DNA of 64,000 nt from contig CANFOQ010000010.1 of NCBI GenBank assembly GCA_947448745.1, forward strand, positions 1-64,000. The letters run 5' to 3'. Below are positions 1-64,000 of this stretch, piece after piece. The position numbers were made by a program, and so were the translations under genes. How positions within the stretch are numbered: position 1 is the stretch's first letter; each line of letters starts with the position of its first letter. The notes under the pieces are model-generated. The model ran no database searches, was not told the DNA's origin, and saw only the letters and a program-made list of their open reading frames with translations. Origin of the DNA: Comamonadaceae bacterium. GTDB lineage: Bacteria > Pseudomonadota > Gammaproteobacteria > Burkholderiales > Burkholderiaceae_C.

Positions 1-393
1 GCCATGGGTTTGTCGCGCCATGCGGGCAGTCCAACACCTGAGACGGTGGTGATCACCAGCGCCGTGAAATGCCATCCGCAAGACAAACGCAACCCCAGCC
101 CTGAAGAATTGATGCATTGCAACGCTTATTTGCAACGGCAAATCGAACTGCTGCAACCCAAAGTCATCTTGGCCCTGGGTCGCTTGGCCGCGCAAGCCTT
201 GTTGCAAGCCAGTTTGGGCGAAGCGGCCAGTCAACCACTGGGCAAGTTGCGTGGCCAGGCGCACCAGGTTTTGGGGCGTCCTGTTGTCGTGAGTTACCAC
301 CCGGCGTATTTGTTGCGCAGCCCGTCGGACAAAGCCAAAGCATGGGCTGATTTGATCTTGGCCATGCAGCAAGCACGTCCTGTCAGCGCCTAG
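1..393 (+). CDS. Uracil-DNA glycosylase, family 4 type (3' part only)
   Basis: C-terminal ~130 residues of a uracil-DNA glycosylase; the 5' end lies outside the window. It would remove uracil from DNA for base-excision repair. Visible are the stretch [19 protein letters not shown], whose two cysteines correspond to two of the four 4Fe-4S ligands of the thermostable family-4 enzymes; the core segment [16 protein letters not shown]; and the C-terminal catalytic loop [11 protein letters not shown] with its histidine. The N-terminal active-site motif cannot be checked. Family assignment is firm; whether it is the cell's main UDG cannot be told. Confidence 0.85.
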
Positions 394-438
394 AGCGACC
401 TTGCTGGTTGACACAGCGATCTTGAACAAACCCCTGCC

Positions 439-444
439 TACAAT
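439..444 (+). promoter_or_regulatory. -10 element TACAAT 7 nt before pyrF ATG
   Basis: TACAAT (5/6 to TATAAT) ends 7 nt before the pyrF start codon and no Shine-Dalgarno sequence lies between. Transcription would begin at or within a base or two of the ATG, so the mRNA would be leaderless. No -35 at a normal distance is convincing. Inferred from sequence only. Confidence 0.45.
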
Positions 445-451
445 CTGCGCC

Positions 452-1291
452 ATGAACTTCACCGACATGCTGCAACAGGCGAGCCGCCGCCAACAATCCT
501 TGCTGTGCGTGGGCCTGGACCCCGAGCCCAGCAAGTTCCCTGCCGCCATGCGAGGCGACACCACGCGCATCTTTGATTTTTGCGCCCGCATCGTGGATGC
601 AACCCATGACTTGGTTTGTGCCTTCAAACCGCAAATTGCTTACTTCGCGGCGCACCGCGCCGAAGACCAATTGGAGCGATTGATCACGCATATTCGCCGT
701 GTGGCCCCGCAGGTGCCGGTGATATTGGATGCCAAGCGCGGCGACATTGGCGCCACAGCAACACAATATGCCGTGGAAGCCTTTGAGCGTTATGGCGCAG
801 ATGCGGTCACGCTCTCGCCCTTCATGGGCTTTGATTCTGTTGAGCCCTATTTGAAATACCACGGCAAAGGCGCGTTCCTGTTGTGCCGAACATCCAACCC
901 CGGTGGCGATGATTTTCAGAACCAACGTCTGTCTTCAGTCGATGGCCAACCTTTGCTTTATGAACACATTGCACGATTGGCACAAGGTTCTTGGAATTTG
1001 AATGGTCAATTGGGTTTGGTGGTGGGTGCCACTTATCCTGCTGAAATTGAACGGGTGAGGGCGCTGGCACCGACGCTGCCTTTGCTGATTCCGGGTGTGG
1101 GGGCGCAAGGCGGTGATGCTGCAGCCACGGTGAAGGCTGGCTTGCGAACAAGCCACGGCGAGGTCACGGGCAACATCATCGTCAACTCATCGCGCGCTGT
1201 GCTGTATGCGTCTGCAGCTGAAGATTTTGCCCAAGCCGCTCGTGCAATTGCCCTGAAAACCCGCGATCAATTGCATGCCGCCAGCAGCTGA
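452..1291 (+). CDS. pyrF: Orotidine 5'-phosphate decarboxylase
   Basis: Last step of UMP synthesis: decarboxylates OMP to UMP in the cytosol. 279 aa, the size of the longer type-2 enzymes. Substrate and catalytic motifs are the N-terminal CVGLDPEP (about residues 19-26) and [15 protein letters not shown] from residue 93, holding the catalytic Asp-Lys-Asp cluster (K95). The phosphate-binding end [10 protein letters not shown] comes near residue 215. The start at 452 gives the normal family N-terminus; an upstream in-frame start at 401 would add an unconserved 17-residue tail. It stands alone behind a TACAAT element 7 nt from the ATG. Confidence 0.95.
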
Positions 1292-1392
1292 AGAAACTTT
1301 GTATGAAGGCGCACATTTGGCGTAAGTATGATTTTTTTTCTAATGAAAAATCTGCTTATTTAAAGGCCAATTTGTGTTGCAGGTTAATGCAT

Positions 1393-1406
1393 GATTTGTA
1401 CAAATC
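1393..1406. promoter_or_regulatory. 14-bp perfect palindrome, candidate operator
   Basis: GATTTGTACAAATC is a perfect 14-bp palindrome, 35 bp upstream of the small winged-helix gene at 1441, in the AT-rich 149-bp gap after pyrF. Position and symmetry suit a dimeric repressor site, perhaps for autoregulation by the adjacent gene. No experimental support; regulator assignment is by proximity. Confidence 0.4.
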
Positions 1407-1440
1407 CGATATGGTTCATTGATTACAGGAACAGTGAATC

Positions 1441-1791
1441 ATGCAAAATAGAGCAGTTTTTTTCGAGTTGATGGCAAGCGTGAACGAGGTTGAAAATCGC
1501 CACCATGCGGTGTTGCCCGACATCAATGCACAGTTGTTGTTGATGCGCGTGGCCATGGCGCACCACGCGGGTTCTTCCATGAATGTGACCCAAGCCATGA
1601 ACCTGGCGCACATCGGCTCACCCGCCATGCTGCATCGCAAGATCAACGACTTGCTGAACCAGGGCATGATCGAATTGACCTTTGAAGGTAACAACCGCCG
1701 CACCAAGTTTTTGGTGCCTACGGCCCAAGCCTACGCCATCATTGATGAAATGGCCGATGCTGCAGCAGGCGTTTACGACACCGTCAGCTGA
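1441..1791 (+). CDS. Small winged-helix (MarR-like) regulator
   Basis: 116-aa protein resembling a minimal MarR/winged-helix DNA-binding domain: helix-rich N-terminus, a likely recognition region around TQAMNLAHIGSPAMLHRKINDLL (about residues 50-72), then a wing-like hairpin ELTFEGNNRRTKFLVPT, as in MarR proteins. No ligand or metal site is visible. It begins with ATG; a weak AGGA lies about 12 nt upstream. The 14-bp palindrome at 1393-1406 may be its operator. Its TGA is immediately followed by the stop codon of convergent uvrA (no intergenic base). The target genes are unknown. Confidence 0.6.
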   Translation: MQNRAVFFELMASVNEVENRHHAVLPDINAQLLLMRVAMAHHAGSSMNVTQAMNLAHIGSPAMLHRKINDLLNQGMIELTFEGNNRRTKFLVPTAQAYAIIDEMADAAAGVYDTVS

Positions 1792-4773
1792 TCAGTGTTT
1801 TAACAAGCGTTTCAAATACCGGCCGGTCATGCTGGCCGGGTTGGCGGCCACGTCTTCGGGCGTGCCCACAGCCACCACCTGGCCACCACCACTGCCCCCT
1901 TCGGGGCCCATGTCAATCACCCAGTCGGCGGTTTTGATCACATCCAAGTTGTGCTCGATGACGACAATGGTGTTGCCCGCTTCCACCAGTTGGTGCAACA
2001 CCTTCAACAGCAAATCAATGTCGGCGAAATGCAAGCCGGTGGTCGGTTCGTCCAAGATGTAGAGCGTGCGGCCGGTGTCTCGGCGCGACAACTCGAGTGC
2101 CAGTTTCACGCGCTGCGCCTCACCGCCACTCAAGGTGGTGGCGGCTTGACCTAACCGGATGTAACCCAAGCCCACTTCCATCAAGGTTTGCAACTTGCGC
2201 GCCAAATTGGGCACCGCGCCGAAAAACGCCAAGGCGTCTTCCACCGTCATGTTCAAAATTTGCGCGATGTTTTTGCCCTTGTATTGCACCTCCAAGGTCT
2301 CGCGGTTGTAGCGTTCACCGTGACAAACATCGCAAGGCACATACACATCGGGCAAGAAATGCATTTCCACTTTCACCATGCCGTCGCCTTGGCAGGCGGT
2401 GCAACGACCGCCTTCCACGTTGAAGGAAAAGCGACCTGCGCCATAGCCGCGTTCGCGGGCCATCGGCACCTCGGCCATCAACTCGCGCAAGGGCGTGAAC
2501 AAGCCGGTGTAAGTGGCCGGGTTGGAACGCGGCGTGCGCCCAATCGGGGACTGGTCGACGTTGATGACTTTGTCGAAGTTGTAAAGCCCCAAGATGTCGT
2601 CATGGGCTGCTGGCTCTTCGTGGGCGCGGTGAATTTGGCGTGCTGCTGCGGCGTACAAGGTGTCGTTGACCAAAGTGGATTTGCCAGAGCCCGACACGCC
2701 CGTGACACAGGTGAGCAAGCCCACAGGGAATTCAGCATCGACGTGCTTCAAGTTGTTGCCGCGTGCACCCAAAATGGTCAGCGATTGTTTGGCGCTGTTT
2801 GAAACTGGCGCTGCTGGCATGGCGCCAAACACGTTTTTGGTGGGCGCGGCTTGAGGGAGGGTCGGTTGTTGCAAAAGCCAAGCGCGCCGCGTTGTGGGCA
2901 CCGCAATTTGCAATGCACCCGACATGTAGCGCCCCGTCAAGGAGTTGGGGTTGGCTTCAATATCCGCCGGTGTGCCTTGCGCCATCACACGACCGCCATG
3001 CACACCGGCGCCCGGCCCCATGTCCAAGCAATGGTCGGCGGCGCGAATCATGTCTTCGTCATGCTCCACCACCAACACACTGTTGCCAATGTCACGCAGA
3101 TGTTTCAAGGTGTCGATCAAGCGGTCGTTGTCACGCTGATGCAAGCCGATGCTGGGCTCGTCCAACACATACATGACGCCCGTGAGGCCCGAGCCAATTT
3201 GCGAGGCCAAGCGGATGCGCTGCGCTTCGCCACCCGACAAGGTGTCCGCGCTGCGCGAAAGACTCAGGTAGGTGAGGCCCACGTCGTTCAAAAATTTCAA
3301 GCGATTCGCAATTTCACGAATCACCTTGTCGCCAATGTCCGCCTTGTTGCCTTGCAAATGCAGGTCTTGAAAATACGCTTGGCATTCGGCCAAGGTGATG
3401 TGGCTCACATCATGCAAGGTGCGGGCTGACATACCTTCACCCAAACGCACATGGCGGGCCTCAATGCGCAAGCGGGTGCCTTCACATTCCAAGCAGGGTC
3501 GGTGGCCGCGGTAACGCGACAACTCCTCGCGCACCAACGCCGAGTCGGTATCGCGAAAACGGCGCGTCATGTTGTTGACGATGCCTTCAAACGGATGCAG
3601 CTTGCTGGTTTTGCGACCCGCTTTCGCGCCAGATTCCAGCACATAGCTGAACTTGATTTCTTCCTCGCCCGAGCCAAACAACAACACCTGTTGAATCGCT
3701 TCGGGTAAGTTTTCAAACGGCGTTTCCAAATCAAAACCATAGTGCTTGGCCAAGCTTTGCAACATGGCGAAGTAATAGGCATTGCGCTTGTCCCAGCCTT
3801 TGATAGCGCCGCTGGCCAAGCTGATGCTGGGGAAGGCCACGATGCGGGCGGGATCGAAAAAAGTTTGCTCGCCCAAGCCTTCACACGCGGGGCACGCGCC
3901 CAAAGGCGAATTGAAAGAGAACAAACGCGGCTCGAGTTCGCCGATGGCGTAATTGCAATGCGGGCAGGCAAAACGCGCATTGAAAGCGCGCTCGGTTTGG
4001 CTGTCCAAGTCCAGCACCACCGCGCGACCATCGGCCAGGCGCAGGGCGGTTTCCAAACTCTCGGCCAAGCGCGTGGCCATGTCTGGTCGCACTTTGAGCC
4101 GATCAACCACCACATCGATGTCGTGCTTTTCTTTTTTCTCAAGGGTTGGCAAGTCGGCCAACTCAACCACTTTGCCATCGATGCGAAATCGCACGAAGCC
4201 TTGCGCTTGCATTTGGGTGAAGACCTCGGCGAACTCGCCTTTGCGCTCTCGTGCCACCGGCGCCATCACCATGATGCGGGCCTCGGGCGGCATGGCCAAG
4301 ACCGCACCCACCATTTGCGCCACGCTGGAGGACTGCAAGGGCACGCCGTGCTCGGGGCAATGCGGTGTCCCGGCACGGGCAAACAACAAACGCAGGTAGT
4401 CGTGAATTTCAGTGACCGTGCCGACCGTTGAGCGTGGGTTGTGGCTGGTGGCTTTTTGTTCGATGGCAATGGCCGGCGACAAGCCTTCGATCAAATCAAC
4501 ATCGGGCTTGTCCATGCGCTGCAAAAACTGCCGCGCATAGGCTGACAAACTTTCCACATAGCGGCGTTGGCCTTCGGCATACAGCGTGTCAAACGCCAAA
4601 CTGGATTTGCCCGACCCCGACAAACCGGTGATGACCACCAATTGGTTGCGCGGGATGTCGATGTCGATGTTTTTCAGGTTGTGGGTGCGGGCTCCACGAA
4701 TGCTGATCTGTCCGAACGCGCCTCGTCCTGCGAGGTGATGCGACAAGTAATTGGCGTCTTGGGGTGAATTCAC
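1792..4773 (-). CDS. uvrA: Excinuclease ABC subunit A
   Basis: DNA-damage recognition ATPase of nucleotide excision repair; works as a dimer with UvrB. 993 aa, slightly longer than the usual ~940 because of an extended N-terminus and a Pro/Ala-rich linker between halves. Seen: first Walker [10 protein letters not shown] (residues 50-58), zinc module CPHC...CPAC in the conserved [10 protein letters not shown] context, signature [12 protein letters not shown], second Walker [10 protein letters not shown], zinc module CTAC...CDVC, second signature [12 protein letters not shown] and LDEPTTGLH. The start is GTG. No clear LexA-type CTG-N10-CAG box was seen just upstream. Confidence 0.97.
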
Positions 4774-4843
4774 TGCTTTGGATTTATCGAGGGCAACCTG
4801 CCATCATAGTGAAATTCAGCTCGAAATACTCAGTGCGAACTTT

Positions 4844-5833
4844 TCAACGTGTCCAATGAAAGTAATTTTCTGCAACGCATTGCGCGAGAAGTCTTTCTCC
4901 AACTGCGTCCTTGAATTGACGCGTGTAGGCTTGAGCCCGATGGATAATTTGCAGCGCTTCCGCAGGATGTTGTTCGTAGTAGTCAAACACCAGTTGCAAA
5001 TTGCTGTAATCCTCTTTCAATTCAACGTAATGCACGCCTGCCTGTAGTTCACTTTCTAAAAACCAGGTTTCAAACCGTGGCTTTGGCATCAAGCACAATG
5101 AATTTGAATTCATGATCCATTTCAAATTGCTGGCGACATCGTTGCCCTCTAATGAGACCAAATATTTATATCGCATTTGCTCAAACAAGCTCATGCGCTT
5201 TTTGTAATGCATATGAGATAGTGCCAGACTTGGATCTCCAACGTCACAACATTGCAAACCGCTTGCATAACTCAAAAAATGTTTTCGTGGTTCTTGCAAT
5301 GAAGCGCCACGCCAAATGATTTGGGATACTTTTAAATGAAAATCATAAGGATCCTGAGGAAAAACAAAGTGACGTCGCACGTTCAAAGGCAATAGAACTG
5401 AATTTTGATTATGGTCACCAATTGGTCGACTTTTTACAAAAGTCGGCGAATTCGGCACCCAAGTCACATCACCAAATTCCTTTAAAAAATTTTGATGCAT
5501 GAACCTGGGGGTGAGCACTTTCAATAAATCACTGACATAGTGACTGTATTTTTTCAAACTCAATTGACAGGCTGATTGGGCGTTTGCAGGCAAAGAGATC
5601 GCTTCTTTCAGCTTGCAATATTTATTCAACCTGTCCAGTTGAGATTTGTTCAGCCTATGTTGCAAATCCTCTTTGAATTTCATTTCTGGCGCCAACTGAA
5701 CAAATATCCATAAGCCCAATCCACGTAGCTGCAATCGCAGTGGCGACTTTATCCACGCCAACCCGATAGTCGCCCATGCAACTCTCACAATGATCTTGAG
5801 ATTTATTTGTTCTTTTAGGAGAGGATGAGGCAT
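4844..5833 (-). CDS. Glycosyltransferase family 90 (LPS/CAP10-type)
   Basis: 329-aa protein with the GT90 (CAP10/LpsA) pattern: DPSLALSHMHYKKRMSLFEQ followed by KYLVSLEGNDVASNLKW, a run around NSLCLMPKPRFETWF, and a later HYVELKEDYSNL. Family members transfer glucose or xylose residues to LPS core or capsule; the sugar here is unknown. A basic, hydrophobic N-terminus (residues 15-45) may touch the membrane. The gene is markedly more AT-rich than its neighbours, typical of surface-polysaccharide genes exchanged between strains. It is divergent from the O-antigen ligase gene, with 47 bp between starts. Confidence 0.8.
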   Translation of the reverse strand: MPHPLLKEQINLKIIVRVAWATIGLAWIKSPLRLQLRGLGLWIFVQLAPEMKFKEDLQHRLNKSQLDRLNKYCKLKEAISLPANAQSACQLSLKKYSHYVSDLLKVLTPRFMHQNFLKEFGDVTWVPNSPTFVKSRPIGDHNQNSVLLPLNVRRHFVFPQDPYDFHLKVSQIIWRGASLQEPRKHFLSYASGLQCCDVGDPSLALSHMHYKKRMSLFEQMRYKYLVSLEGNDVASNLKWIMNSNSLCLMPKPRFETWFLESELQAGVHYVELKEDYSNLQLVFDYYEQHPAEALQIIHRAQAYTRQFKDAVGERLLAQCVAENYFHWTR

Positions 5834-5880
5834 ATTGATGTCAACATGTAAGATGAAATGCTTTGAATTTTAGGCAATCC

Positions 5881-7134
5881 ATGTTTTATCTAACCGACAT
5901 CTTATTGTTTTTGGGGCCTGCCCTGACATTATTGATGCACAGTGGCTTCATGCTACTGGGGCTGAGTTTCACGTTGCTTGGGCTGGCCTCTTTGGCGCTG
6001 AAACGTCTCGACGCACTACCTCAACATTCTTCTGTTTATTGGATGGTTGGAGGGTTTTGGCTTTATAGTTTGGTTGGCGTATTGATGGTTATATTCCATG
6101 GTCATGCATGGACTTTTTATGAAATGTATTTGCCGGCCCTGCTTTATCCACTTATTTTCTTAGTGATTCCCAAAGCTCGTACCAATCCAATTTATTTCTT
6201 TTTAGGCGCAGCCACAGGTGCAGTGGGTGCTGCGCTGATTGCCATTTATCAGGCCAAAATTTTAGGGGTTGCGCGTGCTGACGGTTTTTATTTCAATGCC
6301 ATTCATTTTGGCAATACTGGCTTGGTGATGGGCGCAGCTTCTTTCATTGGCTTGCTTACCATGCCTGTTCGAAAACAGCTTTGGTCAATCAAGATTTGGT
6401 TGGCGTTGGGTGGTTGTTGTGGCGTGCTGACATCACTGCTCAGCGGATCAAAGGGCGGTTGGCTTTCCTTGATCATGGTTTTATTTCTGGTTGTTTTCTA
6501 TACCTCTCAGAATTGGTCACCATGGAAGAGGGCTGCGGTTTTTTGTCTGGGCTGTGCTTTATTGATTGGCAGTGTGACTTTGTTACCAAAACAGACTGTC
6601 CTTGGGCGCATCGAAGCAGGCATACAAGGGGCAAAAATTTGGTTATCAACGGGCCAAGTGACGGAAGGTTCTGTCAGCGTTCGCTTGGCTGCTTGGAAAA
6701 TCGGTGTAGACATGTTTGCTGATCGTCCATGGGCTGGCTGGGGGGGCAAGAATATGGGGCCCGAACAACACCAGCGTCTAGCCCAAACAGGCCTAGAGTC
6801 TCAATACATCGGCGGTTTAGGCGCATTTGAGAATGAGTACATCAATTCATTGGTGAGATTCGGCATCATGGGAGGTATTGGCTTATTGTTGGCTTTTGGC
6901 AGCCCATTGATTGCTTTTGCACGATTCCGGAAACATACTGATCCAAGCATTCAAGGTATGTCGCTGTTGGGCATGTTGTTGCCCTTGATGTACATGGAGT
7001 TTGGTTTGTCGGTATCCGTTTTATCTGTCAACACTTGTCGTCAAGTGTATTTTTCTTGGTGCATTGTTTTACTTGCTTTGATTTTGATGCGGTTGTGCCA
7101 GCTACAAAACCCCATTGATTCCGCCACAACTTGA
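5881..7134 (+). CDS. O-antigen ligase / polymerase family membrane protein
   Basis: About 417 aa with ten or more hydrophobic segments. The Wzy_C-type region carries SGSKGGWLSL (near residue 190) and, after a periplasmic-type loop, VRLAAWKIGVDMFADRPWAG, then FENEYINSLVRFG. Proteins of this fold either ligate O-antigen to lipid A-core (WaaL) or polymerise repeat units (Wzy); sequence alone cannot separate these. ATG at 5881 is preferred because TAGG lies 7 nt upstream; an in-frame TTG at 5863 would add six residues. Moderately AT-rich; it ends one base before the convergent GT2 gene. Confidence 0.8.
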   Translation: MFYLTDILLFLGPALTLLMHSGFMLLGLSFTLLGLASLALKRLDALPQHSSVYWMVGGFWLYSLVGVLMVIFHGHAWTFYEMYLPALLYPLIFLVIPKARTNPIYFFLGAATGAVGAALIAIYQAKILGVARADGFYFNAIHFGNTGLVMGAASFIGLLTMPVRKQLWSIKIWLALGGCCGVLTSLLSGSKGGWLSLIMVLFLVVFYTSQNWSPWKRAAVFCLGCALLIGSVTLLPKQTVLGRIEAGIQGAKIWLSTGQVTEGSVSVRLAAWKIGVDMFADRPWAGWGGKNMGPEQHQRLAQTGLESQYIGGLGAFENEYINSLVRFGIMGGIGLLLAFGSPLIAFARFRKHTDPSIQGMSLLGMLLPLMYMEFGLSVSVLSVNTCRQVYFSWCIVLLALILMRLCQLQNPIDSATT

Positions 7135-7135
7135 T

Positions 7136-8062
7136 TCAATCAGGCATTGAATTTCTACGTTGCTTATACGTCGTCGGCGCTCCCCACAAACCCACCACCC
7201 TGCCGAGTGCGCGGCAGAGCAATCGGGGCGAGAGTAGCAACGTCCTTGCCGCCACCAAGGCCAGCGCTTGCAGCATGGCTGTGAATTGATGTCGACGAGC
7301 GGCGGATTCACCAAAATACTTGGCCGTGATCAGAATCTTTGAGCGTGCATGGTGATAGCCGCGTAAATATTCCAAGCGCCAAGGCTTGTCGCCTTTGACA
7401 GAGGAGCGATTCAAATGGGTCACGAAGATGGATGGCTCAAGCACGATCGCTTGCTGTTGCTGAAACAAGTCCAAGCACAGGTCTTCATCTTCGTAATACA
7501 AGAAGAAGCTTGGATCAAACCACTGTCGATGCGGTTTGGCTGTCATGCGCAACAGCATCACGGCACCGGAGGCATTGGCCACGCACACAGGGCCTTGCGC
7601 CAAAGGGCCTTTGGCATGCCAATGGGTGCGAGCCCAACCGTAATTGCCCATGCGTTTCTGGTTCGCGCTCAAGATTTGTGGCGCCACCATGGCAGCTTCT
7701 GGCCATTGCGCAGCGGCTTGCACCAATTGAACGATGGCATTGGCTTCAATCATGCAGTCGGGGTTGAGCAACAAAGCGTAGGGCGTGGTCACAAGCTCCA
7801 AGCCTTTGTTGTTGGCCACGCCAAAGCCAAAGTTGTCGCCGAGCGAAAGACATTGCGCCTGTGGCAAGCAACTTTGGGCCACGCTTGGGCTGTTGTCATG
7901 GCTGCCGTTGTCCACCACCACCACATGCGGGCAGTCGCTCAACATTTGGCCCAAAGCCGGCATGCAATGGGCGCTGTTGAAGCTGACCACCACGATGGTC
8001 ACCTGCGCCAGTGCGGCCTGCGTTTGATCAGCCGCCAATGGTTTCTCAGTGCCCCGCCACAT
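7136..8062 (-). CDS. Glycosyltransferase family 2 (rhamnosyltransferase-like)
   Basis: 308-aa GT-A fold transferase: nucleotide-binding start VTIVVVSFNS, VVVDNGSHDNS, the metal-binding stretch LLLNPDC in place of a classical DXD, and YYEDEDLCLDLFQQ near residue 190, as in RfbF/WbbL-like rhamnosyltransferases. Likely builds LPS or exopolysaccharide together with the two preceding surface genes; donor and acceptor are unknown. ATG at 8062 follows an AAGGCGGGTGAG stretch; a GTG at 8068 is possible. The 5' end overlaps the zinc-ribbon gene by 17 bp, so the order ilvE - zinc ribbon - GT2 looks like one transcript. Confidence 0.85.
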   Translation of the reverse strand: MWRGTEKPLAADQTQAALAQVTIVVVSFNSAHCMPALGQMLSDCPHVVVVDNGSHDNSPSVAQSCLPQAQCLSLGDNFGFGVANNKGLELVTTPYALLLNPDCMIEANAIVQLVQAAAQWPEAAMVAPQILSANQKRMGNYGWARTHWHAKGPLAQGPVCVANASGAVMLLRMTAKPHRQWFDPSFFLYYEDEDLCLDLFQQQQAIVLEPSIFVTHLNRSSVKGDKPWRLEYLRGYHHARSKILITAKYFGESAARRHQFTAMLQALALVAARTLLLSPRLLCRALGRVVGLWGAPTTYKQRRNSMPD

Positions 8063-8243
8063 GCTCACCCGCCTTCAAGCGGTATTCGGTGCTGCAATAC
8101 GGGCACTTGGCGTGGTCTTCGTGCGAGAGGTCGAGAAACACCTTGGGATGGGTGTTCCACAACTGCATGTCCGCCTTGGGGCTGGGGCAAAACACACCGC
8201 CGTGGCTGTTCAAGTCTTTGGCCAGCAACTCGATGGTCTTCAT
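8046..8243 (-). CDS. Small zinc-ribbon (CHCC-type) protein
   Basis: 65 aa with the zf-CHCC arrangement: FCP (C19), NTHPKV (H32), and CPYCSTEY (C47, C50). The family is related to the NDUFS6/mitochondrial complex I zinc subunit, but the bacterial role is not established. It starts one base after the ilvE stop codon and overlaps the start of the GT2 gene, so translation is probably coupled to both. This pairing with ilvE is a context observation only. Confidence 0.8.
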   Translation of the reverse strand: MKTIELLAKDLNSHGGVFCPSPKADMQLWNTHPKVFLDLSHEDHAKCPYCSTEYRLKAGEHVAGH

Positions 8244-8244
8244 G

Positions 8245-9183
8245 TCAAACCTTGGTCAGCCAATGGGCGTACTTGGGATTGCGACCATTGACGATGTCAA
8301 AGAAGGCGCTCTGGATTTTTTCGGTGATCGGGCCGCGGCTGCCAATACCAATTTCAATCCGATCCAATTCGCGGATGGGCGTCACTTCAGCCGCGGTGCC
8401 GGTGAAGAAGGCTTCGTCGGCGATGTACACCTCGTCACGGGTGATGCGCTTTTGCACAATCTCGAGACCCAAATCTTTGGCAATGTGGAAGATGGTGTTG
8501 CGGGTGATGCCATTCAATGCCCCGGCCGACAAGTCGGGCGTGTAGATCACGCCACCCTTGACCACAAAAATGTTTTCGCCTGCGCCTTCAGATACAAAGC
8601 CTGACGCGTCCAACAACAAGGCCTCGTCGTAACCGTCGTCCAAGGCTTCCATGTTGGCCAGGATGGAGTTGGTGTAATTGCTGACCGCCTTGGCTTGGGT
8701 CATGGTGATGTTCACATGGTGGCGCGTGTAGCTGGAGGTCTTCACACGGATGCCGCGCTTCATGCCTTCTTCGCCCAAGTAAGCGCCCCAAGTCCAGGCC
8801 GCCACCATCAGGTGAATCTGGTTGCCCTTGGGCGACACGCCGAGTTTTTGTGAACCGATCCAGGTGAGTGGGCGCACATAGCCACTTTTCAAATTGTTTT
8901 CGCGCACCACGGTGCACTGGGCTTCATTCACCTGCTCGGGGGTGAACGGGATTTTCATGCGCAATATTTTGGCGCTGTTGAACAAGCGTTCGGTGTGTTC
9001 TTGCAAACGGAAGATGGCGGTGCCTTGGGCGGTGTCGTAGGCGCGCACGCCCTCGAAGGCGCCGCAGCCGTAGTGCAGGGTGTGGCTGAGGACATGGATC
9101 TTCGCGTCACGCCAGTCAACCAGCACGCCGTCCATCCAAATTTTGCCGTCACGGTCGTGCATGGGAGGGGGCAGGGCGCTCAT
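8245..9183 (-). CDS. ilvE: Branched-chain amino acid aminotransferase
   Basis: PLP enzyme that interconverts Val, Leu, Ile and their 2-keto acids with glutamate/2-oxoglutarate. 312 aa, class IV aminotransferase fold: LHYGCGAFEGVRAY near residue 37, the PLP lysine K165 in TQAKAVSNYTNS, EGAGENIFVV and the cofactor-phosphate loop GITRNTI. The ATG at 9183 is preceded by AAAGGA 6 nt upstream, whereas a farther start at 9207 adds an unconserved octapeptide. First gene of the ilvE - zinc ribbon - GT2 series. Confidence 0.95.
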   Translation of the reverse strand: MSALPPPMHDRDGKIWMDGVLVDWRDAKIHVLSHTLHYGCGAFEGVRAYDTAQGTAIFRLQEHTERLFNSAKILRMKIPFTPEQVNEAQCTVVRENNLKSGYVRPLTWIGSQKLGVSPKGNQIHLMVAAWTWGAYLGEEGMKRGIRVKTSSYTRHHVNITMTQAKAVSNYTNSILANMEALDDGYDEALLLDASGFVSEGAGENIFVVKGGVIYTPDLSAGALNGITRNTIFHIAKDLGLEIVQKRITRDEVYIADEAFFTGTAAEVTPIRELDRIEIGIGSRGPITEKIQSAFFDIVNGRNPKYAHWLTKV

Positions 9184-9223
9184 GAAAATCCTTTCGGGGA
9201 AGCACAAATGAAGACCGGCGATT

Positions 9224-9640
9224 CTAAGCGCCAGCCACTGTGCCTTGGTCGTTGTCGTTGCGGCGCAAGGCCCAATCCGTCAAGCGGCCTTCTTGAAAAC
9301 TGCAACGAACTTCATCTCCAGCCTCATCGCGCCAGACAAACACCTCGGGCTGCTGACCTTGAGTTGAATCCAAGCGGCCCAAGCTGCCGGCCAAGGACAG
9401 GACTTGCAACAAACGCAAACCGTTGTGCAATTGGGCGTGGAACATCACCGCATTGGGCACGGTGCCCACCGGTTGATCGGCGGCTCGTTCTAAGCTGAAC
9501 AACAAACGGCTGGTGTGTTGCAACAGCCAAAAAATGATGCCGCTGGCCACCAGCGAAAAGCCCCACCAGCCAAATGCTCGGAAGGACAAAAACAACAGGC
9601 CCGCCAAGGCCAGGGGGATCCAAAGTGTTCGCCAGTTCAT
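9224..9640 (-). CDS. Small membrane protein of unknown function
   Basis: 138 aa. Two hydrophobic segments in the first ~45 residues (LWIPLALAGLLFLSF and FSLVASGIIFWLLQH) probably form a membrane hairpin, followed by a soluble domain with no motif I recognise. It begins four bases after the stop codon of the diheme cytochrome gene and probably shares its transcript, so a role in anchoring or serving that cytochrome is conceivable. No function can be assigned. Confidence 0.6.
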   Translation of the reverse strand: MNWRTLWIPLALAGLLFLSFRAFGWWGFSLVASGIIFWLLQHTSRLLFSLERAADQPVGTVPNAVMFHAQLHNGLRLLQVLSLAGSLGRLDSTQGQQPEVFVWRDEAGDEVRCSFQEGRLTDWALRRNDNDQGTVAGA

Positions 9641-9644
9641 GGCC

Positions 9645-10112
9645 TCATTTTGGCACCTGTACCGATTTGGCGTTGTACTCGCCTTTGGCCGCGGTTTGGT
9701 GGCAAGTCACGCAGGACGAGCCCTTGGCAACCGATGGTTTTTTCCACACGGCAGCAGGCACTTTGGGGTTGTTCATGTGAATCTTGGTCCACCAAGCCGA
9801 TTGGGTGATGCGGTTTTGCGGCGGCTCTTCGGCCACCAGTGCAAAGGTGCCGGCGTTGGCTTGCAGCCATTTGGAAATCTCTTCCTGGGTATCGATGTTC
9901 ATCATCACCTGCCCGGTGAAATGCTGGGGCATGGCGTCCATCAGTTTTTTCCAAGACGCGGCGGGCAACATGCCCGGTGGATAAGCGAAGTGGCAGACAT
10001 TGCACTGCTGGGTGTAGGGGGTGAAAGCAGGGATGGGCACACTCACTTGCGCATGGGCCAAGCCCATCAGCAGGGTGGCCAAGCCTGTCGCCGCTTGTTT
10101 GATGTGGTTCAT
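9645..10112 (-). CDS. Periplasmic diheme cytochrome c (DHC-like)
   Basis: 155 aa. A signal peptide is visible (MNHIKQAATGLATLLMGLAHA, cleavage after AHA), followed by two heme-binding motifs, CNVCH near residue 37 and CVTCH near residue 133. Length, the spacing of the motifs and WWTKIHMNNPKVPAAVW fit the DHC diheme family, which passes electrons to small heme proteins or membrane cytochromes b. ATG is preceded by AAGGAGA. No SHP or cytochrome b gene is adjacent; the small membrane protein downstream is the only close partner. Confidence 0.8.
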   Translation of the reverse strand: MNHIKQAATGLATLLMGLAHAQVSVPIPAFTPYTQQCNVCHFAYPPGMLPAASWKKLMDAMPQHFTGQVMMNIDTQEEISKWLQANAGTFALVAEEPPQNRITQSAWWTKIHMNNPKVPAAVWKKPSVAKGSSCVTCHQTAAKGEYNAKSVQVPK

Positions 10113-10191
10113 GACGTCTCCTTCAAGATGGACATTTCATTCTTGAAGCTTGGCCGACGATGGACCTTGATGCAAAACAAGAAAGCGCCTG

Positions 10192-10208
10192 AAACCCCAT
10201 GGGGGTTT
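10192..10208. repeat. Short perfect hairpin downstream of radA
   Basis: AAACCCC-ATG-GGGGTTT, a 7-bp stem with a 3-nt loop between radA (minus strand, ends 10261) and the cytochrome gene. Only three Ts follow on either strand, so a strong intrinsic terminator is doubtful. It may still end or stabilise the radA mRNA. Confidence 0.35.
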
Positions 10209-10260
10209 GCACTGCATGGCTTCATTGGTGTTGCCCGTCAAGCCCGTTAAGGACGGGGCT

Positions 10261-11637
10261 TTAGTCGAGTTGCCGCAGCACCGCCACCGCCTCGTCCACG
10301 CGCTCCACCGCATGGATGGTGAGGCCCTCGATGGGCTTTTTGGGCATGTTGGCTTTGGGAATCAGGGCCACGCTGAAGCCCAGCTTGGCGGCTTCTTTCA
10401 AGCGTTCTTGACCACGGGGTGCGGGCCGCACTTCACCGGCCAAGCCCACCTCGCCAAACGCCAAAAAGCCACGTGGCAGCGGCTTGCCGCGCAAGCTGCT
10501 TTGGATGGCGAGCATCACCGCCAAGTCGGCAGCGGGTTCGCTGATGCGCACACCGCCCACGGCATTCACAAACACGTCTTGGTCCATGCAAGCCACGCCC
10601 GCGTGGCGGTGCAACACCGCCAACAACATGGCCAAGCGGTCCCGATCGAGGCCCACACTCAAGCGGCGGGGGCTGGGGCCGCCACTGTCAACCAGTGCTT
10701 GGATCTCCACCAGCAAAGGCCGTGTGCCTTCCAGCGTCACCATGACGCAGCTGCCAGGCACCGGTTCGGAATGCTGGCTCAAGAAAATAGCGCTGGGGTT
10801 GCTGACACCTTTCAAGCCTTTTTCGGTCATGGCGAACACGCCAATTTCATTCACCGCGCCAAAGCGGTTTTTGATGGCCCGCACCAGCCGATAGCTTGAA
10901 TGCGTGTCGCCTTCAAAGTACAGCACCGTGTCCACCATGTGCTCGAGCACCCGAGGGCCCGCCAATGCGCCTTCTTTGGTGACATGACCGACCAAGACCA
11001 CGGTGGTGCCACTGGACTTGGCCAAGCGGGTCAGGTGGGCGGCGCATTCACGCACTTGGGCCACCGAGCCCGGTGCGCTGGTGAGTTGGTCGGAGTAGAC
11101 GGTTTGAATCGAGTCAATGACGGCGACTTGCGGCGACTGGGCCTGCAACGTGGCGATGATTTTTTCAAGCTGGGTTTCGGCCAGCACATTCACCTGGCTG
11201 TGGTCCAGCCCCAAACGCCGCGCCCGCAAAGCCACTTGGGCGCCCGACTCTTCACCTGTGACATACAAGGTGTGCTGGCCGCTGCGCTGCAAGCCATCCA
11301 GCGCTTGCAGCAGCAAGGTGGACTTGCCAATGCCGGGGTCACCGCCAATCAGCACCACGCCGCCCTCCACCATGCCGCCGCCCAAGACCCGATCCAGTTC
11401 ATCCTGGCCGGTGGGGGTGCGTTGCATGTCCTGCGCTTCGATGGCACTCAGGGCCATGACGGCCGAGGCGGGGGCCAAGCCCGCGCGCTCGCTGTAGCGG
11501 TTTTTGCTGGCGCTGCTGTCGCTGACCACCGACTCGACCAAGGTGTTCCAAGCGCCGCAGTGGGGGCATTTGCCCAGCCATTTGGGACTGGTGCCGCCAC
11601 AGTCGCTGCAGCTGAAAAGGGTTTTGTCTTTGGCCAT
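10261..11637 (-). CDS. radA: DNA repair / branch-migration protein RadA
   Basis: RecA-like ATPase that processes recombination intermediates. 458 aa with all landmarks: N-terminal zinc finger C10-C13...C24-C27 (CSDCGG...CPHCGAW), Walker A GGDPGIGKST (98-107), the RadA-specific KNRFG motif about residue 250, and a C-terminal Lon-protease-like domain (PRRLSVGLDRDRLAMLLAVL). The ATG at 11637 gives the canonical MAKDKTLF start; there is no Shine-Dalgarno but TATCAT lies 6 nt upstream, suggesting a leaderless transcript. Divergent from the MFS gene. Confidence 0.96.
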   Translation of the reverse strand: MAKDKTLFSCSDCGGTSPKWLGKCPHCGAWNTLVESVVSDSSASKNRYSERAGLAPASAVMALSAIEAQDMQRTPTGQDELDRVLGGGMVEGGVVLIGGDPGIGKSTLLLQALDGLQRSGQHTLYVTGEESGAQVALRARRLGLDHSQVNVLAETQLEKIIATLQAQSPQVAVIDSIQTVYSDQLTSAPGSVAQVRECAAHLTRLAKSSGTTVVLVGHVTKEGALAGPRVLEHMVDTVLYFEGDTHSSYRLVRAIKNRFGAVNEIGVFAMTEKGLKGVSNPSAIFLSQHSEPVPGSCVMVTLEGTRPLLVEIQALVDSGGPSPRRLSVGLDRDRLAMLLAVLHRHAGVACMDQDVFVNAVGGVRISEPAADLAVMLAIQSSLRGKPLPRGFLAFGEVGLAGEVRPAPRGQERLKEAAKLGFSVALIPKANMPKKPIEGLTIHAVERVDEAVAVLRQLD

Positions 11638-11643
11638 GCAAGG

Positions 11644-11649
11644 ATGATA
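11644..11649 (-). promoter_or_regulatory. -10 element TATCAT 6 nt before radA ATG
   Basis: On the minus strand TATCAT (5/6 to consensus), then six bases, then the radA start codon, with no ribosome-binding site. Predicted leaderless initiation. Inference. Confidence 0.4.
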
Positions 11650-11669
11650 CGGCTGGGGCTTGGGCGACA

Positions 11670-12944
11670 ATGTGCGCTGTTCACCTTCGCAAAGCTGTTT
11701 TGTCCGACCACACCCCCTCCACCGCCGCACCCCCCGAGCGCATGACCGCCGACGAACGCCGCTCGGCTTTTTCTTTGGCCAGCATTTACGCCTTGCGCAT
11801 GCTCGGCCTGTTCATGGTGATGCCGGTGTTCATGCTCGAAGCACGCCAGTACGAAGGCGGAGCCGACCTGTCCAGCGTCGGTTTGGCCATGGGTGTTTAT
11901 GGTCTGGTGCAAGCAGTGTTGCAAATTCCATTCGGTTTGGCGGCCGACCGCATTGGTCGCAAGCGGGTCATTTACATCGGCTTGGGGCTGCTGGCCCTGG
12001 GCAGCGTGGTCGGCGCACTGGCCACCAGCGTCACCGGTTTGGCCTGGGGCCGCGCCTTGCAAGGCGGCGGCGCTATTTCGGCGGCCGTCACAGCCTTGCT
12101 GGCCGACCAAACCCGCGACGAGGTGCGCACCAAAGGCACCGCCTTGGTGGGTGCCAGCATTGGCCTGATGTTCGCGCTCAGCCTGGTGCTGGGCCCCGTG
12201 CTGTCAAGCCGAGGCGGCCTGCCAGCTATTTTTGGTGTGACCTTTTTGATGGCCTTGGCGGGTGTGCTGATCGTGCGCTTTTGGACGCCCCCCGAGCCCG
12301 CCCTGCCCGATCCCTCTCAATCCAAGCACAGCCTGTGGGGCTTGCTGGTGCACCCCGATTTGATCCGTTTGAACTTTGGTGTGTTCGCTTTGTACGCCGT
12401 GCAACTGGCGTCTTGGGTGGCGATTCCCGCTCTGCTGATCCAAGCGGGCGTGCCCAAAGACGACCATGGCTGGGTGTATTTGCCCGCTGTTTTGTTGTCC
12501 TTCGTGGTGATGGGTTTGACGCTTTTTCCAATGGAGCGTCGTGGCCAATTGCGCCCGCTCTTTTTGTGCAGCATCGGTTTGGTGATGCTGGTGCAAGCGG
12601 CCTGGGGCTGGATGACGTTGGGGCAGCCCCAGCTTTGGTTGCTGGGCTTGTTGCTTTTTTTGTTTTTCTGCGGTTTCAATGTGCTGGAGGCCAGCCAGCC
12701 CAGTTTGGCGTCCCGCTTGGCCCCGTTGGGCTCGCGCGGCGCGGCCTTGGGGGTCTACAACACCTTGCAGTCGCTGGGGATTTTTGCCGGCGGCGCTTTG
12801 GGTGGTTTGTTGCTCAAGTCGGTCGGCGCGTTTGGCGTCTTTGCAGCCAGCACCAGCCTGATGCTGGTCTGGTTGGTGGTGGCCTGGGGCACCCATTACG
12901 TGCACAAATCACCATTTGGCGCGGTCACAGCGCACAGCCGCTGA
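11670..12944 (+). CDS. MFS transporter, YajR-like
   Basis: About 424 aa (400 if the ATG at 11742 is used), 12 hydrophobic helices. The loop 2-3 signature GLAADRIGRKRVIYIG and the pattern LMFALSLVLGPVL in helix 5 place it with drug:H+ antiporter-like transporters; the N-terminal line YALRMLGLFMVMPVF resembles YajR, but the extra C-terminal YAM domain of E. coli YajR is absent. Substrate unknown. The correct start is uncertain: the first 24 residues are hydrophilic and unconserved-looking. Divergently arranged with radA. Confidence 0.8.
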   Translation: MCAVHLRKAVLSDHTPSTAAPPERMTADERRSAFSLASIYALRMLGLFMVMPVFMLEARQYEGGADLSSVGLAMGVYGLVQAVLQIPFGLAADRIGRKRVIYIGLGLLALGSVVGALATSVTGLAWGRALQGGGAISAAVTALLADQTRDEVRTKGTALVGASIGLMFALSLVLGPVLSSRGGLPAIFGVTFLMALAGVLIVRFWTPPEPALPDPSQSKHSLWGLLVHPDLIRLNFGVFALYAVQLASWVAIPALLIQAGVPKDDHGWVYLPAVLLSFVVMGLTLFPMERRGQLRPLFLCSIGLVMLVQAAWGWMTLGQPQLWLLGLLLFLFFCGFNVLEASQPSLASRLAPLGSRGAALGVYNTLQSLGIFAGGALGGLLLKSVGAFGVFAASTSLMLVWLVVAWGTHYVHKSPFGAVTAHSR

Positions 12945-13002
12945 AGCCTTGCTACCCGCATAATCTGTTTTCATATCCACACCGTACTCAAGAGGAACAT
13001 CC

Positions 13003-13479
13003 ATGGCAAGCGTGAACAAAGTGATTTTGCTGGGCAACTGCGGGCGCGACCCCGAGGTGCGTTATTTGCCCAGCGGCCAGGCCGTGGCCAATGTGTCCAT
13101 CGCCACCAGCACCCGCCGCAAAGACAAAAACAGCGGCGAAATGGTTGAAGAAACCCAATGGCACCGCATCACCTTTTACGACCGCTTGGCTGAAATCGCC
13201 GGCGAGTACGTGAAAAAAGGCCGCCCTATTTATGTGGAAGGCCGCTTGAAATACGGCTCCTACACCGACAAAACCACGGGCCAAGAAAAAGCCACGGTGG
13301 ACATCATCGCCACCGAACTGCAGCTGCTGGGTGGCCGCGAAGGCATGGGCGGTCCCTCGGAAGACGGCGGCGGTAGCCGTGCCCCCGCCCGCAGTGCGCC
13401 GGCAGCAGCGCCTCGTGCATCGGCACCTGCCCCGGCCAAATCCGGCTTTGACGACATGGACGACGATATTCCGTTTTGA
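13003..13479 (+). CDS. ssb: Single-stranded DNA-binding protein
   Basis: 158 aa. OB-fold DNA-binding domain over residues 1-110 ([20 protein letters not shown], then [17 protein letters not shown] and [13 protein letters not shown]), an Ala/Pro/Gly-rich flexible linker, and the acidic tip DDMDDDIPF that recruits repair and replication partners. Coats single-stranded DNA. AGAGGA lies 7 nt before the ATG, and CATAAT at 12959-12964 could be its -10. A strong terminator follows at 13552. Confidence 0.97.
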
Positions 13480-13550
13480 GTGTTGTTCTTTTGGCTGGGG
13501 GCTCATCTCAAGGGTGAGGCCCTGGTTTTCAAGTCGGCGTCCCTCACATC

Positions 13551-13575
13551 AAGCCCCGCAATGCGGGGCTTTTTT
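13551..13575 (+). terminator. Intrinsic terminator of ssb
   Basis: Stem AGCCCCGC / GCGGGGCT with loop AAT, followed by T6. It lies between ssb and the end of convergent comM and has A residues on its 5' side, so it may work in both directions. Confidence 0.85.
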
Positions 13576-13583
13576 GTGTGCCA

Positions 13584-15119
13584 TCAACCCTGGGCTGGGC
13601 TGCGGTAGTGCATGGCCTGCGCCACATGGGGCTGCTCAATTTGTGCGGCTCCTGCCAAATCAGCGATGGTTTGCGCCACTTTTTTCACCCGGCTGATGGC
13701 CCGCCCCGACCAGGCATGGCGGCTCGCGGTTTGCAGCAAATGCTGCTCTGCTTGGGCGCTCATGGGCAGCTCTTGCAGTTGCGCCGGGCTCAGGTCTTGG
13801 TTGCGCACCCCTTGGCGGGCCAAGGCGCGGGCGTGGGCGGCTTGGCAACGCTGACGCACACGCTCGCTGCTGTCACCGCAGGGCGCTTGCAGCATCACCT
13901 CGGGCGGCAATGCGGGAACTTGCACTTGCATGTCCAAGCGGTCTAACAGCGGGCCACTCAGGCGGGCTTGGTAACGCGCGATTTGTTCGGGGGCGCAACG
14001 GCAGGCGGGTTGCTGGGACCCCAAGTAGCCGCAGGGGCAGGGGTTCATGGCCGTCACCCATTGAAACTTCGCCGCCAACTCGGTGTGGTGCCGCCCCCTG
14101 GAAATCAGGATGCGGCCACTTTCCAAGGGCTCGCGCAAGGCTTCCAAGCTCTGCCTTGAAAACTCCAGCAGCTCGTCCAGGAACAACACGCCGTGGTGCG
14201 CCAAAGAAATGGCGCCGGGGCGCGGTGGCGCACCGCCGCCTACCAAGGCCGTGGTGGTGACGCTGTGGTGCGGTTGGCGAAAAGGCCGCTGGCCCCAGTG
14301 CTGGGGCTGAAACTGCCCGGCCAAACTCAGCACCGCGGCCGATTCCAAGGCTTGTTGTTGCGTCAGGCCGGGCAACAAACCCACCAAACGCTGCGCCAAC
14401 ATGGTCTTGCCGCTGCCCGGCGGCCCCATCATCAACAGGCTGTGGCCGCCTGCGGCGGCGATCTCCAGGGCGCGTTTGGCGTTGGCCTGGCCACGCACCT
14501 CGCGCAGGTCTGGTGCGCTTTGGTGCTGCTGTGGCTGCGGCCAGGCAGGGGGCTGCAAACGCTGCCACCCGGTCGACGGCATCAGCACACTGGCGTCACT
14601 GTGGGGCAAGAAAGCCTGCACCACATCACGCAAATGTGCGGCCCGGTAAACCCGCGACTGCGGCAACAAGGCCGCTTCTTCGGCGCTGCCCGCGGGCAAC
14701 ACCCAGGTCCAAGCCTCGTCATCTGCGGCCATGCCCAGCGCCATGGCCAAGGCCCCGCGCACCGGGCGAAGCTCGCCCGACAAGGACAGCTCGCCGGCAA
14801 ACACATGCTGCCGCAAAACCACCTCGTCCAACTGCCCACTGGCGGTCAAGATGCCGATGGCGATCGGCAGGTCAAAACGCCCAGAGTCTTTCGGCAGGTC
14901 GGCCGGGGCCAGGTTGACAACGATGCGCTGGTTGGTGGGAAAGTCCAAGCCGCTGTTTTGAATGGCCGAGCGAACGCGCTCGCGGGCTTCGCGCACCTCG
15001 GTATCGGCCAAGCCGACCAAGGTGAAGCTGGGCAAGCCGTTGGCCATGTGCACCTCGACCGTGACCCGGGGCGCTTTCATCCCCAAAACCGCGCAGCTGT
15101 GCACTTGTGCAAACCCCAT
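13584..15119 (-). CDS. comM: ComM/YifB-family Mg-chelatase-like AAA+ ATPase
   Basis: 511 aa. N-terminal ChlI-type Lon-like domain (GFAQVHSCAVLGMKAPRVTV onward), then an AAA+ core with Walker A GPPGSGKTM, PHHSVTTTALVGGG, Walker B LFLDELLEF and the zinc-like insertion CPCGYLG...CRC, ending in a Mg_chelatase C-terminal domain. ComM is a hexameric helicase that drives branch migration during natural transformation in several proteobacteria; the same role here is inferred. The ATG at 15119 is preceded by GGGAGAA at 6 nt; longer in-frame starts lack this support and would run through the glnK enhancer region. Confidence 0.92.
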   Translation of the reverse strand: MGFAQVHSCAVLGMKAPRVTVEVHMANGLPSFTLVGLADTEVREARERVRSAIQNSGLDFPTNQRIVVNLAPADLPKDSGRFDLPIAIGILTASGQLDEVVLRQHVFAGELSLSGELRPVRGALAMALGMAADDEAWTWVLPAGSAEEAALLPQSRVYRAAHLRDVVQAFLPHSDASVLMPSTGWQRLQPPAWPQPQQHQSAPDLREVRGQANAKRALEIAAAGGHSLLMMGPPGSGKTMLAQRLVGLLPGLTQQQALESAAVLSLAGQFQPQHWGQRPFRQPHHSVTTTALVGGGAPPRPGAISLAHHGVLFLDELLEFSRQSLEALREPLESGRILISRGRHHTELAAKFQWVTAMNPCPCGYLGSQQPACRCAPEQIARYQARLSGPLLDRLDMQVQVPALPPEVMLQAPCGDSSERVRQRCQAAHARALARQGVRNQDLSPAQLQELPMSAQAEQHLLQTASRHAWSGRAISRVKKVAQTIADLAGAAQIEQPHVAQAMHYRSPAQG

Positions 15120-15141
15120 CTTGTTCTCCCTGTGTTGGTGC

Positions 15142-15158
15142 GCACCCCAAATGGGTGC
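15142..15158. promoter_or_regulatory. Inverted repeat, possible second NtrC-type site
   Basis: GCACCC-CAAAT-GGGTGC is a 17-bp inverted repeat with the GCAC/GTGC half-sites of NtrC, though the half-site spacing is two bases wider than consensus. Its centre is 34 bp (about three helical turns) from the better site at 15176-15192, as in classical paired enhancers. Confidence 0.4.
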
Positions 15159-15175
15159 GGCATTCACGTTTTCAG

Positions 15176-15192
15176 TGCACCGGAAAAGTGCA
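15176..15192. promoter_or_regulatory. NtrC-type enhancer site for glnK-amtB
   Basis: TGCACC-GGAAA-AGTGCA matches the NtrC consensus TGCACC-N5-GGTGCA at 11 of 12 fixed positions. It lies 62 bp upstream of the -24/-12 element at 15255, a normal enhancer distance. Together they indicate activation under nitrogen limitation. Confidence 0.65.
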
Positions 15193-15254
15193 TAAATGCC
15201 GGTTTTTGAACTTTGACCAGCCGATTGGCCTGCGTATCCAGCCCAAAGTGTGCT

Positions 15255-15270
15255 TGGCACAGAGACTGCT
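15255..15270 (+). promoter_or_regulatory. Sigma-54 (-24/-12) promoter of glnK-amtB
   Basis: TGGCAC-AGAGA-CTGCT matches TGGCAC-N5-TTGCW with one deviation. The invariant GG and GC are 10 bp apart as required. It ends 76 bp before the glnK ATG, with NtrC-like sites upstream. Confidence 0.7.
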
Positions 15271-15298
15271 AAGAGGTACTTGCACTGCGTGTTTTTGA

Positions 15299-15685
<387 letters not shown>

Positions 15686-15708
15686 TTCTTTCGACAAGGA
15701 CTTCCATC

Positions 15709-17178
15709 ATGAAAAAACTACTTGCCACGCTGGCCCTCGGCTTGGGCCTGGTCTTCGCCTCCGGCGTTGCCATGGCCGAAGACGCGCCAGCCAAACCTGC
15801 GGCTGAAGCCACTGCGGCGGCCACTGCGGCTGCTGCCCCCGCTGCTGCTGAAGCAGCCCCTGCATTGGTCCCCAACAAAGGCGATACCGCCTGGATGACC
15901 GTGGCCACCGTGCTGGTCATCCTCATGACCATCCCCGGCCTGGCCCTGTTCTACGGCGGCTTGGTGCGCTCCAAAAACATGTTGTCTGTGTTGATGCAAG
16001 TGTTCGTCGTCACCGCGCTCATTTATGTGCTGTGGGTGCTTTACGGCTACACCGTCGCGTTCACCGCCGGCAACCCGTACTTTGGCTCGCTGGACAAACT
16101 GTTCTTCAAGGGCATCACGCCTGACTCGGTGGCCGCCACCTTCAGCAAAGGTGTGGTCATTCCTGAATACACGTTTGCCGCTTTCCAAGCCACTTTCGCT
16201 GCCATCACCTGCGCCTTGATCGTCGGTTCGTTTGCCGAGCGCATCAAGTTCTCTGCAGTGTTGTTGTTCTGCGCACTGTGGTTCACTTTCAGCTACTTGC
16301 CCGTGGCCCACATGGTTTGGTATTGGGACGGTCCTGACGCCATCACCGACGCGGCCACCCTGGAAAAAGTCACGGCTGCCGCAGGCTGGTTGTGGGCCAA
16401 AGGCGCACTCGACTTCGCTGGTGGCACCGTGGTGCACATCAACGCTGCTGTCGCTGGTTTGGTCGGCGCCTTCATGGTGGGCAAACGCATCGGTTACGGC
16501 AAAGAAGCCATGGCCCCTCACAGCCTGACATTGACCATGGTCGGTGCCGCCTTGTTGTGGGTGGGTTGGTTCGGTTTCAACGCCGGTTCCAACTTGGAAG
16601 CCAACGGCGTCACAGCACTGGCCTTCGTCAACACCTTGGTCGCCACTGCTGCTGCCACCTTGTCATGGATTGCCGGTGAAGCGCTGGGCAAAGGCAAAGC
16701 TTCGATGTTGGGTGCAGCTTCGGGTGCGGTGGCTGGTTTGGTGGCCATCACCCCAGCTTGCGGCTTCGTCGGCCCTGGCGGCGCGATCATCATCGGCTTG
16801 GTGGCTGGCCTGCTGTGCTTGTGGGGCGTCAATGGGCTCAAACGCATGCTGGGTGCAGATGACAGCTTGGATGTGTTCGGTGTGCACGGTGTCGGCGGTA
16901 TCGTCGGTGCTTTGTTGACCGGCGTGTTTGCAGCCCCTTCTTTGGGCGGCACCGGCATCTATGACTACGTGGCCAATGCCGCATCTGCAGACTACTCCAT
17001 CAGCGGTCAAGTGTGGATCCAAGCGCAAGCCATCCTCACCACCATCGTCTGGTCGGGCGTGGTCTCGGTCATCGCTTACAAACTGGTTGACATCGTGTTG
17101 GGTCTGCGTGTCTCTGAAGAAGAAGAGCGCGAAGGTTTGGACATCAGCTCACACGGCGAAACCGCCTACGGTCGTTGA
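15709..17178 (+). CDS. amtB: Ammonium transporter AmtB
   Basis: 489 aa. A cleavable-type signal sequence (residues 1-23, ending GVAMAED) is followed by an unusual Ala/Pro/Glu-rich stretch (about 24-48) before the first pore helix. Eleven further hydrophobic helices carry Amt landmarks: FYGGLVRSKN, DFAGGTVVHINAAVAGLVGA with one pore histidine, and DVFGVHGVGGIVGALLTG with the second. It conducts NH4+/NH3 across the inner membrane and is gated by GlnK. Second gene of the glnK operon, closed by a strong terminator. Confidence 0.96.
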   Translation: MKKLLATLALGLGLVFASGVAMAEDAPAKPAAEATAAATAAAAPAAAEAAPALVPNKGDTAWMTVATVLVILMTIPGLALFYGGLVRSKNMLSVLMQVFVVTALIYVLWVLYGYTVAFTAGNPYFGSLDKLFFKGITPDSVAATFSKGVVIPEYTFAAFQATFAAITCALIVGSFAERIKFSAVLLFCALWFTFSYLPVAHMVWYWDGPDAITDAATLEKVTAAAGWLWAKGALDFAGGTVVHINAAVAGLVGAFMVGKRIGYGKEAMAPHSLTLTMVGAALLWVGWFGFNAGSNLEANGVTALAFVNTLVATAAATLSWIAGEALGKGKASMLGAASGAVAGLVAITPACGFVGPGGAIIIGLVAGLLCLWGVNGLKRMLGADDSLDVFGVHGVGGIVGALLTGVFAAPSLGGTGIYDYVANAASADYSISGQVWIQAQAILTTIVWSGVVSVIAYKLVDIVLGLRVSEEEEREGLDISSHGETAYGR

Positions 17179-17214
17179 TTGCATCATTCCTAGATCACAA
17201 CTAACACCGCTCAC

Positions 17215-17246
17215 AACCACCTGGTGCAAACCAGGTGGTTTTTTTT
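17215..17246 (+). terminator. Intrinsic terminator of glnK-amtB
   Basis: Perfect 10-bp stem AACCACCTGG / CCAGGTGGTT with a 6-nt loop running into T8. Very strong rho-independent terminator between amtB and convergent metH; the A-rich 5' flank is poor, so mainly plus-strand. Confidence 0.9.
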
Positions 17247-17254
17247 CGTCCGTC

Positions 17255-20053
17255 TCAGAGGTTGGGTGCGAGCAAACGCTGCAAGTCTTTGTCGGCCACG
17301 CCTTGACGTTGAGCCAAGTCGTGCACTTGGTCGTCACCGATGCGCCCCACATTGAAATACGTGGCTTCGGGGTGCGCCAAGTAAAAACCGCTGACGCTGG
17401 CCGCGGGTGTCATGGCCATGCTCTCGGTGAGTGTCATGCCAATGTCTTGGCATTGCAGCAAATCAAACATCTGTTGCTTCACGCTGTGGTCGGGGCACGC
17501 TGGGTAGCCAGGTGCCGGGCGGATGCCTTGGTAGTGCTCTTTGATCAATTCTTCATTGCTCAAGTTTTCACCAGCGGCATAGCCCCACAGGTCACGCCGC
17601 ACCCGCGCGTGCATGCACTCGGCAAAGGCTTCGGCCAAGCGATCGGCCAAGGCCTTGAGCATGATGGCGCTGTAGTCGTCATGGTCATCGAGAAAGTATT
17701 TTTCTTTGGCGTCCACGCCGACACCCGCGGTGACCGCGAACAAGCCCACGTGGTCTGCGCCTTGGCCGATGGGTGCGACAAAGTCAGAGAGACAACGGTT
17801 CGGGTTGTGCACGCCCTCACGCAAGGGTTTTTCGGTTTGCTGGCGCAAGCCGTACCAAGTGAGTGCTTTATGGGTGCGTGATTCATCGGTCCAGAGCACG
17901 ATGTCGTCACCCACGCTGTTGGCCGGGTACAAACCGACCACCGCATGGGCTTGCAACCAACGGCCTTCAATCAGTCGCTTCAACATGCGCTTGCCATCGC
18001 TGAACACGCGCTGCGCTTCTGTGCCCACCACCTCGTCTTTCAAAATCGCAGGGAATGGCCCCGCCAAGTCCCAGGTTTGAAAGAACGGGGCCCAGTCGAT
18101 GAAGGGCTCTAATTCGGCCAAGTCGAAATTTTTGAAGACGCGTTTGCCGATGAATTTCGGTGCGGTGAGTTGCAGCTTTGGCCAATCGAATTGAGGTGCA
18201 TTGGCACGTGCTTTAGCGAGTGGCAACAGCGGTGTTTGTTTTTTGTTGGCGTGTTGCTCGCGCACCTTGGCGTAGTCGGTATTGAGCTCTTCGATGTAAT
18301 GCGCGGCTTGATCGCTGAGCAAACCTTGCGCCACACCCACACTGCGCGATGCATCGGGCACATAGACCACCGGGCCTTCGTAATGCGGCGCGATTTTCAC
18401 CGCTGTGTGGACGCGGCTGCAGGTGGCGCCACCAATCAACAACGGGATTTTGCGCAAGCGGAAGTGGTCGTCCTTTTGCATTTCAGACGCCACATACTGC
18501 ATCTCTTCCAAGGATGGCGTGATCAGGCCCGACAAGCCAATGATGTCCGCACCCTCCACCTTGGCACGCGCCAGAATTTCATGGCAGGGCACCATCACGC
18601 CCATGTTCACGACATCAAAGTTGTTGCACTGAAGCACAACGGTGACGATGTTTTTACCAATGTCGTGCACATCGCCTTTGACCGTGGCAATGACGATCTT
18701 GCCCTTGGTTTTCACATCTTCACCCGCTGCTTCTTGCAGGCGTTTTTCTTCTTCGATGTAGGGGATCAGGTGGGCCACGGCCTGCTTCATGACCCGGGCG
18801 CTTTTCACCACCTGCGGCAAAAACATCTTGCCCTGACCAAACAAATCGCCCACCACGTTCATGCCATCCATCAACGGGCCTTCGATCACGTGCAAAGGTC
18901 TGCCGCCCTTGGCCAACACCTCTTGGTATGCGGCTTCGGTGTCTTCGTTGATGAAGTCGGTGATGCCATGCACCAGCGCATGGCTGAGTTTGTGCGACAC
19001 GCTGACAGGTGCGTCAGGCGTGCCACGCCAAGCAAGCTTGGCGCTGTCGTCTTTGGCCGCGCCTTTGGCACTTTCGGCTACTTCAATCAAGCGCTCGCCG
19101 GGCGTCAGGTGTTCTTCGCCGTCCTTGTATTGCGGCGTTCTGTTCAAGACCACGTCTTCCACACGCTCGCGCAGCGTGGGCTCGAGGTCGTCGTACACGC
19201 CCACCATGCCCGCGTTGACGATGCCCATGTCCATGCCGGCTTGAATGGCGTGATAAAGGAAAACGGTGTGAATGGCTTCGCGCACCGGGTCGTTGCCACG
19301 GAAACTGAAAGAGACATTGGACACACCACCACTGACCTTGGCACCGGGCAAGTTGTCTTTGATCCAACGCGTGGCATTGATGAAGTCCACCGCGTAGTTG
19401 TCGTGCTCTTCAATGCCGGTGGCGATGGCGAAAATATTGGGGTCGAAGATGATGTCTTCGGGCGGAAAACCCACTTCATCGACCAACACGCGGTAAGCGC
19501 GTTCGCAAATTTCCACCTTGCGTTGGTAAGTGTCGGCTTGGCCTTTTTCATCGAAGGCCATGACCACCGCTGCTGCCCCGTAGCGGCGAATCAGCTTGGC
19601 TTGGCGTTTGAATTCATCCAGGCCTTCTTTCATGCTGATGGAGTTCACAATGCCCTTGCCTTGGATGCAACGCAAGCCCGCTTCAATCACGCTCCACTTG
19701 GAGCTGTCGATCATGATTGGTACACGTGCGATGTCGGGCTCAGACGCAATCAAATTCAAGAAACGCACCATGGCCGCTTGACTGTCCAGCATGGCCTCGT
19801 CCATGTTGATGTCGATGATTTGCGCACCGTTTTCCACTTGTTGACGCGCCACAGCCAATGCTTGCTCGTACTCGCCGTTCAAGATCATGCGGGCAAAGGC
19901 TTTGGAGCCGGTGACGTTGGTGCGCTCGCCGATGTTGACGAAGGTGGCTTGCACCGGCGTGCTGTCGTCGTCGGCGCGAGCCGTGGTGCCAATGCGCACA
20001 GGCTCCAAGCCTGACAGCTTCATGGGGGGAACGGCAATGTGTGGGGTATTCAT
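17255..20053 (-). CDS. metH: Cobalamin-dependent methionine synthase, lacking the homocysteine domain
   Basis: 932 aa, matching E. coli MetH from about residue 340 to the end. Order: pterin-binding domain beginning [16 protein letters not shown], helical cap, B12 domain with [11 protein letters not shown] (its His ligates cobalt), SGLITPS and IGGAT, then the AdoMet reactivation domain ([13 protein letters not shown]). The N-terminal homocysteine/zinc barrel is absent and must be made by a separate gene, as known in many Burkholderiales; no such gene is in this window. ATG at 20053 follows AGGTGAG; an SAH riboswitch controls this ribosome-binding site. Confidence 0.95.
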
Positions 20054-20056
20054 GGA

Positions 20057-20142
20057 CTCACCTGAGGGATGCAAAACAGGTGAGCGTCGTTGCGAGAAAA
20101 GACCCAAGCCTGGCTTCGTGTGAAGCTGCAACGCTCCTTGGG
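20057..20142 (-). promoter_or_regulatory. SAH riboswitch with ribosome-binding-site expression platform
   Basis: On the minus strand the leader contains the conserved SAH-riboswitch blocks GGAGCGTTGCAGC (from 20137), the hairpin GCTTC-ACAC-GAAGC, the pseudoknot partner CCAGGCTTGGG that can pair with the upstream CCCAAGG, and CGCAACGACGCTCACC. GAGCG pairs with CGCTC to close P1. Downstream, CTCACCTG (20084-20077) is perfectly complementary to CAGGTGAG (20064-20057), which contains the metH Shine-Dalgarno. SAH binding would hold CTCAC in the aptamer and free the ribosome-binding site, switching metH on. Confidence 0.88.
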
Positions 20143-20153
20143 ATGATCAGATT

Positions 20154-21119
20154 TTAGCGGGAAGCGAATTCTTCACTGCTGGGCGGCTGACACCCCACTC
20201 TTTCGCAGTTGATGGCCGCAGCTTTCAAGGCGCGTTGCAAGGTGCTGTCCAGTCTTTCGGCTGCCACATCATCATGGCCCACGGTGTCGTGCAACACCCA
20301 ATCTGCCAAACAACTGCCCCAGAAGGTGTCGCCTGCGCCAACGGTGTCCACCACCTGAACCGTTGGTGCTGCGGCTTTGGCGTGTGCTGAATGCGTCTTT
20401 GTAGATGCGCTTGAAACATCCGATGCCATGTGCAATGACGCGCCTTGCGCACCAAACGTAAGTGCCACGCGCTGGCAACCCAGCGCAAGCCATTGGGCTG
20501 CCAAGGCGTCGGTGTTGTCCCAATGCACATCGGTCCAACCCAACAACTGCATGTCTTCATCGCTGGCCTTGAGCCAATCGGCCATGCGAGCCATCTGCAT
20601 CACGGCCTGCAAATACGCGGGCAAGTCATAAGCCACACGGGTGCGCAGATTCACATCGATGCTGATGGTCCAGCCCATTGCTTTCGCAAACTGGATGACA
20701 TGCATGACCTTGTGGTGTTCGGGTGGCATGGCCATGAGGGAACCGGTGTGCAGCACACCGGGTGGGTGCTGCTTCAAGAGGCGCACGATGTCGTCGGCGT
20801 TGTAGTCGCGGTCGGCCACGCCATCGCGGTAAAAACCATAGCTGGGTTGACCGTCTAGGATGTTCACCACCGCCAAGGACGTGGGCTTGGGTGACGTGGG
20901 GCTCAAGGCTTTGGCCCCACTCTCGTTCAATTTGGCGGCGAGTTGTTGACCAAACACATCGGTGGAAAAAGGGCTCAAGTAACCCACGTCTGCGCCTTGC
21001 AAGGCCACGGCACACGCCAGGTTGAATGGGCTGCCGCCCAACAGGGGCTGCAAACTGCCATCGGCGCGCGCCACGCAATCCATCAGGGCTTCGCCCAGCA
21101 CCCACACAGCGGCTGTCAT
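20154..21119 (-). CDS. PfkB-family sugar kinase (fructokinase-like)
   Basis: 321-residue ribokinase-fold kinase. N-terminal sugar-binding GEALMDCVA and GGSPFNLACAVA, and the C-terminal PfkB signature DTVGAGDTFWGS with the catalytic Asp. Sequence resembles fructokinases (ScrK/FrcK type), and the gene overlaps by 4 bp the permease gene of a fructose/ribose-type ABC transporter, which supports phosphorylation of the imported free sugar. Exact sugar not proven. Last gene of the minus-strand binding protein - permease - kinase operon. Confidence 0.87.
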   Translation of the reverse strand: MTAAVWVLGEALMDCVARADGSLQPLLGGSPFNLACAVALQGADVGYLSPFSTDVFGQQLAAKLNESGAKALSPTSPKPTSLAVVNILDGQPSYGFYRDGVADRDYNADDIVRLLKQHPPGVLHTGSLMAMPPEHHKVMHVIQFAKAMGWTISIDVNLRTRVAYDLPAYLQAVMQMARMADWLKASDEDMQLLGWTDVHWDNTDALAAQWLALGCQRVALTFGAQGASLHMASDVSSASTKTHSAHAKAAAPTVQVVDTVGAGDTFWGSCLADWVLHDTVGHDDVAAERLDSTLQRALKAAAINCERVGCQPPSSEEFASR

Positions 21120-22060
21120 TTTTTCAACAAGCGTTGACGACGCACCACGTCAATCCACACCGCGACGATGACCACGGCCCCAATCGCCATCATTTGTTTG
21201 AACTGCGAAATCTCCAGCAAGTTCATGCCGTTGCGCACCATGGTGATGAGGATGGCGCCAAGCAAACTGCCCCAGATGGAACCCCGCCCGCCAAACAAGG
21301 AGGTGCCGCCCAAGATGACGGCGGCAATCGCATCTAACTCGAACATTTGTGCCATCTTGCCGCTGCTGGAATCCATGCGGGCCATCAACACAATCGCCCC
21401 CAAGGCACAGCTCAAACCGGACACCACATACACCGCGAGTTTGTAACCCTTGATATGGATTCCAACCTGCCGGGCGCCCATTTCGTTCGAGCCCATGGCG
21501 TAAACGTAACGACCCAGCTTGGTGCTGGACAACACGAAGGCCATGACGATGAAATACAAAGCAGAAATCACAATCGGCATCGGCACGCCAAACAATTCGC
21601 CATAGCCAATGAAGGGCAGTGGCGCGGGCATCCCAGCATTGTCAAAGCCGCCTGTCGCCTCGAAGGCCAAGCCACGCCACAAGGTGAGCCCACCCAATGT
21701 GACGATGAATGAAGGGATACCAACAAAGGCCACCAAGTAGCCATTGAACAAGCCCACTGCCGCGCCGATGGCCACAGCGGCCAACAAAGCGGGGGCCACG
21801 GGCATGCCGAGTTTGATCATCATGTGGCCCGCAACTGCACCACACAAGGCGGTGAGCGCACCCACCGCCAAGTCCACGCCACCGGTGAGGATGACAAAGG
21901 TTTGGCCACCGGCCAGCAAGGCAATCACCGAGGCTTGCACCAAGATGTTGGACAAATTACCGGTAGTCAGAAAGTACGGCGATGCGATGCTGAGCAACAG
22001 GCTCAGCAGCAGCACCGCCACGATCGCCCCATACCAGTCCTGTTGGGTGATCGATTTCAT
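21116..22060 (-). CDS. Sugar ABC transporter permease (RbsC/FrcC family)
   Basis: 314 aa, eight to ten hydrophobic helices, BPD_transp_2 family. The EAA-like coupling region shows as GSNEMGARQVGIHIKGYKL, and the conserved LTGGVDLAVGAL sits near residue 60. Forms the membrane pore for a pentose/hexose importer with the binding protein encoded 4 bp upstream and the ATPase encoded divergently at 23240. Context (fructokinase-like gene directly after it) favours fructose. Confidence 0.92.
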   Translation of the reverse strand: MKSITQQDWYGAIVAVLLLSLLLSIASPYFLTTGNLSNILVQASVIALLAGGQTFVILTGGVDLAVGALTALCGAVAGHMMIKLGMPVAPALLAAVAIGAAVGLFNGYLVAFVGIPSFIVTLGGLTLWRGLAFEATGGFDNAGMPAPLPFIGYGELFGVPMPIVISALYFIVMAFVLSSTKLGRYVYAMGSNEMGARQVGIHIKGYKLAVYVVSGLSCALGAIVLMARMDSSSGKMAQMFELDAIAAVILGGTSLFGGRGSIWGSLLGAILITMVRNGMNLLEISQFKQMMAIGAVVIVAVWIDVVRRQRLLKK

Positions 22061-22064
22061 GGTG

Positions 22065-23063
22065 TCACTTCACTTTCATGAATTGCGCCACGCCCGAGTC
22101 TTTGGCGAACTGGTCCACGTTCTCGGGCAACACCAAGAAGGAACCTGTATCAATCCGGCTCTCCACTTTTTTGCCTTGCGCTGCAGCGATGGCGGTTTCC
22201 ACGCCGACTTGACCAATCTTGGCCAACATTTGCGCAGCATTGGCTTGTTGCCAGCCTTGTTTCATCATGTCCAAGCCACCGGGTGAGCCATCAAAGCCAG
22301 CGATCTTCACGTCCCCGGCCTTCTTACCAGCAGCCATCAACGCGGCTTTGGCACCCAGTGCGCCACCATCCCACGCACACGCGATGACTTTGGCACCAGG
22401 GTTGGCACGCAGAGCTGCTTCAACACCGTTTTGCGCCATGGTCTGGTCCCAAGTGGTGGCAACTTCAACCACTTTCATGTTTTTGCGCTTGGCATTCAAA
22501 CCATCCAAGAAGCCTTTTTTGCGTTCTTGGCCGGTGGATTGACCGAGGTCGCCGGTGATGTAGATGAGGGTGTCGCCGTCTTTGACTTGGTCTGCGGCCC
22601 AGTCGCCTTGCACCATGGCGGCTTTGATGTTGTCTGTCGCGACATAGGACGTGATGTCAGCACCGCTGATACCCGTGTCCACGGCAATGACCGGAATACC
22701 TGCAGCCAAGGCTTTGCTGACTGCGGGGGCGATGCCCTTGCTGTCAACGGGAGCGATCGCGATGGCATTCACTTTGCGGGTGATCATGTCTTCCACGATG
22801 GCCAGTTGTTTGGACAGCTCACCTTTTTCAGCGGCCAGCTCGATGAACTTGACGCCCGGTGCGCCACCAGCGGTTTTGGCGCCGCCATTGATCAGGGTCC
22901 AACCCTCGTTGGTGTTGCCGTTGGTGATGTAAGCCACGGTGATGTCCGCGGCGGCGGGTGCGGCCGCAGGTGCCGCTGCTTCTTGTTTTTTGCCGCAAGC
23001 AACCAAAGCCGCTGCCATCGTGACAGCCAGTGCCCATGTGCCCAATTTGCGTTTCGTGATCAT
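22065..23063 (-). CDS. Sugar ABC transporter substrate-binding lipoprotein (RbsB/FrcB family)
   Basis: 332 aa. Lipoprotein-type signal with lipobox LVAC (Cys22), then an Ala/Pro linker, then a type-I periplasmic binding fold: AYITNGNTNEGW, QLAIVEDMITRKVNAIAIAP, GIPVIAVDTGI and ACAWDGGALGAKAAL. Such proteins capture fructose, ribose or similar sugars. First gene of the minus-strand operon; its promoter region (23064-23239) is shared with the divergent ATPase operon and carries the inverted repeat at 23158. Confidence 0.92.
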   Translation of the reverse strand: MITKRKLGTWALAVTMAAALVACGKKQEAAAPAAAPAAADITVAYITNGNTNEGWTLINGGAKTAGGAPGVKFIELAAEKGELSKQLAIVEDMITRKVNAIAIAPVDSKGIAPAVSKALAAGIPVIAVDTGISGADITSYVATDNIKAAMVQGDWAADQVKDGDTLIYITGDLGQSTGQERKKGFLDGLNAKRKNMKVVEVATTWDQTMAQNGVEAALRANPGAKVIACAWDGGALGAKAALMAAGKKAGDVKIAGFDGSPGGLDMMKQGWQQANAAQMLAKIGQVGVETAIAAAQGKKVESRIDTGSFLVLPENVDQFAKDSGVAQFMKVK

Positions 23064-23150
23064 GTTGTCTCCATTTGGTGTTTTCTGGACAAGCGCCTTG
23101 CAGGCCCACCCGGCAAAGTTTCTTGTGGATCGAATTAAAGCAGAATCTGT

Positions 23151-23174
23151 GATTAAATAAACCTAGTAGATTTA
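23151..23174. promoter_or_regulatory. Candidate sugar-regulator operator, copy 1
   Basis: Read on the minus strand, TAAATCTACTAGGTTTA (23174 to 23158) is a 17-bp inverted repeat with one mismatched pair. The 24-bp block 23151-23174 is identical at 19 of 24 positions to 37092-37115 in front of the other sugar-binding protein gene. It lies between the divergent transport operons, 88 bp from the binding-protein start. The ROK repressor at 24459 is the obvious candidate regulator, by inference. Confidence 0.6.
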
Positions 23175-23239
23175 CCTATATGCTTTCACCCATGCCTGTT
23201 GCATGCTTCAGGCTCCAAATCTCTCTTGAAGAGCGCTAT

Positions 23240-24028
23240 ATGACTGCAACGACCCCTGTTTTGCGTATTTCGGGCCTGACCAAGCACTATGGTGGGGTCA
23301 AAGCCCTGACCGATGCCGGTTTTGAGCTGCACCCCGGCGAACACGCCGCCATCGTTGGCGACAACGGCGCGGGCAAAAGCACCTTTGTGCGGCTGATCAC
23401 CGGCGTCGAGCAGCCCAGCGCCGGCCAATTGCTGCTGGACGGCCAAGCCGTGACCTTCAACTCGCCCTTGGATGCGCGCGAGCAAGGCATTGAAACGGTC
23501 TACCAAACCCTGGCCTTGGCCGAAGACCTGGACGTGCCGGCCAACATCTTTTTGGGCCGTGAAATCACCCGCCTGAACTTGGGGCCGCTGTCCATCCTGA
23601 ACCACCAAGCCATGCGCACCCAATCGGTGGACATGTTGGCCACCACCGGCGTGAAGATCCAAGACATGTCGGCCTCGCTGCGCGGCATGTCCGGCGGCCA
23701 GCGCCAGTGCGTGGCGATCGCCCGCGCTGCGGGCTTTGCGAAAAAACTCATCATCCTGGACGAGCCCACCGCGGCTTTGGGCGTGCAAGAAACCGCCCGC
23801 GTCGAAGACATCATCAAGGGCCTGAAAACACGCGGTGTGCCGCTCATCATCATCAGCCACAACCTGCGCCAAGTGTTCGATTTGGTCGACCGGATTTGGG
23901 TGTTCCGTCAGGGGCGCATCATTGCCAGCCGCCGCACCGCAGACACCAACCCGCAAGAAATCGTCGGGCTGATCACCGGCGCCATTTCGCCCGACAGCCT
24001 CAAGCCCGAGGAGGCCTTGGCATGTTGA
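23240..24028 (+). CDS. Sugar ABC transporter ATP-binding protein (FrcA-like)
   Basis: 262 aa, a single ATPase domain, unlike the double-length RbsA. Walker A GDNGAGKST, Q-loop TVYQTLALAEDL, signature MSGGQRQCVAIARA, Walker B LIILDEPTAALG and switch histidine ISHNLR. FrcA of the fructose importers has this single-domain form. The ATG at 23240 gives a normal start; an upstream in-frame ATG at 23180 would add 20 unconserved residues. It is divergent from its binding-protein and permease genes and overlaps the next gene by 7 bp. Confidence 0.92.
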   Translation: MTATTPVLRISGLTKHYGGVKALTDAGFELHPGEHAAIVGDNGAGKSTFVRLITGVEQPSAGQLLLDGQAVTFNSPLDAREQGIETVYQTLALAEDLDVPANIFLGREITRLNLGPLSILNHQAMRTQSVDMLATTGVKIQDMSASLRGMSGGQRQCVAIARAAGFAKKLIILDEPTAALGVQETARVEDIIKGLKTRGVPLIIISHNLRQVFDLVDRIWVFRQGRIIASRRTADTNPQEIVGLITGAISPDSLKPEEALAC

Positions 24029-24462
24029 AAGGCATTGATCCCGTCCTGACCCCTGAACTCTTGATGCACCTCTCGGCCATGGGCCATGGCGAATGGGTGG
24101 CGGTGGTGGACGCGAATTTCACCGCCGATTTTTTAAGCCACGGCAAACCCGTGGTGCGCCTGCCCGGCCTCAGCTTGGAACGCGTGACGCAAGCCGTCTT
24201 GTCCGTTTTCCCCTTGGCTGCAGATGTGCCGCAACCAGCGGCCTATATGCAGGTCAGTGGCAGTGCGCCGGGGCACCAAACCCCGGCCCAACGCGCGGTG
24301 GTGGATTTGGTGGTGAACGAGGGCTTGGAAGCAGAGCACGTGGAAGCGGTCGAACGCTTTGCTTTCTACGAGAAAATCAAAGCTGCCAGCCTGATCGTGC
24401 AAACCGGTGAAGGCACTGCGTTTGGCAACGCCTTGTTCTGCAAAGGGGTCATCCTGTTGTGA
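24022..24462 (+). CDS. RbsD/FucU-family sugar mutarotase
   Basis: 146 aa in the RbsD/FucU fold: LKGIDPVLTPELLMHLSAMGHG at the N-terminus with the catalytic His in the MGHG turn, VVDANFTAD, and the C-terminal AFYEKIKAASLIVQTGE with the conserved Tyr. These enzymes interconvert pyranose/furanose or alpha/beta sugar anomers. Which sugar is served cannot be read from sequence; the FrcA-like transporter context suggests fructose or ribose. The start overlaps frcA-like by 7 bp and the stop overlaps the ROK GTG start by 4 bp, so translation is coupled. Confidence 0.88.
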   Translation: MLKGIDPVLTPELLMHLSAMGHGEWVAVVDANFTADFLSHGKPVVRLPGLSLERVTQAVLSVFPLAADVPQPAAYMQVSGSAPGHQTPAQRAVVDLVVNEGLEAEHVEAVERFAFYEKIKAASLIVQTGEGTAFGNALFCKGVILL

Positions 24463-25661
24463 AAACCATGCGTGGCTCCAACCACAACGGCATGCGCCAG
24501 TTCAACGAGCGCACGGTGCTGCGCGCCATCCGCCACAACGGGGCCATCCCCAAAGCCGACTTGGCGCGCCTCACGCAGCTCTCCACGCAAACCGTCTCCA
24601 TCATCGTCAACCGTTTGCTTGAAGACGGCTTGCTTTTGAAACAAGACCGGATTCGCGGCAAGATCGGCCAACCCTCGATTCCCCTGAGCCTGAACCCTGA
24701 CGGCGCCTACAGCGTTGGCTTGCAAGTGGGGCGGCGCAACTTGGAGGTGGTGGTCTGTGATTTTTTGGGGCAGGTTCGCCACAGTTGGCAACACAACTAC
24801 CCCTACCCCTCACCCGCCGAGGTCATCCCCAAAATCCAAGAAGGCTTGAACCACATGCAAGCCGCGTTGGGCGAGGCTTGGTCACGCTGTGTCGGCATTG
24901 GCTTGAGCGCGCCACTGGCCATGCACGCATGGGGCGACCTCATGGGTGCCGAGGCCAGCAGCGTCATGGCGGCCTGGGAAGACATCGACTTGGTGCACTT
25001 GGTGCAAGCCATGACGCCCCTGCCTGTGGAATTTGCCAAGGACACCACAGCGGCTTGCGTGGCCGAATTGGTGCAAGGCCAAGGTCGCGATCTGCCAAAT
25101 TTTTTGTACGTGTATGTCGGCACCTTCATCGGTGGTGGCTTGGTCTTGGATGGCCACATCGTCAACGGGCCGCGCGGCAACGCGGGGGCCATTGGTTCCT
25201 TGCCGTTTGCCAACGGCCAAGCATACGCCAACAAACAACTGCTGGAACTGGCTTCAGGCTGGCAGCTCGAACAGTCGCTGATGGCCGTTGGTTTGGACCC
25301 GCTGTTGGTGGGGCAAGACGAGATCATGAACCAGGCCTACGACACCCACACCCAGCCTTGGTTGGCGCAAGCCGCCCAGTCTTTGGCCTTGGCGATCACC
25401 AGTGCGGCCGCCTTGCTGGACCTGGACGCGGTGGTGGTGGATGGTTCGATCAGCCCGGCTTTGCTGCGGGCCTTGATGCAGCAAACTGAAAAGGCGCTGG
25501 GCCTGGTGCGCTTTGATGGCATCCATGCGCCGACCCTGGTGGCCGGCAAGGTGGGCAGCATGGCGCGCGCTTTGGGTGGTGCGCTGCTGCCACTGCATGC
25601 CCAGTTTTTCCCCGACAAAGACATCTTCTTGAAACAAGACGCAGGAACACTCAGCCCATGA
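24459..25661 (+). CDS. ROK-family transcriptional regulator
   Basis: 400 aa. N-terminal winged helix-turn-helix (residues ~12-70: NERTVLRAIRHNGAIPKADL ... LSTQTVSIIVNRL), then a ROK sugar-kinase-like domain with GIGLSAPL, a YVGTFIGGGLVLDG glycine motif and GPRGNAGAIGSLPF. The zinc-binding HxCxCGRxGC cluster of NagC/Mlc is not seen. Likely a repressor sensing a sugar or sugar phosphate and controlling the flanking transporters. GTG start overlapping the mutarotase stop; its own stop overlaps the zwf start (ATGA). Confidence 0.9.
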   Translation: MKTMRGSNHNGMRQFNERTVLRAIRHNGAIPKADLARLTQLSTQTVSIIVNRLLEDGLLLKQDRIRGKIGQPSIPLSLNPDGAYSVGLQVGRRNLEVVVCDFLGQVRHSWQHNYPYPSPAEVIPKIQEGLNHMQAALGEAWSRCVGIGLSAPLAMHAWGDLMGAEASSVMAAWEDIDLVHLVQAMTPLPVEFAKDTTAACVAELVQGQGRDLPNFLYVYVGTFIGGGLVLDGHIVNGPRGNAGAIGSLPFANGQAYANKQLLELASGWQLEQSLMAVGLDPLLVGQDEIMNQAYDTHTQPWLAQAAQSLALAITSAAALLDLDAVVVDGSISPALLRALMQQTEKALGLVRFDGIHAPTLVAGKVGSMARALGGALLPLHAQFFPDKDIFLKQDAGTLSP

Positions 25662-27121
25662 CCTCTCCCCAGACTGACGCCGCCTTGGACATCGTGATTT
25701 TTGGCGGCGCCGGCGACTTGTCGTTTCGCAAACTGCTGCCCGCGCTCTACATGGCACATGCCCACGACAAATTGAGTGCCGACACCCGCATCTTGGCCGT
25801 GGGACGACAAGCCTGGGACACCGAGGCCTATTTGAAGTTCATCGACGAGAAGTCGCCCGACTTCATCGAGACCAGCAGCTTCGACCGCGTCACGTGGCAA
25901 GCTTTTCTGAAGCGTTTGGTCTATGTGAGTGTGGACGTCACGTCAGCGCCCGCCTATGCGGCTTTGAAATCGGTGTGCAATACCCCGCGCTTGCGGGTGT
26001 TTTATTTGGCCACCGCGCCCAGTTTGTTCAGCCAAATTTGTGCGCATTTGCACAGCGTCGGTTTGGTCGATGCGCAAGCACGTGTTGTGTTGGAAAAGCC
26101 ACTGGGCACCGACCTGGCCTCGGCACGCGCCATCAACCAAGACGTGGCGCAGTATTTCAACGAGCAGCAGATTTACCGGATCGACCATTACCTGGGCAAA
26201 GAGACCGTGCAAAACCTGATGGTGCTGCGCTTTGGCAATGCCATCTTCGAGCCGCTGTGGCGTGCGCCGTACATCAAGAGCGTGCAAATCACCGTGGCCG
26301 AAACCGTGGGTGTGGGCAGCCGTGCGGGGTTTTACGACGGTGCAGGTGCGATGCGCGACATGGTGCAAAACCATTTGCTGCAACTGCTGTGCATCGTTGC
26401 CATGGAGCAGCCCATCTCCCTCGATGCGGATGATGTGCGCGACGAAAAACTCAAAGTGCTGCGCTCCTTGCGTCGCATGAGTTTGGCCGACATCAAGCGC
26501 GACACGGTGCGCGGCCAGTACACCGCAGGCGCCTCTGACGGCCAAGCGGTGAAGGGCTATTTGGAAGAAGACAATGTGCCACCCGACAGCCGCACCGAAA
26601 CCTTTGTGGCGCTGCGCTTGCAAATCAACAACGCGCGATGGGCGCAAGTGCCCTTCTTTTTGCGCACCGGCAAACGCCTGCAAAACCGCCAATCGGAAAT
26701 CATCATCGAGTTTGCCGACCAGCCCTTTTCGGTGTTTGGCAAACGCGATATGAGTGAACCCAACCGACTGATCATCACGCTGCAACCCGAAGAATCGATT
26801 GAGCTGGCCATGATGGTGAAAGAGCCCGGCACCGGCCTGCGCATGCACCCTGTGCATTTGGGGCTGGACTTGCAACAGTCCTCTGAGAAACGCCGCGCCG
26901 AAGCTTATGAGCGCTTGCTGATGGATGTGATCAAAGGTCGCTTGACGCACTTCATGCGCCGCGATGAATTGGAAGCCGCCTGGAATTGGGTGGATCCGAT
27001 CTTGACCGGTTGGGCCGAGCTGGATGACAAGCCACGCCCCTATTCGGCAGGCAGTTGGGGACCGGCTGCATCTTCTGCGCTGATGGCGCGTGATGAGCTG
27101 TCTTGGTTCGAGGAAAGCTGA
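25658..27121 (+). CDS. zwf: Glucose-6-phosphate 1-dehydrogenase
   Basis: 487 aa. Oxidises glucose-6-phosphate to 6-phosphogluconolactone with NAD(P)+, the entry to Entner-Doudoroff and oxidative pentose phosphate. NAD(P)-binding GGAGDLSFRKLLPALY at the start (Gly-Ala-Gly rather than the common Gly-Ala-Ser) and the active-site signature RIDHYLGKETVQN near residue 173. The ATG overlaps the ROK stop by 4 bp, and the stop codon overlaps the pgl start by one base, so this is the core of a tightly coupled operon. Confidence 0.96.
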   Translation: MTSPQTDAALDIVIFGGAGDLSFRKLLPALYMAHAHDKLSADTRILAVGRQAWDTEAYLKFIDEKSPDFIETSSFDRVTWQAFLKRLVYVSVDVTSAPAYAALKSVCNTPRLRVFYLATAPSLFSQICAHLHSVGLVDAQARVVLEKPLGTDLASARAINQDVAQYFNEQQIYRIDHYLGKETVQNLMVLRFGNAIFEPLWRAPYIKSVQITVAETVGVGSRAGFYDGAGAMRDMVQNHLLQLLCIVAMEQPISLDADDVRDEKLKVLRSLRRMSLADIKRDTVRGQYTAGASDGQAVKGYLEEDNVPPDSRTETFVALRLQINNARWAQVPFFLRTGKRLQNRQSEIIIEFADQPFSVFGKRDMSEPNRLIITLQPEESIELAMMVKEPGTGLRMHPVHLGLDLQQSSEKRRAEAYERLLMDVIKGRLTHFMRRDELEAAWNWVDPILTGWAELDDKPRPYSAGSWGPAASSALMARDELSWFEES

Positions 27122-27837
27122 TGAACACGCGGCTGCACACCGAAGAGCGAAGCGCCGCAGAACTGCCGGCTGCATTAGCGCAAGACATCGCCGCCCGTTT
27201 GCAAGCGGCCATTGAAGCACGTGGAAAAGCCGTGTTGGTGGTCTCAGGTGGCAAGTCCCCGATTGCCTTGTTTGAGGCTTTGCGAGTGCTGCCCATTGCT
27301 TGGCATCAAGTCACCATCAGCCTGGCCGATGAACGCTGTGTGCCCAACACCCATGCCGACAGCAACGCGCTGTTGGTGCGAACGCATTTGCTCAAAGACC
27401 AGGCCCAAACAGCACACTTGGTGCCGATGATTGCCGACGACTTGCCTTTGAGCACAGTTTCAACCCTGGCCACGCACGCCACGGCAAGCCTTCTGGCTTT
27501 GGGCAACGCCGATGTCTTGGTGTTGGGCATGGGCACCGATGGCCACACAGCATCGCTGTTTCCTGATGCGCCAAATTTACCCTTGGCGATAGACTTGATG
27601 CAAAGCCCGGCGTGTGTGGGCATTGAATTGAAACATCCACCCGCCAATGCCCCCTACGCGCGCATCACGCAAAACCTCAGCATGCTGCTGAGTGCGCGGC
27701 ACATTGTTTTACCGATCAGCGGCTCGGACAAACTGTCTGTGTTGGCACGTGCCAAAGCCGCAGCCAGTTTGGCGCTGCCCGTGTCCAAACTCTTGCACCA
27801 AGACCGCACATCGGTCACCCTGTGGCTGTCCCCTTGA
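27121..27837 (+). CDS. pgl: 6-phosphogluconolactonase
   Basis: 238 aa, DevB/SOL type. Hydrolyses 6-phosphogluconolactone to 6-phosphogluconate. Conserved: [15 protein letters not shown] near residue 39, [10 protein letters not shown], and [17 protein letters not shown]. The ATG shares its A with the zwf stop (TGATG). Second enzyme of the upper Entner-Doudoroff branch; ends 10 bp before edd. Confidence 0.94.
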
Positions 27838-27847
27838 AAGCATCAAC

Positions 27848-29659
27848 ATGTTGAACACCACACTGGCCGCCGTCACACAACGCATTGAGCAACGCAGTGC
27901 AAATGCACGTGCAGCGTATCTGGCCCATCTGGCCCAAGCCCACAAACCTGGCCCCTACCGCGAAGGCTTGGGCTGTGCCAATGCCGCACATGCGTATGCC
28001 GCCATGCCCGCCTCGGACAAACTGGTGTTGCGCCAAGAGCGTCAACCCAACCTTGGCATCGTCAGCGCCTACAACGACATGTTGTCCGCACACCAGCCCT
28101 ACGAACACTACCCCGAAACCATTCGCGCCACGGCCCGCGCAAGTGGTGCCACCGCACAAGTGGCCTCGGGTGTGCCGGCCATGTGCGACGGTGTCACCCA
28201 AGGCGAAGACGGCATGGGCTTGTCTTTGTTTTCGCGTGATGTGATTGCCATGGCCACCGCGGTGGGCTTGTCACACAACGTGTTTGACGCGGTCTTGCTG
28301 CTGGGCATTTGCGACAAGATCGTGCCGGGCTTGGTCATGGGCGCATTGCAGTTTGGTCATTTGCCCGCGTTGTTTTTGCCTGCAGGCCCGATGACCAGCG
28401 GCTTGTCGAACGATGACAAATCCAAGGTGCGTCAGCAGTTTGCACAAGGCTTGGTGAGCCGCGCTACGCTCTTGGAGGCAGAACAAGCGGCCTACCACGG
28501 TGCAGGCACCTGCACCTTTTATGGCACCGCCAATTCCAACCAAATGCTGATGGAAATCATGGGTCTGCAGCTGCCCGGCTCCAGCTTTGTGAATCCGAAC
28601 ACGCCACTGCGCCAAGCCTTGAATCAAGCCGCGGTGCAACGTGCGATTGCGCTCAGCCAAGCGGACATCGGCATGGGCCATCAAGTCGACGCCAAGGTGG
28701 TGGCCAATGGCATCGTCGGCTTGCTGGCCACCGGCGGCTCAACCAACCACACTTTGCACTTGGTGGCGATGGCGCGCGCGGCCGGCATCCTCATCAACTG
28801 GGACGACTTCTCCGAACTCTCTGCCGTTGTGCCTTTGTTGGCACGCGTCTATCCGAACGGTTCGGCCGATGTGAACCATTTCCACGCCGCTGGTGGCATG
28901 GGTTTTTTAATCTCTCAACTGTTGCAGATGGGTTTGTTGCACGCCGATGTGCACACCGTGATGGGACAAGGCTTGCAGCACTACACCCAAGAGCCCTGGC
29001 TCAACAACGGTGTGTTGGCGTGGCGTCCTGTGCCCACCACGTCTGCGGATGAAGCCGTGTTGCGACCCTTCACCAACCCTTTCAGCGCCGATGGTGGCCT
29101 GCGTTTGTTGCAAGGCAATTTGGGCCGTGCGGTGGTGAAGGTGTCGGCGGTGAAAACCGAACATCGGGTGGTGCGCGCACCGGCCGTGGTGGTCGACAGC
29201 CAACAAGAACTGCAGCAACTTTTCAAAGACGGTTTGCTGGAAAAAGATTTTGTCGCCGTGGTGCGTCATCAAGGCCCACAAGCCAATGGCATGCCCGAGC
29301 TGCACAAGCTCACACCCGTGTTGGGTGTGTTGCAAGACCGGGGTTTCAAGGTGGCACTGGTCACCGATGGCCGCATGTCGGGCGCATCGGGCAAGGTGCC
29401 GGCAGCCATTCATGTCTCGCCCGAAGCGATGAACGACGGTGCGATTGGCAAGGTGAAGAATGGCGACATGGTGACACTGAATTGCGAGACGCAAGAATTG
29501 ACGCTTGAACTGAGCGCCGCAGAACTGACCGCTCGGCCGCATCCGCCACGCCCCGCTGAAGGCTGGGGCAGTGGCCAAGGCTTGTTTGGTTTGTTTCGAC
29601 GCAACGCCGCCTTGGCCGAAGAAGGCGCGTCGCCTTTGTTGTCATCAATGCCGAGTTGA
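27848..29659 (+). CDS. edd: Phosphogluconate dehydratase
   Basis: 603 aa, IlvD/Edd family 4Fe-4S enzyme that dehydrates 6-phosphogluconate to KDPG. Visible: [48 protein letters not shown] and [12 protein letters not shown], the stretches holding the cluster cysteines, and [15 protein letters not shown] toward the end. Starts at ATG 27848, 10 bp after pgl; a longer open frame upstream runs through pgl in another frame and is not used. Directly followed by eda. Confidence 0.96.
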
Positions 29660-29667
29660 ACGCCCAC

Positions 29668-30309
29668 ATGAACCACCCCACCTTCCAACGCCCCATTTTC
29701 AAATCCCGCGTGGTGCCGGTCATCGTCATCAGCGAGGTGTCGCAAGCCGTGCCGATGGCACATGCGCTGCTGGCCGGTGGCATCGACGTGATGGAAATCA
29801 CGCTGCGCCACCGCGCTGGTTTGGCAGCCATCGAAGCCGTGGCCAACAATGCGCCGCAAATGCATGTGGGTGCAGGCACGGTGACACGCGCCGCCGAGAT
29901 GCAGCAAGTGCATGACGCTGGTGCGCGTTTTGCACTGTCGCCCGGCATGAGCGATGCACTGGTGCAAGCGGCCATGGACTGCCGCATGCCCTTCATGCCA
30001 GGCGTCATGACGCCCAGCGAAGTCATGCGTGCACGCGATCACGGTTTTGGGTTGATGAAATTGTTTCCCGCTGCGCAAGCCGGTGGCATGGCCATGCTCA
30101 AAGCCATGTCCGGCCCCTTGGGCGACGTGCAGTTTTGCCCCACCGGTGGTGTGACGCCCGAGAACATGGCCGCGTTTTTGAAGCTGTCCAATGTCGCCAT
30201 GGTGGGCGGCTCGTGGCTCACGCCTGCCGACGCGGTGGCCGCGCAAGACTGGGCCCGCATCACCGCCTTGGCCAAAGAAGCCTTGGCCCAAGTGCCTGGA
30301 CTACAGTGA
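29668..30309 (+). CDS. eda: 2-keto-3-deoxy-6-phosphogluconate (KDPG) aldolase
   Basis: 213 aa class I aldolase, trimer in known members. Cleaves KDPG to pyruvate and glyceraldehyde-3-phosphate. Seen: VVPVIVISEVSQA, GIDVMEITLRH with the catalytic Glu, and the Schiff-base lysine in GFGLMKLFPAAQAGG. ATG 29668 is chosen; a TTG at 29656 overlapping the edd stop by 4 bp is an alternative that adds four residues. Follows edd as in most Entner-Doudoroff operons. Confidence 0.95.
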   Translation: MNHPTFQRPIFKSRVVPVIVISEVSQAVPMAHALLAGGIDVMEITLRHRAGLAAIEAVANNAPQMHVGAGTVTRAAEMQQVHDAGARFALSPGMSDALVQAAMDCRMPFMPGVMTPSEVMRARDHGFGLMKLFPAAQAGGMAMLKAMSGPLGDVQFCPTGGVTPENMAAFLKLSNVAMVGGSWLTPADAVAAQDWARITALAKEALAQVPGLQ

Positions 30310-30339
30310 AGACAACTCAGCCTCAGCGCACACACTTGA

Positions 30340-31929
30340 ATGAACCACTTCATCCGACCTGAACAGCGTCCCTCATGGCAAGTTTTGCAAGCCTTGGCCG
30401 ACGCGCCCATGCTGCATTTGCGCGATCTCTTGCAAGACAGTTCCCGCAACGCCAGCTTGCAGTTTGAAGCCGCGGGCATTCAAGCCGATGCTTCGCGTCA
30501 ACGCGTGACACCCGCAGTGATGCAAGCCTTGCTGAAACTTGCTGAAGACAGCCAGGTGTTGCCCCAAGCGCAGGCCATGTTCAAAGGGGAAGCGATCAAC
30601 ACCACCGAACACCGACCGGTCCTGCACATGGCTTTGCGTGGCGACCACGTGGCCAGTCCGCCTTGGGGCGCAGCCATCACCGCCGATGTGCAGCGCGAAT
30701 TGACCCGCTTCACCAATTTCGCCGAGCGCTTGCGCCATGGAGAGGTGCACGGTTTCAAAGGGCAGGCCATCACCGATGTGGTGAATCTGGGCATTGGCGG
30801 CTCAGACCTCGGGCCCCGCATGGCCACAGAAGCTTTGGGTCAGTTGTCCGCCAACTTGAAGGCGCCCGCTGTGCGGGTGCACTATGTGTCGAATGTCGAC
30901 CCTTGGTGCTTGGCCACCACCTTGGCCCCTTTAGACGCTTCACGCACCTTGTTCATCGTGCAAAGCAAAACCTTCACCACGCAAGAAACCCTCACGCTGG
31001 CCGCTTCAGCGAAGCGTTGGTTGCAAGACGCGGGTTGCAGTGGCGCACAGTTACCACAACAACTGGTGGCGGTCACCGCCAAACCCGGCTTGGCCCAAGC
31101 CGATGGTTTTTTGGCCGACCACTGCTTTGTGTTTTGGGATTGGGTGGGCGGTCGTTACTCGGTGTGGTCGGCCATTGGTTTGCCCTTGGCCATCGCGATT
31201 GGTCGGGATGCGTTTTTGCAGATGCTGGCTGGTGGTCAAGCCATGGACCAGCATGTCATGCACACGCCACCAGAGCGCAACCTGCCGCTCTTGATGGCTT
31301 TGTGGGGCGTGTGGAACCGGAATTTTTTAGGCGCTACCACGCACCATGTGGCACCCTACGCCGCGCCACTGGGTCGCTTCGTGCCGTTTTTGCAGCAAAT
31401 GGACATGGAGTCCAACGGCAAGCGGGTGCATGTGGACGGCAGCATCGCCAGCGTCGGCACCTCGCCTGTTTTGTGGGGCGGTTTGGGCATCGATGGTCAA
31501 CACGCTTACTTTCAGCTTTTGCACCAAGGCCAACATCTGGTGCCGATGGATTTCATCGGGGTGCGCCAAGGCCATGCAGGCCTGCCACTGGCCGCCGAAC
31601 ACCAACGCGTGGTGCTGCTGAATTTGCAAGCGCAAACCCAAGCGCTGGCATTGGGTCGAAGCGTGGCCGACACCGTGCAGATGCTGCGGGACAGCGGCAT
31701 GGCTGAAGCCCAAGCGCAAGCGCTGGCGCCGCACCGCAGTTTCGCCGGCAATGTGCCCAGCACCGTGTTGTGGTTGGAACAACTCACGCCGCACAGCCTG
31801 GGTGCGCTCATTGCACTGTATGAACACAAGGTGTTTTGCCAAGCTGCGATGTGGGGCGTGCATGCCTACGACCAATGGGGTGTGGAACTGGGCAAGACCA
31901 TGGCCAAGGCCATGGAAACCGGCCACTGA
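30340..31929 (+). CDS. pgi: Glucose-6-phosphate isomerase
   Basis: 529 aa. Interconverts fructose-6-phosphate and glucose-6-phosphate, which lets fructose-derived carbon enter the Entner-Doudoroff enzymes encoded just upstream. Conserved: VNLGIGGSDLGPRMATEAL, QSKTFTTQET, the signature GGRYSVWSAIGLPLAIAIG, HVDGSIAS and the late Lys region GVELGKTMA. 30 bp after eda with no terminator between, so likely in the same transcript. Confidence 0.96.
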   Translation: MNHFIRPEQRPSWQVLQALADAPMLHLRDLLQDSSRNASLQFEAAGIQADASRQRVTPAVMQALLKLAEDSQVLPQAQAMFKGEAINTTEHRPVLHMALRGDHVASPPWGAAITADVQRELTRFTNFAERLRHGEVHGFKGQAITDVVNLGIGGSDLGPRMATEALGQLSANLKAPAVRVHYVSNVDPWCLATTLAPLDASRTLFIVQSKTFTTQETLTLAASAKRWLQDAGCSGAQLPQQLVAVTAKPGLAQADGFLADHCFVFWDWVGGRYSVWSAIGLPLAIAIGRDAFLQMLAGGQAMDQHVMHTPPERNLPLLMALWGVWNRNFLGATTHHVAPYAAPLGRFVPFLQQMDMESNGKRVHVDGSIASVGTSPVLWGGLGIDGQHAYFQLLHQGQHLVPMDFIGVRQGHAGLPLAAEHQRVVLLNLQAQTQALALGRSVADTVQMLRDSGMAEAQAQALAPHRSFAGNVPSTVLWLEQLTPHSLGALIALYEHKVFCQAAMWGVHAYDQWGVELGKTMAKAMETGH

Positions 31930-31949
31930 ACACGCATTAAAGTCTGTGC

Positions 31950-32993
31950 ATGATTGAAGTCCGCGATTCACTGCAGCCCGACGCACCAAGTTACCCGCGT
32001 TTGCTGGGTGACATAGGCGGCACGAACGCTCGCTTTGGCTTGCAAATGCAAGCTGGTGAGCCCATCCAACATGTGCAGGTGCAGCCCTGCGCTGAACACG
32101 CATCCATGCAAGACGCCGTGCGCCATTACCTGCAACAAGTGCAGCAGCCCATGCCACCTGTTGCCGCCTTGGGCATGGCCAATCCGGTCACGGCGGACTG
32201 GGTGTCGATGACCAACCACGATTGGCAGTTTTCCATCAGCGCCTTGCGTCTAACTCTTGGGCTGCAACGCTTGGTGGTGCTGAATGATTTCAACGCACTT
32301 GCATTGGCCTTGCCTTTTTTGCCTGCACAAAGTTTGCGACAAGTCGGTGGTGAAGCAGCGGTCACCAACGCTGCCATCGGATTGCTGGGTGCCGGCACGG
32401 GTTTGGGCGTCTCGGGGTTGTTGCCCAATGGCACGGATGGTTGGTTGTCGCTGTCTGGTGAAGGCGGCCATGTCAGTTTGGCGGCGCAAAGCGCTTTGGA
32501 ATTTGCCGTCATTCAACATTTTCAGCAGCGCTTTGGCCACGTGTCCGCCGAGCGTGTGTTGTGTGGTCAAGGATTGGTGGATTTGGTCCAAGCATTGCAA
32601 GCCCTGTCCTCTGGTTCAGTGCACACCAGCGACACGGCCTCCTTCACAAGCCATGCCGCCCTGTCCACCCCGGCAGAGGTGATGCAGCAAGATCAAACCG
32701 ATGCCACAGCCACGCAAGCCCTGGATTTGTTTTGCGGTTTCTTGGGATCGGTTGCTGGCGATCTGGCCCTGACTTTGGGCGCACGCGGCGGTATTTACAT
32801 TGGGGGCGGCATCGTGCCGCGTTTAGCGCCAGCGCGTTTTGCAGCGTCTCCCTTCAGAGCCCGTTTTGAAGCCAAGGGGCGTTTTGCCAACTACTTGCAA
32901 GCCATTCCCGTGTGGGTGATTGACAGCCCTGTGTCGCCTGCATTGCAAGGCGCTTCTGCGGCTTTGAACATCAGCTCAAACGCAAACCGCTGA
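31950..32993 (+). CDS. glk: Glucokinase
   Basis: 347 aa, bacterial Glk family (not ROK). Phosphorylates glucose with ATP. LLGDIGGTNARFGLQ at the N-terminus, LVVLNDFNALALALP with the catalytic Asp, GAGTGLGVSGLLP and SGEGGHVSLAAQ. TAAAGT lies 6 nt before the ATG and no Shine-Dalgarno is present, so it may also be transcribed alone as a leaderless message. Last gene of the plus-strand sugar operon; its 3' end overlaps the convergent MalK-type ATPase gene by 23 bp. Confidence 0.94.
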   Translation: MIEVRDSLQPDAPSYPRLLGDIGGTNARFGLQMQAGEPIQHVQVQPCAEHASMQDAVRHYLQQVQQPMPPVAALGMANPVTADWVSMTNHDWQFSISALRLTLGLQRLVVLNDFNALALALPFLPAQSLRQVGGEAAVTNAAIGLLGAGTGLGVSGLLPNGTDGWLSLSGEGGHVSLAAQSALEFAVIQHFQQRFGHVSAERVLCGQGLVDLVQALQALSSGSVHTSDTASFTSHAALSTPAEVMQQDQTDATATQALDLFCGFLGSVAGDLALTLGARGGIYIGGGIVPRLAPARFAASPFRARFEAKGRFANYLQAIPVWVIDSPVSPALQGASAALNISSNANR

Positions 32994-34035
32994 GCTTGTC
33001 AAACCAAGACACGTGCGAGCTGTGCACCGCGAGCCCGACCTTATCACCGGGCTTCACTTGGGTTTTGGGGGCGCATCGAACGGTGAGTTTGCCGGCAGCT
33101 GTCTCGACCACCACATAGGTGTCAGCACCGGTGGGCTCGACCACCGACACCACGCCGCGCCAGCCCGCGTCGTCTTGCAAACGCAAGTGCTCTGGTCGCA
33201 AGCCCAGCAGCGCCTCACCTGCGGCCTGCGGACAAGCCAAGTCCAAACTGGCACCCGCTATTTCGAACAAGGCACCTGCTTGCGCTACACGCCCCGCCAC
33301 CAAGTTCATGGTGGGCGAACCGATGAAGCCCGCCACGTAAGTATTGGCCGGTTGGTTGTAAATCTCATCGGGCGTGCCCAATTGTTGCAACACACCGTCT
33401 TTCATGACCGCGATGCGGCTGCCCAAGGTCATGGCCTCCACTTGATCATGGGTGACATACACACTGGTGATGCCACTGAGCAAATGCAGGCGTTTGATTT
33501 CGGCCCGCATTTCCACGCGCAATTTGGCGTCCAAGTTGGACAAGGGTTCGTCAAACAAAAACAGTTGGGGCTTGCGTGCCAACGCTCTACCCATGGCGAC
33601 ACGTTGGCGTTGACCGCCGGAGAGTTGCGCGGGTCGGCGGTCCAGCAAATGCTCGATTTGCAACATGGCTGCCACTTCATTGATGCGGGCTTGGCGCTCG
33701 GCCTTGGGCATCTTGCGAATTTCCAAAGCAAAGCCAATGTTGTCGGCCACGCTCATGGTGGGGTACAGGGCATAACTTTGAAACACCATGGCGATGTCGC
33801 GTTGCGCCGGTGGGGTGTTCACCACATCGCGCTCACCCATCAGGATGCTGCCTTCGGTGGGTTGCTCTAGGCCGGCAATGATGTTGAGCAAGGTGGATTT
33901 GCCGCAGCCCGAGGGTCCAACCAAAATAAGGAACTCACCAGGGGCGACATCGATGTCGATGCGCTTGAGCACCTCCACTTGTTTGTCGCCCTGACCAAAT
34001 GTCTTGCGCACGCCGCGTATCGTCAATGATGACAT
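32971..34035 (-). CDS. Sugar ABC transporter ATPase, MalK/UgpC family (glucose-type)
   Basis: 354 aa. Walker A VGPSGCGKSTLLN, signature LSGGQRQRVAMGRAL, Walker B LFLFDEPLSNLDAKLR, switch YVTHDQVEAMTLG, then a C-terminal TOBE/OB regulatory domain (GLRPEHLRL...). Energises the CUT1 importer encoded by the next three genes. The ATG at 34035 is preceded by AGAGGAAA 7 nt upstream; a more distal start runs into the permease gene. Convergent overlap with glk. Confidence 0.93.
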   Translation of the reverse strand: MSSLTIRGVRKTFGQGDKQVEVLKRIDIDVAPGEFLILVGPSGCGKSTLLNIIAGLEQPTEGSILMGERDVVNTPPAQRDIAMVFQSYALYPTMSVADNIGFALEIRKMPKAERQARINEVAAMLQIEHLLDRRPAQLSGGQRQRVAMGRALARKPQLFLFDEPLSNLDAKLRVEMRAEIKRLHLLSGITSVYVTHDQVEAMTLGSRIAVMKDGVLQQLGTPDEIYNQPANTYVAGFIGSPTMNLVAGRVAQAGALFEIAGASLDLACPQAAGEALLGLRPEHLRLQDDAGWRGVVSVVEPTGADTYVVVETAAGKLTVRCAPKTQVKPGDKVGLAVHSSHVSWFDKLSGLRLS

Positions 34036-34048
34036 CTGTGTTTCCTCT

Positions 34049-34909
34049 TTAACCTTTGACCGCGCCAGCGGTGAGTCCGCGCACGAAATAGCGACCCGCC
34101 AACACATACACCAGCATGGTGGGCAAGCCGGCGATGAGCGCAGCCGCCATGTCGACGTTGTAAGCCTTGACGCTGCTGGTGGTGTTGGCCAAGTTGTTCA
34201 AGCCCACCGTGATGGGTTTGGAGTCTGCGCCGCTGAAGGCCACGCCGAATAAAAAATCGTTCCAAATTTGGGTGAACTGCCAAATGAGTGTGACCATGAC
34301 GATGGGCGTGGACATGGGCAAGATGATGCGGGTGAAGATCAACCAAAAACCCGCGCCGTCCATGCGGGCTGCATTGAGCAAATCGTTGGGAATGGCGGCG
34401 TAGTAATTGCGGAAAAACAAGGTCGTGCTGGGCAAGCCTGCCAACAAATGCACCAAGATCAAACCCATGATCGAACTGGACAAACCCAACCAGCCCAACA
34501 CTTGGCTCATGGGCAACAACACCACTTGAAACGGCATGAACACGCCAAACAACAACATGGCAAACAAGGTGTCGCTGCCTTTGAATTTCCACAGACTTAG
34601 CACATAACCATTCAAGGCGCCCCAAGCGGTCGAGAGCAACACCGCTGGCACCGCCATGAACACCGAATTCCAAAAATACGGCTTCAAGCCAGAACACTGG
34701 GCACCCGTGCAGGCGCTGTCCCAGGCCAGGCCCCAGGCCTCAAAACGCAGCACCTGCGGCCAACTGACCAAGCTGTTTTCACGGATGTCTTCGGCGTCTT
34801 TGAGCGAGGTGACGAGCATCACATACAAGGGCGCTAAGAACACCAAGACAGCAAGCAACAAGCCCACGTACAACAGGCCACGCCAAAACAGTTTGCTGTC
34901 AATGCGCAT
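34049..34909 (-). CDS. Sugar ABC transporter permease (MalG type)
   Basis: 286 aa, six hydrophobic helices. The EAA loop that docks the ATPase reads YAAIPNDLLNAARMDGAGFWLIF near residue 185. Second of two CUT1 permeases. ATG 34909 (MRIDSKLFWRG) lies 11 bp inside the upstream permease gene; a longer frame only reads through that gene. Resembles GtsC of glucose transporters by gene order. Confidence 0.92.
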   Translation of the reverse strand: MRIDSKLFWRGLLYVGLLLAVLVFLAPLYVMLVTSLKDAEDIRENSLVSWPQVLRFEAWGLAWDSACTGAQCSGLKPYFWNSVFMAVPAVLLSTAWGALNGYVLSLWKFKGSDTLFAMLLFGVFMPFQVVLLPMSQVLGWLGLSSSIMGLILVHLLAGLPSTTLFFRNYYAAIPNDLLNAARMDGAGFWLIFTRIILPMSTPIVMVTLIWQFTQIWNDFLFGVAFSGADSKPITVGLNNLANTTSSVKAYNVDMAAALIAGLPTMLVYVLAGRYFVRGLTAGAVKG

Positions 34910-35777
34910 TGTTTTTATGCCGCAGTTCGCTGTACAAATATGGCACCACCAAGGCGGCCACCGTGCACAACATGATGGTGGCGCTGGCCGCACCCAAACC
35001 AATTTGACCGCGCGTGAAACTCATGGCGTACATGAAGGTCGCGGGCACATCGGTGGCATAGCCAGGCCCACCGGAGGTGAGCGCCATTATCAGATCGAAA
35101 CTCTTGATGGCCAAATGCGACAACACCATCAGGGTCGAGAAAAACACAGGGCGCAAGGCCGGCAACACGATGCGCCAGTAAATGCGGGGCAAGGACGCAC
35201 CATCCATTTGCGCGGCCTTGATGATGCTGTCATCAATACCGCGCAGGCCTGCTAAAAACAAGGCCATGGCAAAACCGGCCGACTGCCAGATGCCTGCGAT
35301 GACAACACAATAAATCGCCATATCGCTTTGCACCAACCAACCGAATTCAAAACTGTCCCAGCCCCAGTCGTGCATGAGTTTTTCCAAGCCCATGCTGGGG
35401 TTGAGCAACCATTTCCATGCCGTGCCGGTGACGACAAACGACAGCGCCATGGGGTAGAGATACACCGTGCGGATGAAGCCTTCGGCACGCACTTTTTGGT
35501 CGAGCAAGATGGCCAGAAACACACCCAAGGCCATGGTGCCGGCCACATAGCCCACACCAAAAATAGCCAAGTTGGAAAGCGCCACCCACCAGCGGTCCAT
35601 CTCCCACAATTTGGCGTACTGCGCAAAACCCACCAACTCGTAGTTGGGGAGCATGCGCGAAACCGTGACCGACAGCACGCCGTTCCAAATCATGAAGCCA
35701 TAAATGAAGCCGAACCCCAGCACCAACGCTGGGGTGACGACCAATTTAGGCATCCATGATTCGAAGCTGCGCGCCAT
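34899..35777 (-). CDS. Sugar ABC transporter permease (MalF type)
   Basis: 292 aa, six hydrophobic helices, EAA loop LRGIDDSIIKAAQMDGASL near residue 190. Pairs with the MalG-type permease to form the channel. Its length without the large periplasmic P2 loop of E. coli MalF fits the glucose/mannose (GtsB) and other CUT1 permeases. 12 bp after the binding-protein stop. Confidence 0.92.
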   Translation of the reverse strand: MARSFESWMPKLVVTPALVLGFGFIYGFMIWNGVLSVTVSRMLPNYELVGFAQYAKLWEMDRWWVALSNLAIFGVGYVAGTMALGVFLAILLDQKVRAEGFIRTVYLYPMALSFVVTGTAWKWLLNPSMGLEKLMHDWGWDSFEFGWLVQSDMAIYCVVIAGIWQSAGFAMALFLAGLRGIDDSIIKAAQMDGASLPRIYWRIVLPALRPVFFSTLMVLSHLAIKSFDLIMALTSGGPGYATDVPATFMYAMSFTRGQIGLGAASATIMLCTVAALVVPYLYSELRHKNNAH

Positions 35778-35789
35778 CGTTGTCGCCGC

Positions 35790-37031
35790 TTACTTGGCAG
35801 CTGCCACCAGGCGTTTCAGACCTTCGTCCACGCCGATCTTGTCGTCGTTCCAGAACTGGCTGACCACGTCTTTGATCGCGCCTTCAATCGAAGGGGAGAT
35901 GGCCATGCCGTGCGCCACGGAAGGCACCAAGCCGCCGGTTTTGGCGGTGCTGACAAAGTCTTTGCTGGACAACTTGGCGCAGTCGTCAAACTTGTCCATG
36001 GACATGTTCAAACGCACGGGGATGGAGCCTTTGTTCAGGTTGAACACTTCTTGGAAACCGGTGCTCATGATGGAGGCGGCCAAATCGCCTTGCGCCTTTT
36101 GTGCGCCGGTGTCTTTCAGCTTGAACATGGCAAAGGAATCAACGTTGAAGGTGAAGGCGTTGGCGGTACCAGGCGCAGCAGCGCACAAGAAGTCTTTGCC
36201 AGGTTTTTTGCCAGCAGCGACGAACTCGCCCTTGGCCCAGTCACCCATGAATTGGAAGCCGGCCTTGCCTTGCATGACCATGGCGGTGGTCAGGTTCCAG
36301 TCGCGACCGGGTGAGGCGGCATCGGTGTAGCTCTTGATCTTGCGGAAAGTTTCCAACGACTTTTTCATGGTCGGGCTGTTCAAGGCTTTGGGGTCGAGTT
36401 TGACCAAGGCGTCTTGGTAGAACTTGGCACCACCCACCCCCAGCACCACCGATTCAAAGGTGGTGAAGTCTTGCCAGTTTTGGCCACCATGGGCAACGGC
36501 AATGAAGCCAGCCTTTTTCACTTTGTCGGCGGCGGCGAAAAATTCGTCATAGGTTTGCGGCATGCCCGACACGCCGGCTTTTTTCAAGACCTCGGGGTTG
36601 GCCCAGACCCAGTTGACGCGGTGCACATTGACGGGCGCAGCGACGTAATTGCCTTTGTATTTCATGACATTGGCGACCACGCCGGGCAACAGGCTGTCCC
36701 ATTTTTCGGCTTTGGCAACGCTGTCGAGGTTGGCCAAAACGCCGTCTTGCGCCCACTCTTGAATGGCCGGGCCTTTGATCTGCGCGGCGGCGGGCGGGTT
36801 GCCCGACACGACACGGCTTTTCAACACCGTCATGGCGTTGTCACCGCCGCCACCGGCCACGGCAAAGTCTTTCCAAGTGTGTCCTTTGGACTCCAACAGT
36901 TTTTTCAGCTCAGCGGCTGACTTGGCCTCGCCGCCCGAGGTCCAGTAATGCAGCACTTCAACTTCGCCCGCTTGTGCGGCGGACACACAGACCGCGGCCG
37001 CAATGGCCAAGGCAATTTTGTTCAACGTCAT
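35790..37031 (-). CDS. Sugar ABC transporter substrate-binding protein (GtsA-like)
   Basis: 413 aa. Signal peptide MTLNKIALAIAAAVCVSAAQA cleaved after AQA, then a CUT1 binding-protein fold starting EVEVLHYWTSGGEAKS. The lines AAPVNVHRVNWVWANPEVL and FQFMGDWAKGEF resemble glucose/mannose-binding proteins; with glk and zwf-edd next door, glucose is the best guess. First gene of the binding protein - permease - permease - ATPase operon. A 17-bp inverted repeat related to the one at 23158 lies 68 bp upstream. Confidence 0.9.
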   Translation of the reverse strand: MTLNKIALAIAAAVCVSAAQAGEVEVLHYWTSGGEAKSAAELKKLLESKGHTWKDFAVAGGGGDNAMTVLKSRVVSGNPPAAAQIKGPAIQEWAQDGVLANLDSVAKAEKWDSLLPGVVANVMKYKGNYVAAPVNVHRVNWVWANPEVLKKAGVSGMPQTYDEFFAAADKVKKAGFIAVAHGGQNWQDFTTFESVVLGVGGAKFYQDALVKLDPKALNSPTMKKSLETFRKIKSYTDAASPGRDWNLTTAMVMQGKAGFQFMGDWAKGEFVAAGKKPGKDFLCAAAPGTANAFTFNVDSFAMFKLKDTGAQKAQGDLAASIMSTGFQEVFNLNKGSIPVRLNMSMDKFDDCAKLSSKDFVSTAKTGGLVPSVAHGMAISPSIEGAIKDVVSQFWNDDKIGVDEGLKRLVAAAK

Positions 37032-37085
37032 GGTTTGTCTCGCTTTCTAGTCGTGGATAGCCCAAGCACACACTTGAGTGGCGAA

Positions 37086-37091
37086 ATTATG
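37086..37091 (-). promoter_or_regulatory. -10-like CATAAT of the GtsA-like operon
   Basis: Minus-strand CATAAT (5/6), 54 bp upstream of the start codon and 7 bp downstream of the inverted repeat at 37099-37115, which would therefore cover the -35/spacer region. Suggests repression by occlusion. No good -35 seen. Confidence 0.35.
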
Positions 37092-37115
37092 GATTAATTA
37101 AATTAAGTTGATTTA
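37092..37115. promoter_or_regulatory. Candidate sugar-regulator operator, copy 2
   Basis: Minus strand TAAATCAACTTAATTTA (37115 to 37099) is a 17-bp inverted repeat with one mismatched pair. The 24-bp block 37092-37115 matches 23151-23174 at 19 of 24 positions, including both outer TAAATC...TTTA arms and the following TTAATC. Two such sites in front of two sugar-uptake operons point to one shared regulator. Confidence 0.6.
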
Positions 37116-37208
37116 GTGGAAATCCCTAAGAAAAGGTAAGCTGAAGTGCTTTCGGGCAAGAACGCTCCATCCGCGTCGCACGGCAAGGGGATATTTTTTG
37201 GAGCAACG

Positions 37209-38306
37209 TCAGTTGTCGCTGGTCACCGGCACCCGGGGCGCCAAGGCGCACATCAGCTCATAGCCCACCGTGCCGGCCGCCATGGCCACCTCGTCGATGC
37301 CCAGCACCTCGCCGGTGCTGGCCTGGCCCCACAAGGTGGCTTCGCTGCCGACGTGCGCCGCAGGCACCGGCGTCAAGTCCACGCACAGCATGTCCATGCT
37401 GACCCGACCCACTGTTTGGGTGCGCACACCGCCGATCAACACCGGTGTCCCGCTCGGCGCATGCCGCGGGTAGCCGTCGGCATAGCCACAGGCCACCACG
37501 CCGATGCGCATCTCGCGCTCAGCCTTGAAAACGCCGCCATAGCCCACCTCGTCACCCGCCTTCAGCTGTTGCACGCTGATGAGTTGGCTGCGCAAACTCA
37601 TGGCGGGGCGCAAGCCCCAATCGTCGGCGGTGTGCAGCGGGTGGTCCGGCGCACTGCCGTACAAGGCAATGCCCGGGCGCACCCAGTCGGCGCTGACCAC
37701 CGGGTTGTTGCCGTGGCGCAGCAAGGCCGCGCTGTTGGCCAGGCTGCGCTCGCCGGGCAGGTCGTGGCTGATGGCGTTGAACACCGCCAGCTGTGCGTCC
37801 ACGCCGACAGCGTCATCGGCGTGGGCGAAATGGGTCATGAGGGAAATTTCATCCACCTGCGGCAAGGCGTTCAGGCGGGCCCAAGCGGCACGAAAACGCT
37901 CGGGCGCAAAACCCAGCCGGTTCATGCCGCTGTTCATTTTCAAAAACACGCGTTGCGGCACTTGGGTTTTGTGGCGGCTCAGCATGTCGATTTGCGCCTC
38001 GGTGTGCACCACGTGCCAAAGGTCCAAGCGGGAACACAACTCCAGGTCGCGCTGCTCGAACACGCCTTCCAACAACAAGATGGGGCCGCGCCAGTCCAGG
38101 TCGCGAAGGGTCTGCGCCTCGGCCAAATCGAGCAGCGCAAAACCATCGGCAGCACGCAGGCCTTCAAAGGCGCGCTCCATGCCATGGCCATAGGCCCGCG
38201 CTTTGACCACCGCCCAAACCCGCGCATCTGGCGCGGCTTGCTGCAGGCGGGCCAGGTTGTGGCGCAAAGCGTGGGGGTGGATCAGGGCTTGAATCGGACG
38301 CGGCAT
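37209..38306 (-). CDS. alr: Alanine racemase
   Basis: 365 aa PLP enzyme making D-alanine for peptidoglycan. The PLP lysine is K35 in [10 protein letters not shown], with the second catalytic Tyr in ALYGSAPDH and the late [12 protein letters not shown] stretch. The ATG at 38306 starts [17 protein letters not shown] in family register; it lacks a Shine-Dalgarno and has GACAAT 6 nt upstream (38318-38313), a leaderless-type arrangement. Whether it is the biosynthetic or a catabolic (DadX-like) enzyme cannot be told; no dadA neighbour favours biosynthetic. Confidence 0.94.
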
Positions 38307-38312
38307 GGGGGC

Positions 38313-38318
38313 ATTGTC
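38313..38318 (-). promoter_or_regulatory. -10-like GACAAT 6 nt before alr ATG
   Basis: Minus-strand GACAAT, then six bases, then the alr start codon, no Shine-Dalgarno. Part of a recurrent leaderless pattern in this window. Confidence 0.35.
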
Positions 38319-38435
38319 GCAGGCCAAAAAGCTGCAAAGCGCGTGATATAACTCGCCACGCCCTTGGGTCTACGAACTGGCAAAACCTTTGTTTCTCCCT
38401 CTTACCAACCGCACTTTTCTCCTGATGGTCTTCGC

Positions 38436-39743
38436 ATGAAGCGCGGTTTTTACACCATCATGGCGGCCCAGTTTTTCAGCTCCTTGGCTGACAACGCCTT
38501 GTTTGTCGCAGCCGTCGAAATGATCAAAGCCTCGGGCGGCGCCGAGTGGCAGCGCGCCGCGCTGGTCCCCATGTTTGCCTTGTTCTATGTGGTGCTCGCG
38601 CCGTTTGTGGGCGCTTTCGCCGATTCGCGGCCCAAAGGCGAGGTGATGTTCCTCTCCAATGGCATCAAGATGATCGGCTGCTGCATGATGCTGTTTGGCT
38701 CGCACCCGCTCTTGTCTTACGCCATCGTCGGCCTGGGCGCAGCGGCTTACTCGCCGGCCAAGTACGGCATCCTCACCGAATTGCTGCCGGCCTCTTTGCT
38801 GGTCAAGGCCAACGGTTGGATTGAAGGCCTGACCATCACCTCGATCATCTTGGGCGTGTTGTTGGGTGGTCAGTTGGTGGGTCCGCACATCTCCAGTTAC
38901 CTGCTCAGCTTTGACTTTCCCTTCATCGACACCCCGATCGACACGCCGCCTGAAGCGGCGATTTGCATCTTGGTGTTTTTGTACGCGCTGGCCGCTTGGT
39001 TCAACACCCGCATCCCGCAAACCGGCGCCGCCTTGTTGCCGATGCACAGCCAAGAGCAGCACAGCCTGGCCTACAACCTGTTCGCCTTGGTGCCCGATTT
39101 TTGGCGCTGCAACATGCTCCTGTGGCGCGATAAGTTGGGCCAAATTTCCTTGGCCAGCACCACCTTGTTTTGGGGTGCCAGCGGCAACCTGCGCTACATC
39201 GTGCTGGCTTGGAGCGCGGTGGCACTGGGTTACAGCACCACCCAAGCCTCGGCGCTGGTGGGCGTGATCGCCATCGGCACCGCGGTCGGTGCAGTGGTCG
39301 CCTCGATGCGGATGAAACTTGTCGATGCACCGCGCGTCATGAACCTCGGGATCGCCATGGGCTTGTTGATGTTGGTGATGAATTTCATCGACAACGTCTG
39401 GTTGGCCGCACCTTTCTTTATTTTGCTGGGCGGCTTGGGCGGCTTTTTGGTGGTGCCGATGAACGCCTTGTTGCAACACCGGGGCCACAACCTGATGGGC
39501 GCAGGCCGTTCCATCGCGGTGCAAAACTTCAACGAACAAGCCTGCATCTTGGCCTTGGGTGGTTTGTACGCCTTGGCCACCGGCTTGGGCCTGTCGGCCT
39601 TTGGTGCCATCGTCGGCTTTGCCGCCATGTTGGCCGGCTTCATGTGGCTGATCAAACACTGGCATGCGCGCAACTGCGTGCAACACCCCGAAGAAGTGGC
39701 ACGCCTGATGGACATCGCGCGGCGCGACCCCGGTCATTCCTAA
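38436..39743 (+). CDS. lplT: Lysophospholipid transporter LplT
   Basis: 435 aa MFS protein with about 12 helices. The N-terminus MKRGFYTIMAAQFFSSLADNAL and PAKYGILTELLPASLLVKANG are characteristic of LplT, which flips lysophospholipids inward for reacylation. In E. coli lplT forms an operon with the acyltransferase gene aas; here no aas-like gene follows, only an EamA permease. ATG 38436 gives the canonical start. Divergent from alr. Confidence 0.9.
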   Translation: MKRGFYTIMAAQFFSSLADNALFVAAVEMIKASGGAEWQRAALVPMFALFYVVLAPFVGAFADSRPKGEVMFLSNGIKMIGCCMMLFGSHPLLSYAIVGLGAAAYSPAKYGILTELLPASLLVKANGWIEGLTITSIILGVLLGGQLVGPHISSYLLSFDFPFIDTPIDTPPEAAICILVFLYALAAWFNTRIPQTGAALLPMHSQEQHSLAYNLFALVPDFWRCNMLLWRDKLGQISLASTTLFWGASGNLRYIVLAWSAVALGYSTTQASALVGVIAIGTAVGAVVASMRMKLVDAPRVMNLGIAMGLLMLVMNFIDNVWLAAPFFILLGGLGGFLVVPMNALLQHRGHNLMGAGRSIAVQNFNEQACILALGGLYALATGLGLSAFGAIVGFAAMLAGFMWLIKHWHARNCVQHPEEVARLMDIARRDPGHS

Positions 39744-39746
39744 GCC

Positions 39747-40622
39747 ATGCACAAGCCCGTTCTAGGCCCGGTGCTGGGCTTGCTGTTCAATGCGCTGGCG
39801 TTTGGCGTGTCTTGGTGGCCGCTGCGTGAAATGCAGTTGCGCGGCTTGCACCCCTTGTGGGCCACCGCCTTCATGTATGGCCTGGCCTTGGTGGCGGTGT
39901 CGCTGCTGCGGCCAAGCGCTTGGCGCGGCATTCTTCGCCACCCGGCGCTGTGGTGGTTGTTCGCCGCTTCGGGCCTGACCAACTTGGGTTTCAACTGGGC
40001 CGTCACCATGGGCGATGTGGTGCGTGTCGTGCTGCTTTTTTACACCATGCCGGCCTGGTCGGTGCTGCTGGCCTGGTGGTTGCTGGGTGAGCGGCCCAAG
40101 GGTTTGGCGTTGTTGCGATTGGGCTTGGCCTTGGCCGGTGTCGCGCTGGTGTTGAAGACCCCCGAGATGGCCTGGCCTTGGCCATCGTCGCTGTGGGACT
40201 ACTTGGCGCTGATGGGCGGCGCCAGCTTCGCCTTGAACAATGTGATGCTGCGCAAAATGGCCCACACCCCCGAAGCCGAACGCATGGTCGCCATGTTTGC
40301 CGGCGGCACCTTGGTCACCGCCTTGACCGCCACCGCGGGCAGCACGCTGGGCTGGATGACCGGGCCACCGGACCTGTCTTGGTGGCCGATCGCTGTGGGC
40401 TTTGGCCTGTGCATGCTGCTCTCCAACCTGAGCCTGCAATATGGCGCGGCGCGTTTGCCCGCCGGCACCACCTCGCTGGTGATGCTGTCCGAGATTGTGT
40501 TTGCCACCTTGTCTTCGGTGGCCCTGGGTGCGGCAGAATTGACCGAGCGCAAAGTCTGGGGTGGCGCGCTCATTGTGTTGGCCGCCGTGCTCACCACCCT
40601 TCAACCCAAGGACAAACCATGA
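39747..40622 (+). CDS. DMT-superfamily (EamA) permease
   Basis: 291 aa, ten hydrophobic helices in two EamA repeats (first ending about residue 135 after LGLALAGVALVLKTPE; second ending GGALIVLAAVLTTL). Such permeases export amino acids or other metabolites; substrate not predictable. Starts 3 bp after lplT, and its stop overlaps the glutathione peroxidase ATG (ATGA), so lplT - eamA - gpx look like one transcript. Confidence 0.87.
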   Translation: MHKPVLGPVLGLLFNALAFGVSWWPLREMQLRGLHPLWATAFMYGLALVAVSLLRPSAWRGILRHPALWWLFAASGLTNLGFNWAVTMGDVVRVVLLFYTMPAWSVLLAWWLLGERPKGLALLRLGLALAGVALVLKTPEMAWPWPSSLWDYLALMGGASFALNNVMLRKMAHTPEAERMVAMFAGGTLVTALTATAGSTLGWMTGPPDLSWWPIAVGFGLCMLLSNLSLQYGAARLPAGTTSLVMLSEIVFATLSSVALGAAELTERKVWGGALIVLAAVLTTLQPKDKP

Positions 40623-41107
40623 CCGCACTGCAAGACTTCCACGCCAAAACCATTGCCGGCCAAGATTTCCCGCTCGCTGATTTGCAGGGCAAGGCGGTGT
40701 TGATTGTGAACACCGCCAGCGCCTGTGGCTTCACGCCGCAGTTTGCCGGTTTGCAAGCCTTGCACGAAGAATATGGCCCGCAAGGCTTGGTGGTGCTGGG
40801 CTTTCCCTGCAACCAATTTGGCAGCCAAGACCCGGGCAGCAACGAAGAAATTGGTGCGTTTTGCCAAGCCAACTACGGCGTGAGCTTCACCATGATGGAC
40901 AAGGTCGAGGTCAATGGCGCGCAAGCCCACCCCTTGTTTCAATGGCTCAAAGCCCAAGCCCCCGGCTTGCTGGGCAGTGAAGGCATCAAGTGGAACTTCA
41001 CCAAGTTCTTGTTGAATCGCCAAGGCCAAGTGGTGAAACGCTATGCACCTTTGGACAAACCGGCCAGCTTGGCGGCAGACATTGCCGCAGTATTGAAGCC
41101 AAACTAG
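40619..41107 (+). CDS. Glutathione peroxidase family protein
   Basis: 162 aa thiol peroxidase. Active-site NTASACGFTPQ with peroxidatic Cys36 (Cys, not selenocysteine), GFPCNQFGSQDPGSNEEI with Gln and the second Cys, and the late WNFTKFLLNRQG with Trp and Asn. Reduces H2O2 or organic hydroperoxides, in bacteria often with thioredoxin instead of glutathione. The start overlaps the EamA stop by 4 bp. Confidence 0.94.
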   Translation: MTALQDFHAKTIAGQDFPLADLQGKAVLIVNTASACGFTPQFAGLQALHEEYGPQGLVVLGFPCNQFGSQDPGSNEEIGAFCQANYGVSFTMMDKVEVNGAQAHPLFQWLKAQAPGLLGSEGIKWNFTKFLLNRQGQVVKRYAPLDKPASLAADIAAVLKPN

Positions 41108-41119
41108 GTTTTCAGCGGC

Positions 41120-41125
41120 CAAACT
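41120..41125 (+). promoter_or_regulatory. -10-like CAAACT 7 nt before first hybrid kinase GTG
   Basis: CAAACT followed after 7 nt by the GTG start at 41133, with no Shine-Dalgarno. Weak hexamer (3-4/6); listed because it repeats the spacing seen at other genes here. Confidence 0.25.
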
Positions 41126-41132
41126 CTGGCCT

Positions 41133-42902
41133 GTGACCACGCATCCCCATCAGACACCTTTTCGGATGGCCGTTGCAGCTTTGCTGCGTTTGTGGCCCCA
41201 GGATTTACCAGCCCAACGACATGTGATGTTGCAAGGCTACCTGCTGCTGATCTTCATCACCGTGGCGGGTTTTTGTTTTGTCCAGGGTCCAACGGCTTAC
41301 CTGCACGCCAATATCCTCGCCATGACGGCCATGGCCGTGCTGTACCTGCTGTACATGCGCGGCTGGTTGCGCTTGCCCGCAGCCACCCAGGGCATGCTGG
41401 CCATCAGCTTTTCCCTCATCTACGACATCACCTTGAACGCAGGCGGCTTGGTCTCGCCGCAAATGCTGTGGTTGGGCATGGTGCCCGTACCGGCCATTTT
41501 TTTGCTGGGCCAAGCGGCCACCTTGGCCTGGGCTGGTGTGGTCATGCTCAGCGTCGGTTTGCTGTTTGTGCTGACCTTTGGCGGCTGGTTGCCCGTGGTG
41601 TTTCATTACGAACGACAACACATCACCTGGGCGGCCATCAGCGCCTTGTGCATTGCCAGCAATGTGTTTTTCTTACCGCTGATCTACCACGTGCTGAACA
41701 AACGGCAACTGGCCAACATCGAGCACCGCAACGCCGAGCTCGAGCAAACCCGCTTGGCCTTGTTGCAATCGGAAAGCCACAAAGACAAGTTCATGGCCGC
41801 GGTGGGCCACGAATTGCGCACCCCCATGAACGCCATCTTGGGCTTCAACGACGTGCTGCGCCAAGAGGTGTCGTTGCAGACGGATGATTTGGAAACCGTC
41901 AATCTGATCAACCAATCGACCAAAAAACTGTTGAAGTTGATCAACCAAATTTTGGATTTCTCGCAGCTGCAAGCCGGGCGTTTGCAATTGAACATGGGAC
42001 CGACTTCGCTGACGGGTTTGTTGCAGCATTGCATCGAGGCCATGCGACACCATGAAAACACGCACGTACCGGTGGTGTTGGAACTCGGCCAAGACGTGCC
42101 GCATTGGATCCAGACCGATGCCCAGCGCTTGCGCGAAATGCTGTTGCACCTGTTGGACAACGCGTGCAAGTTCACCAGCGCAGGGCGGGTGTGTTTGCGG
42201 GTCAGCTTGCAACAACAGCAACTGCTGTTTGAAGTGATCGACACCGGCACCGGCATTGCCGCCGAATTGCAAACCCACATCTTCAAACGCTTCGAGCACG
42301 CCGACCAAGCCACCTTGCGCCAGTTTGGTGGCACCGGTTTGGGGCTGGCCATCTCGAAGCAATTGGTGGCTTTGTTTGACGGCGACATGGGCCTCGAGAG
42401 TCGCCTTGGTGAAGGCGCACGGTTTTGGTTTCGCCTGCCTTGGCTGCGCTGTGACACCCCGGGTGAAGCGCAAACCCTGAGCCACCCACAACGCCACTGG
42501 ACACAGCCTTTCAGCTTGCTGCTGGTGGACGACAACCCGGTGAATTTGCAAGTGGCGCGTTATTTGTGCCAAAGCATTTGGCCGCAAGCGGTGTTGTTGA
42601 CGGCCAACTCGGGGCCCGCTTGTTTGCAGTTGTTGCAGACCACGCCGGTCGATCTGGTGTTGATGGACATGTTCATGCCCGACATGGATGGGCCACAAAC
42701 CTGCCAAACCATTCGCCAAACCTTTCCCGCACCACTGCGCCAGCTGCCCATCATTGGTTTGACCGCCAGCACCCACCCGCATGACAAGCAACTGTGCTTG
42801 GACGCCGGCATGAATGCGGTGACCCACAAGCCGATGGACAAAACCGATTTGACGCAGGTGGTGCAGGCGCAGTTGTTTGCCCGCTTGGGGGCCACGGCAT
42901 GA
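41133..42902 (+). CDS. Hybrid sensor histidine kinase (paralogue 1)
   Basis: 589 aa. N-terminal membrane region with about five or six hydrophobic helices (residues ~25-190), short coiled coil, HisKA domain with phosphorylated H226 in GHELRTPMNAILGF, HATPase domain (LLDNACKFTSAG, DTGTGIAAE, GGTGLGLAISKQL), and a C-terminal receiver with D512 in LVLMDMFMPDMDGPQ. No output domain. The signal is unknown; no periplasmic sensor domain is visible, so the membrane bundle probably senses. GTG start; ATG 41166 is an alternative. Its stop overlaps the next kinase gene by 4 bp. Confidence 0.9.
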   Translation: MTTHPHQTPFRMAVAALLRLWPQDLPAQRHVMLQGYLLLIFITVAGFCFVQGPTAYLHANILAMTAMAVLYLLYMRGWLRLPAATQGMLAISFSLIYDITLNAGGLVSPQMLWLGMVPVPAIFLLGQAATLAWAGVVMLSVGLLFVLTFGGWLPVVFHYERQHITWAAISALCIASNVFFLPLIYHVLNKRQLANIEHRNAELEQTRLALLQSESHKDKFMAAVGHELRTPMNAILGFNDVLRQEVSLQTDDLETVNLINQSTKKLLKLINQILDFSQLQAGRLQLNMGPTSLTGLLQHCIEAMRHHENTHVPVVLELGQDVPHWIQTDAQRLREMLLHLLDNACKFTSAGRVCLRVSLQQQQLLFEVIDTGTGIAAELQTHIFKRFEHADQATLRQFGGTGLGLAISKQLVALFDGDMGLESRLGEGARFWFRLPWLRCDTPGEAQTLSHPQRHWTQPFSLLLVDDNPVNLQVARYLCQSIWPQAVLLTANSGPACLQLLQTTPVDLVLMDMFMPDMDGPQTCQTIRQTFPAPLRQLPIIGLTASTHPHDKQLCLDAGMNAVTHKPMDKTDLTQVVQAQLFARLGATA

Positions 42903-44674
42903 GAGCGCGGCTGCAACAGTGGCTGCATCGGCGCTTGCCGGCGAGTTGGCTGGACAACCGTTTGTTCATCTTCTGTGTCTTGGGCTCGTTGCTTGGTTTG
43001 ATGGTGCTTTTCACCTCGCCGTTTTCGGGCCCCACGCCGGTCATCATCGCCAACATACTGACCGGTTTGGGTTTGATCGGCGTGAGCATTGCCGGACTGA
43101 TGGGTGCACCGGTGCGCCCCTTGATCCACCTGGTCTTGATCATGGGCTCCTTGACCTTGGTGATGGAAGCCTCGAACGCCGGCGGTTTGTTTGCCCCGGC
43201 CATCAGTTGGATCGCTTTGCTGCCGCTGGCGCCTTTGTTTTTATTGCCCTTGATCGACGCCTTCATTTGGTTTGGCATCGCCAACCTGGTGGTGTTGGGC
43301 ATGTGGTGGGCCATGCGCAATGCCTGGGTTTCGGATCAACTGCTGACCGACGCGCAACTGCAGTGGTACAGCGGCATCAACTATGTCTTGACCTGCCTCA
43401 CCGTGCTGAGCTTGCCCTTGCTGTCTGAGCGCGAGTTCAAACGCAACATCGGCATCAACCGCGTGCGTGAACAAGAGCTGTTGGAAAAACGCGCCGACTT
43501 GTTGCGTGCGCAAAGTTTCAAAGACAGCTTCATCTCCACCCTGAGCCACGAATTGCGCACCCCCATGAACGCCATCTTGGGCTTCAACGACTTGTTGTCG
43601 GTGCGTTTGAAAAACAACCCGCAAGCTTTGGAGCTGGTGAACTTGTCGCGCCAATCGGGCGAGCATTTGCTGACCGTCATCAACGATGTGCTGGATTTTT
43701 CGCAAATGCAAATGGGGCAACTGAAGATCCACCCCGAGCCCTTTGATTTGCGCACCACGGTGCACAGCGCCTTCAAGCTGTTTGAGCAACGCGTGGAAAG
43801 CATGGACATCGACTACCAGTTGACGCTGGCCGACGACCTGCCCGAGACCATCCACTCCGATCGGCATCGGCTGATGCAAGTGCTGGTGAATTTGCTGGGC
43901 AACGCCATCAAGTTCACCCACCAAGGCCAGGTCCGTTTGAGCGTGCGCCGCGATGGCGGCGACTTGCTGTTCGAGGTGCGCGACACCGGCATTGGCGTGG
44001 CCCCCGACCGCATGCACAAAATCTTTGAGCGCTATGAACAAGCCACGCTGCAAACCGCCAGCGTCTATGGCGGCAATGGCTTGGGGCTGTCGATTTGCCA
44101 CGACCTGGTGGCCTTGCTGGGTGGGCGCATTGGGGTTGACAGTGTGCTCGGGCAGGGTTCGCTGTTTTGGGTGCGCTTGCCCTTGCAAGAGGCCGCCAAG
44201 GCGGCAGCCGACGCCGATGAGTTGCACACGGCACCGCTGTGGCGCGATGTGCCTGTGCGGTTTTTGATTGTGGACGACCACCCGGTGAACCGCTTGTTGG
44301 CCTGCCACATGGTGCAGTCGCATTGGCCGCAAGCGGTTTTGCGGCAAGCCGACAACGGCCAGCAGGCCTTGGCCTTTTTGCGCCAAGAGCCCTTTGACCT
44401 GGTGTTGATGGACATGGTGATGCCCGAGATGGATGGCATCGACGCCACGCGGCACATTCGCAACACCTTGCCTGCACCGATGTGCCAAGTACCGGTGGTC
44501 TTGTTGACCGCCAATGTGAATCCACAAGACCATGTGCGCGGCCAAGAAGCTGGCACCAGCGCCTTGATGGTCAAGCCCTTTGACCGCCTCAAACTGTGTG
44601 CCTTGATTGAAGAACAGTTGCTGGGGTCCTCTGCGTTTCTCAAACGCTTGGCGCAGTGGCGCAACCCCGCATGA
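42899..44674 (+). CDS. Hybrid sensor histidine kinase (paralogue 2)
   Basis: 591 aa with the same architecture as the preceding kinase: membrane bundle (residues ~18-185), HisKA with H217 in SHELRTPMNAILGF, HATPase (LLGNAIKFTHQG, DTGIGVAPD, GGNGLGLSICHDL), receiver with D505 in LVLMDMVMPEMDG. The pair arose by tandem duplication: 47 consecutive bases around the H-box are identical (41806-41852 and 43545-43591), including silent positions. Starts by ATGA overlap. A phosphotransfer protein or DNA-binding partner is not encoded nearby. Confidence 0.9.
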   Translation: MRARLQQWLHRRLPASWLDNRLFIFCVLGSLLGLMVLFTSPFSGPTPVIIANILTGLGLIGVSIAGLMGAPVRPLIHLVLIMGSLTLVMEASNAGGLFAPAISWIALLPLAPLFLLPLIDAFIWFGIANLVVLGMWWAMRNAWVSDQLLTDAQLQWYSGINYVLTCLTVLSLPLLSEREFKRNIGINRVREQELLEKRADLLRAQSFKDSFISTLSHELRTPMNAILGFNDLLSVRLKNNPQALELVNLSRQSGEHLLTVINDVLDFSQMQMGQLKIHPEPFDLRTTVHSAFKLFEQRVESMDIDYQLTLADDLPETIHSDRHRLMQVLVNLLGNAIKFTHQGQVRLSVRRDGGDLLFEVRDTGIGVAPDRMHKIFERYEQATLQTASVYGGNGLGLSICHDLVALLGGRIGVDSVLGQGSLFWVRLPLQEAAKAAADADELHTAPLWRDVPVRFLIVDDHPVNRLLACHMVQSHWPQAVLRQADNGQQALAFLRQEPFDLVLMDMVMPEMDGIDATRHIRNTLPAPMCQVPVVLLTANVNPQDHVRGQEAGTSALMVKPFDRLKLCALIEEQLLGSSAFLKRLAQWRNPA

Positions 44675-44743
44675 CGCCTACGCCACGGCCTGCCTGTCCA
44701 CGGTCGATGTGGCGCGGTGGGTTCGTGCTGTTGATTGAAAAAT

Positions 44744-45217
44744 TCAATCCGTCACCACCACGGTGCCGGCCACATGGTCGTGCAGGGCGCGTCTGTCTTC
44801 ATTGAACAAGATGGCCACCGGGTCGATCACGGGCAGAAAACCAGCGATGGCACTGCCGACCGCGAACAACCACGTGAACAACTCCTTGTTGCCAGAGATG
44901 GCTGACAGCACCCAAAAAGGCAGCGCCAACAGCATGCCCAACACACCGATGCCCATGTGACGCTTGATGGCGCCCCACAAGCTGATGCTGGACCCATCCA
45001 GGTTCTGAATGGACAGGCCCAACATCAACTTGCCCGGCGTGCCATCTAGCCGGTAGACCAAGAAGATGTTGTAGACCACATCCACCAGCGTGATCAACGG
45101 CGCGGCAATGCGCCATTGTTTGTCAACGCCCAGCACCACCAAAAACAACAAGCTCAGGTAGAGGGTGCCGTCGATGAGGGCGGCTGACAGTCGGCGCAGG
45201 TGGCTGGGATGGTCCAT
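44744..45217 (-). CDS. RDD-family membrane protein
   Basis: 157 aa, RDD family: LRRLSAALIDGTLY near the N-terminus with the conserved Arg and Asp, two to three hydrophobic helices, and the end RRALHDHVAGTVVV that gives the family its Arg-Asp-Asp pattern. Function generally unknown; some members act as Na+/H+ antiporters. ATG 45217 has AGGA 7 nt upstream; a TTG at 45223 adds two residues. The upstream 86 bp is strongly AT-rich with a tandem TTTACTA repeat. Confidence 0.8.
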   Translation of the reverse strand: MDHPSHLRRLSAALIDGTLYLSLLFLVVLGVDKQWRIAAPLITLVDVVYNIFLVYRLDGTPGKLMLGLSIQNLDGSSISLWGAIKRHMGIGVLGMLLALPFWVLSAISGNKELFTWLFAVGSAIAGFLPVIDPVAILFNEDRRALHDHVAGTVVVTD

Positions 45218-45309
45218 GGCCAAATCCTAACCAACAATTCACAAAAATTTACTATTTACTATTAAATATTCGTATTTTTGTTGTTATTTATGAACTTTAA
45301 TTTGCTGTT

Positions 45310-46542
45310 TCAGGCCAGGGCTGCGTCCAGCGCTTCCACCCAATGCCGCACCGGCAGCGCCGTGCCGCTTTGCAAATGCGTGATGCAACCGATGTTGGCG
45401 CTCAAAATGGCCTGCGGTTGCATCTCGTTCAGGTGGCCCAGCTTGCGGTCGCGCAATTGGGTGGCGATGGTGGGTTGCAACACGCTGTAGGTGCCTGCCG
45501 AGCCGCAACACAAATGCGCTTCATTGCTGGCCACGCGCACCTTGAAACCCAACGCCCCCAAATGCGTTTCGACACCGCCTTTGAGCTGCTGACCATGTTG
45601 CAAGGTGCAGGGCGGGTGAAACGCCAACAAACCTTGTTGTTGCGCTTTGTGCGCTGTCAACTTGTTTTGCAACTGTGGCACCAGTCCGGGCAACAACTCG
45701 CTCAGGTCTTTGGTGAGTTCACTGATGCGACGGGCTTTCTCGGCATACAGCGGGTCGTTGCGAAAGATGTGGCCGTAGTCTTTCACGGTGACGCCACAGC
45801 CCGAGGCGTTCATCACAATCGCTTCCACGCCCTGGCCCACATGCGGCCACCAGGCATCGATGTTGTTCTTCATTTGCACGTGCGCGGCGTCTTGGTCGTT
45901 CAAATGGAATTTGACGCCGCCGCAACAACCCGCGAGTGGTTCGACGATGGTTTGAATGCCGCAAGCATCCAGCACACGGGCGGTGGCGCTGTTGATGTTG
46001 GGGCTCATCGCCGGTTGCACGCAACCGGCCAGCATCAACACTTTTCGTTCATGCGTAGCGGTAGGCCAGACACCCGCCGAGCGGCTCTCGGGCACCTTGG
46101 CCTTGAGGCTGTTGGGCAGCCAGGCCCGCACCGATTGACCCAGCTTCATGGCCGGTGCAAACAAGGGCGAGGACAAGCCTTCTTTCAAGGCCCAACGCAC
46201 GGTTTGTTCGGCGGCGGGGCGCGGCACTTTTTCATCCACCAGCTTGCGACCAATGTCGACCAAGTGGCCATACTGCACGCCGCTGGGGCAGGTGCTTTCG
46301 CAGTTGCGGCACGTCAAGCAACGGTCCAAGTGCAACTGCGTGTCGCGCGTGGGCGCCACGCCTTCAAGCACTTGCTTGATCAGGTAAATGCGGCCACGCG
46401 GCCCATCGAGTTCATCGCCCAAGAGTTGGTAGGTGGGGCAGGTGGCGGTGCAAAAACCGCAGTGCACACATTTGCGCAAGATGGCTTCGGCTTCTTGGCC
46501 ATCGGCGGTGTTTTGGTATTCGGGGGCGAGGTTGGTTTGCAT
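45310..46542 (-). CDS. glcF: Glycolate oxidase iron-sulfur subunit
   Basis: 410 aa. Two ferredoxin-type clusters, CVHCGFCTATCPTY near residue 25 and CLTCRNCESTCPSG near residue 76, then two CCG domains (AGCVQPAM...LAGCCGG and LAFHPPC...HLCCGSAGTY). It takes electrons from the flavin subunits that oxidise glycolate to glyoxylate. ATG 46542 is 8 bp after the glcE stop; a TTG at 46560 inside glcE is possible. The catalytic subunit glcD is not in this window. Confidence 0.92.
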   Translation of the reverse strand: MQTNLAPEYQNTADGQEAEAILRKCVHCGFCTATCPTYQLLGDELDGPRGRIYLIKQVLEGVAPTRDTQLHLDRCLTCRNCESTCPSGVQYGHLVDIGRKLVDEKVPRPAAEQTVRWALKEGLSSPLFAPAMKLGQSVRAWLPNSLKAKVPESRSAGVWPTATHERKVLMLAGCVQPAMSPNINSATARVLDACGIQTIVEPLAGCCGGVKFHLNDQDAAHVQMKNNIDAWWPHVGQGVEAIVMNASGCGVTVKDYGHIFRNDPLYAEKARRISELTKDLSELLPGLVPQLQNKLTAHKAQQQGLLAFHPPCTLQHGQQLKGGVETHLGALGFKVRVASNEAHLCCGSAGTYSVLQPTIATQLRDRKLGHLNEMQPQAILSANIGCITHLQSGTALPVRHWVEALDAALA

Positions 46543-46550
46543 GGCAAGAC

Positions 46551-47681
46551 TTACTGACAACCCGCGCGGCCGGTGTTGAACACGCCCATCGGGTCAAACT
46601 GCTGTTGCAGGGCTTGTTGAATGCGTTGTTGCGCCAGCGGCAAGGGGTGAAACACGGGTGGTGTGGCGCTGTTCATCTGTGCGGAAACGCGGAACAAAGT
46701 GGCGTGGCCGCCTGCTGCTTGGGCGGCGTTGCGCAAGGTCTGGTGTGCCGAGGCCGGCGCCCACAGCCAACGCAAAGCACCATGCCACTCGATGTAGGGC
46801 GCGTAGGGCAAATTCAAAACCGGCGCGGTTTGCGGCAAGCTCAAACGCCACAAACAAAGTTCAGGCGAAGGTGCTTTGAAAAACGCCAATGTTTGTTCAC
46901 GGCCCGCTTGCCAATCGGCGGCAGCCGTGTGCTGGTCCATGCGCGAGGCGGTGCCGCCCAAAGCTTGCACATCCGCGATCATGCGCGGGCAAGCAGACTC
47001 GACGGCCGCCACTGCGCCGCGCAAGCGCACAAACAACAAGTCTTGCGCAGGCGTTGCGGTGGAGTCGTGCACCCAGGCACTGGCGTTCAGCGGCAGGGCT
47101 TGCCCGCCCCAGCGGTGCAACAACGCCAAAGCATCGTGTTGTGAGAGTGCGCACATCAGCGTGGCTTCTGCCGGGGCCACGGGCAAGACCTTCAAGGACA
47201 GCTCGGTGATGAGGCCCAAGGTGCCCAGACTGCCGGCCATGAAACGCGACACGTCGTAACCGGCGACGTTCTTCATGACTTGACCGCCAAAGGTGAGCGA
47301 CTCGCCCAAGCCATTGAGCAACTGCACGCCCAACACATGGTCGCGCACACCGCCGACATTGGCGCGGGCCGGGCCCGCCAAACCAGCGGCCACCATGCCG
47401 CCCACCGTGGCACCTGACCCAAAGTGCGGTGGCTCGTAGGCCAAGGATTGGCCTTGCTCGGCCAGCATGTTTTGTAGCTCGGCCAAGGGGGTGCCAGATT
47501 TGACGGTGACCACCAACTCGCTGGGCTCATAGCTGACCACGCCTGTCCAAGCGCGGGTGTCCAACACCTGGGTGTCTGCGTGGGTGTCACCATAAAACTG
47601 CTTGGTGTTGCCGCCTTGAATGCGCAGCTTGTGCCCGTGGGCCGCCGCATCCAAGATGCGGTCTTTGAAATCAGAAACCAC
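46551..47681 (-). CDS. glcE: Glycolate oxidase FAD-binding subunit
   Basis: 376 aa PCMH/FAD_binding_4 protein: LRIQGGNTKQFYG at the start, VVSYEPSELVVTVKSGTPLAEL, GSGATVGGMVAAGLAGP and VMKNVAGYDVSRFMAGSLGTLG. Partner of GlcD and GlcF. The GTG at 47681 is chosen: AAAGG precedes it by 5 nt, and this ribosome-binding site overlaps the gap stop codon, so translation is likely coupled to gap. Finding glcE directly after gap instead of after glcD is unusual. Confidence 0.9.
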   Translation of the reverse strand: MVSDFKDRILDAAAHGHKLRIQGGNTKQFYGDTHADTQVLDTRAWTGVVSYEPSELVVTVKSGTPLAELQNMLAEQGQSLAYEPPHFGSGATVGGMVAAGLAGPARANVGGVRDHVLGVQLLNGLGESLTFGGQVMKNVAGYDVSRFMAGSLGTLGLITELSLKVLPVAPAEATLMCALSQHDALALLHRWGGQALPLNASAWVHDSTATPAQDLLFVRLRGAVAAVESACPRMIADVQALGGTASRMDQHTAAADWQAGREQTLAFFKAPSPELCLWRLSLPQTAPVLNLPYAPYIEWHGALRWLWAPASAHQTLRNAAQAAGGHATLFRVSAQMNSATPPVFHPLPLAQQRIQQALQQQFDPMGVFNTGRAGCQ

Positions 47682-47689
47682 GCAAACCT

Positions 47690-48712
<1,023 letters not shown>

Positions 48713-48726
48713 TCAAATGGAGGGAA

Positions 48727-48753
48727 GGGCTGGCTCAAACAACGCGCCAGCCC
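48727..48753. repeat. Hairpin in the tkt-gap intergenic region
   Basis: GGGCTGGC / GCCAGCCC, an 8-bp perfect stem with an 11-nt loop, 8 bp after the tkt stop codon on the minus strand. The stem is followed by TTCCCTCC, not a T run, so it may be an mRNA-stability or partial terminator element between tkt and gap. Confidence 0.4.
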
Positions 48754-48760
48754 GTGAATC

Positions 48761-50815
48761 TCAGTGTGACGACAACACCTTCAACACCGTCTCAGCAACA
48801 TTCTTCGGCGTGAAGCCAAAGTGCTCGAACAGCACCGGTGCGGGGGCACTTTCACCATAGGTGTCGATGCCGACCACGGCCGACACACCGTATTTCCACC
48901 AGCCGTCGGTCGAGCCCATTTCCACCGCGATGCGGGGAATGCCTTTGGGCAAGACGGCCGATTTGTAGGCCACGCTTTGACGGTCAAAAGTGGTGGTGCT
49001 GGGCATGGAGACCACGCGCACCGCGACCTTGTGTTCGGCCAGCAAGGCTTGCGCTTTCATGGCCAAGTGCACTTCCGAGCCGGTGGCGATGATGACCGCT
49101 TGGGCTTTTTTGTTCAGACCCACTTCAGAAGGTTCGGCCAGCACATAGGCGCCTTTGTTGATCGCGTCCAAACCACTGGCGTCTTTGGCGGCGCTGTCGC
49201 CCTTGGGCAAGTAGGGCAGGTTTTGACGGCTCAGCAGCAAGGCGGTGGGGCGGTTGGCGTTTTGCAAAGCCACGGCCCAAGCGACGGTGGTTTCGGCCGT
49301 GTCAGCCGGACGCCACACGTCCAAGCCCGGAATCAAGCGCAATGAAGCAGCGTGTTCGATGGACTGGTGGGTGGGGCCGTCTTCGCCCAAACCGATCGAG
49401 TCGTGGGTGAACACATGGACCACGCGCTGCTTCATCAGCGCGGCCATGCGGATGGCGTTGCGTGAATAGTCGGAGAAGGTGAGGAAGGTGCCGCCGTAGG
49501 GGATGAAGCCGCCGTGCAAAGCGATGCCGTTCATGATGGCGGCCATGCCGAATTCGCGCACACCGTAATTGATGTGGCGACCGCCGTGGCCATGCTCGTC
49601 TTTCACCACATGACCTGCCACATCCACGCGCAAATTCGGCGTGGACTTGGTGTTGGTGAGGTTGGAGCCTGTGAGGTCGGCGCTGCCACCGAGCAACTCG
49701 GGGATGGCGGCGGTGAAAGCTTCCAGCGCCAATTGGCTGGCCTTGCGGCTGGCCACGGTTTCAGCCTTGGTGTTGGCCGCCACCACCGCGTCCACCACGG
49801 TTTGGTGGAAGTGGGCAGGCAAGTCACCGGCCATGCGGCGTTTGAACGCGGTGGCCAAGTCGGGATGCGCCGCCGCATACGCGGTGAACTGGTGCGTCCA
49901 ATGGGCTTCGGCTTTGGCGCCCTTGTCTTTGGCGTTCCAGTCGTCATACACCTCGGTGGGAATGACGAAGGGGGCGTGGGGCCAGTGGATGGCGGCGCGG
50001 GTGAGCGCGATTTCGTCAGCGCCCAAGGGCTCGCCGTGTGCTTTGGCGGTGTCCACGCGGTTCGGGCTGCCTTGGCCGATGTGGGTTTTGCAGGCGATGA
50101 GCGTGGGCTTGTCGGCGCTGTGCTTGGCGCTGGCGATGGCGCGGCTGACCGCTTGCACATCGTGGCCGTCCACCGTGACCACGTTCCAGCCGTAGGCTTT
50201 GAAACGCGCGGGGGTGTCGTCGATGAACCAAGGCGTGACCTTGCCGTCGATGGAAATGCCGTTGTCGTCGTACAGCGCGATGAGTTTGTTCAGTTTCCAA
50301 GCACCGGCCAAGGCGCAGGCCTCGTGGCTGATGCCTTCCATCATGCAACCGTCGCCCATGAAGACATAGGTGTGGTGGTTGACGATGTCGTGGCCGGGGC
50401 GGTTGAACTCGGAGGCCAAGAGTTTTTCGGCCAGCGCCATGCCCACCGCATTGGTGATGCCTTGGCCCAGCGGGCCGGTGGTGGTTTCCACGCCGGGGGT
50501 GATGCCCACTTCGGGGTGACCGGCGGTTTTGCTGTGCAACTGGCGGAAGTTTTTCAGCTCGCTCATGGGCAGGTCGTAGCCGGTGAGGTGCAACAGCGCG
50601 TAAATCAGCATGGAGCCGTGGCCGTTGGAGAGCACGAAGCGGTCACGGTCCGGCCAATGCGGGTGTTGGGGGTTGTGTTTCAGGTGCTCGCCCCACAAAG
50701 CGACCGCGATATCGGCCATGCCCATGGGTGCGCCGGGGTGACCGGAGTTGGCTTGCTGGACCGCATCCATTGCCAGTGCGCGGATGGCACTGGCCATTTG
50801 TTGGTGATTGGCCAT
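48761..50815 (-). CDS. tkt: Transketolase
   Basis: 684 aa thiamine-diphosphate enzyme of the pentose phosphate pathway. ANSGHPGAPMGMADIAVALW at the N-terminus, ThDP signature GDGCMMEGISHEACALAG, FTHDSIGLGEDGPTHQSIEH in the pyrimidine domain. ATG 50815 (MANHQQMASAIR) has GGAGC about 10 nt upstream; a longer frame would reach over the divergent gene's start. Heads the tkt - gap - glcE - glcF series. Confidence 0.96.
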   Translation of the reverse strand: MANHQQMASAIRALAMDAVQQANSGHPGAPMGMADIAVALWGEHLKHNPQHPHWPDRDRFVLSNGHGSMLIYALLHLTGYDLPMSELKNFRQLHSKTAGHPEVGITPGVETTTGPLGQGITNAVGMALAEKLLASEFNRPGHDIVNHHTYVFMGDGCMMEGISHEACALAGAWKLNKLIALYDDNGISIDGKVTPWFIDDTPARFKAYGWNVVTVDGHDVQAVSRAIASAKHSADKPTLIACKTHIGQGSPNRVDTAKAHGEPLGADEIALTRAAIHWPHAPFVIPTEVYDDWNAKDKGAKAEAHWTHQFTAYAAAHPDLATAFKRRMAGDLPAHFHQTVVDAVVAANTKAETVASRKASQLALEAFTAAIPELLGGSADLTGSNLTNTKSTPNLRVDVAGHVVKDEHGHGGRHINYGVREFGMAAIMNGIALHGGFIPYGGTFLTFSDYSRNAIRMAALMKQRVVHVFTHDSIGLGEDGPTHQSIEHAASLRLIPGLDVWRPADTAETTVAWAVALQNANRPTALLLSRQNLPYLPKGDSAAKDASGLDAINKGAYVLAEPSEVGLNKKAQAVIIATGSEVHLAMKAQALLAEHKVAVRVVSMPSTTTFDRQSVAYKSAVLPKGIPRIAVEMGSTDGWWKYGVSAVVGIDTYGESAPAPVLFEHFGFTPKNVAETVLKVLSSH

Positions 50816-50881
50816 GGGAAAAGCTCCGATCAAAAATAAAGCGTTGTGGGGGAGGGTCGGCCATTTTAGCCAGACGCTGGC

Positions 50882-50887
50882 TACACT
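50882..50887 (+). promoter_or_regulatory. -10 element TACACT 7 nt before MurU-like GTG
   Basis: TACACT (4/6), 7 nt gap, GTG start, no Shine-Dalgarno. Predicted leaderless mRNA for the nucleotidyltransferase; it lies 67 bp from the divergent tkt start. Confidence 0.4.
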
Positions 50888-50894
50888 CTTTGGC

Positions 50895-51782
50895 GTGAAC
50901 AACCTCCCAGAAACAAGCCCTTTGTCCGCCGCTGAGGCTGCGACTCGCGCCGCCGAAGAAGTTGGTTATCGGGCCCAGGCCATGCTGCTGGCCGCCGGGC
51001 GCGGTGAGCGGATGCGCCCCCTCACCGACCACACGCCCAAACCCTTGCTGCAAGTGCGCGGCCGCCCCTTGCTCTGGTATCCCTTGCAGGCTTTGGCGTT
51101 GGCTGGTGTGCCGTCGGCGGTGATCAACACCGGCTGGTTGGGCGATCAGATCGAACCGGCCTTGGGGTCTGTCTTCAGGCCCAGCGCTGATGGTCTGGGC
51201 ACGACAGCGCCCGCGACCCCCTTGCAACTGCGCTATTCCCACGAAGGGCGCGGCGCTGGCGAGGCGCTGGAAACCGCCGGCGGCATTGTGCGGGCCTTGC
51301 CGCTGCTGGCGGAGGTGTTTTGGGTGGCGGCAGGCGATGTGTTCGCGCCGGACTTTGCGTTTTCCATGGCGGACTTTGAGCGCTTCAAAGCCAGCCCGTA
51401 TTTGGCCCATATTTGGCTGGTGCCCAACCCCGCGCACAACCTGCGCGGCGACTTTGGTTTGTCGGCGGACGGTTTGGCGCTGAACCTGCCGAAACCCCAG
51501 GCGGGGTCGCCCGGCCTTGAAAGTGCATTGGCTCAGCCGCCAGGGGCATTTCCATCAGCGCCGTCGCCGCCGCTTTTCACGTTCAGCACCATCGCGCTGT
51601 ACAAACGCGCCTTCTTTGAAGCCGACTGGTGCCCGATTCCCCCTGGCAACCCGGCGGGCGTGAAAGCGCCCTTGGCCGCCATGCTCAGAGCCGCCATGGA
51701 CCGTGGGCTGGTGGGTGCTTCTTTGTATGAGGGCCTGTGGGTGGATGTGGGCACGCCCGAGCGCTTGGCGCAGCTCAATTAA
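50895..51782 (+). CDS. Nucleotidyltransferase, MurU-like
   Basis: 295 aa sugar-1-phosphate nucleotidyltransferase fold. The signature AMLLAAGRGERMRPLTDHTPKPLL (from ~residue 28) and VAAGDVFAPDF resemble MurU, the N-acetylmuramate-1-phosphate uridylyltransferase of peptidoglycan recycling; the usual kinase partner amgK is not visible downstream. Compared with MurU it has an extra ~25-residue N-terminus and an inserted Pro/Ser-rich stretch near residue 205. GTG 50895 is taken because of the TACACT 7 nt upstream; the ATG at 50982 would cut just before the signature. Confidence 0.75.
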   Translation: MNNLPETSPLSAAEAATRAAEEVGYRAQAMLLAAGRGERMRPLTDHTPKPLLQVRGRPLLWYPLQALALAGVPSAVINTGWLGDQIEPALGSVFRPSADGLGTTAPATPLQLRYSHEGRGAGEALETAGGIVRALPLLAEVFWVAAGDVFAPDFAFSMADFERFKASPYLAHIWLVPNPAHNLRGDFGLSADGLALNLPKPQAGSPGLESALAQPPGAFPSAPSPPLFTFSTIALYKRAFFEADWCPIPPGNPAGVKAPLAAMLRAAMDRGLVGASLYEGLWVDVGTPERLAQLN

Positions 51783-51791
51783 TGGGTAATG

Positions 51792-52003
51792 GGGGTCAGA
51801 TTCCAATTGTTTTTAATCAAGGACCGTTTTCGATTGGCCGAGAAGGGTGTTTTGGGGCGGCCTCAAAATGCCTTGTTTTGAGGGGGTGGTCAGCAGGGAC
51901 GGGGCTTGCAGCCGTTTTTATGATACATAAATTCAAAGTTTTGCTGAAATCTTGTATCACGCGCCGAGAAGAAATCCCGCCAAATTAATTGGAATCTGAC
52001 CCC
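51792..52003. mobile_element. Possible MITE-like unit bounded by 17-bp inverted repeats
   Basis: The 212-bp segment from GGGGTCAGATTCCAATT to its exact reverse complement has no coding capacity and an internal hairpin. Size and perfect terminal inverted repeats suit a non-autonomous element. No target-site duplication could be defined, because a third copy nearby blurs the borders. Confidence 0.35.
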
Positions 52004-52215
52004 AATTTACTGAGAAGAAATCCCACAAGAGGCGCACGGCCTGGGGGCCATTTTTTGAGCGAAAGACCAGAAAAATGGGCCCCCATGGCGGGCGACTATG
52101 CAATGACTCCCTTGAAATTAATTGGAATCTGACCCCAATTTTTTGCTTGAGTTTCTCGTTCTTTTTTCAAGGGCTGCACTTACACCAGCCTCAGCCAAGC
52201 GCAGTTGAAATCCAT

Positions 52216-52244
52216 TTGACAAGCCAACTTAGCGTAGCTACATT
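52216..52244 (+). promoter_or_regulatory. Sigma-70 promoter for brnA region
   Basis: TTGACA (52216-52221, perfect), 17-bp spacer, TACATT (52239-52244, 4/6). The spacer ends in the palindrome GTAGCTAC that overlaps the -10, a plausible autoregulatory operator because BrnA proteins repress their own promoters. Start of transcription is expected near 52251. Confidence 0.65.
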
Positions 52245-52246
52245 AA

Positions 52247-52345
52247 ATGGACATCGCGTTTGTCGATCGCGGCGTTGTTCGCAGAATCATCAGCCTGCGC
52301 CGCGCCAACCAACGAGAGGCGAATCACTATGTCCACAACACCTGA
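52247..52345 (+). pseudogene. BrnT toxin remnant (C-terminal ~30 residues)
   Basis: The reading frame ending at 52345 encodes DRGVVRRIISLRRANQREAN, the conserved C-terminal RIISxRRAxxRE motif of BrnT ribonuclease toxins. Upstream in frame there are stops (TAG 52235, TAA 52244) and no BrnT N-terminus; instead the repeat-rich patch begins. The remnant overlaps brnA by 17 bp, the normal brnT-brnA arrangement. The catalytic first half is missing, so no toxin can be made. Its ATG at 52247 also lies upstream of the predicted transcription start. Confidence 0.65.
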
Positions 52346-52628
52346 ACGAAACCACATCCTCATCCCGACAGCCGCCGAGGATCGGGCCATCACAGCCGCC
52401 GCGAACGCCGACCCAGAGGCCCAACCGCTCTCACCACAGCAATTGCGCGACATGGTTCCGCTGCGAACCCTGCGTGGACGCCCCAAGTCGAACCACAAAA
52501 AGTTGCTGGTGTCGGTGCGTTACAGCCCGGAAGTGATCGACTATTTCAAATCCACAGGTGAAGGTTGGCAATCGCGCATGGACGGCGTGCTGCGCCAGTA
52601 TGTTGCGCAACAAGCCAGCCGCAGTTGA
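52329..52628 (+). CDS. brnA: BrnA-family antitoxin (orphan)
   Basis: 99 aa. C-terminal ribbon-helix-helix-like BrnA domain: KKLLVSVRYSPEVIDYFKST followed by GEGWQSRMDGVLRQYV. BrnA binds and neutralises BrnT and represses the brnTA promoter. Here the toxin is reduced to a fragment while the antitoxin frame is intact and has a good promoter (52216-52244). It may be a relic, or may guard against a BrnT encoded elsewhere. A GAGAGG lies 12 nt before the ATG. Confidence 0.82.
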   Translation: MSTTPERNHILIPTAAEDRAITAAANADPEAQPLSPQQLRDMVPLRTLRGRPKSNHKKLLVSVRYSPEVIDYFKSTGEGWQSRMDGVLRQYVAQQASRS

Positions 52629-52640
52629 ACAAGCCGCTCC

Positions 52641-52646
52641 TACAAT
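52641..52646 (+). promoter_or_regulatory. -10 element TACAAT 6 nt before pepP ATG
   Basis: TACAAT (5/6) then six bases then the pepP start, no Shine-Dalgarno. The flanking CCTACAATC closely resembles the pyrF arrangement at 437-445. Predicted leaderless transcript. Confidence 0.45.
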
Positions 52647-52652
52647 CCCGCC

Positions 52653-54035
52653 ATGACCTCCATTTACGCGCAACGCCGCGCCGCATTGGCCGCCCAACTC
52701 GGCGCGGGCGGCGTCGCCATCATCCCGACCGCGCCTGAGCGTGCTCGCAACCGCGACAGCGATTTCCCCTACCGCCACGACAGCTACTTTTATTACCTGA
52801 GCGGCTTCACCGAACCGAACGCGTACCTGGTCATCCACGCCAACGGCCAGACCACTTTGTTTTGCCAACCCAAAGACCTCGAGCGTGAAATTTGGGACGG
52901 CATCCGCTTGGGGCCAGCGGCCGCGCCAGCGGCTTTGGGCGTGCAAACCGCTTTTTCGGTGGGCGAGCTCGACAAAGAGCTGCCCAAACTGCTGGAAAAC
53001 CAAACCACGGTCTGGTTTCCCTTCGCCACCCACGCCGCCTTGACCGCGCAAGTTGATGGCTGGCTCACCAGCGTTCGCGCCAGAGCCCGCATGGGCGTGT
53101 CCTGCCCCTCGGCGCAACACGATCTGTGCAATTTGCTCGATGAAATGCGCCTCGTCAAAGACGCCACTGAGCAAGACACCATGCGCCGCGCCGCCCGCAT
53201 CAGCGCCCACGCCCATGTGCGGGCCATGCAAACCAGCGCCCGCATGCTGCGGGCTGGCCAAGATGTGCGCGAATACCATTTGGACGCCGAGTTGCTGCAC
53301 GAATTTCGCCAGCACGGCTCGCAGTTCCCCGCCTACACCTCCATCGTCGCCGCAGGCGCGAACGCCTGTGTGCTGCATTACCGCGCCGACGCCGCACCCA
53401 TCCGTGACGGCGAGTTGGTGTTGATTGACGCCGGTTGCGAGCTCGACGGCTACGCCTCGGACATCACCCGCACCTTTCCCGCCAACGGCGTGTTCAGCGC
53501 CGCGCAAAAAGACCTGTACCACGTGGTGCTGGCCGCGCAACACGCATCTGCCGCCGCCACCCAAGCGGGCGCACGTTTCAACGACCCGCACGAAGCAGCA
53601 TTGCGGGTGTTGTCGCAAGGCCTGCTGGACTTGGGCCTGCTGCAAACCGCCAAACATGGCTCTTTGGATGATGTGCTGGAGAAGAAAGCCTACTTCCCGT
53701 TTTACATGCACCGCACCAGCCACTGGTTGGGCATGGATGTGCACGACTGCGGCAGTTATGTCGAGCCGGGTGAGACCAACACCGCCGCCCCGAAAGCCGA
53801 CCCGCTCACCGGCCTGATGGTGCAAGCGCGGCCCAGCCGGGTGCTGCACCCGGGCATGGTGTTGACACTCGAGCCCGGCTTGTATGTGCGCCCATCCAGC
53901 GATGTGCCCGAGGCGTTTTGGAACATCGGCATTCGCATCGAAGACGACGCCATCGTCACCGCCACCGGCTGCGAGCTCATCAGCCGCGATGTGCCGGTGG
54001 ACGTGGCCGAGATCGAAGCCTTGATGCGGGCTTGA
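52653..54035 (+). CDS. pepP: Xaa-Pro aminopeptidase (aminopeptidase P)
   Basis: 460 aa, M24B metallopeptidase removing an N-terminal residue before proline. N-terminal creatinase-like domain (DSDFPYRHDSYFYYLSGF), then the pita-bread fold with dimetal ligands: Asp in LIDAGCELDG, Asp in SDITRTFP, His in TSHWLGMDVHDCGSYVEPG, Glu in LTLEPGLYV, Glu in GIRIEDD. Full length. It begins 24 bp after brnA but has its own -10-like element. Confidence 0.95.
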   Translation: MTSIYAQRRAALAAQLGAGGVAIIPTAPERARNRDSDFPYRHDSYFYYLSGFTEPNAYLVIHANGQTTLFCQPKDLEREIWDGIRLGPAAAPAALGVQTAFSVGELDKELPKLLENQTTVWFPFATHAALTAQVDGWLTSVRARARMGVSCPSAQHDLCNLLDEMRLVKDATEQDTMRRAARISAHAHVRAMQTSARMLRAGQDVREYHLDAELLHEFRQHGSQFPAYTSIVAAGANACVLHYRADAAPIRDGELVLIDAGCELDGYASDITRTFPANGVFSAAQKDLYHVVLAAQHASAAATQAGARFNDPHEAALRVLSQGLLDLGLLQTAKHGSLDDVLEKKAYFPFYMHRTSHWLGMDVHDCGSYVEPGETNTAAPKADPLTGLMVQARPSRVLHPGMVLTLEPGLYVRPSSDVPEAFWNIGIRIEDDAIVTATGCELISRDVPVDVAEIEALMRA

Positions 54036-54052
54036 GGCAAAATCGCCCCCCT

Positions 54053-54679
54053 ATGACAAACACACCCTGGCGCTTCGGCCGTGTCTTGGCCATTCTTTGG
54101 ATGGCTGGCGCGTTCAGCCTGTTTGCAAAAGCCGACACCTTGTTGTGGGGCGGTCACCCCGAGTTCGGCATCGAAGTCGAACAAGAGCGCATGGCGGCCA
54201 CGGCCACGCGCAGTAACTCCATCACCTTGACGCCCAGTTTGGTGTTTGCCAACAGCGGCATTGACCGCATCGACATGCTGATCACTGGCGAGCGCGAGAA
54301 GGCCACCGATGGCAGCACGGCCCATGCCAGCAACATCGGTTTTCGGGTGAAAAAAGCCGTCACCTTGCATGAAGAATGGGGCATGTATGTGCGCGCCTTG
54401 GTCGGTCAATCCTTCAAGTCTGACGACCACCACATCTACGCTTACACCGATGCCGCCCTCACCTATGACCAAGAGGTGTTTGGCTTCATGGCGGGTGTGC
54501 GGGTGCAACGCAACTTGGACGGTGGCGACAGCCACAATGTCAACAAGATCCGCCTCGGCCCCAGCTTTGAATTGGGCCAGCACCACGAATTGGAATTCCG
54601 CTGGGAGCGCGCATGGGATTCGCGCAGCCATGCCCGCGACAGCGATTCCGCGAATATTGAATACACCTACAAATTTTGA
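54053..54679 (+). CDS. Secreted beta-barrel-like protein of unknown function
   Basis: 208 aa. Signal peptide with hydrophobic core LAILWMAGAFSLFAKA, then a strand-rich domain with alternating residues, pronounced in NKIRLGPSFELGQHHELEFR and ending in aromatic NIEYTYKF, the C-terminal Phe typical of outer-membrane barrels. It may be a small porin-like or KdgM-like barrel. No recognisable motif gives a substrate. It lies between pepP and maeB on the same strand. Confidence 0.6.
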   Translation: MTNTPWRFGRVLAILWMAGAFSLFAKADTLLWGGHPEFGIEVEQERMAATATRSNSITLTPSLVFANSGIDRIDMLITGEREKATDGSTAHASNIGFRVKKAVTLHEEWGMYVRALVGQSFKSDDHHIYAYTDAALTYDQEVFGFMAGVRVQRNLDGGDSHNVNKIRLGPSFELGQHHELEFRWERAWDSRSHARDSDSANIEYTYKF

Positions 54680-54700
54680 TGCCGCATCTGGAGAACACGC

Positions 54701-57022
54701 ATGGCTGACCACAAGACGGCAACGACCGACCACACCAGCCCCGAGGCCCGCGCCGAGTTGCGCCGCGCCGCACTCGAATACCACGAGTTCCCGATCCCCG
54801 GCAAAGTGGCCATTCAGGCCACCAAGCAGCTGATCAACCAACACGATTTGTCGCTGGCTTATTCGCCCGGTGTGGCCGCGCCTTGCGAAGAAATCGTCAA
54901 GGACCCGAACAACGCGTACAAGTACACCAGCCGGGGCAATTTGGTCGCCGTCATCACCAACGGCACCGCCGTGCTGGGCTTGGGCGACATCGGCCCACTG
55001 GCCGCCAAGCCGGTCATGGAAGGCAAGGGCGTGCTGTTCAAAAAGTTCGCTGGCATCGATGTGTTTGACATCGAGGTGAACGAGAAAGACCCGGACAAAC
55101 TGGTCGACATCATCGCCGCGCTCGAGCCCACCTTTGGCGGCATCAACCTCGAAGACATCAAAGCCCCCGATTGTTTTTACGTCGAGCGCCAACTGCGCAA
55201 ACGCATGAAGATCCCGGTCTTCCATGACGACCAACACGGCACCGCCATCGTGGTGGGCGCGGCCATTTTGAATGGCTTGAAAGTGGTGGGCAAAGACATC
55301 ACCCAGGTCAAGTTGGTCGCCTCTGGCGCGGGTGCTGCAGCACTGGCGTGTTTGGGCATGCTGGTGAAGCTGGGCATGCCTTACAAAAACATCTGGGTCA
55401 CCGACTTGGCTGGTGTGGTTTATGAAGGCCGCACCGAGTTGATGGACGAAGACAAAATCCAATTCGTGCAAAAAACCGATTTGCGCACCTTGGGCGAGGT
55501 GATTGACGGTGCCGATGTGTTTTTGGGTTTGTCGGCCGGCGGCGTATTGAAGCCCGAGATGGTGAAAAAGATGGCGGCCAAGCCGCTCATCTTGGCGCTG
55601 GCCAACCCCACGCCTGAAATCTTGCCCGAAGAAGTGCTGAAGGTGCGCTCTGACGCCATCATGGCCACCGGTCGCACCGACTACCCCAACCAGGTCAACA
55701 ACGTCTTGTGCTTCCCCTACATCTTCCGTGGTGCCTTGGACGCTGGTGCGTCGACCATCACCTCGGAGATGGAAATCGCCGCCGTGCATGCGATTGCCGA
55801 TCTCGCGCAAGCCGAGCAAAGCGAAGTGGTGGCCGCTGCTTATGCGGGTGAAACCTTGGCCTTTGGCCCCGAGTATTTGATTCCCAAACCCTTTGACCCG
55901 CGCTTGATGATGAAGATCGCGCCGGCGGTGGTGCAAGCCGCGATCGCCAGTGGTGTGGCGCAGCGCCCGATCACCGACATGGACGCTTACCGCGAGAAAT
56001 TGCAGTCGCTGGTGTACGCCTCCGGCTCGGCCATGAAGCCGGTGTTTGCCGCCGCCAAACGCGGCAGCAAAAAACGCATATGTTTTGCCGAGGGCGAAGA
56101 CGAGCGGGTGTTGCGGGCCGCGCAAATCGTGCTGGATGAAGGCTTGGCCAAACCCATTTTGATTGGCCGCCCGGCCATCATCAGCCAGCGCATCGAGCGC
56201 TTTGGCCTGCGCCTGACCGAAGGTCAAGACTACCAAGTGGTGAATGTGGAAGACGACCACCGTTACCGCGATTTTTGGCAGACCTACCACCAACTCACTG
56301 AGCGCAAAGGCGTCACCGCTCAACTCGCCAAGATCGACATGCGCAGACGCCTGTCGCTGATCGGCGCGATGATGGTCCACAAGGGTGAGGCCGACGGTTT
56401 GATTTGCGGCACCTGGTCCACACCCGACTCGCACTTGCACTACATCGACCAAGTGATTGGACTGCGCCCGGGTGTCAGCACCTATGCCTGCATGAATGCC
56501 CTGCTGCTGCCCGATCGCCAAATTTTCTTGGTTGACACGCACATCAATTACGACCCCACGGCCGAGCAATTGGCCGAAATCACCATCATGGCCGCCGAAG
56601 AAATGAAGCGCTTTGGGGTCGAGCCGCGTGCCGCCTTGCTGTCGCATTCCAACTTCGGCAGCAGCAACCAGCCCACCGCCGTGAAAATGCGCCAAGCCTT
56701 GGCCCTGATTCAACGCCAAGCACCCTGGCTGGAAGTGGACGGGGAAATGCACGGCGACGTGGCGATCGACACCCCGGCCCGCAAAGCCCTGATGCCCAAC
56801 AGCAGCTTGTTGGCTGATGCGAATTTGCTGGTTTTGCCCAATTTAGACGCCGCCAACATCACTTACAACCTGTTGAAAACCGCGGCCGGCGGCAATATCG
56901 CCATCGGCCCGGTGCTGCTGGGGGCCGCCAAACCGGTGCAAATCCTCACCGCCAGCACCACGGTACGTCGGATTGTGAACATGACCGCCATCACCGTTGC
57001 CGACATCAATGCCGTAAGGTAA
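54701..57022 (+). CDS. maeB: NADP-dependent malic enzyme with phosphotransacetylase-like domain
   Basis: 773 aa, the usual MaeB length. Malic domain (residues ~20-165: [33 protein letters not shown]), NAD(P)-binding domain with [14 protein letters not shown], and from about residue 445 a PTA-like domain ([19 protein letters not shown]) known to act as an allosteric module, not as an enzyme. Converts malate to pyruvate, CO2 and NADPH, linking the TCA cycle to pyruvate. Closed by a terminator at 57029. Confidence 0.95.
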
Positions 57023-57028
57023 TAGATT

Positions 57029-57056
57029 TTGGCGCTAGTGTGCGCCAACATTTTTT
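57029..57056 (+). terminator. Intrinsic terminator of maeB
   Basis: TTGGCGC / GCGCCAA stem (7 bp, 6-nt loop), two bases, then T6. Begins 7 bp after the maeB stop codon. Confidence 0.8.
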
Positions 57057-57182
57057 CAGATTTTGACCCTTCACCGAACACTGGTGAGCAGGGCAGCCCT
57101 TGCCAAAAGAACGCCCTTGGCCGATAATCGCCAGATTGTTTTTTCGGGTTAACCCTGCCTCTTTATGGGGGCGCTTTTTAGG

Positions 57183-57188
57183 AATACT
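57183..57188 (+). promoter_or_regulatory. -10-like AATACT 6 nt before barstar-family ATG
   Basis: AATACT (4/6) followed by six bases and the ATG at 57195. An AGGA lies further upstream, so leaderless translation is less certain here. Confidence 0.3.
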
Positions 57189-57194
57189 GTGGCG

Positions 57195-57761
57195 ATGGAC
57201 ATGCCTCTTCGTACGGTCAAAACCAATATCGTTCAGTCGATCCGCGCGTTCCGCGTGGCCGATCTGCAAGACGCCGCCGCCCAATTGGGCCAGCACTTCT
57301 TGTATGCCAACCTGGCTTCTGCCCAAAGCAAGCAAGACATTTTGGACATGACGGCTCAGCAGTTCATCTTCCCCACCCAGTCCAGCAAAAACTTCGACAC
57401 CTTGTTCGACAGCATGAGCGACGCTTTGTACAAATCAGGTGCTCAGCCTGGTTTCATCGTGGTGTTGGAGCACATCCCCGCCCATGCCAAATTTGACAAA
57501 GAAGCGCGCGAGCAACTGCTGGACGTGTTCCGCGAAGCCGCCGAGTTCTGGGCCGAGCGCAAAGTCGCCTTCCGCTGCTTCTACTCCTTCTCGGTGGCGC
57601 GCGCCGCTGCTGGCGAACGCGCCGCTGATGACGCAGAAGCACAGGGCATCGATTTGGGTGACGGCGAAAAAATGCCCACCGACAAATTGGTTGACGTCTC
57701 GCCTTTGGCACTGCGCATGAGCAGCCCGTTCAACGCCGGCTATTGGCTCACAGCGGCTTGA
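57195..57761 (+). CDS. Barstar-family protein
   Basis: About 188 aa with a barstar (RNase-inhibitor) fold: FLYANLASAQSKQDILDMTAQ, FPTQSSKNFDTLFDSMSDAL (the barstar dyad of Asn/Phe-Asp with the acidic helix), GFIVVLEHIPAHAKFD and the following helix EQLLDVFREAAEFWAE. Extra ~50 residues at the C-terminus and ~35 at the N-terminus compared with classical 90-aa barstar. No barnase-like RNase is adjacent, so its partner is unknown. Start alternatives: GTG 57189, ATG 57201. A bidirectional terminator follows. Confidence 0.72.
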   Translation: MDMPLRTVKTNIVQSIRAFRVADLQDAAAQLGQHFLYANLASAQSKQDILDMTAQQFIFPTQSSKNFDTLFDSMSDALYKSGAQPGFIVVLEHIPAHAKFDKEAREQLLDVFREAAEFWAERKVAFRCFYSFSVARAAAGERAADDAEAQGIDLGDGEKMPTDKLVDVSPLALRMSSPFNAGYWLTAA

Positions 57762-57783
57762 TTTTTCAAGCACGCCGAACGAC

Positions 57784-57808
57784 AAAGCCCCGCACTGCGG
57801 GGCTTTTT
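57784..57808. terminator. Bidirectional intrinsic terminator
   Basis: AAAGCCCCGC / GCGGGGCTTT stem with loop ACT, T5 on the plus strand and A3 on the 5' side, between the barstar-family gene and the convergent DUF4197 gene. Nearly the same sequence as the ssb terminator. Confidence 0.85.
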
Positions 57809-57816
57809 CTTGGGCA

Positions 57817-58518
57817 CTACTTCAGCGCACCAAATACTTTACCTAGCAAGGCGCTGCCCGTTCCCAGGGGATCTTTGCGAATTTTCTTTTCTTCTTCACC
57901 GATCATCAAATACAAGCCATCAAGCGCCTTGCCAGTCACATAGCTTTCAAGTGAAGCATCTTGCGGCTTGATCAGGCCAAAGCTTGTTGCCTTGCTCGCT
58001 ACGGCTTTGTATTTGTCAGCCAATCCCACATTGGCCGTGGCTTGACTGATGACTGGCAGAAATTTCTGAGACAAGGGTTCTCGGGTTTTGCTGTTGAAGT
58101 AATCGGTGGCGGAAGTATTGCCGCCTTTCAAAATAGTTTTGGCATCGTTCACGCTCATGGTTTTAACAGCGTCAACTAGCATGTCTTTGGCCAAAGGTGC
58201 CGCGCTTTCAGCGGCGCGGTTCATGCCCAAGACCAACTCATCAACCTTCTTGCCTTGCCCCAATTTTTTCATCCACTTCGCCGCATCGTCTAAGTAGCCT
58301 GGCAAGCCAATGCGCACTTTGTCGTTGCCCATGAAGCCATTGTTTGCCCCGAGTAATCCCACGGCCGATAAAGCCCCTTTTTCCAACGCCTCCTTCAAGC
58401 CAGATGAAGCGTCTGCATTGCTCAAATCTCCCAATGAGAATGCGTGGGAAGTGCGCAGCCAAGCAGCCAGGGTGATCAAGCTGATAGCACTTGTGTGAGT
58501 GAAATGACGACGATTCAC
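57817..58518 (-). CDS. DUF4197 periplasmic protein
   Basis: 233 aa. N-terminal signal-like segment (NRRHFTHTSAISLITLAAWLRTSHA, cleavage after SHA) then the DUF4197 domain: GLKEALEKGALSAVGLLGANNGF, PLAKDMLVDAVKTMSVNDAK, and near the end SYVTGKALDGLYLMIGEEE, which matches the family's conserved end. Function unknown, presumably periplasmic or lipid-associated. The GTG at 58518 is chosen because AAAGGAGT precedes it by 5 nt. More AT-rich than its neighbours. Confidence 0.85.
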   Translation of the reverse strand: MNRRHFTHTSAISLITLAAWLRTSHAFSLGDLSNADASSGLKEALEKGALSAVGLLGANNGFMGNDKVRIGLPGYLDDAAKWMKKLGQGKKVDELVLGMNRAAESAAPLAKDMLVDAVKTMSVNDAKTILKGGNTSATDYFNSKTREPLSQKFLPVISQATANVGLADKYKAVASKATSFGLIKPQDASLESYVTGKALDGLYLMIGEEEKKIRKDPLGTGSALLGKVFGALK

Positions 58519-58598
58519 AGCAGACTCCTTTGGGACAAACAAGTCTGTAAGTTTAAAGCACTCTTTTGTTATTTTTTATGGCTTATTTTGATTACAAC

Positions 58599-59720
58599 TC
58601 AATCAAGGTTGAGGCTTGATTGGCTGATGACACCGCCACCCAAACACACCTCACCGTCATACAACACCGCCGACTGTCCGGGCGTGACGGCCCATTGGGC
58701 TTGCGGGAAGTCGAGTTGCATGTGCGCGTTGGGCCAACTCAAGGTGCAAGCGGCGTCTTGTTGGCGGTAGCGGGTTTTGGCAAAGTAGCGGCCCGCTACA
58801 GGCGGCGCACCCGCAATCCAACTCAGGTCATCGGCGTGGAGTTGCGGTGACAACAACCACGGATGGTCATGGCCTTGCACCACCCACAAGGTGTTGCTCG
58901 CCATGTCTTTGCGCGCCACAAACCAAGGGGCGTGTTCGCCACCGCCGCGCTGCGCACCCTTTTCTTTGATGCCACCAATGCCCAAACCTTGGCGTTGCCC
59001 CAAGGTGTAAAAACTCAATCCTTGGTGTTGGCCGATCACACGGCCTGCATCGGATTTGATCGGGCCTGGCGCTTTGGCGATGTAGCGGTTTAAAAATTCG
59101 CGAAAGGGTCGCTCGCCGATGAAGCAAATGCCGGTCGAGTCTTTTTTCCGCGCATTGGGCAAACCGGCCACATCCGCCAAACGGCGCACTTCGGTTTTTT
59201 CAATCTCGCCCACTGGAAACAAGGTTTGCGACAACTGCGCTTGGCTCAAGCGGTGCAAAAAATAACTTTGGTCTTTGCTGTTGTCCACGCCTTTGAGCAA
59301 CTCGAACAAACCCGTTGGGGGGTTGTGGCGCACACGGGCGTAATGGCCGGTGGCGATTTTGTCCGCGCCCAAGGCAAACGCGTGGTCGAGAAAGGCTTTG
59401 AATTTGATCTCGGCGTTGCACAAGATGTCCGGGTTGGGCGTGCGACCGGCTTGGTATTCGCGCAAGAACTCGGCGAATACGCGGTCCTTGTAGTCGGCGG
59501 CGAAATTCACATGCTCGATCTCGATGCCGATCACATCGGCCACGGCGGCCGCGTCGATGAAGTCTTGCTTGGTCGAGCAGTACTCGTCGTCATCGTCATC
59601 TTCCCAGTTCTTCATGAAGATGCCGATCACTTCGTGGCCTTGTTGCTTGAGCAACAGCGCACTCACCGCCGAGTCCACGCCGCCGCTCAGGCCCACCACA
59701 ATCCGCTGCTTTTTACTCAT
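58599..59720 (-). CDS. mnmA: tRNA-specific 2-thiouridylase
   Basis: 373 aa. Thiolates U34 of tRNA-Lys, -Glu and -Gln using sulfur relayed from IscS/Tus. PP-loop [15 protein letters not shown] at residue 10, the first catalytic Cys in [11 protein letters not shown] and the second in [12 protein letters not shown], with the tRNA-binding RQGLGIGG stretch after it. ATG start; GATAAT lies 6 nt upstream with no Shine-Dalgarno, a leaderless-type arrangement. Confidence 0.95.
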
Positions 59721-59726
59721 GCGGTG

Positions 59727-59732
59727 ATTATC
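59727..59732 (-). promoter_or_regulatory. -10 element GATAAT 6 nt before mnmA ATG
   Basis: Minus-strand GATAAT (5/6), six bases, then ATG. A TTGAAG lies 19 bp upstream as a poor -35. Predicted leaderless mRNA. Confidence 0.45.
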
Positions 59733-59812
59733 GACGGCTCGTCTCAGGTCGCTTCAAGGCGGTAGTTGCTGTGCTTGGGGGCGATCTGAATCGCGCTACC
59801 TCAACGCGGCAC

Positions 59813-61009
59813 TCAGTTGGCGAACGCCGCAATGCCGGTGATGGCCCGCCCCAGGATGAGCGCGTGGATGTCGTGTGTGCCTTCATAGGTGTTGACCACC
59901 TCCAGGTTCACCAAATGCCGCGCCACACCAAACTCGTCGCTGATGCCGTTGCCGCCCATCATGTCGCGTGCCATGCGGGCGATGTCCAGCGCCTTGCCAC
60001 AGGAGTTGCGTTTCAAGATGGAGGTGATTTCCACCGACGCCGTGCCTTCGTCTTTCATGCGGCCCAAACGCAAACAGCCTTGCAGCCCGAGAGAGATTTC
60101 GGTTTGCATGTCGGCGAGTTTTTTCTGAATGAGCTGGTTGGCCGCGAGTGGGCGGCCAAACTGTTGGCGGTCCAAGGTGTACTGGCGAGCCCGGTGAAAG
60201 CAATCTTCAGCCGCACCCAAGGCACCCCAGGCGATGCCGAAGCGGGCGCTGTTCAAGCAGGTGAACGGGCCCTTCAAGCCTTGCACCTCGGGGAAGGCGT
60301 TGTCTTCCGGCACGAACACGTTGTCCATCACGATCTCGCCGGTGATGGAGGCCCGCAAACCCACCTTGCTGTGGATGGCTGGTGCAGTCAAACCGGCCAT
60401 GCTTTTTTCCAAGATGAAGCCGCGAATGGGGCCGACCGCACCGGACGCGCTGACCTCTTTGGCCCACACCACAAACACGTCGGCGATGGGCGAGTTGGAG
60501 ATCCACATTTTGTTGCCGCTGAGCTTGTAGCCGCCTTGGACCTTGTGGGCGCGGCTGGCCATGCTGGCCGGGTCCGAGCCATGGTCGGGTTCGGTCAAAC
60601 CAAAGCAACCAATCCATTCACCCGTGGCCAATTTGGGCAGGAATTTTTGGCGTTGTGCTTCGGTGCCGAATTCGAAAATCGGCGTCATCACCAAGGACGA
60701 CTGAACGCTCATCATCGAGCGGTAACCAGAGTCCACACGCTCGACTTCGCGGGCGATCAAGCCATAGGCCACATAGCTCAGACCCGGGCCGCCGTACTCG
60801 GTGGGGATGGTCGGGCCAATCAAACCCAACGCGCCCATTTCGCGAAAGATGGCGGGGTCGGTTTTTTCATGGCGAAAGGCTTCGGTCACGCGCGGCAGCA
60901 GTTTGTCTTGGCAGTAGGCAGCCGCGGCTTCGCGAATCATGCGCTCGTCTTCAGTCATTTGCTGGTCGAGCAGGAACGGGTCGTCCCAGTGGAATGCGGT
61001 CTTGGCCAT
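59813..61009 (-). CDS. gcdH: Acyl-CoA dehydrogenase, glutaryl-CoA dehydrogenase type
   Basis: 398 aa flavoenzyme. Oxidatively decarboxylates glutaryl-CoA to crotonyl-CoA in lysine/tryptophan breakdown. [20 protein letters not shown] at the N-terminus, [17 protein letters not shown] (FAD/substrate loop), and the catalytic Glu in [20 protein letters not shown], which match GcdH more than short-chain enzymes. ATG 61009 has CCGGAG 8 nt upstream. Its CoA-ester product pathway fits the acetoacetyl-CoA synthetase gene upstream. Confidence 0.9.
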
Positions 61010-61173
61010 GAATACTCCGGTTGTCTGTGCGCTGATCAAACAAGGATGTTAAACGGCTTGGCTTGGTGGTGGAATTGAGAAAGTTTGGGTTGTCGATATT
61101 TGGCAGCGCGGGCTTTGTGTCTTGTTGGATTGCCGTGTGCCGCCCATGAAAAACCTCACTTCAAGCCGCAATC

Positions 61174-63258
61174 TCAAACCTTGCTCGCCAAATGCTTTTG
61201 CGCCATTGCCACATACCAATCCAAACAACCGGGGTTGGCCATGGCGTCTTTGTTCAGCACTTTTTCCAGCGGCTGACCCAGCATCAGTTTCTTGATCGGC
61301 AGCTCTTGTTTTTTGCCGGACAAGGTGCGTGGAATTTCGGCCACTTGGAAGATGTCGTCCGGTAAAAAACGCGGGCTGAGCGCCGTGCGAATCGCTGCGT
61401 TCAAACGGCCGCGCAAATCGGCGTCCAGTTGCAAGCCGTCGCGCAGCACCACAAACAAGGGCATGTAACTGTCTTTGCCTAGGTACTCCAAGTCCACCAC
61501 CATGCTGTCCAACACCTCGGGCAGGGCTTCGACCGCGCTGTACAACTCGCTGGTGCCCATGCGCAAACCGTGGCGGTTGATGGTGGCGTCGCTGCGGCCA
61601 TAAATGATGGCGCGGCCCTCGGGCGTGATCTTGAGCCAGTCGCCGTGCCGCCACACCGCGCCCGCCTCGGCGGGCCAATCGCCGCCGCCCGGTTGACGGC
61701 CCACACCAGCGGGGTAGGTGTCGAAGTAACTGCCCAAATAACGTTGGTTGTCTTGGTCGCCCCAGAAGAAGGGCGGCATGCAGGGCAGGGGCTGGGTCAC
61801 CACCAACTCGCCCACTTCATCCATCACCGGTTGGCCTTGCTCGTTGAAGGCCTGCACCGACACGCCCAGCATGCGGCATTGCATTTCGCCCGGCACCATC
61901 GGCAATTCGCGATGGCCGCCGACATACGCGCCAGCATCGGTGCCGCCCGAAATATTGCACCACCAAATGTCGGGGCGCTGCACGCCTGCTTTGGCATAGA
62001 CCTGCTGAAACTGCGCCGTGCCCCATTGCTGCACCTCGGGGCTCAGGGGCGAACCGGTGGCGCCCAAGGCGCGGATATGCTGCAAGCTGGGGATGCTGCC
62101 GAGGTCCACGCCCGCTTTCATGCAGTTGCTGTAGAAGGCCGCGCCGCCGCCAAAAAACGTCACTTTTTCTTGCGCGGCATAGCGCCACAACACGCCCCAA
62201 TCGGGCTTGTCTTTGGAGCCGCCGGGGTTGCCGTCGTAAATGACGCAGGTGGTGCCGCTGAGCAAGCCGCTGAGCTGCGCGTTCCACATGACCCAGCCGG
62301 TGGAGCTGTACCAAATGAAGCGTTCGCCCCAGGAGTTGGGCTCGTAACTGCAGGCCACGTCGTAGTGCAGGTTTTTGTGCGTCATGCCATTCACCAGCGT
62401 GCCGCCGTGGTCGTGCACCAAGGGTTTGGGCAGGCCGGTGGTGCCACTTGAATACACAATCCACAAGGGGTGGTTGAACGGCATCCACTGCGGCGCAAAG
62501 GCTTGGGTGGCGGCGTCGTTGCGCTGCATCACCGTGGCCCAATCGGTGCTGTCGGCCAAGGCGGCTTGGCCGCCCAGGTTCTGCAACAAGACCACGTGTT
62601 CAACGCTGGGCAGGGCGGTGCGCAATTCATTCACTACGCTGATGCGCTCGTGGTCTTTGCCGCCGTAGGTGACGCCATCGACCCCAATCAACACCTTGGG
62701 CGTGATTTGTTTGAACCGGTCCACCACGGCGTTGGTGCCCATGTCGGGAGCGCACACACTCCAAATGCCGCCGACACTCACCACCGCCAAAAACGCCACC
62801 ATGGTTTCAGGGATGTTGGGCAGGTAGGCCGCGACTCGGTCGCCGGGTTGCACACCTTGGGCTTGCAAATGCAGCGCCAGCGCCGCCACTTGGCGTTTCA
62901 ACTCGGGCCAAGCGAGCTCGCGGCGTTGGCCGCGTTCGTTGTTGCTGATGATGGCCGGCATGCCCGCGGCATGCGCCGCGTCCACATGGCGCAGCACTTG
63001 TTGGGCGTAGTTCACTTGCGCGCCGACAAACCAACGCGCACCCGGCATGACATTGCGCTCGAGCACCACGCTGTGCGGTGTCGGTGACTGCAAATCCAAG
63101 TAGTCCCAAGCGGATTGCCAAAAGTCTTCGATGTGCGTGACCGACCACTGCCACAGGGCTTGGTAATCGTCGAAATGCAGGCCTCGGTGCTCGGCCAGCC
63201 ATTGCTGGTAGAGGCGAATTTGCGGCTCAAAAGGGGGGTTGGGGTGGGTGGCGTTCAT
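61174..63258 (-). CDS. Acetoacetyl-CoA synthetase
   Basis: 694 aa adenylate-forming ligase. N-terminal acetyl-CoA-synthetase-like cap (NPPFEPQIRLYQQWLAEHRG), P-loop YSSGTTGLPKPLVHDHGGT, WYSSTGWVMWNAQLSGLLSG, and the A10 lysine region RTLSGKKQELPIKKLM. Length and N-terminus fit acetoacetate-CoA ligase (AacS) better than acetyl-CoA synthetase. Activates acetoacetate for catabolism or polyhydroxyalkanoate/leucine pathways. 164 bp upstream of gcdH on the same strand, with no gene between. Confidence 0.88.
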   Translation of the reverse strand: MNATHPNPPFEPQIRLYQQWLAEHRGLHFDDYQALWQWSVTHIEDFWQSAWDYLDLQSPTPHSVVLERNVMPGARWFVGAQVNYAQQVLRHVDAAHAAGMPAIISNNERGQRRELAWPELKRQVAALALHLQAQGVQPGDRVAAYLPNIPETMVAFLAVVSVGGIWSVCAPDMGTNAVVDRFKQITPKVLIGVDGVTYGGKDHERISVVNELRTALPSVEHVVLLQNLGGQAALADSTDWATVMQRNDAATQAFAPQWMPFNHPLWIVYSSGTTGLPKPLVHDHGGTLVNGMTHKNLHYDVACSYEPNSWGERFIWYSSTGWVMWNAQLSGLLSGTTCVIYDGNPGGSKDKPDWGVLWRYAAQEKVTFFGGGAAFYSNCMKAGVDLGSIPSLQHIRALGATGSPLSPEVQQWGTAQFQQVYAKAGVQRPDIWWCNISGGTDAGAYVGGHRELPMVPGEMQCRMLGVSVQAFNEQGQPVMDEVGELVVTQPLPCMPPFFWGDQDNQRYLGSYFDTYPAGVGRQPGGGDWPAEAGAVWRHGDWLKITPEGRAIIYGRSDATINRHGLRMGTSELYSAVEALPEVLDSMVVDLEYLGKDSYMPLFVVLRDGLQLDADLRGRLNAAIRTALSPRFLPDDIFQVAEIPRTLSGKKQELPIKKLMLGQPLEKVLNKDAMANPGCLDWYVAMAQKHLASKV

Positions 63259-63340
63259 GCCGCAGAGGTTATCAGCACGGCGGCCTGGCCCTCGGGGGCA
63301 ATGCCCCTAAGATGCGGACTGATTTTTCACAGGCGACCCC

Positions 63341-63763
63341 ATGGCCATTTGGACCAAACCCATCAGCACCGAGATCTTGACCACCAGCCACATTGACACC
63401 GCCGCCGAGCGTTTGGGCATTGAGTTCGTGGAGATTGGCGACGACTTCGTGCGCGGACGCATGCCGGTGGATGCCCGCACCAAACAGCCTTATGGCGTGG
63501 TGCATGGCGGCGCCAGCGTCTTGTTGGCCGAAACCCTGGGCAGTTGTGGCGCGGACTATTGCACGCCGATGGGGCACCGCATCGTTGGCTTAGACATCAA
63601 CGCCAACCACATTCGGGGCGTGGCCAGCGGTTGGGTGAACGGCATCGCGCGGCCGGTGCACATCGGTCGCAGCACCCAGGTCTGGCAGATTGACATGACG
63701 GATGACGAGGGCCGCATCAGCTGCGTGTCGCGCCTGACGTTGTCGGTGTTGGCACCGCGTTGA
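63341..63763 (+). CDS. Hotdog-fold thioesterase (PaaI/MenI/EntH-like)
   Basis: 140 aa single hotdog domain. Catalytic pattern PYGVVHGGASVLLAETLGS with the His-Gly-Gly turn and Glu66, and VGLDINANHIRGVASGWV on the second strand. Such enzymes hydrolyse aromatic or acyl CoA thioesters (1,4-dihydroxy-2-naphthoyl-CoA, hydroxyphenylacetyl-CoA). Substrate is not predictable here. Divergent from the acetoacetyl-CoA synthetase gene. Confidence 0.88.
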   Translation: MAIWTKPISTEILTTSHIDTAAERLGIEFVEIGDDFVRGRMPVDARTKQPYGVVHGGASVLLAETLGSCGADYCTPMGHRIVGLDINANHIRGVASGWVNGIARPVHIGRSTQVWQIDMTDDEGRISCVSRLTLSVLAPR

Positions 63764-63799
63764 TCCGGCTGGGTTGAAGCTGCGCAGCCTGGTCCTTGT

Positions 63800-64000
63800 T
63801 CAGGCTTGCCCTGAGGCCATGCGCTCGCTTTTCCAATACACATCGTCCCCGCCGTTCATGCGGTTGAGCACCCGCGCCAGCACAAACATCAGGTCGGACA
63901 AGCGGTTCAAGTATTGACGCGGCGTGTCGTTCAGCGCCTCTTCCGCGCCCAGCGCCACCACCGCGCGTTCGGCGCGTCGTGCCACAGTGCGGCAAACATG
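63800..64000 (-). CDS. Cob(I)alamin adenosyltransferase, PduO type (3' part)
   Basis: The last 66 residues of an ATP:cob(I)alamin adenosyltransferase; the start is outside the window. RRAERAVVAL, YLNRLSDLMFVLARVLNR and GGDDVYW are the conserved C-terminal signature of the PduO/CobO-type trimer. Makes adenosylcobalamin from cob(I)alamin and ATP. It shares B12 metabolism with the metH of this window but is not linked to it. Confidence 0.88.
   Translation of the reverse strand, partial: HVCRTVARRAERAVVALGAEEALNDTPRQYLNRLSDLMFVLARVLNRMNGGDDVYWKSERMASGQA

Follow-up and report, generated by a model that had tools for sequence, protein, structure and literature searches.

The leader of metH in a Comamonadaceae bacterium (contig CANFOQ010000010.1) is probably an SAH riboswitch operating as a translational ON switch, a reading to which a probability of about 0.85 is attached. 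SAH riboswitches follow a known ON logic, and the direction proposed here rests on that logic together with the anatomy of the leader; an ON switch had been proposed in the initial annotation and is retained as the best reading. The element lies on the minus strand of a 64-kb window, the whole stretch of DNA that was analysed. The interval first noted, 20057-20142, holds the aptamer core and the platform, and the aptamer match extends to 20145.

The SAH aptamer and its target gene

A search with the Rfam SAH riboswitch model (RF01057) had been set beforehand as a check and was significant. The cmscan match at 20145-20075 (minus strand) scored 52 bits against a gathering score of 37, with an E value of 1e-6 over positions 1-78 of the 78-position model, and was the sole match above any gathering score in the window. 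It is placed directly 5' of metH, the start of which is at 20053. All of the SAH-aptamer blocks that the initial annotation had named in this leader were located on the minus strand. In the Rfam alignment the 5' strand of P1, CCCAA (20138-20142), is partnered by TTGGG (20107-20103), and P2 is a GCTTC/GAAGC hairpin at 20113-20126. The Rfam structure line for the match contains P1 and P2 only, without a pseudoknot; GAGCG (20132-20136) and CGCTC (20086-20082) are the strands which we take to form the pseudoknot helix, GAGCG/CGCUC, following the assignment in published SAH riboswitch work. The last three bases of the latter strand, CTC, are common to the platform helix.

Conservation was assessed within the genus, where 34 of 37 genomes searched contained SAH matches. 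By motif, the 57 stretches recovered comprised 24 metH leaders, 23 ahcY leaders, eight unlabelled stretches and two in which the core was absent, and all 24 metH leaders were aligned. P1 was paired in 98.3% of cells with two pairs changed on both sides, and the four pairs counted for P2 were paired in 100% of cells with three changed on both sides. GAGCG/CGCUC was invariant in 24 of 24 leaders and so carries no covariation information, and the UUGC/GCAA pseudoknot strands were paired in 91.7% of cells with no pair changed on both sides. On these sequence data the element may be assigned to the SAH riboswitches and would be expected to bind SAH. Wang, Breaker and colleagues reportedly characterised the class first, in 2008. 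In its aptamer blocks, P1 and P2 helices, candidate pseudoknot strands, methyl-cycle target and expected ON logic the metH leader agrees with RF01057, and no difference in the aptamer was seen; the detail examined here is the direct Shine-Dalgarno hairpin sharing CUC.

The metH gene (17255-20053, minus strand) encodes the part of methionine synthase that serves pterin binding, B12 binding and activation, with a product of 932 amino acids from the ATG at 20053 (the ORF list starts it at an upstream TTG). Pfam domains Pterin_bind, B12-binding_2, B12-binding and Met_synt_B12 were identified in the product, which gave no match to the part that binds homocysteine. The single match to that part (PF02574) in the host genome is on a third contig, which carries neither of the two SAH matches of the host. 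These are the metH match and a 58.8-bit match on another contig, which precedes an AdoHcyase (ahcY) gene (L198, by Pfam). Of the methyl-cycle genes ahcY, metF and metH, it is metH, identified by Pfam, that lies downstream of RF01057 in the window. Control of metH by SAH riboswitches had been described in the initial annotation as known in Burkholderiales, and for Comamonadaceae this is borne out in the passages available from a published SAH regulon, in which MetH is a taxon-specific SAH-riboswitch target (PMC4239095). The metH target is common to both studies; those passages concern the regulon and the present analysis the expression platform.

Upstream of the aptamer, the stop codon of a pfkB-type kinase (TAA, 20156-20154, minus strand) opens the sequence TAAAAT, a -10-like box at 20151-20156 that ends 5 nt ahead of the aptamer match. 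A promoter scan of the leader region did not find a full sigma-70 site.

A conserved hairpin over the Shine-Dalgarno sequence

The platform consists of CTCACCTG (20077-20084, minus strand), the 5' or anti-Shine-Dalgarno strand, a 12-nt loop TTTTGCATCCCT (20065-20076) that varies among relatives, and CAGGTGAG (20057-20064), which contains the Shine-Dalgarno sequence and forms the 3' strand. Paired as CUCACCUG (20084-20077) and CAGGUGAG (20064-20057), the two strands give a perfect 8-bp hairpin enclosing the Shine-Dalgarno sequence. TCC and then the ATG (20053-20051) follow directly after CAGGTGAG, placing the Shine-Dalgarno sequence 3 nt from the start codon. The exact 8-bp complementarity claimed between the aptamer 3' strand and the Shine-Dalgarno stretch therefore held, and an alternative helix common to the aptamer and the ribosome-binding site is present. 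The further claim that CTCAC is locked in P1 did not: P1 is CCCAA/TTGGG, and only CTC is common, as part of the pseudoknot GAGCG/CGCUC. As the aptamer and the platform share CUC only, three of the eight platform pairs compete directly.

An exact complement of CTCACCTG within the next 40 nt occurred in 37 of 20,000 dinucleotide shuffles, and conservation in relatives is stronger evidence for the platform helix than this count. RNAalifold, applied unprompted to the 24 genus metH leaders, predicted exactly the 8-bp platform hairpin. The helix was paired in 191 of 192 cells (99.5%), compared with 23-42% when the partner was slid by 1-3 columns, and the single unpaired cell is a C-A at pair seven in L152. 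Two pairs were changed on both sides, with a covariation score reached by two of 500 shuffles. Compensatory changes among relatives, a check also set beforehand, were found both in this alignment and in the wider leaders; the double change at pair seven separates L180 (CUCACCUG/CAGGUGAG) from L185 (CUCACCAG/CUGGUGAG) within the same genus. The helix reuses the aptamer CUC in 24 of 24 leaders.

It is very unlikely that the two strands match merely through a good Shine-Dalgarno sequence, AGGUGA, and an aptamer tail resembling the 16S anti-Shine-Dalgarno, with a hairpin that has no regulatory role. Pairing with 16S could by itself conserve AGGUGA, and five of the eight platform pairs never vary among the 24 genus leaders. 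AGGUGA can pair with the 16S 3' end and the following G cannot, yet this last G is kept: in 20 of 20 SAH leaders AGGTGA is followed by G, as against seven of 21 other AGGTGA-before-ATG sites (Fisher p 4.4e-6; counted in the window and 80 named loci, with a crude pattern used to identify the SAH leaders). The compensatory changes also argue against a match of this kind, as does the presence of the six-pair match in 40 of 128 leaders filed away from the start codon, of which at least L070 is misfiled. The sequence analysis shows the aptamer match, the platform helix and the maintenance of that helix by selection.

At the scale of the family, an SAH match was present in 392 of 397 genomes. The metH start was located in 137 of 140 family genomes; contig ends truncated two of the 137, so that 135 upstream stretches were available. 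The core pattern identified an SAH aptamer within 350 nt upstream of metH in 108 of these; Rfam recovered four of the 27 pattern misses (L235, L238, L269 and L287), giving 112 of 135, and a fifth Rfam match, in L215, lay about 1.1 kb upstream of metH. When 100 of the 108 pattern-found leaders were scanned with Rfam, 97 were at the gathering score and L264, L316 and L332 fell below it. The 108 family leaders and 34 leaders from the 80 named loci, the latter identified by pattern alone, made up a set of 142; CUC together with three more bases has a complete six-pair partner in 128 of these, and 14 have no full six-pair anchor.

Pairs seven and eight were not used in choosing the partner. In shuffle tests, which here as elsewhere in this analysis ignore relatedness, pair seven was Watson-Crick in 98 of the 128 leaders (shuffle mean 54.4; 0/2000 as high) and pair eight in 69 (mean 57.5; 6/2000); with duplicates removed the counts were 68 of 91 (0/2000) for pair seven and a weaker 48 of 91 (29/2000) for pair eight. 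Further out, past the helix, pairs nine and ten did not exceed shuffling in the 128 leaders. After division into direct and other types, a split that rests on the chosen start codon, pairs seven and eight were formed in 74 and 65 of 88 direct-type leaders (means 64.0 and 53.3; 0/2000 each). Among the 40 other-type leaders pair seven was formed in 24 (mean 15.1; 1/2000) and pair eight in four, below shuffling (mean 9.5; 1995/2000). Since pair eight is above shuffling in direct leaders and below it in the others, it belongs to the direct type only. In 38 of the 40 other-type leaders the partner is followed by a candidate start at a distance of about 25-90 nt. As to the filing itself, L070 stands as other though GGTGAG is just before its ATG, L102 is unclear, and L259 and L311, filed as direct, may be other.

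Own strands averaged 18.73, compared with 16.85-17.27 for strands swapped between leaders (20 swaps). The score of a leader's own strands was reached by at most 5% of shuffles in 113 of the 142 leaders and by more than 5% in the remaining 29; in L084 and L087 the helix is almost absent. For nine leaders with a changed core, shuffle scores of the partner were computed with 500 shuffles each. Three of these are confirmed by Rfam and retain a partner rarely matched by shuffles: L262 with CUCACUC/GAGUGAG (7/500), L286 with UCAUCGAU/AUCGAUGA over the start codon (0/500) and L312 with UCGUCA/UGACGA (9/500). L332, in which CGCAAC/GUUGCG is seemingly a fully rewritten helix (7/500), was not counted, being below the Rfam gathering score, nor were L328, in which CUCACU/AGUGAG was reached by 35/500 shuffles, and L274, in which the score fell on a helix other than the one read by eye. 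The helices of L246 (39/500), L318 (160/500) and L281 (178/500) were unsupported. L281 was misread by the core pattern, and this doubtful row was kept in the sets of 142 and 128. It has two candidate 3' CGCTC strands, an Rfam match at 10-103 (44.1 bits) and a second CAACGACGCTCACCTG...CAGGTGAG just ahead of metH, perhaps through a long insertion within the leader.

Predicted mode of switching

Without SAH, CUCACCUG would pair with CAGGUGAG and bury the Shine-Dalgarno sequence 3 nt from the AUG. With SAH bound, CUC would be held in the aptamer pseudoknot GAGCG/CGCUC, leaving a platform hairpin of at most 5 bp. In the metH leader the free 8-bp hairpin folds at -11.2 kcal/mol, and the 5-bp remnant left when CUC is taken at -4.9 kcal/mol, which may be weak enough to be opened by the ribosome. 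Methionine synthase would then be made and homocysteine drawn to methionine. Hairpins weaker than about -6 kcal/mol are said, after de Smit and van Duin, to hardly block initiation, and under this threshold SAH binding would carry the leader across the line. Across 87 direct-type leaders (L281 was left out) the median was -11.3 kcal/mol for the full hairpin and -5.0 kcal/mol with CUC blocked, with a median difference of 6.3 kcal/mol. The full hairpin was at -6 kcal/mol or stronger in all 87, and with CUC blocked 55 were weaker than -6 kcal/mol and 32 remained at that value or stronger.

Release of the Shine-Dalgarno sequence by SAH is nevertheless not obvious from thermodynamics alone. In a constrained fold with the pseudoknot strands blocked, AGGU was still paired in the 5-bp remnant, with an unpaired probability of 0.01-0.08. 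The remnant may persist with SAH bound. Given this pairing and the 32 relatives at or beyond -6 kcal/mol, release would need competition by the ribosome or steric effects of the pseudoknot. The same two observations would suit a hairpin acting as an attenuator of a general kind or as an RNA thermometer, with the remnant keeping the Shine-Dalgarno sequence shut and the aptamer mattering little. This is considered unlikely: the reuse of CUC in every genus leader would be needless for an independent hairpin, and the median gap between full and blocked hairpins also speaks against it.

An action mainly on transcription, through termination or Rho and not on ribosome access, appears highly improbable. 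It draws on L015, from another Burkholderiales family, in which an SAH aptamer runs into a terminator-like hairpin; in the metH leader the helix directly covers the Shine-Dalgarno sequence, and no terminator-like site was found in 19990-20320, a weak negative since shuffles average only 0.5. The translational ON switch may also be set beside riboswitches of the SAM-II/V, SAM-III, SAM-SAH and some preQ1 types, in which, in the passages available, the aptamer fold itself blocks the 30S subunit (PMC10907184). In both arrangements the riboswitch fold controls ribosome access, whereas in the metH leader ligand binding is expected to free the site from a hairpin that is separate from the aptamer fold.

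Other platforms and SAH sites in related genomes

In the family, the SAH switching strand CUCACC is possibly, though with less than even probability, wired to interchangeable outputs: capture of the Shine-Dalgarno sequence, capture of the start codon (L286, L336, L345) and a relay. In genus g53, UCAUCGAU with AUCGAUGA captures the start codon and not the Shine-Dalgarno sequence in all three metH leaders read (L286, L336 and L345). In relay-like metH leaders (L097, L100, L272, L290, L334 and similar), a hairpin of the GGCCGCG/CGCGGCC type has GGUGAG at its loop, and GGCCGC recurs just ahead of the ATG. In the proposed relay, a G+C-rich hairpin ahead of the start codon would carry GGUGAG within its loop or next to it, and the 3' arm of this hairpin may in turn free or mask the ribosome site. 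For 34 distinct leaders, from 36 picked out of the 40 other-type, the relay hairpin arms scored 20.35 against 17.45 when swapped (0/200 swaps as high), and the 3' arm matched the ribosome site weakly better than swapped arms (13.46 against 12.78; 6/200). If true, such a relay would amount to a multi-step ON platform of an undescribed kind.

Read by eye, the ahcY-type leaders of the genus (L144, L149, L198 and others) have a more complex platform, in which CUCACC/GGUGAG is again present and precedes another complementary pair, CCACUGAC/GUCAGUGG, and a hairpin formed by GAGGUG/CACCUC.

Tandem SAH matches above the cut-off, 29-62 nt apart, were observed in L015 (G046:C93:83683-83462, minus strand), L373, L374, L375 and L376. 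Among 98 genomes from a single Burkholderiales family they occur in five, namely the four genus g11 genomes in the search and G510. The gene that follows encodes AdoHcyase, as judged by Pfam for L015 and L374 and by eye for the remaining three. By eye, the first aptamer in all five leads into a hairpin reusing its CGCTC and then a T-rich tail, and the second aptamer adjoins the start codon. The terminator-like hairpin of L015, the only one of the five that was folded, gave -44 kcal/mol (z -6.1). A 2022 review, in the passages available, places SAH among the riboswitch classes not found in tandem (PMC9481103).

The homocysteine half (PF02574) of G321 has its own SAH match of 48.2 bits, and the CUCACCAU/AUGGUGAG hairpin in its leader (L355) repeats the platform design, with changes at two more pairs. 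Among the 80 named loci, 39 in which no SAH leader was found had room to show a homocysteine half within 400 nt upstream of metH on the same strand, and 35 of them had it there; where an SAH leader was found, the count was three of 31. This pattern tracks phylogeny and need not be causal. An Rfam scan of 12 named loci without a found SAH leader gave no matches. A further SAH match (G427:C15:38214-38133, 48.2 bits) has an unexpected target: it lies just ahead of a chemoreceptor gene (L377:445-2121, minus strand), whose 558-amino acid product is a methyl-accepting chemotaxis protein (MCPsignal, 4HB_MCP_1). Downstream of it, the next SAH match is ahead of an AdoHcyase gene (L337).

A literature search, to which the original SAH riboswitch papers were out of reach, found no account of the metH platform in the passages it covered, and no claim is made that it is unpublished. 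The metH leader is a well-supported example of a known switch type, a solid but expected result. It takes the gene-level prediction that SAH controls metH in Comamonadaceae to a mechanism at base-pair level that can be tested and has evolutionary support, and the natural series of platforms on one aptamer (direct, start-codon, relay and tandem) would be useful for the study of how riboswitch outputs evolve.
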